Assembly (NCBI RefSeq): GCF_000003815.2
Contig: NC_049983.1
Coordinates: 9,343,470-9,407,469 of the forward strand
Direction: 5' to 3'
Length of the DNA stretch: 64,000 nt
Source of the DNA: Branchiostoma floridae
Lineage: Eukaryota; Chordata; Leptocardii; Amphioxiformes; Branchiostomatidae
This document shows positions 1-64,000 of the stretch, piece after piece. The notes under the pieces were generated by a model that had not been told where the DNA came from, ran no database searches, and worked only from the letters and a program-made list of their open reading frames with translations. The translations under genes were made by a program, and so were the position numbers. The stretch's first letter is position 1. Each line of letters starts with the position of its first letter.

Positions 1-3000
1 ATCCAAACGCTCGAGGAACAGTCCAAAGATACAGAAGTCAGCCTGGCTTGCCTTCGGTACCATGGTCAACGGCTTGGTGCGGGAACGAAAGGAAGGTCAA
101 CTGGAAAAGAAGCTACCAAACGACGAAGAGCAGACCACAAGACTCCTGCAGAAATACTCTCAGGTGCGTCTTCCTTTCACGTACTTGTTGTTTTGTTTAT
201 TTGTTTGTTTGTTTCTATTGTATACCCGGTAAACGGCCCCATATCGCAAGACATCGGGTTTGTATGTAGAATACAAGTTACATATCCGGAATAAATGCTA
301 CATATACTCACATTCATGACCCCACAACTTGGCGCGTGTGGTGGGATCTTTAACGCGCAACTCTCCTCCAACACGGGGGACTTCCGTTTAACATGCTATC
401 CGACAGACATCTCTAGCCGTCTAGCCGATGCTTATAAGTACTCATTGACAGCTGAGTCGTGTGAGGAAATTGCAGTAAATAGCCTTTCCCAAAGGCACAA
501 CATAGGGCCCTGTCAGGGAGCCGATCTCTGTCAATCCAAGTTATGAGTTAACAACTCTAACCACAAAGCCACTGTAATTGTACCCTACATACGTGGTAGT
601 ATTCACACGTCGTATCATACATTTCAGAACCTGCTGATGTGCATTGAACGGGAGAAGTCAGACGATGAGAAGCTGGCCTGCCTGAAGGCTATCGGTAACG
701 CGGGCCTTGAGAGCACGGTGGACCGGCTAGAAGAGCTTATCTCGGGCAAGGAATCAGACACCACTCCCTTAGAGCTCCGAGTCCTGGCCATCTACGCCCT
801 GCGCCATGTGGCGAAGAAACTGCCGAATAAGATCCACAACGTCCTCTATCTTGTTTACAGCGACCCCGAGAGAGACCCAGAGGAAAGGATTGCCGCTGTG
901 TCTTTGCTGATAGACCCTGACATGAAACCCACGTCCTCTTTCCTTCAGTTGGTCGCTCAGAGCACACAAAGAGAAACATCCAACCAGGTACAGAACATTC
1001 TAAATCAGTAACAATAGGAATTGGACTTGCCCAAATTAAGGGTAAGATACTTTGCCGTACATAATGTTACGATATTCATGAAATATCTATATTCATGAAA
1101 GTGGATATTTCCAAAAATCTTGAATCTATTAAGCGGTGGTGTTCCCAAACTCTCCAAGCAGAGGTTGGTGATAAAGATTGTTACATCTTTGTCATGTCCC
1201 CCGTTATCAGTCCGTAGTCTTTGGAGTAGTGCTCTCCTGCCTTCTAACGGATCACCGAGTCGTAAAATGTTGGTGCTAGAAATTATGATGTTGATCCTTC
1301 CTTTAAGTACTTGTTTTCTTTTGTTCGGTGTATAAGATGTTGATTATTGTCTGTTTTAGGTTGGCCAGTTTGTCTACCAATACTTGAAGAAGATATCTGA
1401 GAGCCAGCTGCCTAAAGACAAGGGCATAAAGCCGGTGTACATGCTGGCTCTCCGTCTGGCCAAGCCTTTCAACAAAGGACTCCAGTACTCTCAGAGCAAG
1501 CAGTTGCAGATATTTGACGGTAAATATACACAGGCCCTTTCTGTACATGTAGGTATTTTCAAAAGTCCATGATTGATTATCGTCTTCCGACACGGTGTTT
1601 AAGGTCCGTAACTATCAATGGTATTTTTTGAAGAGTTAACCGTTAAGGGCATGTAAAAATTGTAGTTTGTATAACACCCCTAAATTCCACAGCCGTTCTT
1701 AGATATCCATCCTAATCTCTCCACGTTTACAAGCAAAAGGAAAGCTACTTTCCTCCTTTCATCACAGAACCGACATATAACAGAAAAAGTGGGATCCTTC
1801 GTCTTCCAATATCTCAGAAAAAGAAGTCAAACTCAATAATTTAGAACTCGGATGACGCTTTTAGACCGTTGTAGACAGATGCTGTATTTGTCCGACCTTT
1901 TCATGTTACCTGCAATTCGCCATGGTACAAGAATTTGCAATAAACGTATCTTCGATTATTCCACATGTCTTCTAACAGATGGAATGAAGACAGGTGCATC
2001 GCTGGACCTGGACATCATTGGCAACAAGACGTCTATCTGGCCAAGATTTGCCAGAGCGAATGTAGAACTTCACGCGATGGGCTACCACATGGACCTCCTA
2101 GAGGCCGGCGTCCGCTTGGAAGGCCTGCAGCCAATCATGGAGTCACTGTACGGCAAGAAATCTGACGAAAAGAAAAACGTCTTCGATTATCTGAAGAGGA
2201 AGAGCAAGGAACGCAGTCGGGAGGACAACGCCTGGGACAGTCAGCATCTGAAACTGATGAACAAGATGAACCAGAAGGTATTAGTGATAATATAGTAACT
2301 GAATTGTAACCAAAGTATATTCCTATATTTACGCTCGATATTTCTTTTCGGACATTGTGGTGGCGTGCCACTTTGTTTATCAAAGTTTGACCTCTAAAGC
2401 AGACAATCCTCCAACAAAATGGACATTCAGTATTAACATACATTTTTGTGATTTGTAATGTCAGACACATACTATAACATAACACAACATAATAACAATT
2501 GAATATACACACACGTCACTTGCGAACAAAGAAAAATTACAATCTATGTACCCAGACAGCTCCAGAGGTTTTGAAATTAGGTATTGCGGTGAAATGAATG
2601 TGACTTGAAAACAGACTATATACTGGTATTACTATTAGTGTCGTACGTGAAAAGGACAGCATACAAAAGATCAATACTTTTTACGCTGTTTTGCATCAGA
2701 AGTATCTGATGGAATGGAAATATGAACAATTCTTTGACCGTCTTAGCTCCCTATCGAGACCCGCCGACCGGAGGACCCACGAGGACACAGCTACATCAAG
2801 TTTTACGGCAATGAGATTCGCTACGACCAGCTAAAGAAGGAGGACATCCAATACATGATGGAGCAAGGGAGCCTGCCAGTGTCAACCGTAGCCGAACAAC
2901 TGATGAGGAAGGGTGTGAACCTTCAGCTGAGGAAAGCTACAAAGGTGGTGGAGGCTTCCCGACAGATCCCGACTGAGCTGGGCGTTCCGCTGTCGCTTGA

Positions 3001-6000
3001 TGTTAACTCCGCCTTCCTGATGAAGTCTGACGTCAGCGGCAAGATGGAGGTCCGTCCAAGACTCTTCCGACAGGACCGCTCTGAGCAGGACGTCCAGACG
3101 GTGAAACTGGACATCGACACTAACCAATCGTGAGTGGAAATAATAAAATCTCTGCCTAGTCTAGGACCAAACCCAGCAGCAGCCAGTTAAGGCAAATATT
3201 CTGCTATTTTACATGTAGAGATCTCCATTGAAGTCTGTGAATTCAAAGATATTCCCTTACAATTAAGCTTCGATTCATGTCACTTAAAATGAGCTGACTT
3301 CAAATGTAGTATTTAGAAAAAGAACACCGTCCTAACATATTCCTAGCATCAGGTTTTCTACCTGTAGATTCCACCATATTGCAATATCTACTCCGACATA
3401 TATTATATCATGTTATTAAATCATATCATACCATGCCATACGTCTCAGCCAAGAATGAAGACATTCGCCACGTTCTTATGAAGCTTTTATAAACTTACAG
3501 GTGATCACTGTCTTTTCAGGGCTGTCCTGCAAGTTGTCGTGAAGATGAGTGTGGATTGCCGTGTTGCCCAGTCCGGCGTTGCTCTCAATGCCATCGCGAA
3601 CGCCACCTTCCCCGTGTCCGGAAAGCTGTCCTTGGACTTGGAGAACAGGAAGTACAGGCTGAACATCAAGGCCCCGGATCATGAGAAGGAACTCTTCACT
3701 CTTAAATCCATCCCGTCCGTTTATACAGAACAGAAGATGATCAATCCTACCGGGGACGGGAAAAGCGCTAAGCCAGTCATCCGTACCATGAACATCCTTG
3801 GCAAGAAGATTCAGAAATGGCCAACCCACGTACGTAAAAGCAGTGTTAGATTGGAAGATAAGTTCGCAAAGTAGATAGAAATATTCGCTACAAAGAATCC
3901 TGTTCACTTGACCTAAAGTTTCAGCACGTCAGTCATCGTCACTTACGGACCATGTTTTATACTAATAGAGCAAAACTATCTGAATACGCAAACCAATGGA
4001 CGTCACATTTGTCGAAGAGATAATAGAATGATTTGGTAGAAAAGAAACAAGTTTCAGAGAATCAGAGACACTCTTAATCCATTCAAACATATTAGATAGT
4101 ATTAATAATAGACAAGATGTGAAGCTAACTTAACTCTATTCGTTTTTTTTCCTTCTATCTAACAGGTGCACAATACCTTCGGACGAGAGGAACTGGGTTT
4201 CCAGTTTGCTCTAGATAGCAAAATGATTTCTCGACTGAACAAGAAGATGTCCCCCATCCAACCTCTGACTGGCCCGATGGAGTTCAAATTGACCGTGAAA
4301 CCTGGCCTGTATCCGCCTACAGAGGCTGACATTGAGTTCCGTCAACCGACAGAAGAGTCCATCAGCCACCTCAGCCCCTTAGAACGCCTGGTGTACACCC
4401 AGCAGAGAGAACAAACCAACGACTTTCGGCTAGAGATTGACATTCTGGCCAAACATCAACAACATCCACGTACCATGAACATCAAGATTCACTCATACGA
4501 CACTCAAGTAAGCACAACATAAAGTCATATCTATAAAAGCATATTGAAAGAACATATTGAAATGATACATACTAGTGCACACATGAATTCGAATCTTATC
4601 AACTTGAATACATTGGAATTTTATCAACTCTTATCAGGTTACGGGTTTGTTATTAGCGATACATTTTGCATATATTCATTCGATTTTAAACTGTTTGTCC
4701 AGTGCAATTTAGATGCAACTTCAACAGCCAATGGCGGATGATTTCTCAAAATGTCAGCTTAAGTGTCTGTGCTTGCTTCGTTGCATTTTGACATCAAACA
4801 CAAAATTTATTTTTCATTGTTATCTTGCAGATGACTGAAGATGACCTTACCGTTGACTCCAAGGAAGTTCGAGTCTCCCCACGTTTTCCTCAGCGAAGCT
4901 CGGAGGAGGAGATGGAACCAGAGGTTTCCTCAGAGACGTCTAAGAACATGAAGATGCTGACCAACAAACTCTTTTGCAAAACCGTAGCAGTTCAACTGGA
5001 GCGTTCGCCGATCCCAACAAAAGAGTCAGACGATGTACGTGCTTACATTCCCTTTCCATTAGAGTCTGTCACGGTGCTACGAGCATTTGACAGATTGCTA
5101 AACGAATTTCATCAATGAAGAACGTTTAGTATGTTTCTTTGTCTTTATAGTCATACTGAATCATCTTCCAATTATAAAACAAAGGGTCACGGAAATCCAA
5201 TTTTGGTCGCTGTATGGTTGCTCATCGATCACAGTCTAGTGGAATGTGGGTCTTACAATATGGCTGCCACCTGTTGTTACATCGCGCGAAGGGAGCGTAG
5301 CATTGCTGTTTGCAATTGGTTTGTTTGACTGCGATCTCCAAATACCAACGATGTAGTTTTGTCGTAAATCATCATTGTGTCTGGTACTTCTGTCTGAGGA
5401 ACTGGAAGCTAGGGTCTCAAGTTGGTATAAGGAAAGGGGTGTCATTTCTATTGCCTTGTTCACTGTGTACTGGGTGTGCACTGTGCATTGCCTTTGACTA
5501 CGAGTAACCAATTGACTGTTTTGAAGGTTGTCATAATATTCTGTAGAAGACAACAAAATCATTGTACATATTTGTTTTCAGTTCAAAGGTTGCCTGAACT
5601 TGGAGTTCGAGTATCCCATGATGCCAGAGTGGCACCTCATCCAGGACAGGAAGATGAAAGCGATGATTGATGCTAAGTGGGGACGAGACTGCTCTGGGAA
5701 CGACAAGATGTTGAAATTCAACGCCAAATGGCAAAAATCCGAAGAGCAACGTCGTCAGGAACGCTGGCAAGAGCGACAGCACATTTCAGGTGTCGACAGC
5801 AGTGAACAACACAGCAACGAAGAACTGACAACTCGCGAAGACCAGAACACGTTTGAAAAATGGAACCATTTCAAGGAGTGCCTAAAAGATCGTCACGATG
5901 GTCTGATGTATTCTCCTGCCTGCCGGGTGGCTGTTGAAGACCGAAGCCTCCTTCGGCAGCTCGATATCGACATTATGCACCTTAACCTTCCTAGCTGGAT

Positions 6001-9000
6001 GGAAGAACTATCCACCTCCCTCAAGAGACACATCTATTTCATTTTCTTTGACCGGTTGAGAATTAACGACATCGACGTTCGCAACGAAGAGAACAAGGTA
6101 CGCGTCCAGGTGGTCACCAACGAGAACCAGGACGTCATGAACGTGACCATCAACACTCCTAGCGAGGACGCACAGATTAGCCACATCCCCATCGAGCAGC
6201 CCAAGATCAAGGTCGATTTCTCCAAGATTCTGAAGCTGGACGTGCCGTTGAAGTTGGACTTGCCCCTAGGTTTCCCTCTGCGCTTTCCCTCGACGAAGAA
6301 GAGCTTGAAGCAGCAGTACATGGAAGTGATCTTTGGCAACGACCAACCAGGTACGAGTACGAGTAGCTGAAACGTGATAGTCTGGTACATTGTACATGGT
6401 TCTTATGACTAACGATAAAACACTACTTTAAGTACCAATCTACGACCTACAGGAAGACACTACATGATGTTTCTGAGATGTATTTGCAATACATTCTTTC
6501 CTCCATGTACATCATCTTTGTTTCAAGGCGATATGTACGTATAAAACAATACATTATATGCGACACGTCATGTGGCGAAATGGTACCACACCTACCAAAG
6601 AAGTATGGGTCCTTACCAATGTGAGTGAATGAAATCAATCTGTCTGGACACGCAGTTTGTACTCTTCATTACAAACCTGGTGTGTTGTTTCATGAGGCGG
6701 TTTACCGGGTATGCAACCCAGACAAAGAAAGGAACGAACGGACGTGATCGACTTGCGATGTGAAGACGAATGTGACTGTTTGGCTTATAGTAAATTTAAG
6801 ACAAATGCGTACATTGGAGAGACAAATGTGTTCATATTCAACACACATTTATGCGTTCTCATTTTCTCACCATACAGCTTACTGTAAGATCAGACCTAAC
6901 GACAGAATCCAGACGTTTGACGGCATCCAGTACAAATACAAGGTCGGTCTGTGTGATCACGTGTTGGCAAAGGACAGCTCACCTGAGGAAAGCTTCCTAG
7001 TACTGGTCAGGAAAGAAGACGTGGAGAAGGAGGAAAAGATGGTCCAGGTAAGATTTCACTTTTCGGACAATCATTCCTTCTGTTCATCGTAAAGAAAATT
7101 TTCATGTCTGTGTTCTCTACAACACCCTCATATTAAAAAAAACAACAACAGTGAATTTAAAGAAATCTACTTCTACAGCATCAATAATCGCCAAGACATA
7201 CTTCAGGTATCCCTGTGTTTAAGACATTCTTGATTCTCGACAAGACTGTTTTCATGCAGCAGTCGTAGTGCACCTGGTGGAACCATGAAAGTTGAGGTCA
7301 CACCATCTACCTTACACAAGGAAAAATCTTATGATACAAATGACTTTGTTAATGACAGGTGTACTTGGAGGGAAGAAAGATAGAACTGACAACAGTGCCG
7401 AAATCCCAGTCTCAGGAATGGACAAGCAAAGAGCAAGAAACAAAACAGGTAAGTGGAGTGATAAAAAAGGCTTCAGTATCTATTGCTTCGTAAGGCCATC
7501 CTTTCAGTCAAATGGTGACTTGCTTTTCATACTCAAGGAATCATAAATGAAACACAATGTGTCGTTATCGTGACATCACACACAAATCCACCATCCCACA
7601 TCAAATATCAAAGATGCTCTCTTATCCTAACAGGTCCACGTTTTCATTGATGGGAGGCAGGTAGAAGTTAGCCCTCTCAAGGTCCGTCAGATCCTCAAAG
7701 ACGAACACGATACAAACAGCCGGGTTCTGTTCACCCTCTCTCGGTTTGGTAACAAGGTGGCCCTGATCTCCGAACAGCATGGACTAGTCGTGGAAACTGA
7801 CGGCCACTATGTCCAAGTTAAGGTAAGTATACTCCATTATTAACAATAACATATTGTTCAAAATTTCCCGCACGTACATTTGAATTTTAGCATGAAAATA
7901 TGCTGTCTAGTTCGTCTTTTCATGCTGAAAGCAAACGTACGTCTGACTTACTCAGTAATACGCCCATGTTGACGTTGGCACTGACGTTGAACGTTGAGTT
8001 TGCTTCAAAGTACAACCTGTCCAGGTAAGCAGGTGTAGTCTTATGAATCTAACAGAACAACAACCCACAGTTGAACCACGGTTACCAGGATGTCATTTGA
8101 AAGATTAATTTTCATCTTAAAAGTTCTTCATTTGCAGGTACATTGAGGACTAATTTTTTGTACCAGATTCTATCACTGGTTACATAAAGTTATCCTATAG
8201 TCTCCAAAGTATTCTCAAACAGCTGAAGGATACGAACATAATATTGCATTTTTTGCAGGTTCCTACCAACTACCGCGGTAAGCTATCTGGCCTGTGTGGT
8301 AACTTTGACGGAGAGCAATACTCTGAGTACGAGGGGCCCAGCCAGGAGGTCTACCGGTCTCCGTTTGACTTCGGTATCTCCTATAGGATCCCTGGAGAAG
8401 AATGTCAAGTAAATGGTACGCATTTTCAACGTTTGATATGTGCCCATATCTGAGGCTATAGCTAGGAGGAAATTTCTGGAGATAGTAATTTACCTCTAAA
8501 TGATAAAATTTAGATGTCTTGATAATTCTATGATGATACTTCGGTCTCTCTTATCGAATAAGTAAATTGTATGACTTTTTTTCAAGTAATGTTAGACCAT
8601 GTTAGGATGCCAATTTTGGCGGAGGTGGCACATGTATACCTCTACATTATTACATATTTTGACGGTTCTACAGTAATTCCAAACCCTGACATTTCAGTTG
8701 TCCTTGTAGGACTAAAACAATAAATATATGAAGTAAGATTGTTGTTGTACTATGATTATTTGAATGTTTCACGATATCAGCCTGTTACCTAGTGTCCACA
8801 TTGTATTGTTACAGCTTGAATAAAGTCAAGGTCAAAATTTCACTGTATAGTTCTCTTTAGAAACTATCTGAAAAAGAATTTCACGACTCAAATCTTATTC
8901 CAATTTGCAGACAAGAAGGGGCTCTCTGTGATGCGCAATGCCAGGATCACCCGTCTGAACCAGTTCAACAAGAAGGAGACGTGCTTCTCCAAGGTGCCCA

Positions 9001-9784
9001 TCCCCCAGTGTCCAGAGGGTTACACCAAGACAGAGTCCGAGCCCCGCGAGCTGGAGTTCCACTGTGTTCCCACCGAGCTAGAGAGTACCAAGAGGCTCAT
9101 TAAGGTGTGTAGGTTGTTCACTGGGTTATATTCCTTCTTACACAAGGAAAGAATCACATATACACACGGGTACTGAATAGAAACAGCGTGTATTCAGTTT
9201 GAGTCCCCACTTCCAGACTAACCTTGCCTTTAAACGTCTAAGGACTCGCCCTGCGCATGTATGCTGAACAGTCTACTCTATCGTGGATTACATGGGAACA
9301 TTTCAGTATTCGGTGGAGCTGGATTCTTTACCATAAACCATTCCATTTGGGAATTCAAAACAGTAGAGGTATGTTATAAAAACCAAGATATGGGCGAATG
9401 TGAACCTACGTCATACTTTTTGATTGATGTCATAGTTTGATATTGGTCTTAACCGCCACATTGGGCTGACAGTAAAAAGTATAGGCCATCAGAAAAATGG
9501 TGAACGTTTAAATCAGCACCATCAAACCCAGTATGTTGATCGATATCAGTCACTGACGTTCTACACTTACATGTTTTAATTTTACTATTTCAAATTCATA
9601 GGTTTTCCATTTGGACTCATACATAGATAAATGATTTTGTTACTATGCACTGAGTCAAAAATCAACCACCACTTTTCCCCTTTCAACCCAGCTTCACAAG
9701 ACCAAGCCCCTGGAAAAGATGGCATCCAAACGTACCGACCGCATCGAAGAAATTGAAGCCGAGCTGGAATGCCAACAGTTGTAA
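1..9784 (+). CDS. Vitellogenin-like large lipid transfer protein, C-terminal part (5' end outside window)
   Basis: Yolk/lipid transport protein, secreted. I assembled fifteen exons whose phases all agree: 2-163 (partial), 628-987, 1360-1519, 1979-2277, 2747-3129, 3520-3829, 4166-4507, 4831-5034, 5582-6350, 6878-7047, 7359-7448, 7634-7822, 8259-8415, 8911-9104 and 9692-9784 (stop TAA 9782-9784). About 1293 residues are visible. The first exons read as the helical repeat part of a vitellogenin_N module (SAWLAFGTMVNGLV, then IAAVSLL and FVYQYLKK), followed by beta-rich lipovitellin-type sequence. Exons from 6878 on encode a von Willebrand type D domain: TFDGIQYKY, a conserved CDHVLAKD, and LSGLCGNFDGE near its end. 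No serine-rich phosvitin stretch lies between the lipovitellin part and the vWD. The protein ends in a charged segment after a Cys-containing tail. The family call is from known domain organisation. An apolipophorin-like relative is the alternative. Confidence 0.85.
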
Positions 9785-10010
9785 TAGAACTGACGGAACT
9801 CTCTAAGGATTTTTTACACTGCTTACAAGATAGAACTGTCCAAGAGACAGATTTTTTTTAAACCAAGAGACAGATGAATTTAACAAGAACGTGATTTTCT
9901 TTGGTATTTTGATCATGTTATCGTAGAATGACTATAAAGATGACTACGAACATGGCTTTATGTGTACAGCGTTCTAACTAAGACTGTAATGTTATATCAG
10001 GTATTGCAGC

Positions 10011-10016
10011 AATAAA
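10011..10016 (+). promoter_or_regulatory. Poly(A) signal of the vitellogenin-like gene
   Basis: A canonical AATAAA lies 227 bp after the stop codon, giving a 3' UTR of about 250 bases. It is followed by AT-rich DNA and a poly(A) run near 10262. Confidence 0.65.
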
Positions 10017-11518
10017 CTATGGCTCTCAGACGAAATCTCATAGTTTTGTTTCATGCGTGGATGTACGCATACTAGCCTTAGTTCTCAACACTGCACACAC
10101 AAAGGAAAACATACATGTCACTGGTGCTGAACACACACATTTCCATTCCATTTACATGCAGATCAAAACTCTGGTAATGTCTCAGATAATCTACTGTGCT
10201 ACACCACTTGTAGTTCCAGAATACGTGTTGTTAAGTTGAAGGGTTTGCTTTACAATTTTTACAAAAAAAAAAAAAATGAAATTCTTTAAGACAAACTTAG
10301 GTGCGAATTTCACAAAGGGTTAATATAATGAATGAATATGTACAAGTACATGACATAATATCATGACATCGGCGATCATTTTTAAAATGTTCCTTTTAGG
10401 ACAGAATTCTAAAAGTATATTTTAACAAACATTCACAATAGACCATAAAACTGTACATACGTTATGAGTACCCACCCTGTCGGTCAACAAAGATGTGACA
10501 AAAAAACAAACTTTAGCCCATCTAGCATCACACCTTAACGTAAGACATACATGTTAATGATCGTGATCTCACCATATGTGGCCAAACAGGTTTTCTCTGC
10601 CATTAGTGAGCATTGTGAACAAAGGTGTGGTGCGTGTCATAGGTCTTACGTGTTTGCCTGGAGGTTTTTAGATCATATCATGACTGGTTATGAATTCACG
10701 GTCTCTCTGATCATCGCCAGTCACAGGTATGGTCGTTTTTCTCCTTATTACATTGATTATGTAGTCGTTAGGTGCATAATTCTTGGTCCTACATTTGTTA
10801 GTTACGACATGGCTTTAGACTAATTGTCACTTCTGTCTCTGTGCAACAGACGGCACGTCCTTTGTACAAAGTTTGGTAACGCAAGTTCACATTTATTCGC
10901 TGGGTAACCTATCTCAGTTGTCTGAAAAAGGCAGGATATTTAGGAATATCAAGTCGACGGACGGTGGTTTCAAGTTGCAATATCCAACCGAATATTGGTT
11001 ACCGGCGGATAAAGGTAACCCAGCATTAATTCTTTGCGGAGCTCTTCGTCCTTCTCAAAATGGCTGCCGCCAAACCGTGTGAGCCAACATGGCAGAAACC
11101 TTAGATCCAAACACCAGATAACACAATACCGATGTAGAACTGATACGTATACGAAGACCACACTACCTTGCCTTTTCAACAACTCGAAGTGCTAGAGACG
11201 TCAATAAGATTCTGGATGTAGACACAGGTATTTTAAAAGTAAACACTGTAAGTTTTGTAATGTTTTGAGTTATGTATTTTCATTGCTGTTCATTCTAATT
11301 GTAAAGCATAATGCAATCCAGTCGAAGTGTGTGTAAATGAGTGTAAACCATCCATAAAAACCATCCATGGCTATACTGTATACATTCTGTCACTCAACAA
11401 TAGTCAAATAACTGAAGGTACACAAACAAAAAAACATATAACGTTACGTCTGGCGAAAGCGAAAACGTATCTCCTTAATATTTCCTTCCCATTTTCTATG
11501 CAGTTATAATACTTCAGT
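10017..11518. other. Intergenic region between vitellogenin-like gene and sulfotransferase
   Basis: I see no exon here. The block 10862-10950 resembles 61224-61305 in the same window (shared GGGTAACCTAT and CAGGATATTT landmarks), so it is a dispersed repeat. The stretch 10960-11100 is less AT-rich and could include the upstream promoter or 5' UTR of the sulfotransferase, but no TATA box or initiator is distinctive. Confidence 0.4.
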
Positions 11519-12660
11519 ATGCAGCTCACCAAATTAACTGCAGTCCTATGTCTCGTCTGCTTTTCGGGCGTAGCATGGTACCAATTCCAGCTCACTGAGG
11601 TTTGCGCATTATTTTTAAATCCTGGTCTTCGATTGTACAATAATCGCTCTCGTTTGCACTGTACATTCCAAAGACTTCGACATAATCAAGAAACGTTGAA
11701 TGTGCTGTGGAATAATAGGATGTAATTTCGTAGACAACATTGAGAAGACACAAAAGACACAAAAACATGTATTTGATCTGTCGTTAAAAACAAAGTAAAG
11801 AAAGAGAGTTTCAGAATTTTACGTTTTATGTCACTGTTTTTTTGTTAAAAGGTACTCGATCAAGAATGGTCATTACACTATTAAGTTTTGATTTGCAATA
11901 TATTTTAATGTATCAATAATGAATGAAAAATCTTCATATCTCTACTTTTACTCGTTTTCATACATCTACCACATATATATGTTTATCCTGTCTTTATTCT
12001 AGCTGAAAGGTTGGGTCACTCCAAGGCCAGGACCTAAGCATGGGGTATTCCAAAGGACTATGGCGATTTCACAGAATATAACTGTAAAAAGTGACATACA
12101 GGTATTGTGTTTTTTCTTCTGACTCAAATGTTATACAACTTTGACTTTAACCCAATTAAAATCGTGCTCCTAGCGGCCGACCCTACAATCTTAGAGAGGG
12201 GTCTTAAATCCCAGCGAACAAGAGACTTTGTAAACACAGACCGTTTTGATTTTCATTTCTAAGTATTCTTTTGTAAAAGGTGAACCGTAACAAATTATGT
12301 GATGAGATACTCCATATGCATATACTCCATATAGAAAAACATGGGATGATTAAGATTTGCGTTACACAATTACTTGACTTCGAATGTTTGTTAGAAGCCA
12401 TAGTTGTACCATTGAGCTTTGTTCCAACACAAAGAAAACATCACTGCGTTGACTTTCCGGAAACGGGAAGCGTGATGACGTCAGGAGTGAATGAAAGGTG
12501 GTAGAAAGAGTGACCTTCATCAGTTTATGGAGGTGTGATCGACTGAAAATGTATTGTGTGTTTTTTTCTATGTTTGAACAAAGCTCAATTTGCACGAATT
12601 ATAAGGCTATAGGTAAATGTCTTCCTATGCTGTAAGACTTGCGTTTGTAAAAGCTAAGCT

Positions 12661-12716
12661 ATATGATGTTATATGTATAGATAATTTATATGGTGTTATA
12701 TGTATAGATAATTTGT
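12661..12716. repeat. Short tandem repeat, 2 copies of about 28 bp
   Basis: The motif TATGGTGTTATATGTATAGATAATT (given here in part) occurs twice in a row with one or two changes, in an intron of the sulfotransferase gene. Confidence 0.6.
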
Positions 12717-13117
12717 TTCAACAAAATGCAGAATGAATTGTTATTGTGCATCTACTGAGGCTGTTAGGATCTAAGTTTAATAATATCCTTCGTCCTTAAC
12801 CCAGAATGTGACGAATTCATCAGCTGTCGGGAAGCTTTCTTTAAAAAGAACTGATCAACATGTTGGATACAGCACCAACGTGTCTGAATCTATCAACGGG
12901 TACGTACAAGCTATCAAGGTACTGCCATTGCATAACAGAGAGTCCACCTACTGACGCTACACTGGAGTCACTCCGCCTTCAGTTTCTCACTATCTCATCT
13001 ATCCCTGCTTTTTGACCTAGAGTAAAGCGAAGCCCTCATATCCTTTATTTAGGATAGCCTTCAGAGACCTTACAATCAAATCTTCATCATCTTTAATGAA
13101 GAGGCAACACTATAATC

Positions 13118-13665
13118 CTGGACAAACACTTGAATTCCGGAAAACCTTAATTATTTTAAAATAGATAAACCAGGTGAGTTAATATTTGTAAGTATGATAT
13201 ATCAAAGGATGGTGAATATGTAGGTTGCACTTGGATGTCATCATGAAGAAAGCTAATTTTGCAGATTTCTTGGGATTCTGCCAGAATTCTGCCAGAACTC
13301 TGGGAACCGAGCCAGAATTCTGAATCTCTGAGCCAGAATTCTGCATACCTTTCTTCGTGGAGGCATCTAATTGCAACCTACATATTCATTATCCTTTGAT
13401 ATATCATACCTACAAATATTAATTCATCTGGTCAATCTATTTTGAAATTATCAAGGTTTTCCGGGATTAGAGTAGCCTGGGTACCATCCGGATAGTAGTT
13501 CGCTCCTATGTTCACTTCTGCTATCCGTCGGAAACACAGAGAAGCGATTGTATATAGTGTATAATGAATGTCAGAGCTAGAAGCGACTGTATATAGTATA
13601 TATTGAACGCCGGAGCGAACTACTTTCCGGATGTTACCCAGGCTAGGATTAGAGTGTTTGTCCAG
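13118..13665. mobile_element. Long foldback element interrupted by a second MITE
   Basis: CTGGACAAACACT at 13118 is answered by AGTGTTTGTCCAG ending at 13665. The inverted arms continue inward (CCGGAAAACCTT at 13137, AAGGTTTTCCGG at 13453-13464) to about 13228 and 13372. Each arm is about 110 bp and highly similar. The loop contains four copies of an imperfect GCCAGAATTCTG motif. The right arm is split by a 173-bp MITE plus its target duplication (13473-13654). It sits in the intron between exons 3 and 4 of the sulfotransferase gene. Confidence 0.8.
13473..13645. mobile_element. TAGCCTGG-type MITE, copy 1, with 9-bp target site duplication
   Basis: Terminal inverted repeats begin TAGCCTGGGTACCATCCGG and end with the complement (CCGGATGTTACCCAGGCTA), followed inward by GTAGTTCGCTCC/GGAGCGAACTAC. 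The flanks are GGATTAGAG at 13464-13472 and 13646-13654, a perfect 9-bp target site duplication. TSDs of nine bases are typical of Mutator-like elements; that family assignment is inference. Confidence 0.85.
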
Positions 13666-14117
13666 AATTAAACTGCCCCCTGTTCATTTCTTTTTCTTCC
13701 ACAGCAAAAGTATCTGTCAGCCTCACATGAACGTTGCCTTCCTGAAGGTTCACAAATGTGGCTCTACTACAGTAGCGAACCTCATGTTCCGATTTGGTGA
13801 CAAACACAATTTGATTGTTGCTCTGCCGCCGACGGGGGACCGCCCCACCATAGGCAGAGAGGGAATGATTGAGTAAGTAACCAACACATTGCTAGCCAAA
13901 CAGTTTTCCAAGAACATTGATGTAACGTTATATTGTTCTCGTGGTGTTAACAGGACCATATACATTCACAGTCATCTCCCAACTAGTCTTATCTTTGATG
14001 CATGTGATGCCCCTATTTTTGTGGAAAGGTCACTCTGTTGTGTGTGTTATCGCGAGAGCATATTTTCAAAATTGAAGCCGGTATTGGAATGTAGTCTCTG
14101 ACAAAGTTATCTTGCTG

Positions 14118-14240
14118 TTACTGTTACGTTTGCGGGGATTTTAATTTCGCAGTAGTGGGAAAATGTGTTCGCGGTAGCGCCATCCAGCGAAATTAAATAC
14201 ATTAACAGTACTGTAATGTAGTCACATACTGTAATGAAAG
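14118..14240. repeat. Dispersed repeat with TTCGCGGTAG core
   Basis: The segment TTCGCGGTAGCGCCAT and TGTAGTCACATACTGTAATG recurs at 42985-43095. In both places it sits in an intron and is rich in TTCGC/GCGAA words. Confidence 0.6.
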
Positions 14241-14512
14241 AAGTATATCGCCTATATGCGCATTAACATTAAAATATATCTTATTCCCGAAGCGTAAAGG
14301 CCATGAGAATGCTTGGTTTTTAAAACACTCAAATATGAAATACAGTACGTGTCCATATGTTATTGCCTACAGAGCCATTGACTATAAGCGTCCCCCTGGC
14401 GGAAAGCGGTGGAACATCTTCGCCCACCACGCCATATACAACAGGACCCGCTTCCGCCAACTCATGGCTCCTGATACAAGGTACACCGTGTACGGATTGT
14501 CTGCTATGCTAT

Positions 14513-14760
14513 GGGTACACTCTCACTGCACTTGCGTCAAGCTTGCGTCACTGCGGGGTTCGTTCACTGCGTCATTGTTTTGTTATTTTCTCCTATTTTT
14601 TTTTAAAATTTAGATATTGTGTAATAAGTAAAAGTATGACTTACAAGACGACAAAATACTCAAAACGCAAGAAAACTCGTTATTTACCTCTGACATTCCT
14701 TGAGTGTCTTTCGAACCCCGCAGTGACGCAAGCTCGACGCAAGTGTAGAGGGAGTGCACC
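14513..14760. mobile_element. CTCACTGCACTTG-type MITE, copy A
   Basis: An inverted-repeat element in the last intron of the sulfotransferase gene. The left arm has CTCACTGCACTTGCGTC and CACTGCGGGGTTCG. The right arm has CGAACCCCGCAGTGACGCAAG and ends GGGAGTGCACC. The centre is AT-rich. It is the same family as 15770, 37112 and 55941, but its arms use GCGTC where the others use GGGGCACC. Confidence 0.75.
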
Positions 14761-15769
14761 TTATATAGTCAGATCTAAATATATGCAGTTTTATACGTAA
14801 CAACAGTCAAATACCAGAGTTGAATATATCATTGAAATTGACACTTAATTAGGTTTCTGATATTGCAAAATACGATGCATTAAAGTGTGAGATATGCCTT
14901 ATTATTTGCTATGTATCAAATCGCACAAATGTCTTGAATTTCGTTTTCAAGGTATGTTACCATTCTACGAGAACCTTTAGAACGGCTCCAGTCTGCCTTC
15001 AAGTACTTTCATCTACAAAGTTTTTTTCACGGACTTGTAAAAAATACTCCGCGTGAAATGGACCCTGTTGTAACGTACCTTACCAGACCAGAGTACTGGG
15101 ATCCACGATACCGGCCACCCGAAAGGGCAGATAACAAGGAACGTTTTTGCGTCAGGAACTGTATGGCTCGGGACTTGGGTCTTAAGGAGAATGATTATTG
15201 ATTATGACAACAAGACTGCTGTAAAAGACTTCGTTAAAGTCACAGAGAACGATTTCTCAACGGTGCTGATCTTAGAACATTTGGAGGAGTCTTTAGTCTT
15301 ACTCAAACGGCGGATGTGTTGGACGTTTCTTGATATTCTCCACACGCACAAGAGAAGGCAAAATTACACCGGGAAGACACTTATCACTGCCGATGTTAAA
15401 GACAAGTTTTACAAACACAACAACGCCGATGCAATGTTGTACACTCGTTTCAATACCTTGCTCCAAAAAGAGATCAAGAAAGAGGGTGCTGATTTTCTGC
15501 AAGAGGTGGAATATTTCAAGCGCGTTAACGAAGACGTCAAGCGCTATTGCGACTCTACGAAAACGGGAAGGCGGGGAGAGATGGTCGTTGAAAGAAGCAG
15601 ATGGAATGACGCTTTCTCTATTGGAAGCACATTTTGTGGACGTTATGAACAAGGCAGAAGAGCTTGGCATTACAAACTACTACCAGCGTATCATAAAAAA
15701 GTCAATATACATATGCACACAGGTGAGGAGTTTGGCTTAACCGGCAAGTGATGCATTTAGCCTTCCTAC

Positions 15770-16011
15770 GGTGGTGTCTCACTGCACTTGGGGCACCGGT
15801 GCGGCACTGTTGGGTTCGTTCACTGCGGCACTGCTGTGTTATTTTCGCCGATTTGATATAATTTAGATATTGCGTAAAATCATGACTTAGAAGACAACAA
15901 AATACATAACAAAAACGTAAGAAAATCCGTTCTTTATCTCTGAAATTCGTTGAATAATCTTTCGAACCCCACGGTGCCGCAACAGTACCCCAAGTCCAGT
16001 GAAATACCACC
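15770..16011. mobile_element. CTCACTGCACTTG-type MITE, copy B
   Basis: Left arm GGTGTCTCACTGCACTTGG, then GGCACCGGTGCGGCACTG. The right arm is its complement with a few changes, ending CCAGTGAAATACCACC. It lies immediately 3' of the sulfotransferase reading frame. Confidence 0.8.
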
Positions 16012-16109
16012 TTTACCGAACAAAGCCTTACACTCTGGTCTTACACAGTATGTAGTTATTGTAAAATTCTGGGAGGCCAAAACGCTCACTGTGTACAAGT
16101 AGGCAAATA

Positions 16110-16272
16110 TATCCACGACATGCTAGATATGTTGACTTCTTCATACCTGTAGATATCAATACATGTATATATATATATGTTTAGTAGTTGTTATACATGT
16201 AGACCTTACGAAAGTCGCTGTACTTTTGTCGTGTCAAGAAAGATTTATTTATTTATTGTAAAAAAAAAAACT
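16110..16272 (+). repeat. Dispersed retroelement-like 3' end with A-rich tail
   Basis: The block including GTAGACCTTACGAAAGTCGC and TGTACTTTTGTCGTGTCAA is repeated in reverse orientation at 34690-34850. This copy ends in TTATTTATTTATTGT followed by eleven A residues, which resembles the 3' tail of a retroposed element. Confidence 0.55.
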
Positions 16273-16720
16273 GGTGTGTTACGTCATGAGACTGTTAACT
16301 GGTTATGCATGTGAAACAAACAGCTGAGTCTTCCTCTTAAATGTTAGTAGTACGGATCTGGACGGGGAGTGTGCCAGGTGGAGCACCCGTGCATCCTGTT
16401 TCCCTTAAGCTTCTTATGTACACAGCACCTTCCTACCGGCGCTGGCAAGGGGGCTCGCGCGATCAATACAGCCACTCGAGAAAGCAACCAATGGATTTTC
16501 TTAAGGAAGTTTAGTTAAGACTTAACCCTATTCAAACCAGGCTTTTTTGGTCATTCTGGGATCTGAAGGCTAGAATGCCACGTAACTGGTCATATCACTC
16601 GCTGTGATTCTGACAATGGTTACAGGTATCTGAACGTAGCGATGCTCCAGCACACAGATCCCGTATAAGCGTGAAAGCAATAGGTAATTTTTTTCCGTTT
16701 ATACTATCCGATAGCCATTA

Positions 16721-17113
16721 GGCCCTAGGAAAAATGTTGTGTTTCCGGTTTCCCTACCTACCCTAGAAAAACCTGCCGACCCTAGAGTTTTTTGAGTGGG
16801 CAGTATAGTCACATAGCTTCCCGTTAGAATTTATTCAGGCTACTTCCTATTGAAGTAAAAACACTACTTTTCCTATCAAATGAAGGCTAAATGCATCTAT
16901 TATGCACAAAATCAAAGTTTGACATTGAAAGATAGGTGTCCTCATGCATTTCAGTTTACTTTGTACAACTGTATTGTAATATGTCTCACTTGAGTTTTGG
17001 CCAGCCTAGAAAAATTACAAGAAAAAAAGGTAAAATTAAAAAAAAAGATAAGCCCTACCTACCGACCCTATTTATTTCAAAAATGAAACAGGAAACAATA
17101 TTTTTCCTATGCC
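16721..17113. mobile_element. GGCCCTAGGAAAAATG-type non-autonomous DNA element, copy 1
   Basis: The ends are inverted: GGCCCTAGGAAAAATGTTG with TTTCC at the left, GGAAACAATATTTTTCCTATGCC at the right (given in part). A second copy in the opposite direction lies at 62005-62799. The interior is AT-rich and codes for nothing I recognise. Confidence 0.65.
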
Positions 17114-17297
17114 TTATTACTAGCATATGCATGGTATATACGTATTTAGCAACGCAAGGGTAACTAAAACCCCTTAAACATGCGACGTACATCTTGCCCT
17201 TCTTGATTTTGAGGCACCAGTTTGTGGACGTTTCTTTTACAAAGCCCTCCTCTATTTCGTATCCTACAGGTTGAAGACGTTGAAATCTTAACACGTT

Positions 17298-19847
17298 ATG
17301 AGGATCTTAAGGCGCACTCGAGGCTCTTTTTGCCTGGTCTTGGCTGTCGGGTTCCTTCTATCGTCCTTCTACATCCTTGTGGTGAGGAATCCCCGAGCCG
17401 GCACGGATAGAAAAGATGATGAGTTGGACACGAATCACATTGCCGGCGGAATGGACCAAGCTGTGAGGATGACTGTACGAAAAGACACCTCTCCCGGTCC
17501 CAGCAAAGCGCCTTACCTCACAACAAATGAGATTGGCAAAGCTTCAGCAGGAACTGAGGAACGTGCCAAAGAAAATAGTTTAAACGTACGTTTACAAAAC
17601 ACCGTGTCAACAACATCCACAGAGGCAATCGATCGCCACACAGAAGTACTCAAGATCGAAGAGATCGCAATGCACACGGAGCTCGAGGTCATCCAAGAGG
17701 GAAAACCTGTTCAAACACCAACACTGATTTCACGTAACGTCAACAAGGATCCTCTTAACGAAGCAGCCACTACCGAGGCCCAGGTCAGCAGCAAAGAATT
17801 TCATGAAATACCTGCAAATAACCAAAAGGTTTTCGAAGTTCATTCTGAAGTTGTGAACGGGAGATCTCTCTCTAGTTGGTCAACAGCGATGAGGCGTAAT
17901 AGTTCACAGAAAAGTGGAGGCCACAGCGATGACGTAACTCAAAGTTACAGCCGAGAGCAGCCGTTATGCAAATATCCGGACTTACAGATGGAGAGCTCAG
18001 AATTCAACCACCTTTTTGAAACAATAACAAACTTGAACTGCGGGCATGCCTCTATCAACTACTTGACATATCTAGACGGGAACTCGCGGACGGATATATT
18101 TCCTTGGGATGTAGTCAAACTAAACTCCAGCGCCATCTTACCGACACAGAAATTACTCAACTGCACGTACAGTAAGATTACGAGATTTGATGATTTCCAT
18201 AGCCTCTATACTACTTTGCATACAAAAGTATTTGTATCCAACGACGAAACTTTACAATTTCCGTTCAAAGACGAATTTAGTAAGGTCACCTGTTTCTTGG
18301 AAGAGGCTGTCTTTAACCAAACACAACAAGCATCTTCTAAAGTTATCAGAGAACACAATAACATGTTTGTACAGGTAGTAAGGAACGAATCTCTGGTCAA
18401 AGACAAAAAGGCGGAAATAGAGAAGGAAGGCCGAATGAAGACGGCCCTTGGACATGGTATGAACGTGCTCATGGTCGGAGTAGACTCGACCTCACGGATG
18501 AACTTCATGCGAAAACTGCCCAAAACTTTCAAGTACTTCACAGAGACTCTGGAGGGTCACGTTCTGAAGGGTTATCACGTGATTGGTGACGGCACCACGG
18601 CTCAGTTCATCGGCATGTTGTCAGGGTTTCACGAGGAAGAGCTGCCCAACGCGAAAAGGGGAATGGAAAATTCAACAACCTGCGACGCATTTCCGTTAGT
18701 ATGGAATAAGTTCAGAACGATGGGTTACACGACCATGAACGCGGAAGACGAAGCGGGCACTGGGACGTTCCAATTTCGTCTACAAGGCTTTGAAAATCGA
18801 CCAACTGATTACTACATGAGGCCTTTCTGGGTGGCCCAAGAAGGCCTCCCAGAGTTTGAAGAGTGGTTCTGTTTCGGAGCAACCCCTAAGCATCACTACA
18901 CCCTGAAGTATGCCCGCGATTTTGTGGAAGCATATCATGACGTACCCAAGTTTGCCATTGCGTTTCACACTGAACTCAGTCACGACAGTATAAACATGGT
19001 GCAAGTTGCCGACGAAGACATTCTGACACTCATAAAATCCTGGAAGGACAAAGGCTACCTCAACAACACCATTTTTATTCTTTTTGCCGACCATGGAGCC
19101 CGCTACGGTGGTCTTAGGAAGCTACTTCAAGGTCGACTGGAGGAGAGGCTACCGTTCTTTGGAATCGCTGTTCCTCCTTGGATGAAGAAGAGTCATCCTG
19201 AAATCGTTCGGAACCTCAAGAAAAACGAAGAACGTCTGACGACAGCGTTCGACTTCCACAAGACGCTGCAGCACGTGCTGGACTATCCCGGCGACCCCTC
19301 GGGTTTCCAGGGACACGGCCTCAGCCTCTTCCAGGAGATCCCGCTGAACCGAACATGCGAGGACGCCTCCATTGCCGATCACTGGTGTACCTGTCTGCAG
19401 TCCGTAACAGTCAACATACAGAACGTACTAGTTCAAGAAGCAGCAGGTTTCGCAGTCTCCCACATGAATCGTTTAACAGCAATGCACCGAAGCCTTTGTG
19501 CTGAGTTGTTCCTGAAGAATATAACTCACGCAGAACTTATCAAACCCAACAGCAAACTGCTACAATTTGGTGGCAGTGACCCACGGTCTCGAAATGCCCT
19601 GTTTGATAATGGTCGAAATCTTGATGTCCCTTTCCTGGATTTTCGAATTACGCTGGAAACTGGACCGAATGGTGGAGCATATGAGGTGTCAGTAAGGAAA
19701 TGGCTGTCTAGTGAGAAAACTGAGATAACCGCAGACATCAGCCGCATCAACGTGTACGGGAACCATCCCAGCTGCATCCAGGACAAATTTCCTCGTCTGA
19801 GGAAATACTGCTTCTGCAGAGAGTTCATGAATCCTGTGTCTCCGTAG
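17298..19847 (+). CDS. DUF229-family type II membrane protein (alkaline phosphatase/sulfatase-like fold)
   Basis: Single coding exon, 849 residues. Residues about 10-28 form a hydrophobic signal-anchor after an Arg-rich start, so the catalytic part should face the secretory lumen. A Ser/Thr-rich stalk (about 30-225) is followed by the DUF229 domain. Visible motifs of the alkaline phosphatase superfamily are MVGVDSTSRMNF (about residue 388, metal Asp and nucleophile-position Ser/Thr), GDGTTAQFIGMLSG (about 430), FHTELSHDS (about 557), LFADHGARYGG (about 594, metal Asp-His) and FQGHGLSLF (about 672). The start was chosen because it is the first ATG before the signal-anchor. It sits 29 bp after a good splice acceptor (CCTACAG, 17263-17269), suggesting a non-coding upstream exon. 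Substrate unknown. Family membership is confident; enzymatic activity is inference. Confidence 0.85.
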   Translation: MRILRRTRGSFCLVLAVGFLLSSFYILVVRNPRAGTDRKDDELDTNHIAGGMDQAVRMTVRKDTSPGPSKAPYLTTNEIGKASAGTEERAKENSLNVRLQNTVSTTSTEAIDRHTEVLKIEEIAMHTELEVIQEGKPVQTPTLISRNVNKDPLNEAATTEAQVSSKEFHEIPANNQKVFEVHSEVVNGRSLSSWSTAMRRNSSQKSGGHSDDVTQSYSREQPLCKYPDLQMESSEFNHLFETITNLNCGHASINYLTYLDGNSRTDIFPWDVVKLNSSAILPTQKLLNCTYSKITRFDDFHSLYTTLHTKVFVSNDETLQFPFKDEFSKVTCFLEEAVFNQTQQASSKVIREHNNMFVQVVRNESLVKDKKAEIEKEGRMKTALGHGMNVLMVGVDSTSRMNFMRKLPKTFKYFTETLEGHVLKGYHVIGDGTTAQFIGMLSGFHEEELPNAKRGMENSTTCDAFPLVWNKFRTMGYTTMNAEDEAGTGTFQFRLQGFENRPTDYYMRPFWVAQEGLPEFEEWFCFGATPKHHYTLKYARDFVEAYHDVPKFAIAFHTELSHDSINMVQVADEDILTLIKSWKDKGYLNNTIFILFADHGARYGGLRKLLQGRLEERLPFFGIAVPPWMKKSHPEIVRNLKKNEERLTTAFDFHKTLQHVLDYPGDPSGFQGHGLSLFQEIPLNRTCEDASIADHWCTCLQSVTVNIQNVLVQEAAGFAVSHMNRLTAMHRSLCAELFLKNITHAELIKPNSKLLQFGGSDPRSRNALFDNGRNLDVPFLDFRITLETGPNGGAYEVSVRKWLSSEKTEITADISRINVYGNHPSCIQDKFPRLRKYCFCREFMNPVSP

Positions 19848-21373
19848 TAAATTAGAGAATAAGCTAAAGCTAAGCTAAAGTTGTCCATACATCATTGTGA
19901 TGTTCGGGCCCGGCGCCCATCCCCGTTTCATAGCCCTGGGGCCACACATAAGTCACTACACCTGTGGGCTAGTTCGATGATAATGTAGTGTGTTTACCTT
20001 GCATATTCTTTCTCTTTAAAGAGTCTTTGGTATGACCCGGATTCAGCATTCAGTCTTCCTTGGTGGTCCAAGTATCCAAGTATTGCACGCTGCGTAACTT
20101 CAGAAATCGAGGGGTGAATATATATAGTGAACATTAATTTCATGACGTCTTTTAGGACTTTCATTTGATAGCTACCTATTTATCTATTCTACCTGTTTGT
20201 CTCTCTATATGTTGTTTGTCTTACAAGGGCGATCCGATACGTGAAGAAATATGCATTCAAAATCTTACAAAATGTTACAGAAGAAATAGCATTATCTCTG
20301 TGTTGCTGCTTGTTGCTACTTTATGATATTTACAGATGCTGCAAAATAGCTAGTAGTGCTTTTGTCAACTTACTACACTGGGTCATGAAATGCTTGAACA
20401 TTACAATGAAACATGGTCTAGGATTAGAAAACAACTGCACTGTAACAGAGATATGTTGATAGCGGTTACGATAGAAGTTCATTTTCAGATATATTGATGA
20501 TACAATTGAATTTATGTACACGAACAAAGAAAACACCCAATGAATCTTTATTGTGATCATTTGCTTTCATTTTCAACCATGTACACCAAGAAGATTGACA
20601 ACCGTAAACAATAATAACTGACATATCTAACTGCATGCATATATGCACAAAGCATCAATATAATTAATCATTACGGGTATGTTATTGACATTGTCCATTG
20701 TTCCATGTAGCTAACCCAATAATCGATAGATAGTAATGATGACATATTGGCATATACGTCTTCTTATACATTTTCCAACTATCACGTTTTCTGTCCTAAA
20801 ATACTATTCAGGGCTAAATAAATGTGATAAATAATCAAGTCTTAGACACGACATATACAGGAATTACAGAATTTCCTCGAACTCGCTAACAATACAAATT
20901 AGACACTCATTTGCATGATCAATGTACATCTAATCGCGTACATCTCTCTGTCCAATATACCTGCCTTTTATTGTGTACATTTTTCCTAAGCTACCTGCCT
21001 GCCATAATCCATGAAAACCCGTCGTTCATTTCCTTACCTACCTACAGTACCTGCCTACCTAGTCCGCTTCTATAAGTCCCCTATTTCCTTAGTTATCCTG
21101 TTTCAAACATTTTGAAAAAGACGCCTCTGGTGTTCCAAAACAAGCTGCTAAAGGCCCAACTCCATAGCACATTTATCTGACATTAAGATTTATCTGCCAC
21201 CAAAAAAGGGAGATAGAGCTTCTTGAGTAAACAATATGCTTCCATTTTCACAGAGGTAACCGGATATTCCTAGAATGAAAGAAAGCTTTCTTATCATATG
21301 TGAATGCATATATAAGACAAAACACATTCATGAATGTTTTGTTTAAGTGATTGTATGTAATCAGTGTCTACCA
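19848..21373. other. Intergenic region between two convergent genes
   Basis: This is the 3' flank of the DUF229 gene (+) and of the PKS gene (-). On the minus strand an AATAAA signal is present at 20967-20972, a candidate poly(A) site for the PKS. The block around 20985-21085 (TTTTCCTAAGC, repeated CCTACC/CCTGCC words) loosely resembles the element at 16721. No exon is seen. Confidence 0.45.
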
Positions 21374-23110
21374 TCATTGCAATGTCGCTTGGAGATGCTG
21401 CAGCCCGTCCGTCCATGGCTCTAACTTCTTCGCATCGGTAGTCTTAAAGTAGTACGTTCTCTTGGCGGTGGCAACGACCAAGGTGGAGTCCGCTGTGGTG
21501 GAAAATGCGTACCATTAGTAAGGTTTGTCTAACAAGATACCCCCCCCCCCCCCAAAAAAAAAAACATAGCTTCAATCAACAGCGATCTGGAATAAGGATA
21601 TATAGATTTCAAGGTACTGTCACATATGTAGATGACGCGTGAACACATCCTCACCCATGCGCACCAGGCACACAGATAGTTGTATCATACCTTAAGCTAA
21701 AGGCACAACTCGCCGTACGTGCAACTGCGTGCTGTATACGTGCCAAAACGCGGGCAATCTTTTGGGATCTGTAAGAGGTAATTACCGAATTCGTATGAAA
21801 TCCTTTGGGAGCACGCCGACACGCCGTAGCACTTATAGTGCATGCAGAGCTTTCTCTACGTTCGGGATACGGATTCACCTCCCATACGAGACCGGATGGG
21901 CGACGCGCTGGTTCCCTCGCGGGTTAGGAAACCGTACGTACGCAGCACGTGTAAGTACGGCCTGCATATGGTAACGTGGCAATCGCACAGAGTTTGTACG
22001 TTGTAAGCACGTATAACTCACCACTTGCGCAACTAATGATGCACGCAACCGCTCACAGCATGCAGACCACATACTTATAACCTTAAGCAACCGTACGAGT
22101 GACGTGCGTTGACTTACTCCCTCCCTGCTCTTGCCAGTCGTTCCCCACGTATAAACGTGGCGGACGTGGCCTCCCAAGAAAACGTACGGACAAAAAACAC
22201 GTACTGCGGGTTGTGCCCTTAAGCTAGGGGCACAACCCGCCGTACGTGCAAATACGTGCTGTCTACGTGCCAAAACGTGTATCCGTAAGTGGTAAGTACC
22301 GTCTCCGTACGAGCACGTAGGGAATTCGACGAATTTGGGAGCACGCAGACACGCCGTAGAAAATTAAGTGCATGCAGAACTTTCTCTGCGTTCGGGCTGC
22401 GGATTCGCCTCCGTACGTGCCAGTACGGGCGACGTACCAGCCCTGTACAGCCAATGAGCGCACAACGCACTGGCTCAGTGAGTTTTCTCACAGTCAATTG
22501 TTGTACGGACGGCGCACGTAGGACGTGCGTGCTGCGCACGTGGTGATTGCGTGTTCCGTGCTTACTCCGCGCTTCACTTGTTCACCTGTGAATGCCGACG
22601 CAATACAAACGTGGCAACCGCACAGAGACCGTACGTTGTAAGCACGTGCAACTCCCCTACCACTTGCGCAACGAACGATGAACGCAACCGCTCTAAGCCA
22701 GGCGTGGCGTGCAGACCACGTACTTACACTTTGCGCAACCGCGCGTGTGACGTGCGTTGACGTACTCCCGCCCTGCTCTTGCCAGTCGTTCCCCACGTTT
22801 TCAGGAATACGTGGCGGACGTGGCCTCCATAAAAAACGTACGGACAAATTGCACGTACCGGCGGGTTGTGCCCCAGGCTTTAGCTTTAGCTGCGGCCTGG
22901 TGTGCGAATATTGCGTGTGCGAAGGATGACCAAATCATCCCTTACCTGTGTGGATCCCGGTGATATCCCGAACAGGCAGCGATCCCGTCTGCAGCTGCCG
23001 GGAGGGTCCCCAGGAAATGGCGGCACGTGTCGGGTTGGAGGGATCAAGCTGTAGGCGCACCACCCGCCTGTGTTCGTCATTCCTCGCTGTTTTCTTTATG
23101 AATGACGTCC
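21374..23110 (-). CDS. PKS terminal exons 7-8 encoding a PH-like domain
   Basis: Exon 6 of the PKS can splice at AGAG|GTATAG (donor at 23356/23355) in phase 1. Exon 7 (22946-23110) begins after TTCCTCAG and ends at CACAG|GTAAGG. Exon 8 (21374-21492) begins after CCACCACAG and ends in TGA. All three phases agree, which chance would rarely give. The joined tail starts [20 protein letters not shown], contains [11 protein letters not shown] and ends with [19 protein letters not shown]. This is the strand pattern, basic residues and C-terminal helix Trp of a PH domain. Without splicing, exon 6 would read through 11 further codons to a stop at 23322-23324. Confidence 0.7.
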
Positions 23111-26100
23111 CTGAGGAATTGAATGAATATAGCAATGGTTTTAAAGTAGGGACCATATCCCAACTGTAACAGTAAAAGACAATAAAAATGCATACGTATG
23201 TATTCAGGACAGTACGTATTGACGCGTATGCACAGTAATACAAAGTATTGCAATTTCTAAAGTGTTTCAAGACTAACATGTTTTTGTAAGATGGACTTAC
23301 GATATGATACTGCATTTTATTTTATAATACTGAAAATTGTCCATGATTGACTATACCTCTTTTCATTTCGTGTATGTACCGCTCGTAGTCTCTGTGAATG
23401 GCGGACTCCAGTCTGTCAATCCGCGCCTCATCGTTCACAACCGTCCCGTTGGTAAGTTCTGACTGTCCCAGTAGCTGGATAGTCCCGTCCTCTCTCCACC
23501 ACGCCTGAAGCCCTGTCCCGACCACATCTTCACCAGTCCTCGGCCCTCCATCCTGACCCGTCACTACTTTATCTGTGTTCAGCAGACCCGGTGCAGAGAT
23601 GAACAGTTCACCTACTTGGTTGGATCCAAGGCACCTCCCTTGCCCGTCCAATATGTGCGCTGTTGTCTTGTGAACAAGACCTAGACTTGGAATACTGTCA
23701 CCGTTTGGCTGATTCACTTGCCGGTATTGTGTGTACAACACAGCCGAGTATGCATGTGGGCTACTAAGCATCAGGGTCAGTTGGGTGTCAGGTAGAACCA
23801 TTTGTAGGCGCGAGGCTAGGCTGTCGTCAACCCCTGGTACTGGTTGAAAAAGATGAGCCAGGTGAAGCTCGTGACCAGACTGAGACTGCAACTTCTGCAA
23901 GATACCTTCCCACACTTCACTGCGTATTGCCCCTACACTGGTGACTCGGTGCTCCTCCAGTGCGACCAGTAGCTTCTCTGGGTCATTCACTGTCGACTCG
24001 GGAAGGATGAGCAGTGGAGAACCAACAAGAAGGGGCAGGAACATTTCGTACAAAGCTTCTACGGACATGATTGGCGATATGAGGCACCCAACGTCATTTG
24101 CTCGGACAGGTAGAGCGTCCCACATCCATGTCAGACGGTTGAGCAAGCCGACATGGTTGCCTGACACAATGCCTTGCTTGTTGGAGTGGGTGTCTGTCAT
24201 AACAAACGCTTTCCGCGCTGGCATCAGTGGCAGGTTCGTGGATTCGTTCTCGTCTCTACCGGTTTGTTCCAAAGGTACAGTGACAATGTGACCGCTGAAG
24301 GACCCAAGCTTTGTTAGTAGATCGGACCTTGTGTCTAGATCCACAACGATGACTTGTATGTCACAGTTTCGGACAAGCTGCTGAAGTTGTTCAGCTTCAT
24401 CATGAAGGCAAATAGGAACGAACGTCAAGCCGGCTTTCCAGATTGCAAGAATGACGCAGGGTACCTCTTCAGAAGAGGACAGACAGACACCGACGTTCTC
24501 GTGTTTGCCTTTCAGGGCGGACTTGAACCGCATAGCTGCCATCAGGGTCATTGACACAACCGACATAGACGTTGTACTAATACCTGCCGTTTTTGTCACT
24601 TGTACGTTTCCACCCTGGCGTTTCAATTCTACAAGTGCGCTGGTCAAATGTTGAACTGATTGGTTCAGCTGACCATAGCTGACATTGTTGTTGCTTGTAA
24701 TGATAGCCGTGTGTGATGGCGTCCTGGAGACTTGCCTCTCAAAGAGTTTATCGAGACGACCAACAGATTTCAAGACATCGTCCATCGGAAGTATTTCCTC
24801 AAGCCCATCCTCGTCTTTAAATGAGATCAACCGCTTTGATCGAAATGTCTTCGGTCCGTTTCTTTTTCGTCTTGGCGGTGCAATGGGACCACTCTCTGGC
24901 AATGTCTTCTTGAGCTGGTCGTAGACTAAGTCGCTGATCGACTGAACCGTTGACTCTTGACTCAGTAAGGCGACAACTGGCACGTCTACATTAAGCTGTT
25001 TCCTGAATATGCTTTGGGCGTTTAGTGCTAGTTGGGAGTCCATTCCCAAATTAACAATTGATGTGTACATGTTTACCGTCTCGTCCTCTGCGCTCAACAG
25101 TTTGACAAAGAGGAGACGCGTGAAGTCCCCAAGTGACTTTTGCTGAGCTCGTTTATCCATCTTACTCAAGTTGCCGACAGTAACACTCGTCACCACGGCA
25201 GTGTCGTCTGGGCTTGACTCCGCGGGACCTCCTAGAACCACCTCTAGCCTCTTGAAGTCGGGCAGCTCCTGCAAAAACTGCCTGAACTTTGGTCGGTCGA
25301 GATTTACCACTGTAATCTGTGAAGGATTGGCGATGAGGCAAGTCTCCAAGCTCTCACAGATGCAGTCCTTGTCGATTGGAAGAATTCCTATCTGCTCCAG
25401 AAACTTCGCAACTTTTCTGTCTCTTTCCAACAGGCCGAGCTGCAAAGCACCCCAGTTGATGACCTGACCGCTTAGCCCCAGCTGGCGACGAAGATGCACT
25501 ATGCCATCTAGGACAGAGTTTGCAGCCCCGTAGCTTGTCTGTCCGCCATTACCCAGAACGGAGGAAACAGAAGAGAAGCCGACAAAATAGTCCAGGTTTA
25601 GATGTCGTGTCGCAAGATGTAAGTTCCAGGTCCCTGAGACTTTTGCACCCATGCCCCTCTGGAACTGCACGTGGTCTTGATTGATCAGAACTCCGTCACT
25701 GATGACGACAGCACTGTGAAACACACCCTTCAGTGGAATCCTGGGAAATGAGATATGAAGTTCTTCAAGTGCAGAGTTGACGCTGTCGTAAGACGAGACA
25801 TCGGCCTGCAGATATATGATTCTTGCTCCGAATGTTTCTTCCAATGTCTTCAGCTCTGCAACGACGTCCTGTTTGGGCTGACTCCTGGACATGATCGCTA
25901 TGTGGCCGGCACCTCTCTCCGCAAGGAATCTGACGGTGAGGAATCCCAAACCGGTGAGCCCACCGACTACGATGTAGGACGCATCTTTCCGGAAAAGTGT
26001 CTGCCTGGTGCAGATCACAGGAAGCTCTTGTCCATCAAGACGTAGGACACGGAGGGACTCACCAGCGACAGATCGATCATTCTCGGTCTCCTTTTTGTGC

Positions 26101-29100
26101 AAAAGGGAAGATGAGAGGTGACTGTTGGTGACTGGTATCTGAATCATAGCATGCTGAGGTAGGCTGTGAGAGAGCCACTTGAACACCTTTGGCATTATGA
26201 CCTTCAGGTTCGTCTCTTGAAACACGGTACATGTGCTAACCTGCAGGATCGTCACGTCTGATCTGATCCACATGGGAGACGTTCTGCTGCGTTCTTGATC
26301 CGACATCTGCCCACAAATGTACACCACACGACCGTTGGTTGCAATCACATCCGACAGCTGAGACCTCAGCCGCTTCCGTCTTCTGACGACGATTGCAACA
26401 TCGTACTCTTTCTCCGGGATTCCTGTGTGGCCATGTGCACATGTCATGATTTGACAGGTTGATCGTAATGCGTTGGCTACGGCTGCAATCACTCTCGTCT
26501 CGATCATGGCTGATTCTGCATGCTCATCTATCACCACAATCCGCTGCTTGGGCTTGATGTGTAGTTGGTTCACCAAGATCTCCCATGCCAATACAAAATA
26601 CGACAGACAAGGCGTTTCACACAAACATGGTAGGTCTGCCAACTTGTGGACTACTGGGGCAGGGAGTGAGACGACGGAAGAGGCCACAGCAGGGTAGATG
26701 CCCACAACAAAATCTCCAACGTGAAGTTTGCACTTCTCAGGCACCTTGGTTACTGTTCCCACAAAGTCCAGACCAAGTAGGTCCCAGTTCTGGTTGCTGG
26801 AAGCTGACCAGTGCACCACCGTTCCATCTTCTGATTCCCGCGTTACTGGATACAAGCTCCCCGGATGCACATGGAACTGTTGAACGTTTACAATGACACT
26901 ATCTTCAGCACCGGTAGGCGTTGCTTCAACATTACCTTCGTAAACGGCATGGATTCTCAAGGGCTCCATAGTGTCGGCTGTTTGAATCTTCAGTCTGCAA
27001 CCACTTTCGCCACGATTTGTGCGATACACTGCGCTTTCAGCATGCAGTGTAGATGACTGAATCTCCAAGAAGTATTTCTTACTTCGCACAAACATGATTT
27101 CGGTGTAACTATTCAGTTCTCCAGTGACTAGTTCATGCAGAAGCGTATGGGTCTCCCAGTGATCTCCTCTCGACAACTCGACTAGCTGTAAGGATGGGTA
27201 GGCAGCCTCTCTGATAGCACAGCGAACCAGGCCCCATAGAGGTGTCCCCGCTAAGTCTATCAGACTGACGGAGCTCTGGTCTTCCAAGAGAGTCGATGGC
27301 ATTTCCTGCCACATCGAGAACTGGACATTGCGCGTCACGACTTTCAGAGGGATTGTCTGCCCACTGGCTACAGCCATCTTGATCAGCTGCCTTAGACTTG
27401 CACAGGCGAGTTGGATTCGGGCGTCCAAAGATTCCGTGTCCGTCGTCTCTGCTTCTAGTAAACTAATACCGCAGCAATGAAGAACAAGATCAACGTCTGC
27501 TAGATTGACATTATTGACTTGAAGCATCTTCTGCAGTGCCTGTTCGTCATTCTTGTAATCTATGCTCTCGATGTCCTGGAGAGGGATGAAGACAGATTCG
27601 GAGCTGACCAGCGGCTTGATGTGATCCATGATCCCACATTCATCTTCAAGAACGAGACACCTGAGGTGACACGTTTTGTTGATCAGCTCAGGCCCAATCT
27701 TCCCCTTCCAGTCAGACGAATAACCTGTCCAACTTGTGGTGTAGAACATGTCCGCAAAGTTACTTGGGCTTCCTTCTTTCCAAAACCTGATGGTCAGTCC
27801 CCTCAGCTCAAGTATAATCTGACCATTGGTTCCAACTATGACTCCATTCGATGTCATGGTCCCTGCGGTTCTTCTGCTTTGTTTCACATACACCCACATC
27901 TGTTGTTCGGGAGGTTTCACGACTACAACACTTTCAATAGAAACTGGGAGAAAGCTCACTCGACGACCTGCTGACTGTTGTAAGATGTCCAGTCCTAGTA
28001 GAAAGTGTGCCTGCAGCAAGCAGTCGTGTATAGCAGGGTGGATACAACAGCTGTGCATCTCCTGTGCCACCAAGTCGTGGACATCGATGAAGGCAATGGC
28101 CTCCTTTCCACCAGGTCCGTCTCCATAGCGACATTCCCGCAGTCGGCTGAGCGTAGGTCCGTAGTAGAAACCTGTCGTTTCTATCTTGTTGTACAGATCA
28201 TCGTGGCTTACAGTATCATTGCAGCGATAGCGGATATCATCTACGTCCAAGTTCTCAATGGTCTGTTGCTTGTCTGGCCCATAGGTGACAGTCCCTCTCG
28301 CATGCAGCGCTCGCTCTGTCCGCTCTTCGAAATGGACCAGTTGTAAAGCTTCGTCGTGTTGGAGGCTCACATTGATATCAACCTCTCCCCCCTGACTCAC
28401 GGTAACTGGTGTAAGGAACTCCACACTTGTCCTGCAGTTGGACACTGGTTGTCGCGGTGTTATGACTTCTATGCACGCTGCTAGTCCCAGTTCAAAGTAG
28501 TGGGCACCGGGAACAACAACAGTGTCGTCCAACACGTGATCATACACGTAAGGGGTCGTCTGCTTGCTTATGGAGCACTTGTACAGTGGGGGAGTTGCCG
28601 ACACATGTGACAAGAACGGGTGAGTGAATCCGCTACTGAGGTCACGGCCTTGGCGTCGAGCTACAGCTTTTTCAGTTTCGAACCACAGTGGTTTTCGAGC
28701 AAACTGGTAGCGTGGTACGTCTATTGGAGTGTGCATTCCTTCAACGAAGAAAGCGTCCCAGGTCGGCATTAAACCCGCTTGATACAAATCGCAAAGACTA
28801 TGTAGGATAGATGCATGCTCTTGGTTTGGCTTGATGGACGCCACGTAGATCAAAATCACCTCAGATGCAATTTGTTTGATGTTGCTTCGCAGAGCAGCTT
28901 TTGGTCCGACCTCCATAACGATGTTTTGTTTTCCACGATGTAGGGCTTCTGACATTGCGGTACTGAACATCACCGGTTGCCTAACATTTCTCCCCCAGTA
29001 TTCTCCGGTAACAAATTCGTCCTCTGTAGCTCTCTTCCCTGTAACAGTTGAGTACAGTTCCACAGTAGGCGGCTGGCCTTGTAGATCTCTCAGCATCGAT

Positions 29101-32100
29101 TCTAGTACCTCTCGGATGGGCTCCATCTGGTGACTATGGTAGGCCGCTTTCACATCCAGCTCTCTCAAAAACAGTTGGCCGGCTAAATCGTTCTCGTTCA
29201 TCGCCTTCAGAACGGCATGCAGCTCATCGATTGCAGCATCATCGCCCGACACCGTGCAGGAGGTAGCGCTGTTTTCGGCAGCCAAGCCAACTTTACCCGA
29301 GACTTTACTGCACATGTCCAGCACCTTCTCTACCGGGAGATTCCCGACAACCAACATCTTCCCGCCGGTGACTTCATTTTGTAGACGTCCCCTGTGGTAG
29401 ATGACACGTACGGCCTCCGGTAGTGACAGGGTGCCTGAACAATGCGCTGCAGCCACTTCGCCCACTGAATGGCCGAGAATGGCATCTGGTGTGATGCCCC
29501 ACGACTGCCAAAGGGCGAACAGCGAGACTTGTGTAGCAAAAATGATGGATTGTGCTACAATCGGGACATGGAAGTCCTCTTTATCTGACAGCTTATCAAG
29601 TAGAGACCACTCCACGTGTTGACAAAGCAAGTCATCGACTTCAGTCAACTTTCTCCAGAATACAGGTTCTTTGTCAATCAGGTCCAGACATACGCCCTCC
29701 CACAACGTTCCTTGTCCTCCGAAAACAAAAATAACACGTTTGTCAGGCCCGACGTCATCCCCACGACCGGTCTTCCGTCTGATTGTCCTTGTGCGCACTG
29801 CTCCTTCTATGCCGGAAAGAGCATTCTCTAAAGATTGTTTTATGCCATCAACAGTGCTACCTGACACTGCTAACCTGAAATTGTGATGTGTTCTCCTCAC
29901 AGTTGACGTGTAAGCCAGCCTTTCAAGCGAGATGTCCGGGTTTTGCTCCAGATGTTCGATCAGGTCCTCAACCGACAGCTTCAAAGATTCCCTTTTCCTT
30001 GCAGACACGACCACCACGTACGCCTTTCCCTGCTCTTTGTTGACGTGTTCTGGAGACTCGTCATTGTCTTGGGGGAACTGTTCAACGAGTGCGTGAGAAT
30101 TTGATCCTCCAAACCCAAAGGAGTTCACGCAAGCCAATCTCCTGTCCTTTCCCCGCAGTGTCCAATCCAGTACCTCAGTCGGCACGTACAGTCGTAGGTG
30201 ATCAAAGTCTATGTTTGGGTTAGGTCTGTCGAAGTGCACGTTTGGCACGATTTGTTTGTACTTCATCATCAGTAGAACCTTGATGAGACCGGCCAGCCCT
30301 GCGGCGGACTCCAGATGGCCGATATTGCCTTTGACAGAGCCTAGAAGTACGGGGTCGTCGTCAGCCTTTCTTGACTTGCCTATGACGTTGCCCAGACTGT
30401 TTGCCTCCACTGGATCCCCGACTGGTGTGCCTGTTCCATGAGCTTCGATGTAGTCAATGTGGTCGGGGTCGAACCTGTAGCGTTCTAAGATGCTGCGGAG
30501 TAATTTCTCTTGCTGTGACTGTGATGGGGCAGTGATGGGGATGGTGGTGCGACCGTCCTGGTTCACTGCCGTATGAATGACGCCCCAAATGTGGTCGTTG
30601 TTTTCTAATGCCTACAGAATGCACATAACGGAAGGAGCTTTCCTTTTATTCGATTGAGGAACTGTTCTTGGGTTTCAATCATATGCGATGACTCTGCACT
30701 CTAACTCACACTATGTAGCTACCGCAACTGTTTTGCTTCTGAGTGCTTCTTGTTCTGGTATTTACATTTTCGTTCTTTGACGCAAACTTTGCCATGCACC
30801 TACATTTTCTCTTTGAGGGGGGGGGGGGGTATGCAGATCATATGTGTAGATAGTACTATACCAATGTACCTACCAAGTAGCCTTACCCAAAACTTTATCT
30901 CATATTGTATCTATTACCTTTTTTGTGCCATAAACTTATTTCAACCTGTTTCATAAAGTATTGTATTTTGGGCTCCATTACGTTAACAGGAAAAACGGTA
31001 AATGCTTTGAGCTGAGTCCAGAATAGAAAATGTCGAATAGGATGTTTGGATACAGCCTCTTTGTCATTTTCATTCTAAATGTATGAAGGGGCATGCGTAA
31101 GGGGACATATTGGCCAGTTACCCAGAAAAATCTATATTCAGAACTACTGCGTCATTATTGAACACATAAAAACTGACAATTTATTCTTAAGTTTATTCTA
31201 TGCATCTCATTGCAGGGTACTAAATGTGGAAAACACCACGATGTTAGATTTGAATTACAAATTTACACGCCATCTTGCCACTTGCGCTATTTTTTAACTT
31301 CCAAAAAAACGTCGCGCTTGCTTGTGTCACCTCTAGGTTCGCTTGTGTCACCTCTATAGGTTCGCTTCCGTCACCTCTAGGTGCCCCGGGGTCACGTCTG
31401 CGTTGTCGAACCCCGAAGCGACGCAAGCGTGACGCGAGTCTAGTGAGAGGGGACCTTAAACCACTAGTGGACCATACCACATCTTACATGGGTGGGGGCC
31501 AAACCAACTATACAAATAGTGTTGCTTACCTTGCTAAGCTTTTTAAGTATGACGACACCACATCCCTCCCCGCGGGCGTAGCCGTCAGCTGCAGCCGAGA
31601 AGGGTTTGCACCGTCCTTCGGGAGAGGCCATGCCCGCTCGGCACAGCGACACGAACATGTTCGGCCGGAGAATGAAGCTCACACCCCCACAGACAGCCAT
31701 GGAGCAGTCGCCTGAAATGATTTGTGTGTATATAAAGGGGTAGAACGGCAAAGAGTGTACACACTCTATTTTGATAAAAAGTGCTGCTAAACCTCAGAAC
31801 TAAATATTCAGACCATTCTTTGCCAGGCTTAGTTTGTCTTATGTTCACCTTCAGTAAGACTGTAAGAAACAATCGTCGCAAGTTTATATTGTCATTCTTG
31901 TTTAAAGAGGAAACAAGAGCGCAGTAGACCCATGTCCTGTCTATGCGCCCTCTACCCTGGAGAGCAGGTCCTACGGCAGGCATAAAAATCTGAATGACCA
32001 GGAATAAGGTGGGGTGACATCCTAGCCTCTACCAGGCCCCTTAGGTCGCAAACTGTACTCCTCGGCCAACCAACTCCTCCGGTGTGTTTTTTGTCAATTT

Positions 32101-34601
32101 GGTCAATTTCTACTATTTTTCCAGCGATCTGGTAGCCTGGCATTCAGCCGTATTGTGCTTTGGTCGCTCCCCTGAAGGAGGAAGCAGTATCATAGGGGAG
32201 CGACCAAAGCACAACACGGCTGGATTCCAGGCTAGCGATCTGGGGAGCCTAGTAGAGACTAGTGACATGTGGCCACAGGCCAAAATCAATGCGCGCCCGG
32301 ATGTCATCCACAGAATTAAGTCAGCGTGGCCTAAGCTAAGCTTGACGTCAGCAAAATTGCAAATACCTGTCTTGATAGCTTGGCAGCCGAGATGCACAGC
32401 GTACAGTCCTGACGAGCAGGCGGTATCCACGGTGAGGGCCGGCCCGGTCAGGTTGAAGGTGTAGGCCACCCTTGCCGCCACCAGAGAGGTAGCTGTCCCC
32501 GTGATCGTGTGGTTGGTCATCTGTGTCAGGTCTATGTCACCATCCAGTAGATACTCAGTGTTCATCAGGCCTGTTGGAAAAGATTATATGGTGTACATCA
32601 CTTAAAAATTGTTGAATTTTGGATTTTTTTAACATGGGTTTTTAAAATGTAGACTTTAGGTTGCTGTGTCACGAAATAGCCAACTGATCTGGAATTAGGT
32701 ATATGGCACTAGGAATGGAAAATGGGTTATACTAGTCCATTTTCATAGATGGTGTTTCATAGATGGTGTTCCGGAAGAATCTATTTTTGTATGGTGCAGT
32801 GAGATACCACCTATAGCTACAATGTATGAATTAGTAGTAGCTTAGTTATTCTTACCAACGAAGACACCGGTGTCGCTGCCATGCAGTTCGTCCATTGTGA
32901 TGCCGGCATTTTCAAACGCCTTGTACGAACACTCCAGCATGAAGCGCTGCTGGGGATCCATTCGTGATGCCTCCTCGTCCCTCAGGCCGAACAGGCTTGG
33001 ATCGAACATCTTGTATCTGGAACGTTTTGAATCAGTTAAGAAAAAAAAAACTGTTATGCACTTAATGTATCATGTAATACGAAAGTTACTGTACTTACGC
33101 GTTGTGATATTTGTAAGTTGGGACATAGACTGGTTTATTGAATTGAAACTCATTGCAGCCAAAAAGCTGAACTGCGACATGTACAATTACGAACATATTG
33201 CATACGTTACAGGTAAAATACGTCAATCAAATTATATACTAGTACTTGTGCCCCCAATTTACAACACATGATAAAATGCAATAGCCAATACTCATCAATG
33301 CTAAGTAAATCTTGAGAAGCAAACAGTGTTTAATAATCGTGCACCATATTACAATATTTTATTCGAGGCTTTTTTATGAATATTTTTTTCTTGAGTCACT
33401 GTGCTGTTTTCTGAACTGGTTACCATACCTACCACGACATCATTGACTGAAACAATTGGATTACCTTGGGACGAAATCTTTGAGTCTGTGGAATGATATT
33501 TTGATGCCGCCATGTTCAATAACAGGAGAATGGTGTATTTTGGGTGCAAAGGTGCATTTGTGTGTTAAATGAATATAATACTATCAGTGTTGTAGAATAC
33601 AAAAAGAAAAGGAAGTTATACCCTTGGACAAACCCCGCCCTCTGCACGAATATTTTCCCGGGTGCGTTCTTGTCCGGACTGTACCAGGCGTCCTGGCTCC
33701 ATCGGTCAGGTGGGATTTCCTGAAGGAAAAATTGACACGAACGATATCTTATTTGTCCCGGACGTATTGCTAAGGAAATACCTTTCCGGAAACAAACGCA
33801 TTTATTCAAGTTTTGTCGATTAAAAAAAAGCATTTGACTCCGTTGTACCAGGTGTACTGGCTCCTCCTGTCAGGTGGGATCAGGAGGAAAACAACACATT
33901 TGTCTTTGAACAGGTCCTTGGAACAAAGTCATATTCATGCGGAAACTCACATGTGCAGAGTAACGATGGAACTGTCGTATCAGCACGGGTTTGACAAATA
34001 TTTCTTGAGTCATTCATTATTGGTTACGCTTGTTACGGATGGATTTTGATAGGCGCTCAGTACAAGCGGGTGCTCTTTTGTATCAACATAACTCTGTTAT
34101 AAATAGTGGTAGAACAACATTGTTACAACGACTTAAAGATAAGTTGGTGTGTTGCACCGAAGGGCGGTTACTTCGGCTATAGCTATACCGATACAGATAC
34201 GGAAAAGAAATGTTAGATTGTAGTGGTATTGGTAGTAGTGGTACTAGATTTTCTGACATGTATAATCAAACCTTCTGCCATAATCCGAGTACTGATACCG
34301 GTAAGCTGAGGTTTATATGACGTGCAAAACAGCATATATAATGGGAAATAATTTTGATCTACGCTCTGCAATTAGCAAAATTAGAATCAGAGCCCACCCC
34401 CTAGAAATAGAGAAAAGGTGGTACAAGAAGCTACCTGTGTGCGAAAGAATGTGCAAGGTAAAGAAACTAAAAGTGCTATCGTACCTCCATACAGTCCTCC
34501 CCGTTAACCAGGACTCTCCAGAAGTCGTCCGGGCTGTCTGCGTGCGGGAACCGGCACCACAGACCCACGATGGCGATAGAGTCCTCCGGCGGAACCGCCA
34601 T
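21374..34601 (-). CDS. Type I polyketide synthase with C-terminal adenylation-like and PH-like domains
   Basis: Eight exons (minus strand), phases consistent, about 2766 residues: 34485-34601 (ATG 34599-34601), 33622-33719, 32856-33016, 32367-32570, 31530-31711, 23357-30611, 22946-23110 and 21374-21492 (stop 21374-21376). KS has a full catalytic set: DTACSSGL (Cys), [12 protein letters not shown] (His, about residue 310) and [12 protein letters not shown] (His). AT: FGGQGT and GHSVGEV (Ser, about 633). [16 protein letters not shown] (His, about 946) and [11 protein letters not shown] (Asp, about 1116). A structural pseudoKR and an ER-like segment ([13 protein letters not shown]) without a clear nucleotide-binding loop follow. 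KR: GGLTGLG (about 1804), SSVSS and YGAAN. ACP: LGMDS (phosphopantetheine Ser, about 2112). Residues about 2180-2670 resemble an NRPS adenylation domain with lost core motifs. Residues 2673-2766 read like a PH domain. It likely makes a reduced polyketide on a single iterative module. Product unknown. Confidence 0.88.
21541..21563. repeat. Poly(C)-poly(A) tract
   Basis: A run of about 13 C followed by about 10 A in the last PKS intron. Confidence 0.9.
21700..22218. mobile_element. ACGT-rich MITE, copy 1
   Basis: 519 bp, flanked on both sides by TTAAGCTA (21692-21699 and 22219-22226), an 8-bp target duplication. The ends are AAGGCACAACTCGCCGTACG and CACGTACTGCGGGTTGTGCCC. The interior is packed with GTACG/CGTAC and ACGTG words and is GC-richer than its surroundings. 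It lies in the last PKS intron. Confidence 0.8.
22227..22874. mobile_element. ACGT-rich MITE, copy 2, in tandem with copy 1
   Basis: 648 bp, same orientation as copy 1, ends GGGGCACAACCCGCCGTACG and GCGGGTTGTGCCCC. It shares the central TTAAGCTA with copy 1. Internal blocks such as GGGAGCACGCAGACACGCCG and GCATGCAGAACTTTCTCTGC correspond to blocks in copy 1, with scattered changes and indels. Confidence 0.8.
31310..31458. mobile_element. Degenerate CTCACTGCACTTG-family MITE remnant with internal tandem repeat
   Basis: The right arm (CGAACCCCGAAGCGACGCAAG, then GAGAGGGGACC) matches the right arm of the copy at 14513. Its left half is replaced by three tandem copies of a roughly 22-bp unit, GCTTGTGTCACCTCTAGGTTC. 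It lies in PKS intron 5. Confidence 0.55.
32133..32234. mobile_element. TAGCCTGG-type perfect hairpin MITE with 9-bp target site duplication
   Basis: 102 bp, almost entirely palindromic. TAGCCTGGCATTCAGCCGT at the left is answered by ACGGCTGGATTCCAGGCTA at the right, and the arms continue (GTGCTTTGGTCGCTCCCCT/AGGGGAGCGACCAAAGCAC). GCGATCTGG flanks both sides (32124-32132 and 32235-32243). It lies in PKS intron 4. Confidence 0.88.
33118..33180 (-). repeat. Non-LTR retroelement 3'-tail remnant
   Basis: GACTGGTTTATTGAATTGAA followed by TGCAGCCAAAAAGCTGAACTG resembles the tail block at 34855-34935 that follows the RT gene, so it is a solo, diverged tail of the same kind, in PKS intron 2. Confidence 0.5.
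33841..33885 (-). pseudogene. Degenerate second copy of PKS exon 2 fragment
   Basis: GTACCAGGTGTACTGGCTCC and TGTCAGGTGGGATCAGGAGG match the exon 2 stretch at about 33680-33722 (GTACCAGGCGTCCTGGCTCC and GGTCAGGTGGGATTTCCTGA). It sits about 160 bp away in PKS intron 1. It lacks a usable splice setting and looks like a partial exon duplication. Confidence 0.55.
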
Positions 34602-34689
34602 GGTGGTGGTCTGTGAGAGAACCTGGCAGGAGCAATGTTGTCAGTCACAACTTTCCAAAAGACAAAATCTGTCAATCAATTATAAAGAA

Positions 34690-34850
34690 ATCTTTATTGA
34701 CACGACAAAAGTACAGCGACTTTCGTAAGGTCTACATGTATTACAACTACTTACAGTACAACTAAACTTACAAATATGGATATCTATAACAGTTAGGTAT
34801 GAATAAATCAACATATTGGATCTAGCATGTCATTTACACTATTGGTTAGT
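34690..34850 (-). repeat. Dispersed retroelement-like 3' end, reverse copy
   Basis: Reverse complement of the block at 16110-16252, with long identical words around GCGACTTTCGTAAGGTCTAC. It lies between the PKS start and the RT element tail. Confidence 0.6.
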
Positions 34851-34854
34851 AGTA

Positions 34855-36484
34855 GATTGGTTTATTCATTCAATTCAACAAGAATGACAAATTAAAAGCG
34901 GTCTTGCAGCCCAAAGGGCTGAATTGCACTGCTTGACAGTCTTTTTGTATGTTATTTTACACAAAAATTATTATAGGATAAGCAAATGCGGAGTAAACAA
35001 ATTATTACAATTTAAAATGCAAAACAATAATACGCAACACCGTCGTTAAAAGTAAATTTGAGCTATTTACAACAACATCATACATTGATGGGCTATGTGT
35101 TGATCAAGCGTGCCATATATGGGACGGCGCTGTTTCTATATCGCTCTGTTCTACAATGAACCAAGTCCAAGTTGTTTGAGGAGCGGGTCTGTCTGCCACT
35201 AATACTCTGTCTGTCCGGTGGCAGGAGATGACGGTACTGGCTGGATGTTAGAAGGGACTTAGCAAACTTAAGTGTCAAGTTCTCACGCCTCTGGTGAAGT
35301 GAGGGTAGGCCAAGCTGTGAGCAGGCTTCAGCATAGCTGGTGTAGTTAGCTCCCAGGATTATCCGCACTGCTCTGCGTTGGATTCTCTCGAGTTTGTTGG
35401 ACAGGGATGTTGGCAGCCCGGGATGCCACACCGGTGCTGCATACTCGATGATCGGACGGACGTAGGTGGTGTACACGATCACAAGGTCTTCAATTCCGAT
35501 GTGGAAGTGTTTGAGTTTTCTGAGAAAGAACAAACGCTGACTGGATTTAGAGTACATGTAGTCCACGTGGGCATTCCACTTCAGGTTATACTGCATTAAG
35601 ACGCCAAGAATCTTCATGGTTTGAACCTGTCGTAGTTCGTTGTTGTTGATTTTGAGGGGCGGCAGTATGGATACTGATTTGCTGAACTTCACATGTAGAA
35701 CTTGGCATTTTCCAGGATGTAGTACCATACTGTTTTCACCAGACCATTTCTCTAGGTCAGAAAGGTCGTTTTGCAGGGACGAAGGTGTTACGGTGGGGTT
35801 TCTGATCTCTAACAGGTTTAAATCGTCCACAAATTTCCATCTTTTGGCTGAGATTTGACGCGCCGCACTGTTGATGTAAGCCACAAAAATCAGAGGCCCA
35901 AGAAGAGTTCCCTGGGGTAGGCCGCACGTTATGGTGGCACTGTCGGAGAGGGTTCCTTGATAGCGGACGACTTGGCGTCTCCCCGTGAGGAAGTCAATGA
36001 TCCACGACGTAAGAGACGGACGCAGACCCATCTCCATCAATCGGGTTACAGCGATGGTGTGGCTTACCCGATCGAACGCTTTGCTGTAGTCAGTAGATAC
36101 CAGTGAGCACAGGGTTCCCGGTTTGTCTGACGCCTTGTACAGATCGTTGGTTAAGTCCAGCAGGCAGTGCGTAGTCGACCTCCCTTTCAGGCATCCAAAC
36201 TGTTGGGGGTCGATCTGAGGTAGTATGTCAGACAGAGTCCACTGTGTGATGAATCCTTCAGCGATTTTGGCCAACAGGGAAGTCAATGATATTGGGCGAA
36301 GTTGATCGACAGAGGGCGGTTTTGTTTTGGGCACCGGCACCACGATCGCACTTTTCCACTCGTCAGGTACTTTCCCCTGTAGAAGAGACGAGTTGATGAC
36401 GTCAGAAAGTGGTCCACTCAGTTCATATGCAAATTCCCTGAGGAGTTTTCCCGGGATACCGTCCGGTCCAGCAGCTTTCCTGGT
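34855..36484 (-). mobile_element. 5'-truncated non-LTR retrotransposon with reverse transcriptase
   Basis: Coding runs on the minus strand from about 36484 to the stop at 35093, open throughout (about 460 residues). Sequence begins at the RT finger motif KAAGPDGIPGKLL and goes on to PVPKTKPPSVDQLRPISLT, STDYSKAFDRVSH (palm), GLPQGTLLGPLIF and KFVDDLNLL, where the usual Y/FADD box is FVDD. It ends with a thumb/C-terminal domain (RRAVRIILG). The endonuclease and ORF1 are missing. The 3' tail (34855-34950) carries the block TTGCAGCCCAAAGGGCTGAA. CR1/jockey-type is the likely clade (inference). Confidence 0.85.
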
Positions 36485-36486
36485 TT

Positions 36487-36790
36487 TTACTTTCTGGTTC
36501 TACGGTCTAGGCAATCGTGGATATATCTGTCTACTTGTACACAGTGAGGGATATCGCCTCCCAGAATGTAGTTGAATTTATCTATCGAACAGAGAGTAGC
36601 AAATTCTTTAGAGCAAGTGGAAAGTAATGTGAACAGCTCTGTGCGTTTGTCATTATATCGTGAACAATCCATAACAAAGTGACGTTCGTCTTCGATCTTA
36701 TTTGAGCAGAATGGACAAAACCTCTGGTCACGGGGAATTTTAGTATATCTTCCGGCTTCTATATTTAGTTTGTGACTACAGATTCTTATC
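36487..36790 (-). mobile_element. 3' end of a second non-LTR retrotransposon
   Basis: The minus strand encodes RFCPFCSNKIEDERHFVMDC, running on to LSTCSKEF and ending CLDRRTRK then stop at 36487. The CxxC...HxxxxC finger is the typical C-terminal tail of many RT polyproteins. It is in a different frame from the RT gene next to it, so the two are separate elements joined near 36485. Confidence 0.65.
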
Positions 36791-37111
36791 TTTGTAATTG
36801 CTCTACGAAGTTCAAAACTGTGTACATTCGAAAGATACTTTTTTGTCCGTATCTTTCATTTAGCGTAGAATAAATGGAAAATTTTTAGTTATTCTGGATA
36901 GAAGAATTTCTTGTATGTATATATCCTGTAGACGGAGTCGTAATTGGTCGATTAGCATATCAACATGAAGGGGGCGTGGCCGCCACACACGCCTAGGACC
37001 CCCCTAGGCAGCATGAATTAATTTTAATTGTTGTTTTGCATGGTTTGACAACGATCCTATGTTTCTTCTTGTCAGTGATTAGATTAAGGTATGTTATATT
37101 GTCTATCTATA

Positions 37112-37311
37112 GGTAGCATCTCATTGCACTTAGGGCACCGGTGCGGCACTGCGGGGTTCGTTCACAGCGGCACTGTTGTGGTATTTTCGCCGACTTTTCT
37201 TTATAATTTGGATATTGCGTAATACGTAAAAATATAACAACAAAATACACAAAACGAAAGAAAATTCGTTCTTTATCTCTGAAATTCGTGTGTGCAGTGA
37301 GATACCAACCT
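37112..37311. mobile_element. CTCACTGCACTTG-type MITE, copy C (right arm deleted)
   Basis: Left arm complete (GGTAGCATCTCATTGCACTT, then GGGCACCGGTGCGGCACTGC). The right side has only the terminal GTGCAGTGAGATACCAACC; the inner right arm is missing. Internal TTCTTTATCTCTGAAATTCG matches copies B and D. Confidence 0.75.
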
Positions 37312-37390
37312 AAGTAATAATTCAACTGGGAAGGTATGTTAAAACGCACTCAGAAAGTATAATTTTAGCATATTGGGTAACATGCATTGG

Positions 37391-38920
37391 CATAATACCG
37401 GCCATAAGGCATAATACCGGCCGATAAAAAATAATGCAATTTAAAGAGATCTACACATGCAACAATAGTTATTTCTGAGGTATGCACACTTCAGACATCC
37501 AGGTGTCCAATACATCATTTACAAAGCATCGATTACAATGCATTCGAAGACAACAAGGCGAAAAGTTTTCAGTATCTTTTTCGGGACAGGCAGCTCGTCG
37601 TGGGACGAACACACCGTCACATTCATTGCCAGATTTGTAGATAATAATCACATGTGCTCACGGCACAAGACGAACATGATTCAACAGCAATCTTGAATTT
37701 CTGTTGGTGACCTACAACTCATGTAAAAGTGCGAAGAACCGTATCGTTGCATAATAGCCCGGATCTACGACTGAATGGGCAAAATTGAACGTACGCAGCC
37801 ATTTTCCCGCCATTTTCATATCTACGCTAGCAGTAAAGTGTTACGTCACAGCGGTTGTGACAGGCAAAAGTTAACGGTGCACACACCAGTTCTTCCGCGA
37901 CAGGGTCCGAGCTAGTGCGCGAGAAAAAAGTGACGAAAGGCTTCCGAGGGCCCATGTTTGAGTTGACATTTCTCATTATTTCCTGCGAAATGACATTCAA
38001 CGGTTACATGGCTGAAAAGCGTAGGAAATGGTGTGTTTTCGGTGCAAATTGTGTTTTGGTCCGCGTCTTACTATCGGGATATTCCTACGCCTGAATGTGA
38101 TTAGGCTCGTGACCTAGATTGACCTCTGAAGCGCTGTGTTAAGCCCAGTTGTAATGCCGCGCGCCGTGGATGATTAAAAAAACTGTAGTACTAGAATTTT
38201 CTTTATAATTAGCTGGATTACTCGTTAGGTTTTGCTCTTTCTGACAGTAGCAGTCGTGTTTGCCGGGAAAATCATCTTCATGTTTTTCTTTCAATGCCAA
38301 AATGCCCGATTTTTTGCATTATTTTTTACATGAAAATAATGTTTTTTCCCTCTAATTTTTTAAAATCAGAGAAGTTGAAGGATCGAAACTTAGTTTGTCT
38401 TGTAGCTAAAGGAATATGCTTTCACCAGATATACAGTTATTTTGCTTCAGGATAATTCCCTGGTAGAGCTGGTCGCTAGACTTTAGGGTATGCCGCCTCC
38501 AATTGAAACCCCAAATAAACTGGTGTGTGCCCCCTTAAATGAAAATTCTTGACAGTATACGTCCGTTTTCTTATGACATTTTGTATGCTCATGCAGGTTT
38601 ATGTTTTATGCATTTAGTAACAGAAAATGAAGGAACATGGAGGATGTATAAAGGTACATAGCGACAGTTAATTGTGCCGTGTTTCTTCCGGCCGGTATTT
38701 TGTACCCCCTCTGAACCACGCGCCCGTTCGCCGTGTAATTCCGCGGCGTGTTACAAGTACAATATTACGCTTTTAGCAAGACAAGAGTGGCAGAAAAGTT
38801 ACACAGAAGAAGTGGCAAGGGTAAGCTATAACAGCAACATGTAACTGGAGAAAATGATGCGTTGACAATTTGTCAAATCAGTATGGCTAGAGAAATCGTC
38901 ATAAACGTGCCGGTATTATG
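37391..38920. mobile_element. Putative DNA transposon with CATAATACCGGC termini
   Basis: CATAATACCGGCC occurs twice at the left (37391-37403 and 37410-37422). Its complement GCCGGTATTATG closes the region at 38909-38920, about 1.5 kb away. A related CCGGCCGGTATTTT lies at 38688. A short Cys-rich minus-strand reading frame lies at 37469-37651. I recognise no transposase. No clear target duplication is seen. Confidence 0.4.
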
Positions 38921-40259
38921 ATAATAGATGTTACATCCCCTACGGGTACATGTGCACTTATGATCTATAGTATAGGAATCCTGCTGTCTGGTCAGTTTGC
39001 TACAATACTGTTTTGGACAAGGCCATCACATCGCCTTTTATGCATTGTGACATGCCTGGAGGCACTCTCTCTAGCGCTTACTGAGCACGGCAAATTTCCA
39101 AGGCCAAGAAGATTACAGAATTGAAGGCGGCGTTTGTTGAGCAACATATTAAGAAGACGGTATATTGGGGGGTGGGTGGGTGGGGGTGTTAAGAAGTTTG
39201 AAAAAGCTTGTGTGGCCTTGACGGGATCGAGGATACCGATTGGTTGGTCTCTAACGTGGCCGACAAGTACAAGCCTTGATTTAGCTGCGGCTTTAACCGT
39301 GCAATACTCCGACTTTACCTGCCTTTAGATCCCTTGTGATTTGAGCCAAGTTCTCCGGAACACAATGAGTGTCAGGCTGTTTATCATTGTGTGTAAATTG
39401 ACGTGGTTTGTTTGTGAGTCGGCTATTCCATAATCAATGGACCCCCCCAACAAAAAAACTGCGTGACGGCAAGGCAAAAGTTAATGTGGTAACCCTTGAT
39501 TCTAGTGAAAGTCTTCTTCATTGCGTAAACTACAAGGGTTCTCTGACTTGCAAACATTGCGAGGGCACATTTCATGGCCTGATCTGACACAGCGACACTG
39601 TATCAATAGCAGTATGACTTCTGTGGTCAACTCACAAAGTAGACGTGATCGGAAAAAGACGATTGCATTCGGTGATGTCCTGAAATTCAGTGCTGCTAAG
39701 AAAAGACTACTCTCCCTACCTTACTCATACATGACTGAAGAGCATCGATACTTACCCTACAACTTTATCCACGAGGCATTGGTGACAGAAGAAGTACCTG
39801 CTCCTTCTGTTTATGTGTCCGCACGTCTCATCCGTTATTTGAGACAGCTAGAACCCATGTGGAGGGTCAGTTGAAGCAAAGAGAATTTTTCACAAAGTAT
39901 AAGAACCTCTTGCGATGACACAGCAGGCTAGCTGTAAGCGCACAAAATGGCCCCTGAAGGTCTTCTACTTACTTACGAGATCAACCAGTTGAACAACTTC
40001 ATGGCAGGGCTCTGGCCTTGAGTTCCCATTTGTCAACAATGTTGCCATTAATAAGTTGTTTTTTTTTTTCGTTCAGTGTCCCAGCCTCAAAAGGGTAAGT
40101 ATTGTCTTTTGGCTTGTCTGAATGTTTCCTCACTGCAGTTTTCTCAAATTGCCTTGATTCATTGTCGCACTTTGCAGAAGTGAACCGCATTTGATGCCAC
40201 CCAAGGCCCTATGTTCACAATCCCATGACCACCCTGGTCGGGTGTGCCGAAAGTGCGAA
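38921..40259. other. Unassigned region, mostly non-coding
   Basis: I see no supported exon. A 117-codon open frame at 39521-39874 (+) has no recognisable motif and no splice context. There are poly(C)/poly(A) runs near 39443. Confidence 0.3.
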
Positions 40260-40400
40260 ATGGAACGAATATTAATAGGAACGAAATGGAATGAAAAGGA
40301 ACGAAAAGAAACGAAATGGGAGGTACAGAAAGTGCAAAACGGAACGAGATAAACGACATTTAACGAAGTATGAAGCAAACTGAAATGAAATGAAATCATA
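40255..40400. repeat. GGAACGAAAT degenerate minisatellite
   Basis: A purine-rich tract in which GGAACGAAAT and close variants recur about every 10-15 bases (AAATGGAACG, TAGGAACGAAATGG, AAAAGGAACG, AAAACGGAACGAG). Confidence 0.65.
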
Positions 40401-40724
40401 TCTCTGGAGACAAAAGATGCAGCAAAAAAAAAAAACACACACAAATATTCAGTGTTTGTATAGGGGTTGTTTGGGGTTTTATGATGGTGGATTTTTGGCG
40501 GGGTACGTGGTCAACGAAAGGACAAAGAATGACTAAAATAACAGTGCGAAATCATAGCTGCAAGCCGTTTTTCTGTTGCCTCTTGTGTCTCTTTTGACCG
40601 GTACTCCTGCACTTTTACCCTCTCGTGTACCCGTCGTGCCTCAGCAGCTTCTGATGTTGATTGCGCTATTTTCCCATCCTACAAGCAACTTTCTGTTTCC
40701 GTCTTGGTTCCACACTCCTCAGTG

Positions 40725-40907
40725 ATAGCCTGGGTACCATACGGGTAGTAGTTCGCTCCTGTGTTCGCTCTTGCAAGATTTGGACGATTCCAGACGTTAA
40801 CGTACGTGGTCAAGGATCTCAGCTGGAACAGCAGAGAAGCGACTGTATATAACGTTAATGTATAATTCACGCCGGAGCGAACTACATTTCGAATGGTGTC
40901 CAGGCTA
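40725..40907. mobile_element. TAGCCTGG-type MITE, copy 2
   Basis: Ends TAGCCTGGGTACCATACGGG and GGTGTCCAGGCTA with inner GTAGTTCGCTCC/GGAGCGAACTAC, as in the copy at 13473. It also shares AGAGAAGCGACTGTATATA in the interior. The target duplication is not clean (CACTCCT on both sides). Confidence 0.8.
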
Positions 40908-41678
40908 CACTCCTGAACTTTGACAGAGGCATGGTTGACACTGTATTTCCCTCTTTGGCAGTAGTAAAGACTCAGGCAGTTCGACACACAATTATCCGAA
41001 GAGACCAAATGAAAATGAAATTATTGCAATTCCAAAACTAGCCGCCAATGGACCAAAACTAATGTAACTTCTTCCAGGGCAACACTTCAAAAATAATAGC
41101 AATCCACCATGAGGTATTTCACATAAGTTTACTTAAAAAATAAAAGTAAAACACCCTCTGAAGTACCATGGTCAGTTTGCAGCATGATACAGAGATGAAT
41201 AGAGATGTGCTCTGGTAATGATAGTTTTCTTTGTCAAAGAAATGGTAATCTTATTCTGTTATTAACACCGATACCACTATTAAAATGAATCAAATAATGT
41301 ATCACTTCACAAAGGAATAAAATTCTTTGTTGGTTATAGATGTTCAATGTAACTGTTATGTCAAGTTTTGTCGCTGTAGTTCTTGGTTAATGTAGGCCTT
41401 GTTTGTTCTTTCACATGCTAACATATAACTTAAACGTTACATTTGTAGTGTGCAGTGAATGCCATACAATGTATATAGAATTTACTTGCTCAATAGTCTA
41501 CAAAGTTTCGTGAAAAAGTTAAGTTCTTGTTGTTGTTGTTGTTGATGTCCACGTCTTATATATTTCGCTAGACGTGAACGTGGTGCTGAGTGTCTCTTGG
41601 TACAGTAGATTTTGATGAAAAGTCTCTAGGTAAATTGTCCAGCGCTGGCGAGCCCAATGTTAGTATTTTGTTCCTATA

Positions 41679-41693
41679 TCGCTAGGGGGCGCT
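41679..41693 (+). promoter_or_regulatory. CTCF-like motif
   Basis: TCGCTAGGGGGCGCT matches 13 of 15 positions of the vertebrate CTCF consensus CCASYAGRKGGCRSY. It lies about 190 bp before a candidate 5' UTR splice donor at 41871/41872 and 268 bp before an ATG that can start the C2 gene. Function is inference. Confidence 0.4.
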
Positions 41694-41946
41694 GCTGTAC
41701 CGCGAAGATAATCACCTTGTTTCCAAGAGACGAGGAAGCTTTGACGTCAGAGCAAGAGCGGGAGACGAGGACAGTTTCCTTCGTGAAATAACGAATGGAG
41801 ACACAAATCTTGAGTACCAGGGGCAGTATCGTGTAGTGTTCCATAGTGCAGAACGATCTATATACAACCAGGTAAGATCAGAGGTAACCTGAAGACTTTC
41901 TAGTGCTCGCAAGTGGCAATCTGTGCACTTGAAAAGAAAAAGAAAG

Positions 41947-44900
41947 ATGGCGGCCAATGAAAACTTTCTTGTCAGTAGTTTATACAACTTGGACCCGGTG
42001 TTTGCAGACGGGTCAGAACTGTTACAGGTTTCTTCGGTACAGTTTTGTAAGTCCTGAACAGAATTGTATGGTCAGATTTGAGGTTAGAACCCGAATTTTA
42101 CCGTAAGATGGTCACAAAGTCGTTGAAACCTCGTGCAGGCATGCAGGCGTCGGTTGAACTGTTACACAAAAATTATCTGCAAGAGGAGTAGAGCTCAAGA
42201 TGGTACATTTCGATGGCCATGTTTACGCATGAACGTCAGACGGCGTAAAGTGGGTAGTAAAGTCGACTACTGTGTTGCGTAAAGATAGCCAGACTGTTTA
42301 AGACTAATTTGCTTTATATTTTCACATTTCCCCCCCCCCCCAATCCTGATCTCAAATTTCGCTTTCTTTTTCCTTTATTATTAATTGAACAGATCATGAT
42401 TTAAATCCTCTTGTCAGATTATGATTTAAGTCTTCTTCATACTTTATGTCTGCTCCTGAGTCAATGTCAGCAGCTTTCACCTTTGACATGCGTACGCTCA
42501 ACTGTGAGCATGCCTATACGAGCAATCGTGATGATGTCACGGTGACGTAGTGGTAGGCAAAAAGCAGGTGTTTGGCGAATGATTGATCTACATATTAACA
42601 CGTAATTTGGTCTGCTAATTGAAATATCAGTTTTTAATCCAATCTACTGGTGTCCAGGTAGGCACCAGTCGCCGAATACCCCGGATATAAACAACAACAG
42701 TCATGATTCACTTTCTTTTGTAATAACATTTTGATCTCTTTGTTCCAGATCTGTCGGCAGTACAGGTCCTTCTCTCACACTGCACCATGGGTAATGGGGC
42801 ATCGGAGCCAGCGGTTGGTCAAAGGTCACCTGACAATGACACGAAGAACCCAGAAGTGATTGAGGGAATGGCTCGAGTCATGACGACGGCTAAAGAGCGA
42901 CGGACCGCGAATCGGAATGTCTTCACAAGGGAAGAGCAGGAGGAAGAAGAGGAAGAATACAATTATAAGGTTACTGTAAATGCATTTAAGTTCGCAGGGA
43001 CTTAATTTCGCGTAAGCGGGAAATTTGAGTGTTCGCGGTGGTTTCAAGTTCGCGGTAGTGCCATACACTGTAGTCACATACTGTAATGGAAAAATGTTCG
43101 AGGTGGTTTTAAGTTCGTGGTAAGACTGCCTCGCGAAAATCACAAACAGTATTTTGTCATGTAGCACTGGAGTTAAGTGACGTTCTTCCCAAACTTTTTC
43201 TTGTCAGGTTCTTTTTGTCTTGATGATTGTCCTATCAATTGTGTTGTGATAGCATTTATTGTGTTATTTTCAAAACTTAGGAGTCTTTATTAGCAATGTG
43301 TGTCTATTTGGCAAGAATGCTGTCCCAACCATGACTAAGTCTGTATGCCCCCTCATCCTAGTTCATGACTGATTTCCATACAGCCTCCTTTGTCCAATCT
43401 GTTGTGTTTCTAGGTTTTTGTTCGCAGCATAACTCAAGAACCTCTCTTTGGATTATTGTATTGGTATGTGGGCAGGTGTTGGGGAGACCAAGGTCAAAGT
43501 TGATTTTGGACCCCTGGTGTGTGACCTTGGTACTGCAGCAGAAATTCCTTTTTTTGTATCTTTTCGCTTCGATATGCTGTGGTCTTGATTTTTTGGTGGC
43601 AGATAGCTTGTGATGTAAGGAATATGTGGCATATGTTTGGGCCCCCCCCTAGTAGCTTGCTCTGGAACTGCAGGGGAGTTTTTTATTCCTGTTTTGTGTA
43701 CCTCCAGGAGAGTGTATCTTTTGACCTGAATGTGCTACATGGTCTTGATTTTTTGGTGGCAGATAGTTTGTGATGTAAGGAAGAAGTGGTGTATGTTTGG
43801 GCCCCCTAGTACCTTGCTCTGGAACTGCAGGGGAGTTTTTGATTTCTGTTTTGTGTTTGTCTCCAGGAGAGTGTATCTTTTGACCTGAACGTGCTGTGGT
43901 CTTGATTTTTTGGTGGCAGATAGCTTGTGATTTAAGGAATACATGGTGTGTGTTTGGGTCCCCTAGCAAGTTGCTCTGGAACTGCAGGGGAGTTTTTGAT
44001 TTCTGTTTTGTGTACCTCCAGGAGAGTGCAGTGATCCTGACCCAGCTGTTTAAGAAGATGGACCCTGCAGTGATGAAGAGTATCGGAGACGTGATGGGTG
44101 AACTGAAGGTGTCAATCAAGTACAAGTCCGACCAATCGCTGCTGCTGGTAAAGGTGGTAGGGGCACGAGACCTGTCGCCAAAGGACCTTCGGGGAAAAGT
44201 TGCCAATGCATTTGTGCAGGTGTGTGTGTTATTAAGCATTCTATGGATAGTTTTTAAATCAGTTTATTATGCATTTTGACAAACTGACTATAGCTAAACC
44301 AGTGCTGTCTCCAGGACCCGTCCCTCCGTCCCTGGACGGAAATTTACTCGTCGGGACGGAAAAAAAATTCACCCATTCCGTCCCAAAAAATCTTAGTATT
44401 ATGACATAAAAATGCAGTTTTGTTAGCTTAAAAAGGCAGATTCAATAACTAAAATAGGCTTCCGACTTCAAATTTAATCGACTTTTCCTTCACCACGCCT
44501 CCACTTTCCAAGCCGCGAAATAAACATTGTCTCATGCGGCCCCGACATACGGAGATGTGTGGAAATCAGAGATCGGCAAAACGTGCTATTCCCGTGGCGC
44601 AAGAGAAGGCGGGGCTGCGGCGTTATCTTACCTAACCACTGCTTTATTTTGCAATGCCGATTGGAATCATCTGGCCCTTATACGATTTAAAATCAACATT
44701 ACCGGGAAACTGCAATTCATTATGAACCTGACACGGCAGTTTAGAAATTATCTTTCTCTCTCGGCCGTCGTGTGTGTGTCGGACCGCGGAGGCCTCAGTA
44801 AACCGTCACACTGGTGATTTTCATAGTTCTACAAGACTACAACCATCGTGCAAACTGTAAACAGACCATATTCTCACCGTCTACGTCTACGATGTGACAA

Positions 44901-47235
44901 AGCCAGGGCCGATTCTTGCGAAATGTATCTTCAAAAGCACGTTTGTGCTTGGATTTGGGACCTAGTTCGCAGCGCCGTGTTCGTAAAGTTCCGCGCTTCT
45001 TCGTGATTGACATGGTGTTACCGCTTTGTCCGCGCCGCTGCTGGCTGTGATTGGTGCAAAGTTGATTGGATTTGTGGAATTATGACACACACCCTGTCAC
45101 AGGCGCTATATCAAAAGGCTGCCGCCAATGCTGCTACCATGGTAACAACACGTCCAGTTGCATTTTCCAACTCGCTGCTATTACAGCTTGCATACATATT
45201 TTTCGGCGGTATGTAACGCTGTTTTCACGGGGAAATGTCGGGAATCAAACTTGTATATCTTTTTTGCCGACCTTCCACTAAAATTATACGGAAGTTGCCC
45301 GCCGAAAAATGTAAGTAGGAGACTATTTTCACGGTCAGCCCGCTTCTTTTGACGGTTGACTGCCAACCCCATCGACATGCCCCCGCGTAGGTTGCCCCTT
45401 ACGGAAAGTCTAGCCGTGAGAACTATCTTTGTTCTGCGTAGTTTAATTGGGTTGAATTTTGGAATTCGGATTGACATTTATTTTATATCAGAAAATAACT
45501 ATCGGGAGACTGTTTCATCCTGTATATCACAGTATTCTTACCCAGCGCTATGAACATGATCGCTGTTGCCAATTTTTCTCCGATATTTGCAAATCTGTAC
45601 CCTTTGGACGGTACTGGACGATGAGCAGTAAGGTGATAATTTTGTCGAGAAATGCACATTTCTTGATGGTTAAAGAAACAACAACACAGCACCAGCAAAA
45701 TGAAGAGTTATTAAGCAAAATATAGTAACTTAACTGATCATGAGCAATCAGTACCAGACAAAATATGTGAAGTAAACTTCCTTTAAGTTTTAATACGATC
45801 TTACAAGCTGAAATGCGCCAATGGACCTTGGCCAATAATGCCAACACCAGTGGCGTTATCCAGCCCCCGAACTATCCACAAATCATCTACAAATACGTGA
45901 AAATGACGACGAACAAGTATCATGAGTGTAATTTCAGAGTGTAAACGTAACACTGCTTATTATACATATAACAAACAAAACATTTCGTCAGCGAAATGCC
46001 CGACCAAGTGGCGGGGCAGTCGGAACAAAGCTTATTGTTTCGAGATCGTGGGGTGTCGGTAGTCCTACTTTGTGGAATGAAATTTTGCCTCTGAAAATAC
46101 GTAAAATAGCGTTTTAGAGGGTTTGATTTTAAAATTTTCCCGGGGGAGCATGCCCCCGGACCCCCCTAGTTTAGCGAGCGCCTGCGGCGCTCGCGTCGGG
46201 CCTTTGGCCCGATCCCTCCACCCAAAAATATTAGGGACGGAAATAAATTTCAAGCTGGAGACAGCACTGAGCTAAACCCATAAAGTACTACATTTTCACC
46301 ATTCACCGAATGTATTTTCATAGACTACATGTATATTACTGTTTCAAACATTCGACTATATGTTTTGTCTTTGTTGTGCTCTGTTGAGCAAAAATTTACA
46401 CTAAGTATCCATTTATTCATTAAGTTGATAGCATAACTGAAAGAAGCCTGTTTACCTTTTTTCTATTCAGGGAAAGTTGGAAGAATGATGACAGGAGAGA
46501 TTTAAACATGTAGTCTAAGACTTCATCAGAATCATTTCATTGTGAAGATTGCAGTACTATCTGTAACAGCTAGGGGGCATAGTTGAGCTTTCTCAGTCTA
46601 CTTTCAGAGCCTTTATTGAAGTTCCTGAAGAAAGAAGACAAGACCAATACTTCAAGTACTTCTGTTCAAATTCCTGATCAAGTCAGAACAAGTATCAAAT
46701 ACAGAAATGTGGTGAAAAAAGAAATATTGTAGTCTTAAAAGTTAAAGTAATGTTTTCCAAACTTTAATTTTGCTGAGCAAACAATTTCTTTTTTCAAACA
46801 TCTTCAGGTGCACCTAATGCGAGATCCAGCCGGACTTGGTGTGAAGACTAGGAAAGAAATATTTTTAAAGAATTATGAAGATGTGAATAGAAGATATGAA
46901 AATGTTAAGATATGCTTATTTTCCAAACTTTCCGGTAAGATTTTCCCATCAAAGATGTCTTTCTTTTCAAACATCTTCAGGTGGACCTAGTTCCAGATCC
47001 GGCCGGATCGGGCATCAAACACACAAACGTGGTTAAGAAGTCGCTGAATCCAACGTTCAACGAGATCTTCGCGTTCCCGTGTTCCGCGGGCATCCTGGCG
47101 GAGACCAAACTGCGGCTGACGGTGTGGAACCACGACACTCTGGGCGCGGGAGACTTCATGGGGGAGAGGATTGTGGAGCTGAGAGAGTTGGAGCCTAACC
47201 AGGTCCTCACCAACTGGTACCCCCTACAGGAGGAG
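41947..47235 (+). CDS. C2-domain protein, N-terminal part (gene continues beyond last seen exon)
   Basis: Exons: 41947-42046 (optional first coding exon), 42749-42969, 44022-44219 and 46981-47235, all in phase. The last ends at GAG|GTGGGT, an open donor. Start A (41947, AAGATGGCGG) gives MAANENFLVSSLYNLD and joins in frame to exon 2. Start B is the ATG at 42787, giving MGNGASEP, a Gly2/Ser6 N-myristoylation pattern; it would be used with a non-coding exon ending at 41871. Then come a charged linker with a Glu run, an amphipathic helix (LFKKMDPAVMKSIGDVMG) and one C2 domain: LLLVKVVGARDLSPKDL, KKSLNPTFNEIFAF, LRLTVWNHDTLGAGDFMGE. In the first calcium loop the usual Asp before the F/Y-V is Asn (ANAFVQ), and in the third loop the first Asp is Asn (WNHD). 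Calcium binding may be weak. Which C2 family is not resolved; UNC13/synaptotagmin-like relatives are possible. Confidence 0.7.
42973..43150. repeat. Dispersed repeat with TTCGCGGTAG core, second copy
   Basis: Contains AAGTTCGCGGTAGTGCCAT and GTAGTCACATACTGTAATGG, matching 14118-14240. It starts just after the exon 2 donor of the C2 gene. Confidence 0.6.
43574..44045 (+). repeat. Three tandem copies of an intron-exon junction unit (about 155 bp)
   Basis: Units start at about 43574, 43737 and 43894. Each runs GGTCTTGATTTTTTGGTGGC, then GCTCTGGAACTGCAGGGGAG, then CTCCAGGAGAGTG. Copies 1 and 2 end in GAGAGTGTATCTTTTGACC. Only the third is followed by the real C2 exon (GAGAGTGCAGTGATCCTG, exon start 44022). 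Copies 1 and 2 therefore hold decoy 3' splice sites. Confidence 0.85.
44300..46269. mobile_element. hAT-like non-autonomous DNA transposon with 8-bp target site duplication
   Basis: Ends CAGTGCTGTCTCCAG and CTGGAGACAGCACTG, a perfect 15-bp inverted repeat. AGCTAAAC flanks both sides (44292-44299 and 46270-46277). Eight-base duplications and CAG-starting ends are hAT features. Length 1970 bp. Inner subterminal words such as GTCCCTCCGTCCC and GGGACGGAA face each other. Near the right end is a palindromic GGGGGAGCATGCCCCCGG and a GC-rich hairpin (GCGAGCGCC...GGCGCTCGC). No transposase reading frame was recognised. Confidence 0.85.
46745..46858 (+). pseudogene. Partial duplicate of the C2 gene exon start (pseudo-exon)
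   Basis: TTTTCAAACATCTTCAGGTG followed by a reading VHLMRDPAGLGVKTR parallels the true exon at 46981, where the same intron end precedes VDLVPDPAGSGIKHT. After about 50 bp of exon similarity the copy diverges into AT-rich sequence. It keeps an acceptor but no matching donor. Confidence 0.65.
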
Positions 47236-47491
47236 GTGGGTTAGTCCAAGTTTTGAAGGCCCATTATGTAATACGTTCTTCTTCTTGTCCTTGTCATCCT
47301 GTCGGACGATCAGTTCACTGACGGGTGGACTCGCCGATGTGCAACCAAACCCGCTGCACTTCTGCACAGTCTGCCACAGGTTGGGCATCTGAAAGCACTT
47401 GTTGTGCACGGATTTTGTCTCTTATGCCTTCTAGCTACTTCCTTCATCTCTAGGTCGTTTTCAAGTTTTTTGGCGCCTTCATGGAGTAATA

Positions 47492-47662
47492 CAGTAGAAG
47501 TCAGTTAATTGTGCACCGGATAATCGCACACTTCTGTTAATTGCACAAAATCCCCAAATCCTGTGGTTGTGCGGTCCAGGTTAATAAATTCGCTTTGTTG
47601 CACCATCCGGATAATTGCATGAAATACACAAATGGGGTGTGCAATGTACACGGCTTCCACTG
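47492..47662. mobile_element. Pogo/Tigger-like MITE
   Basis: 171 bp between CAGTAGAAGTCAGTTAATTG and CGGCTTCCACTG, roughly inverted, with TA before the left end. The interior repeats TTAATTG(T/C)(G/A)CA and CCGGATAAT(C/T)GCA words. Confidence 0.5.
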
Positions 47663-48087
47663 GATTAGGACAACATTGTTGAATAATTATTGTTTGTTGT
47701 TTTATTAACTCCTTTAGCCGTCACAGGAACTGCGACTACCACTCTTCCAGGAGTAACAAAATAAAATATGGACACTGGGCATAATATATATATGATACAA
47801 CAACATCCTAATAGAATCGTCACACAAAAACATCAGAAAAAGTATCATAAATATATATTTAAAACAAAGTTTCCTACCATTTCATTACATGGTAAGGTAA
47901 ATCAACCCTTTAGATTTCCTTATCAAGCTTATCGGGTGTGTTCCTAAATGATTAGTCCACCCCAAAAAACCTTCCACTGTACTGTATGAAAAGTGGTAGT
48001 ACATGATTGTCATTCACATGAAGGTTTTGTTCTCAAGAACATTTTCAATTTTGGGGCCAATATCTTACATTAAGTTCCTCTAACCAT

Positions 48088-48215
48088 TAGTAAGATGGCT
48101 AAGGAGATGAAGATCACACAGGTTCGATTCCTGGTTTCTTACTTGATGTTGTGTCCTTGGAAAGGCACTTAACACAACATGCCTCACTTCACCCAGAATA
48201 AAAACCATCCCTGAC
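48088..48215 (+). mobile_element. tRNA-derived SINE-like element
   Basis: AGTAAGA and TCTTACT form a 7-bp acceptor-like stem around a polymerase III B-box and T-arm-like CAGGTTCGATTCCTG. It is followed by GTGTCCTTGGAAAGGCACTT, a core block common in animal SINEs. The anticodon arm is missing, so it is not a working tRNA gene. Confidence 0.55.
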
Positions 48216-49554
48216 TTTGTTAGATTAACAGTAACTGTTGCAAAAGAACAGAAACAGAGAGATAGACAGGCAAACCAAAAAATATCATACACACAGAACC
48301 TGACGCAGTGCACAATAAGTTAGAGGAAAAATGGCTGCAAATTTTGTCATCAGTGAAGATGACAAACAGTGCTTGAACTGTGCTGCGATCTGTATGTAAA
48401 CCTTTTGTCGTGTTACGCGACCTGGGAGGTAATTCTTACGAGCGGAAGGGAAGGGAACGTTGGTTGTGTGCGAAGAGGCGGTGTGGGCACAGAACCAAAA
48501 GCAATTAAGAGTTCTGAGGGCATCTGTAGCCAAAAACACTGCAGGAGAGAGACTGTTGCATCCCCATTTTGTCTTCAAACCTTTATGTTATTCAGTTTGT
48601 GTGTACATCTGTAAGTTTTACTGTTAGTACCATGATAGTTGGAACAGATCATGTTTTGTACAGATACGGGGCTTACACAGAAGTGTGTCCTTCCCATTAT
48701 CAAGGCTAGCCTGTCCTGAGCTGTTGTTTTGTAGAAGATTAGATCGCTCCTCCGATGCCACGGCTAGAGATGCCTCGCGATTCCCCCGGCGGTGCCAGAC
48801 TGCCTGTTCCATGTGAATTGCAGGAAACATCTTTGCTTTGTTCTTTTCCGAATGTCAGATGTATGGCGGGCGCAGGAAGGTGTTGGGATCGGAGAGTTCC
48901 CCTCCCCCCGCGTGCGTCCCTACCCTGCTTCCTGCAGATAACCGCCAGTAGGAAGTGCTTTCATTTCGAAAGTATTTGTTTTTTCCGGCCGCGGTGGTGG
49001 CGTGTTTTTGCAGCCAGACGGTTTGAGTCCTATTTCGAGATGTTCGCAACAATTGGCGGAAGTGGCGGAAGCGAATAAAGTGCCAATGTCACCGGAAGTG
49101 TCGATGCTGGAAGATGTCACCCAATCATCTGCTATGATCAGTCTGGCGAGGGTCTTGTGACTCCAGCAAACACAATGCCTGGAAACAGCAGGAGAATTAC
49201 GTAATGTAGCACCAAAGTGGTACAGCACAGTGTTGTAGCCTGCCCAAAAAAATTTTTCCATCCCTTGGATTTGAATTGAAATCCAGTTGAGGCTTGATGA
49301 TTCTAGGGGGAAATTTTAAAATCTAGACCCCCTGAAATACTATTTTTCCTTTATTTTGAGGTGCAAATTTTGCTCAGGTTGGTTCAGTTAATTTGCCGAA
49401 TGAAAGAATAAATTTCTTGTAGGAAAAGAGAGAATTTGAAAGTACAATTTTATGATGCTCAAAGATAAATTTTGACATTCCACGATCATGTAGCCAGTTA
49501 CCCAGTTACCAAAGATTTTTACCTCAGTGAAAAATGTTTTTTGGATTGTGATTT

Positions 49555-49915
49555 GTACGTGCATGTCAGGTGGAATATGTTAGGAACCTTTGGATGGATT
49601 GCAATGATTGCTACGCGGGTTTTGTTGTTGACCTGACAGTCCTCCTAGCTATTGGGCTCCCTGGTGGCCAACCTTGATACTGCAGCAGACTTTTTTTTGT
49701 GCGTGCATGTCTGACAGAAAATTTGAAAAACCTCTGGATTGATTGCAATGATATTGTGAACGTGCGTGGGTAGGTATTCTTGACCTGACGGCCCTCCTTG
49801 ATTTCGGGCCTCCTGGTGGCCGACCTTGGTACTGCAGCAGACTATTTGTGTGCAATTGTGTCCGACAGAATGTCTTTAAGTTAAGTACCTCTGGATTGAT
49901 TGCATTGATATTTTG
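49555..49915. repeat. Tandem repeat, about 2.5 copies of a roughly 145-bp unit
   Basis: Repeated landmarks are GTGCATGTC(A/T)G, CTCTGGATTGATTGCAATGA, TTGACCTGAC and GGTACTGCAGCAGACT. A single related block lies at 43480-43550 (CCTTGGTACTGCAGCAGAA). Confidence 0.65.
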
Positions 49916-49997
49916 CTAGCTATTCTGATATTTTTCTATGCAAATTTTGCTGCTCATACCCACTTCTAATGTACATTGAGCTCAAATGTACATTGTA

Positions 49998-50582
49998 CCG
50001 TATATTCTCGAATAAAGTACGCACTTTTTTAACTTTTCAAAATTGAAAAGGTGCTACAAGTTGTTGCCAAAGTTGGGGTGCGTACTTTATTTGAGGTCAC
50101 TGCACAGAGAAATTGTAAAAAAAGCCTAAAATAAAGCAAGGTAATGTTTCAAAACATGCACATTGTTGTTGTCTTGTAGTTGTCTAAACATGAAACAAAG
50201 AAATTGTCTAAACATGATTTACATAAGATTGGCATTTGCATACAATCCTTTTGAGTTAGTGACTTTGACTTGTACAACTGGTTTTTCCTGATTTCTTCTA
50301 CCAGTTCTCAGTGATTTTTATAATTTGCAGTAGGCAATTCACAAGTTCATAGAGACAATGACAGTGTAAATGCAGGTTATTTCATGCAAAATGACCTGGG
50401 GAAAACATCATAAATTTGAATTTATCCAGTTAAAGGTCTGTTCAAAACTGGTGGAGAAGGGGTGCGTACTTTATTTGAGTTTTTCCATTTTACCTTTCAG
50501 TCCCAAAGATCTGTCTAAGACTTGTCCAAAATCAGGGGTGCGTACTTTAATTGGGGTGCGTACTTTATTCGAGAATATACGG
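49998..50582. mobile_element. Tc1/mariner-type MITE with TA target duplication
   Basis: 585 bp. It starts CCGTATATTCTCGAATAAAG and ends with the complement CTTTATTCGAGAATATACGG, TA on both sides. The inverted ends reach at least 27 bp. The motif GGTGCGTACTTTA recurs inside at least four times. Confidence 0.85.
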
Positions 50583-52049
50583 TATTACATGTGTACAAGA
50601 GCAAGCTATAGCTGTTGTTGTTTTGATACATGAGTAAGGATATTGTTTGTAATTTGAACAAACCCTTTCATAGCAGGGAACAGCTTAATTACATGATGGA
50701 ACACAACCCAGCTTGTTACTATGCATTATTGTTTTTGTAATACACTCTACACAGGGAATAATGCAATATTCATGGATTACCAGCAGAAATGATAAAACAT
50801 ACATATGTTAATCAGTTAGTATTTGATTTAGAACTTAAGCACCAGAAAAGCTGGGGGTTTGTCTTAGATCCACTGAAAAAGTGGAGGGATCAGCCTTAGC
50901 AATTAATAAGCTGTGCAAATTAAGATACTACATTTGATTTCCTACATGTAGAAATTAGATGTTCCCAAGAGGAGCCTGTAATAAGTTGGGACAGTGTGTT
51001 GTTCTGATTAGGCATAGGAAACTGTAGGGTGGAGTTAGTCGGTTTGTGATGATAGAGTTAGGCGGAAACGCCGGGTCCAGCTTATCTAGGCTTGAGGGTG
51101 CCTCGCTCCTGTATGATCCTCCCACCGCTCTTGTCTTACAGCCCCTGCAGGCACCACGGTAGATTCAAACATGGTGTTTCTTTCCAGCTGATTTGGATTT
51201 GGGATTCATCTGCGTGGAGGTAGATATCAGTCCATCGCACCTTCCCGAATACAACAACTTTGCGGCAATTTGTTTCATTTTAGTTCTCTATTGGGATGGT
51301 GTGCGGACAGAGATAACCCTCCCGCCTGCAGTAATTAGTGATGTTTTCGTAATCTTTTGCCACCCCGAGGCGTTTTCGCACAATTACGGTTATTGCGGCA
51401 TTTGCGATGATGAGTTGCCTCGCGCGGCAGCTCGCCGGGGTAGGCATATAAACTGTTTGGCCCGAAGCGGGGAGCGGGCGAAATCGACGCCAGGCTCGGG
51501 GATTAATGAACTTGAAGCGATGCGGTAGCGCTGCCTGCGAGGGATTCTCCGCGCGTTGCGATCTGGGCACGTAAATAACGGGATATCTGGGGGATTGTAG
51601 CTTCATAACCGCGGGGGTGCTGGCAGGTTGCGTGGAAAACGCACATCGTTCAAATTGCCAGGTTGGGAGATGCCGGCCTTTCCCGCATTATTGCCCCATC
51701 TCCTTTATGGCCCTGCGAAAAGGCCAGCCAGACAATGGGATTTTCCGTACAGCCAAACAGGATTTTTTAAGGGGTATTTTTTTCCTGTCAGCTTCCCACA
51801 AATTGAAAGCTCAAGTTTGTAAGGTATACGGTGCATTCTCCAAGAGATGGGTAGAGTATGGCATATACAAGGTACTTTTGTATAGACTTAGATAATGGCA
51901 ACACATCTTTCTTTTCTGTTTTGATTAGACAAACAGAACACATATAATTGAACTTTAAGTATATCATCTCTTGGTGCATACTATTTGAGATAAGAGGAGC
52001 ATATTATACAATATGCTTGTTTCATTTTGGAGAATCTCTCTTTTCTATT
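50583..52049. other. Non-coding region with GC-balanced block
   Basis: AT-rich, except 51060-51760, which is more GC-rich and complex. I see no exon with both splice signals. The GC block could be conserved regulatory DNA of the C2 gene or its neighbour. Confidence 0.3.
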
Positions 52050-52144
52050 TAGCCTGGATACCAGACCCATGCCCAATCTCAAAAATATCTGTTTTTAGAT
52101 ATTTAGATATTTTTGAGATCAGTCTGTGGTCTGTATCCAGGTTA
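52050..52144. mobile_element. Small TAGCCTGG-type hairpin MITE
   Basis: 95 bp. TAGCCTGGATACCAGACC faces GGTCTGTATCCAGGTTA, and the centre is a hairpin CTCAAAAATATCT/AGATATTTTTGAG. The flanks TTTTCTATT and TTCTCTGTT could be a decayed 9-bp duplication. Confidence 0.75.
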
Positions 52145-52633
52145 TTCTCTGTTTCGACTAGTGAGATATCGTAAGCCATTGACTACATACGGATCTCGAA
52201 AACAAACAAATAATCCTTGATTGTTTGATTTTAAAGTTTGCCAGTTGAGATCTAGATCTGACCGCACAAAGATGTTCTAGCTAGTGTCTTTCGGAATACC
52301 ACATAATCCACAAGCACAACTCCCCGCTGCTTTATTGCACTTGGATGTGATTTTTATTACGGCAAATTAGCATCCTTCATTCTGTGTGCTTTCAGCTCGC
52401 TCTCTGCTCATTGCCTTGTAAATCAGCCTCAGACTGATGGTATCGTGCACATGACTTTAACTATTGTGCTGCAAGGCATGCAACCAATTTTGGCTTTTCT
52501 AATTGCGGAAGTCAAGGCGTAGTCAATCATTTTTATGAATCATACATTGCAGGAAGAATTGCTAGTCAGCGGTAAAGTCTGTGTGTGCTGTTTTGCGCTG
52601 TTTTATGCAGTTATGTCACACTAGCACTAAATC

Positions 52634-52860
52634 TAGGAGGGTCTGTACGCTCTTGTCCACAAGGCGTAGGCAGCTTATTTTGATTTCCCGTTATTCGTAT
52701 GGAAAGTGATCCTATTCAAAGTATTTGTAGTGAGATGACTAAATTTTGCATGATTGCTTTCCTCAATTTTAACATCATACGCAAGGGGTTCCTTTGAATT
52801 GGGCGTTAAACGTTTTTGAGACCCCCCAAGCAGTCTATCTTCCAGATGAGTGAAAACAAA
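52634..52860. repeat. Diverged dispersed sequence, copy 1
   Basis: It aligns by eye to 55316-55505. Shared landmarks are GCTCTTGTCCACAAGGCGTAGGCAGC (given in part) versus GCTCTTTTCTGTAAGGCATAGGCAGC, then CCAAATTTTG-like and TTTTAGCATCA-like blocks in the same order and orientation. Confidence 0.5.
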
Positions 52861-53507
52861 GCAACTGGAAAACAACTATCATGTAATATATAGCTCTATG
52901 TACAATGTATTATACGGGTGTAGTTTCATGTATGTCTTATATTAAAATAATATACCCTTCATTATTATTAGTATTTTACCAAATGAACAGGAAGAACGTC
53001 AGATCACTTAAAAGCAGAAAATTTGAATTCTTTTTGATTTAAGTCCACCAACTTTTATCGTGTCTTTGAGTTTTAACTTTTATCTTATTAAGAAGTTTTC
53101 ATACAGTACCTACCTTGCAGTTGAGATGTATTATATAGACCAAGGGTCACCAGTGAATGTCTTTCATGTGAGACTTTTCTTTATTAATTTCTAGATCTGA
53201 GAAAATATCTTTTATCTGGGTGCCTCAGCTTTACATATGGTCCAAGTGTCTGCGGCGGGTGTAAGTCTTGTCGCGGGAGCGGCGAGCGATACCAACTTCG
53301 TGTCGTCCAAGTTCCCGCGGATGTAGATTTCCCCCATCCATCCCCGTCACGATCAAAATTAACTGCTGCGGCACCTCCTGCCACCGTGGCGGGGTATCCC
53401 GGAATCGCTGAATCCCCCGCCTGCAGCGCCGTTTTGTGCTCGTTGGCTGATAAGGAACGGGTCGTCAAGTTCAGCTTAATTTGTTCCCCCAAATATTGGC
53501 AACCACT

Positions 53508-53965
53508 AAATATTAACACCCAGTGTTTTAGGGAAAGGCGTAATGATTATTGTTAAATGCAGAACCTATGTAGTACAATGTACCAAGGTCTGTGTATGCC
53601 TAACCTTTCCTGATAGTATAGAAACTGCAGCAACAAAACTTCTTTTAAATTCTCTGATATGGCAAGTAAATATTATCACCCAGTGTTTAAGGGAAAGGCA
53701 TAATTGTTAAATGTATAACCTACATGTGTATGATTAATAATCTTTCCTGCTTGTGTTCAAAGTGAACCTGTCCAGTGAAACTTCTTACGATTCTTACCTT
53801 CAATATGGCAAGACAGTAGATATCGAAACAGTGTTTTAGGGAAAGGTATAATTGTTAAATGCTGAACTTGCTTTGAATTTTATATGGCTTATAATGTTTC
53901 CTGATGGTGTACTAACTGAAGCAGCAAAACGTCTTTAATTTCTATGACTCGATACGGCAAGAAGA
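53508..53965. repeat. Tandem repeat, 3 copies of about 150 bp
   Basis: Units begin near 53508, 53664 and 53808. Each has CAGTGTTT(T/A)AGGGAAAGG, TAATTGTTAAATG, CCTTTCCTGATAG-like and GCAACAAAACTTCTT-like blocks. Copies are clearly diverged. Confidence 0.65.
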
Positions 53966-55315
53966 ACGCCAGACGCGATTGCACCCCGCTGAAAAACGCC
54001 ACTTTGATGTATCTGATTGTTCCACTTTTTGCCAATAATCTGTCGGTTGATACCATCTTTCTAGTTAATTACATTTAGATGAGTGAGACACGGCTGCTAT
54101 TCATACCAGCGGCAGAGTTTCTTACATATGTTGGCTTTGATTAAAAGACAAATCCTCGCGCCAGAGTGTCTCCACCTCTCAATATACATGGAAATGCAGG
54201 TGTTATCATGCTACGGCAGAGACAAGGCGCCCAAATGGAACATGACACATTCCATTTATGCACAAGCGCTGATATTTTCCCCCGCTTGACCCCAAAATAA
54301 AGCATCTGACATTTCTGTTCCTCCAAACTTCCTTAAAGAGATGGAAAAGTACGCCTGTGATAAACTTTGTGCCACGTTAGATGCGTCATCGAAGTTTTAA
54401 GTAAACTTTTGGAGATCATACGCGGTAATTTAAGTTCCGAGAGATTGATCGACTTAAACTTTTTAATCAGATATGGCGACTGTTCGGGCTGTCTACATGG
54501 CATTACGTTATCGGGAGAAATCATCGTTTCTTTTTTAAAAGCGGAGATACTTTGGCTGCAAAGCTCTTTCAAGAGACAAGGCATATCAGATGTGCAAGTC
54601 TACATGGAGAGGGGTCACTGGGATCACTGTACGGATCTATATATCTCCAACATGATAGCCAGGGACTTTGTACATTGTACCCCTTGGAGGTCTTCCAACA
54701 TTGAGGCATACATACATTATACACTTAGGAAGAAAAAGATGATGTTCTTAGACTCAGTTATCTCCTTGTTTCAATGTCCTTTTAATCTTTTTCCTATCTC
54801 TTGTCTTGCAAAGTCTTAAGTTAAAGAATATGGAGTTTTATGAAGAAAAAGGATTATTTAGTAAAGTCTAATCTTGCCAGAGTTTATGTATTCAAAGCAG
54901 CATACAAAAAAGGCAGAGAAAAAGAATTTTCTCTTTATATGAAGAAAATATAACTTCTAGCTTTGAGTCTAACTCATAATAAGCTGGAATGCTTTACATT
55001 GCTTAAGAAAGACAGGCCTTAATGAGAAGAACCACAGATAAGAAGGGGAAGACTTGCCAAGAAGGGAAGTCCCCTTGAGACGTCCTACAAGGTGTTTCCA
55101 GTTAGGTGCCCCAGTGGGTGGTTAACCTTGGCCTGGTTTAATCTAACGAGGTTTGACAGGTCCAACCACCCAATGTGGACAGCTATACCTCAATTCCTCA
55201 CATACCTCTGCTATTTGCACTCAGAACAGTTAAAAATTGTGTTTTCTTTGTAACAAATAAAATAGGGTTGACGGTACAGTATTTCATAATTGTAAGAAAC
55301 TAGTCTATTCTAAAA
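53966..55315. other. Non-coding region
   Basis: I see no supported exon, RNA gene or repeat with clear ends. A 150-codon open frame at 54367-54819 shows no motif, and its opposite strand is similarly open. Confidence 0.3.
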
Positions 55316-55505
55316 GGGTCTTCATGCTCTTTTCTGTAAGGCATAGGCAGCCTATTTCTATTTCTCATAAATCGTACGAAAGGCACCTTATTCACGTAAT
55401 TCTTAGCGAGGCAACCAAATTTTGAGTATTGGCCTTCCTTGGTTTTAGCATCAGATGCTCTTCTGAATTTAACTTCAAAGCATTATTGATGGATCCACCT
55501 GATAT
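55316..55505. repeat. Diverged dispersed sequence, copy 2
   Basis: Counterpart of 52634-52860 in the same orientation. It ends with TGATATATAGAGCC, where copy 1 has TAATATATAGCTC. Confidence 0.5.
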
Positions 55506-55863
55506 ATAGAGCCACTTCTAAACATAGCACAAAATAGTTGGTATCAATTCTGAATGGTAGAGTGTGTTTTAATCGTATATACTATAGGTTAAAAATTTCA
55601 CTATTAACTTCAAACTTTTTCGTCGTACAATGCACATATGCGACTGTCATGATCAACTATGATAATGGTTTGATATTCTTTGGGCATGCAGGCATGCTAC
55701 AAAATGGTAAAACAAACTTTTTATCTCTCCCACTCCCCACTGATACAGAGATGTGATAAGACTCAGGCCTGATACCAGGACCACCTCTGTAGTTGTTCTA
55801 CAGAATTCTAAGTATTTGCAGGTCATTGGAGAGTCACTATTAGCAGTGTGGTACACCCACTGG

Positions 55864-56250
55864 AAGGGTAACAAACTTTTCCTGTCCGTACTGCTGTTAA
55901 AAATCACTTTTCTTGCAAGGGAGATGATTTGCTCTTTAAAGGTGGTACATGTATCTCACTGCACTTGGGGCACCGGTGCAAAACTGTAGGTTTTTTTTAA
56001 CTGCGGCACATTTTTGCTGACTTCTTATAATTTAGATACATGTATTGCATAATGTGTAAAAAGATTACTAAGTCTTAGAAGACAAGAAAATTTGGTCTTT
56101 ATCTCTGAAATTTGTTGAATAATTTTTCGAACCCCGCAGTGCCACACGGCGCCCCAAGTGAAGTGAGATATCACCTTAAGGGGAACGAACTTTTCCTGTC
56201 CGTACTGCTGTTAAAAATCACTTTTCTTGCAAGGGAGATGATTTGCTCAT
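55864..56250. mobile_element. CTCACTGCACTTG-type MITE, copy D, between 74-bp direct repeats
   Basis: The MITE itself is 55941-56175 (GGTGGTACATGTATCTCACT to GTGAGATATCACC). It is flanked by two near-identical stretches, 55864-55937 and 56178-56250, sharing CTTTTCCTGTCCGTACTGCT and TTGCAAGGGAGATGATTTGC. Confidence 0.85.
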
Positions 56251-56570
56251 TTAGCTCCTGTTCCTGAGGGAGTTGAGATTATAGGGACTGAGGAAGGTTG
56301 GAAGCAATAGATGTCTGCAAACGCTGACATGACATTTATCAGTTGTTAAAAACAGTGCTGTCACATGCTTCTCTTGCACTTAATGGTAGCCTTGTAAAGT
56401 TAAAGCTTGTTCTAACGCAGTTAAAAGATGCATGTCTTTGTCCGTAGCAGGACATTCATGCAAAATCTAATTCTAAAGAAAATACTAGTAAAAGTTAACA
56501 TCAGAATGATGTTATTTGTTTTGATACGTTTGCATAGATACAATGACATATGATAACTTTGTTGACATAG

Positions 56571-57446
56571 CTACATGTAAAAGTACACTTCTCATTGTCA
56601 CTTCTTTTTCTTCAGAATGATAATGAATTGTAACGATAACAATAAATGATAGTAATTTTGTACATGTTTGATAGGCATTTTATTGTATTGATTTACGACA
56701 CAACACTAAATACGTATGCTATGTGACGTTCAAGTTTTGCATTATTCTCTCTGTGAATACGAGTACCCTCTCCCTGTGCATGTGTGCTACATGTAAAATT
56801 TTTTTTTTATTGTCACTTCTTTTTCTACAGGATGATAATGAATTGTAGTAATGACAATAAATGATAGTAATTTTCTACATGTGTTTTAGCCATTTTATGA
56901 CACAATGCCAATGCAATGTTGTGTTCAAGTGCTGCGTAATTCGCTCCATGCATGCGAGATAGTCCCCTCTCTCTGCATACTGACACATGTGCGCTACATG
57001 TAAAAGTGCTTTTTTGTTGTCATTTCTTTATCTACAGAATGAAAATGAATTGAAGTAATGACAATAAATGATAGTGATTTTCTATGTAATATATTCTTTG
57101 ATGTATTTTAGTATTTTAGCCATTTTATGACACAATGCCAATGCTATATGCCAGTGCTGCGTAATTCGCTCCATGCATGCGAGATAGTCCCCTCTCTCTG
57201 CATACTGACACATGTGCGCTACATGTAAAAGTGCTTTTTTGTTGTCATTTCTTTATCTATAGAATGAAAATGAATTGAAGTAATGACAATAAATGATAGT
57301 GATTTTCTATGTAATATATTCTTTGATGTATTTTAGTATTTTAGCCATTTTATGACACAATGCCAATGCTATATGCCAGTGCTGCGTAATTCGCTCCATG
57401 CATGCGACGTAGTACCCTCTCTCTGCATACTGACACATGTGCGCTG
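56571..57446. repeat. Tandem repeat, 4 copies of about 207-225 bp
   Basis: Units begin with CTACATGTAAAA at 56571, 56787, 56994 and 57219. Each has GACAATAAATGATAGT, TTTTA, CGTAATTCGCTCCATGCATG-like and CCCTCTCTCTGCAT-like blocks. The last two copies are almost identical, the first two diverged. Confidence 0.85.
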
Positions 57447-58430
57447 GAAATCCGGGCGGATCATGGCGTCCCCGGAGAGTCGTGTCCCCGGGGACCGCTG
57501 GCACCAGCCTGGCTGAGGGATGCTCGCCCCCTCCTCATCCACAAATCCTACCGCAAACACCTCCCGTCTCATCCCGGACTCACGCAGACATACGTGTACA
57601 TGTGAGCAGCAGCCGGATACAAGAGCATCTGTTGGACTAGTTAGTCTTATCACTACGCTGGAGCACCTGTGATAGAGGGAAAAGAAATTTGGTTTCACAA
57701 GTCTTGTCTTCCCAGAAATTCAAAGCTGAGCCTGGACTCATGCAGACATGCCCCGCACACATACATGTAGGTGTACATCTGCTTACATGTAGCAGGGATA
57801 CAAGCATTTGTTGGACTGGTTAGTCTTATCACTATGCTGGAGCACCTGTGATAGAGAGAAAGAAATTTGGTTTCACAAGTCCTACCAGAAATTCAAAGCT
57901 AAGCCCGGACTCTCACAGACATGTCCCGCACACATACATGTACACATGTAGGCGTACATGTGCGCAGCAGTGATACAAGAGCATCTGTTGGACTAGTTAG
58001 TCTTATCACTATGTTGGAGCACCTGTGATGGAGAGAAAGAAATTTGGTTTAACAAGTCCTACCAGAAATTCAAAGCTGAGCCTAGACTCACGTAGACATG
58101 GCCCACACACATACATGTAGGTGTACATGGTACATGTGTGCAGCAGGGGTAGAAGAGCATCTGTTGGACTAGTTAGTCTTATCACTATGCTAAAGCACCT
58201 GTGATAGAGGAAAGAAATTTGGTTTCACAAGTCCTCCCAGAAATTTAAAGCTGAACGTCCGGTTCTGTACCTGCAGACATGTCCCACACATACGTGTACA
58301 TGTGCGCAGCAGGGATACAGGAGCATCTGTTGGACTAGTTAGTCTTATCACCATGCTGAAGCACCTGTGATAGAGGGAAATAAATTTGGTTACAAAAGTC
58401 TTACAAGAAATTTAAATCAGTTTCTTGTTC
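57447..58430. repeat. Satellite-like array, about 5.5 copies of 166-179 bp
   Basis: GTTGGACTAGTTAGTCTTAT occurs at 57631, 57810 (one change), 57987, 58163 and 58329, giving spacings of 179, 177, 176 and 166 bp. Each unit also has GAGCACCTGTGATAGAG, AGAAATTTGGTTTCACAAGT and repeated ACATGTACAC words. The array directly follows the array at 56571. Between them a GC-rich segment (57447-57570) starts the first partial unit. Confidence 0.88.
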
Positions 58431-61400
58431 TGTTCAATGAAAACATGTACAAAATGTATGATGTAGGCCTGAGAAAGTTGAAACTTGTCAAAAACATCAG
58501 ATATTTTTATTGTAGTGAAATGACAATTAAAAAAAAGATAATTATCTAGATATGATAATTGACAACGTTGTGCTTTGAAGATTGTGCAGCAGGTGCATGC
58601 ACTGCCATTATTCCATTGCTAATGGAGAACTTCTGAGTTGACTATATCCCAACTTTTATCAGTGCTGTCATTACCCACACTATTGAATCTCGGCAGGTGT
58701 CAAATTTGAATCTTGGTTAATGGTACTTACTTAACAGCTTAGAGACATTCAGTAACTGTAAGTAGTTACTTGTAATTAACTAAGTGTCATTGCCATTTCT
58801 TTGAATGTTCTTGTATACTCAAAGTTGATTTTGCTCTATGATAGAGAACTGACAAGAAAATATGGCAGCGGCAGCTGTTTTCCCAGACATGGAACATTGG
58901 GCCTGCCTTGTCCCTCCATCGGTCAACCAAAATGGGTAATAAAAATTCACGCACGAAGGATGATCCGAGGTGTCATAGACGACTCCGTTTCACTTTTGGG
59001 ACGGCGTCGGGGGATGGGGAGGCTCGGTAATGTCCGTTTGATGCAGCTCGGTGTCATTTTATGGCAGTCACAAATCACGAGTAATGGCCACTCTGTGGCC
59101 GTGCCACTGATCGCCGCCACTCTCTTCTCATTTGGGACAAACGGGATGAGATGGGCCCCGCAAATGTTCCATTTGATGTAACGTTACCTTGTGTCATTTA
59201 ACTTCCCGTCACAAATCACTGGACACTTTAAACCTGAAGCCATGCATGGAGCTGGCCCGTATTGTACCTGCCTTAGATGGTGCATGCTAATGTACTGTGA
59301 AGAATTTTATTTTCTGTTTGTGTTTCACCCTGGGATAGATTAGAATTTGTCATGCCTGGACATTGACTCTCTGCCACGCCATTTCACCTGTCACCGTTGC
59401 TCTGTAAGTTTTAATTGATGGCACAGCGAGTGGTAACATTTCTCTGTCGTTCGTACGCAAACTTTGATAGCAACCTACAGCGACAGACCTGTACCGTAGT
59501 ACATTACCCTAGATAGCCTAAGAGTTTGCCGTTATGGCAGTTAACTTGTTGTACAAGATCCGACACGACACAAGCGATTTCCATCCACTTCCCTTTACAA
59601 TGCTGACCTGGACTTCGCGCGCCCGACTGTCTCCCCGAGATAGGCGGGATATGAACCCGGGCCTCGTTGTGTCAGGGGTCGCCAAAGTCAATTTACTGTG
59701 TGTCACAGCGCGTTCATCATGAATCAGGCCGCCCCGCCAATCTCTGCCTCCCGACAAAGTAATGTTCTCATTCCTGTGTGATGGGCTCATCAGGAACCCC
59801 ATTAATGTGAGTTTGGTCGTCCTGGGTTCCGTGACATCGGACCCAGAGATCAGGTCCCGAAGGTCTTCAAAGTCAAGTCAATTACCGTCCGCTGTATATG
59901 TCACAAGGAATCTTCCATCAGTGTCTAATCTTCTGGTCACATTGTGGTTTTGCCAAGTCGTTTTATCCCCCAGTGACACTGCGATATGAAATTCCACTAA
60001 AGCCCCCCGCATCTCTCTATGTGTGACTGCACAAAAATGGTAAATTAGTGAGAGCGCTATCGTTTGAAAAAATCAAGTACGCAAGGTTCTTTTCTCCCTA
60101 TCAAATGGGCATTCAGTGTGAATAATCTTCTAATTTCAAAAAGTCGCCAGCGTTGCATCGACTGACCATTATCCCTCTGTATAGGGGAAATGTTTCCTTC
60201 TTATAGAATGCAGCAAAGATATCGCGATTTCCTTTGGTCACACCAACTTCTGTATGGTGGCCATCAGGGATTACTCTCTAGATCTCCCCTCTGCTGTGAC
60301 TCCGACAAGATTGGGGCCTTCAATGTCTGTGGCCGAAGTGATAAGCCCATTTTTCTGATACCAGTCATTCACTTTTATATCCCCTCCCCTAACTTCTAGA
60401 TCTTGGAGCTTAATTCCTTTCTGTACTCCCAGACTATCTCATCACACATTTCCATTTGGCTGGAAAGTCTCTGTCGCAGTTAAGGGCTCTTTTCCCCATC
60501 GCGATTTGGAAGGCTTGACTCCCATCTGGGTGACTTTCTACGGGTTTGTGTATACTCGTGCAAGATCTATAGCGACCATTTTGGCCATTGTAGTTACAGA
60601 TGTATAGAATCGCGGAAGCGCCGCGCGGATTAGGTAATATATATCTTCATTTTCCACAGGCCGCACGGCCATGGATAATGGTGTCATTCATGCTTTGATC
60701 TCGCTCTTTCCTTTGGTGTGTCAGCCCTGTCGGATAAGGCTTTGGCGCCGAGGATAGAGGATATGGCTCTCCCCCTGCTATGTCAAGCCTTGATGGTCGT
60801 TCTGTATTGAGGGGAGACTTGTGTATAGCAAGCTCCTTCTATGTGCATCCTGGTGTACAGTACAAGAGATATACATCATTTTTTAAAGGAAAGCCAAGAT
60901 AGATCAGGGCTATATAAGGGAAGGGGGTAATTTTCTACGAACTTCTGAATGCAGAATGTTGAAGAGGTTAGACTGTGATGTTCAGAAGCATTTGCCTTTA
61001 TCAGACTGAGGATTTGTCAAAGTCATGCCCAGCCTATCCTACTGCCATTGATTGTGAGTTATGTATCAGGATCATTTCTTAAGGCCCATTCACACTTGCG
61101 CACTTATTCAAGTCCGTATGACTTTTTCTTTGCCTCTTTGTGACCGAAAAAGTCATTTTTTTGGTTCAGTGACCTGGTGCTACACAACAGTGAGTCAAAC
61201 AAAAAGCAACTTCTTCCCCAAAACTATAACGCTAGTTCACCTTCATCCGTTGGGTAACCTATATCCGTTGCTTTTAGATACAGGATATTTTGGGACATCA
61301 CATTGATGTTCAACTCATAAGGACTGTGTAAACTTAGTTCTTAGTCCAAGAGAAGAATGAAACATTAAAGATTGCTTTAAGAAAAAGGAAAAGTTGGCTC

Positions 61401-61698
61401 TACTTTTACCTAAAGGAACTGTGTTTTAACTTCTTGTTCTCTGATTTCTTATAAATTTGTACAGCTAATATATCAAATGTAGCTATCTTTTCTAGTGGAA
61501 TTGAGAGGCCTAGGGCTGTCTGCACTTTACATGTTGTAGATATTAAAATTTGTTATTGTTTTTGTTGATAATGTGAAAACAAATACTATTACAATATCTC
61601 ATTCCACATATATTAAGGAAATATTTCATTATAGCCATAATACTTGATAGAATAGTTCATATAATTTCCGTCAGCTCTTTTGGCAAGGATGTTCAATC
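58431..61698. other. Long non-coding region with complex GC-balanced blocks
   Basis: No exon could be supported. The blocks 58850-59180, 59550-59900 and 60180-60800 have balanced composition, few homopolymers and scattered stops in all frames, unlike the AT-rich DNA around them. The stretch 61224-61305 is a dispersed repeat shared with 10862-10950. Confidence 0.35.
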
Positions 61699-61740
61699 AA
61701 ATCATCATCATCATCATATGCGTCATCATCATCATCATTA
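61699..61740. repeat. ATC trinucleotide microsatellite
   Basis: ATCATCATCATCATCAT, then TGCGTC, then ATCATCATCATCATCATT. Confidence 0.9.
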
Positions 61741-62004
61741 ACAGAAGTGCTTAAACAATCAGAAATTCTGACACTGTTGTTACATGTGTACTATTGTACA
61801 CCCCTATCTCGTAACTCAAGTATGCTCATTTGTACAATTAGTCAAATTATATCTTACAACAACATCAGAATTCTTTGATGAAAAATTACACCAGAGTGAC
61901 TCACGTCTCTCCAACAATTATCAGACTGAGGGTAATTACCTTATCATAGTGGCAAAGAATTTTCCTCCCTTCTTTTTCTTAATCTGGGATTACAACTTCC
62001 CCTA

Positions 62005-62799
62005 GGCCTAGGAAAAAGATGTTGTGTTTCCTGTTGTGTCCTGAAAAAAATTTGTGTTCACTTGGTAGGTAGGGATTATCTTTTTATTGTCTTGTAATTT
62101 TTTTAGGCTGGCCAAAACTCTAGTGAGACATATTACAATACAGTTGAACAGAGTCAACTGAAATGCATGAGGATACTTGTCTGTCAATGTCAAACTTTAA
62201 TTTTGTGCATTAATACATATATCCTTTAGTAGATAGGACAAGCATTGTTTTTACTTCAATAGGAAGCAGGCTGAATAAAAATTCTAACTGGAAGTTATGT
62301 GACTCTACTACCCACCCAAAAGAAAGTATAGGGTCAGGAGGTTTTTCTAAGGTAGCCTGGTACAATCAAGAAAGTAGTTCCCTCCGGCGTTTTTATACAC
62401 TATACAGTTGCTTCACACTCTGACATTTATCAACACTATACACAGTCTCTTCTCTGCTGTTCCGTCTGGGATCCTTGACCACGTCAACGTCTGGAATCTT
62501 CCAAATTTTGGACGGAGCGCTTATTGGCCCTACATATAAGCGAAGTAAGGAATGGGTTCAAGTGCTCGTTCAAACAGGCGTTCCAACACTTGAAAAGCCC
62601 CACGTCTGCAGGGCTTGTCATCGGACGAGCACTCTAGAACCCATTCCTTAATTCACTCATTAACTGAGTCATAACCACCAAAAGGTTTGAACGCACAGGT
62701 ATCCAGACTGGTAGCAGAAGCGAACATAGGAGCGAACGACTACCCGGATGGTACCCAGGCTATAGGGAAACAGGAAACACAACATTTTTTCCTAGGCCC
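62005..62799. mobile_element. GGCCCTAGGAAAAATG-type element, copy 2 (reverse), interrupted by a MITE
   Basis: The reverse complement matches 16721-17113 almost end to end (shared words GAGACATATTACAATACAGT, TTTGTGCATTAATA-like and ACTTCAATAGGAAG). It is split near its right end by the TAGCCTGG-type MITE at 62353-62762. Confidence 0.75.
62353..62762. mobile_element. TAGCCTGG-type MITE, copy 3, itself carrying a foldback insertion
   Basis: Ends TAGCCTGGTAC and GATGGTACCCAGGCTA with inner GTAGTTCCCTCC/GGAGCGAACGAC. The interior CTTCTCTGCTGTTCCGTC and GGATCCTTGACCACGT match the copy at 40725 in reverse. Inside it, 62547-62649 is a second inverted repeat, AAGGAATGGGTTC to GAACCCATTCCTT. Confidence 0.75.
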
Positions 62800-64000
62800 T
62801 AGCACCTGCGTTCTGATCCAAGCATACCGACGTGCACCAAGCTGGGTCGGATCTCTAATCTAATGACAGCACTTGATGACAATCTGCTCCATCTGCCTAA
62901 GTAATTTGAGGCAATCAACAATCACGACGTGTATTAATTACCCCGAGTACAGACTGGTAATAAATCCATACGTGTGACAAGCCAGAGAGCTGCAGACAAT
63001 CAGTCATTTGCATAATATGGTGACTGGCACCCCATGGATGTGAATACTACATAATATTCAGGATATTTGTTTTAATCTTAATCATATATATATACAGTAA
63101 CTATATACTCTTTGCTTCCATACTGATGTTAGTTCCAACTCTTGATGAATTATTTAGATTATTTGCTCACGTAAAAAAATTTAATTGGTTGGTTCTGCTA
63201 TTGTTTTAAAAGAACAAATAAATTTAACAAATGATGCATTTTGTCCTATTAAAAGGCTTGTTTTTTTTCAAACTGTAATATTTTAATAACTTTGACTTTT
63301 CATGAGACAATGAATGTTAATACAAAAATTGAAGTATAAAGCCATATGTTTACAGTGATCATTAAAAAACTAACATATACCTGTGTGCTTTATCTGAAAT
63401 ATGTGCTTATGTTACGAGTAATTAAAGCACTACTCAGCAAGAAAAGGGTTAAGATAAGACTTAAACCTTTCTATTTTACCTTTTGTTTTAACCTTTAGTT
63501 CCCTAAGTTCCCAGGTAACTGATGAATCTTGTTCCATACTTCCTGGTGAGGGTCTGCATGGGGGTCCCGAAAATGCCTTATGCTGAATTCAGAACACCCC
63601 ACAAATTACACTAAAATGAATGGAAAGCAATATGCCAAATTTGGTTGCCTTTCTATGAATTCCATAAATAGGATGGCTTTTCCTATGAATCACGGGAAAT
63701 CAAAATAGGCTTCATACACCTTACAGAAAAGGGCATGCAGACCCTCGAAGGTCAAGAGCGTTGTGATAGCATATGTATAGTTTTTGACAGAATGCCTTTT
63801 CCAGCATCACCCTTTGGGACTATCAGTGATACAATGTAGCTCATGAATTATTGTTTGCTGCCTACATGTATGTCATTATCTGTGTACCCCTGGGGCCTGT
63901 GCCATCGAGACAAAGTCGACTTAATACCACGTCATGTGGCGAATACAACTGTTCTCTCACATCCAGGTGCATGAAAAGGTTACAAATTTATTTAACTCCT
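62800..64000. other. Non-coding AT-rich end of window
   Basis: I see no exon, RNA gene or element with clear ends. Confidence 0.35.

Follow-up and report, generated by a model that had tools for sequence, protein, structure and literature searches.

An apparently dead adenylation core and a probable PH tail on polyketide synthases of Branchiostoma floridae

A polyketide synthase (PKS) gene of Branchiostoma floridae was described in an earlier note as ending in an adenylation-like region followed by a PH-like domain, and it raises the question of whether this C-terminal pair is a genuine part of the enzyme and, if so, what it may contribute. The gene lies in the window, the whole stretch of 64,000 nucleotides that was analysed, and it was compared with the other PKS genes of the same genome.

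The gene and its synthase domains

The eight exons on the minus strand join in phase, as previously described, into one frame of 2766 amino acids (Table 1). All borders were reproduced, all seven introns are GT-AG, and the coding sequence of 8301 nt has its sole stop at the end. The paralogues lend support to this gene model, in which the tail is presumably translated.

Table 1. Positions of exons and protein features of the PKS gene within the window
Feature	Position	Strand	Remarks
Exon 1	34485..34601	-	start codon at 34601
Exon 2	33622..33719	-	
Exon 3	32856..33016	-	
Exon 4	32367..32570	-	KS active-site Cys (DTACSS)
Exon 5	31530..31711	-	
Exon 6	23357..30611	-	C-terminal part of KS to end of adenylation-like core, plus linker
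Exon 7	22946..23110	-	165 nt with phase 1 on either side; PH-like domain, first part
Exon 8	21374..21492	-	second part of PH-like domain; invariant Trp of C-terminal helix; stop codon
Acyltransferase domain (PF00698)	28860..29732	-	Pfam
Dehydratase (PF21089 + PF14765)	27777..28622	-	Pfam
Weak ER-like stretch	26517..26777	-	E=0.15 to CurF enoyl reductase
Ketoreductase (PF08659)	25443..25982	-	Pfam
Acyl carrier domain (PF00550)	24924..25109	-	Pfam and motif (GMDS)
Pseudo-adenylation core (A*)	23463..24746	-	N-terminal NRPS-type core only; degenerate ATP motifs; C-terminal subdomain absent
Linker before PH exons	23357..23462	-	about 35 residues

The order of domains is KS-AT-DH, an unnamed stretch, KR-ACP, the adenylation-like core and a tail of 94 residues. 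Pfam reports ketoacyl-synthase (exon 4), the C-terminal part of KS, AT, DH, KR, ACP and AMP-binding (80.2 bits). In the series KS-AT-DH-pseudoKR-ER-like-KR-ACP given in the earlier note, the ER-like label is only a hint, as the closest PDB hit there is the CurF enoyl reductase at E=0.15. No zinc-type dehydrogenase family was reported by Pfam in the window gene or in the three paralogue stretches scanned, and a PF13561 match in the paralogue scan falls on KR, not on the ER-like stretch; Pfam likewise places no C domain in the window gene. Catalytic residues had been described as kept in KS, AT, DH, KR and ACP, and the motifs bear this out for KS, AT, KR (GGLTGLG/SYGAAN) and ACP; HDCLLQ is present as well, but the Gly of HxxxGxxxxP is replaced by Asp. 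With KS, AT, KR and ACP in one chain with their catalytic residues, as in type I animal PKSs, the gene would encode a type I, probably iterative, partly reducing enzyme (KS-AT-DH-KR-ACP).

Recurrence and fold of the tail

The possibility that the tail is limited to the window gene was rejected: seven further PKS genes carry the same pair of tail exons, and the tail is thus more than a product of chance. Fifteen KS loci were found in the genome, and both tail exons, with phase 1 at both junctions, are present at 8 of them. Three genes including that of the window have the arrangement ACP-A*-PH, and three on C1 (C, D and E) have C-A*-PH, with TE and C shown by Pfam in C and D; for E the evidence covers C and A*, both recognised by similarity. 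The remaining two have PH without A*, namely G (TE-C-PH) and its near-identical second copy F, which was read only from the C domain on. In the C1 genes a profile of exon 8 missed the second exon of the tail, which was instead placed from its frame and phase.

Both the tail and A* are under purifying selection. The window tail is 79% identical to that of its nearest paralogue, and dN/dS (NG86) between the window gene and its closest paralogue is 0.127/0.409 for the tail and 0.133/0.394 for A*; for the tails of D and G it is 0.214/0.662, and the tail ratios range from 0.2 to 0.45. A further paralogue in the window's clade, C4:19.51M, has an open frame that ends after ACP, and a tblastn search with the window protein only found no match to the tail there, although the same search missed the tails of the three C1 genes, so that this paralogue may still carry a diverged one. 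In a tree of the KS-AT parts (15 rows, long branches flagged) this paralogue falls inside the window's clade (87/95, a node not starred), which suggests that it has lost the tail.

In all likelihood the tail is a PH domain, a reading that draws its strength from the eight sequences taken together. No single tail of the eight reaches a Pfam cut-off. The best PH score of the window tail is 17.8 bits against the 25 needed, sub-threshold matches to a Pfam PH family occur in 7/8 tails (that of C by deduction from match counts) with none in E, and phmmer with the window tail alone against the PDB returned no PH chain, its one chance match being a ribosomal protein at E=0.77. A profile of all eight tails behaves differently, in that every one of its eight PDB matches at E<=10 is a PH protein (E from 1.1e-4 to 0.67, four below 0.01). 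A six-tail profile gave seven PH matches and two to antibody light chains. When the eight-tail profile was aligned by hhalign to six PH domains of the same genome the probability was 89.9% (E 1.7e-6), against 0.8 for the reversed control and a maximum of 4.8 over 200 column shuffles; the two tail clades align with each other at 91.3 over 86 columns, and the clade II tails alone reach only 23.8% with the PH domains. Across the eight tails 17 columns are invariant, including K6, T8, H14, W34 and W82, and the invariant Trp expected in the C-terminal helix, which in a PH domain caps a seven-stranded sandwich, is present. The PH-like domain of the earlier note is in this way upheld at the family level, although the similarity is concentrated in the second half of the tail.

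Possible functions of the tail and the fate of the adenylation core

The presence of the PH-like tail in seven sister genes as well suggests that these enzymes are kept at a defined cellular location. The proposal favoured here is that a dead adenylation core is followed by a PH domain selected as a localisation or docking module, which would hold the megasynthase at a membrane, most likely via phosphoinositides, a membrane-associated partner protein or both, and the product would then be made at its site of export or use. We give this combined reading a little better than an even chance, and regard membrane tethering as plausible. The basic motif of phosphoinositide-binding PH domains is K-Xn-[KR]-X-R, which the tails keep only in part: K6 is invariant, position 16 is basic in 8/8, and the middle position is an invariant His. 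The basic residues of the tail are compatible with phosphoinositide binding or tethering, but the ligands of many PH domains are proteins, or their affinity for lipids is weak. More tentatively, and with rather less confidence, the C-terminal PH may be a signal-controlled membrane address in a chordate PKS lineage, one that brings polyketide synthesis to membranes marked by phosphoinositides. On this view an NRPS-like C-A unit originally linked it to the synthase, and the A of that unit later died and in some members was deleted. The direction of this loss is one that we infer.

Somewhat doubtful, if still to be reckoned with, is the alternative that the tail makes no lipid contact and is a protein-protein docking or dimer-stabilising element, its partner being a tailoring enzyme, a transporter or the other subunit of the PKS dimer. 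The incomplete phosphoinositide motif with its invariant His would fit such a role, as would the many protein-binding members of the PH superfamily and the fact that in six genes the tail directly follows the A-like core. Against this, two genes retain the tail without A*, so that no internal interface between the two is required, and all eight tails carry a net positive charge (+5 to +7) over their first 45 residues, as expected of an edge that faces lipid.

A very improbable alternative is that core and tail form a working, if unusual, adenylation module, in which the PH-like domain replaces the C-terminal subdomain and an amino or fatty acid is activated to release or extend the polyketide. 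The core is indeed under purifying selection, only about 35 residues separate the hinge from the PH exons, and the C1 genes retain the Glu (YSTLE) where active domains have YGPTE. Active NRPS adenylation domains are marked by a P-loop, TGD, a hinge Arg and a C-terminal subdomain, whereas the A* members aligned lack that subdomain and have degenerate versions of the three motifs. A condensation domain together with an active adenylation domain, the combination expected of an NRPS-PKS hybrid, is also wanting, since the window gene has no C domain and paralogues C and D pair theirs with A*, and PH is present where A* is absent. With its motifs lost, an active module was rejected; the adenylation-like region described earlier is there, refined to a core that stops at the hinge with most ATP motifs gone. 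The core (window 23358-24791), modelled by AlphaFold2 from its sequence alone, gave a mean pLDDT of 34.6, too low to be of use. A* is apparently dead, and under the favoured proposal it would be a catalytically inert spacer or structural adaptor that loads no amino acids, probably left from an ancestral C-A module. Equally hard to credit is that the tail is a decaying remnant or gene-prediction accident and that translation stops at an in-frame codon which lies 11 codons beyond the exon 6 donor, as the weak single-sequence PH scores might suggest. Against it, eight genes keep both tail exons with their splice sites and phases, and the tail shows the selection and paralogue identity described above; on the exon phases and selection it was rejected.

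Relation to known synthases and meaning

PKS-AMP and PKS-TE-C-AMP architectures of B. floridae are already in print (Hojo et al. 2015, PMC4604110), and three arrangements in the table of that paper, KS-AT-DH*-KR-AMP, KS-AT-DH-KR*-(ACP)-TE-C-AMP and KS-AT-DH-KR-ACP*-TE-C, resemble those seen here; some of the entries are probably the same genes. There AMP carries no asterisk, in contrast to A* here, and the main text does not contain the word 'pleckstrin'; the table also has an acorn-worm entry, KS-AT-DH-KR-ACP-C-AMP. The medaka OlPKS of the same paper, another animal PKS, is reported near the apical membrane, a location in keeping with the favoured proposal; the passages on it mention no PH tail and give no means of localisation. 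A survey of animal NRPSs (PMC10531068) places the adenylation domains of Branchiostoma with Ebony and has condensation domains as well, a further likeness, and neither 'pleckstrin' nor 'PH domain' occurs in its main text. Mollusc PKSs, with or without C domains, similarly vary in their C-terminal regions behind a conserved KS part (PMC10764717, in the main text of which 'adenylation' and 'pleckstrin' are absent). The PH domains matched by the tail profile in the PDB are those of centaurin-delta 1, ARAP3, an ARF1 GAP, Plasmodium APH, TAPP1 and IRS1, and by chain name none is a megasynthase, unlike the window protein. Searches of an open-access library turned up no PKS described as carrying a PH domain.

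The AMP-binding annotation of such PKSs should not by itself be read as a sign that amino acids are activated. Within one genome there is a natural set of variants (A*-PH, TE-C-A*-PH and TE-C-PH, plus a relative in which no tail was found) for testing each C-terminal piece, and should the tail prove to be a functional PH domain, it would provide a direct and testable answer to how an animal PKS is placed at a membrane.

The gene and the spread of its tail

Rebuilding the gene from the window sequence returned all eight exon borders of the earlier note, with GT-AG at all seven introns and an open frame of 2766 aa. Of the domain order proposed there, ketoacyl synthase (KS), acyltransferase (AT), dehydratase (DH), ketoreductase (KR), acyl carrier (ACP) and AMP-binding domains are named by Pfam, with KS matched in exons 4 and 6 and DH, which keeps its His and Asp, matched in two parts; the "ER-like" (enoyl reductase) label is only a hint, because Pfam names no family between DH and KR and, in PDB, that stretch comes closest (E=0.15) to the CurF enoyl reductase. 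Within intron 7 a sequence has been duplicated in direct orientation and has diverged; the copies are 86-90% identical at a spacing of 527-654 nt. A reverse transcriptase frame (RVT_1, 89.8 bits), probably a LINE, sits immediately 5' of the gene, and beyond the 3' end of the gene there is an open 851-aa DUF229 (sulfatase-like) frame.

Location of the features discussed
Feature	Location	Strand	Group
PKS gene, 8 exons	window 21374..34601	minus	clade I
A-like core, in exon 6	window 23463..24746	minus	
First tail exon (exon 7)	window 22946..23110	minus	
Second tail exon (exon 8)	window 21374..21492	minus	
Duplication in intron 7	window 21690-22858		
RVT_1 frame	window 35093-36499		
DUF229 frame	window 17292-19847	opposite to PKS	
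Gene A	C9:14.93M		clade I
Gene A, finer coordinate	C9:14.9297M		
Gene B	C9:12.87M		clade I
Genes C, D, E	C1:34.27-34.46M		clade II
Gene F	C1:15.87M		clade II
Gene G	C1:28.88M		clade II
PKS without tail match	C4:19.51M		window gene's clade

A scan of the 513,431,437-base assembly (431 contigs) with the KS C-terminal family gave at least 15 loci, one of which (on contig C7) is short and distant, and at least 8 of the 15 bear the PH-like tail, in a search that would miss strongly diverged tails. Searching with the 94-residue window tail recovered two further PKS genes, A and B, whose tails are split at the same place and whose two tail exons are 78 and 73% (A) and 38 and 44% (B) identical to its own; A matches the window gene exon by exon and B does likewise, but with exons 1 and 2 as one block. 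In three further PKS genes, C, D and E, the first tail exon was picked up with an exon 7 profile (E 1.2e-5 to 2.4e-5), downstream of the exon that encodes the A-like region; the exon 8 profile gave no clear match in these three (best E 0.028), and their second tail exon was assigned by frame and phase. Two more tails, F and G, came from a search with D, each lying some 10 kb away from a KS locus that belongs to the same clade. Six genes have an exon 7 of 165 nt and the other two one of 162 nt, and in every one of the eight the joins are phase 1. These are not eight independent lines, because F and G share about 98% identity over the compared stretch and, at C1:34.4M, two genes share 97% over the A-like region. 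F and G lie 13 Mb apart on one contig, through recent duplication or as an assembly duplicate. In the C4 gene the open frame stops right after ACP. Over 7 kb, tblastn queried with the window protein gave no A-like or tail match; the tails of C, D and E escaped this search too, so it is weak for diverged ones.

Fold of the tail

The earlier note had called the tail a PH-like domain, a call that gains from similarity at the level of profiles and is weakened by single tails falling below Pfam cut-offs. Alone, the window tail has three Pfam matches, all to PH families (E 0.0034 to 0.057, sub-threshold), and found no PH chain in PDB. Sub-threshold PH-family matches occur in seven of the eight tails (C being counted by deduction from match counts), with none in the tail of E by Pfam; weak matches to unrelated families occur in some tails as well. 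Against PDB, a six-tail profile gave nine matches (seven PH, two antibody light chains), and with eight tails every one of the eight matches, at E 1.1e-4 to 0.67 and in four cases below 0.01, was a PH protein; for some of these entries we assume that the matched chain is the PH domain. Aligned by hhalign to six PH domains from this genome, of which some are partial, the eight-tail profile reached 89.9%, the aligned part being the second half of the tail (33 columns), the six tails 81.1%, clade I alone 85.8% and clade II alone 23.8%; the reversed profile gave 0.8% and 200 column shuffles at most 4.8%. The tails of the two clades aligned with each other at 91.3% over 86 columns. It is thus very probable, as judged from sequence profiles, that the tail adopts a PH fold.

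Probable decay of the A-like domain

In PDB the A-like core is related mainly to adenylation domains of NRPSs, with tyrocidine synthase 1 the best at E 1.8e-18, and the alignment stops at the hinge (..GTIQLLGQ vs ..GTIEFLGR). Between hinge and PH exons there are about 35 residues, which means that the C-terminal subdomain is missing. At the P-loop the window gene has TDTHSNKQG, B has HEADNGRR and D has TTTTTPTR, and the TGD and hinge motifs are lost. The domain looks dead, although YSTLE, kept in C, D and E where active domains have YGPTE, counts against this. In gene A, the closest paralogue of the window gene, the A-like region holds an in-frame coding minisatellite (PNGDRT-type repeat), and soon afterwards the frame is broken by one base, whether as a pseudogene, an allele or an assembly error.

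Comparing the window gene with A by NG86 shows purifying selection on the core (dN 0.133, dS 0.394), similar to that on the tail (0.127, 0.409) and weaker than on exon 6 over its first 1800 codons (0.111, 0.483). Tail dN/dS over the pairs computed spans 0.22 to 0.45, with dS near saturation in pairs with B; for D vs G, the tail (dN 0.214, dS 0.662) is close to the compared thioesterase-condensation (TE-C) stretch (0.195, 0.706).

In G, where Pfam finds TE and C domains and no AMP-binding domain, a linker comes after the C domain, aligning only weakly to the beginning of the A-like region of D, and the PH exons come next; F has the same arrangement from the end of its C domain on (1.9 kb read). 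The tail can thus occur independently of the A domain, and loss of the A-like core would be the likelier direction.

Novelty and proposed mode of action

Animal PKSs with C-terminal extras are known as a kind: passages of PMC4604110 list PKSs of B. floridae that end in -AMP, -TE-C-AMP or -TE-C, together with one of an acorn worm that ends in -C-AMP, and in a passage of PMC10531068 Branchiostoma adenylation domains group with Ebony. The word pleckstrin is absent from the main text of PMC4604110, PMC10531068 and PMC10764717, and searches of an open-access library yielded no report of a PKS with a PH domain; what appears to be new in detail is the PH tail, along with the decay of the A domain.

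An enzyme with KS, AT, DH, KR and ACP would build a partly reduced chain. Since Pfam finds no TE in the window gene, release would take another route, such as cleavage by a separate hydrolase or hand-over to a partner. K6, T8 and H14 are invariant in the eight tails and position 16 is basic in all of them, consistent with a ligand-binding edge; the usual phosphoinositide motif is present in part only. A medaka PKS placed near the apical membrane in a passage of PMC4604110 offers a precedent for a localised animal PKS, and most likely, to judge from the sequences, the PH tail would anchor the enzyme on a membrane or on a partner that is bound to one.
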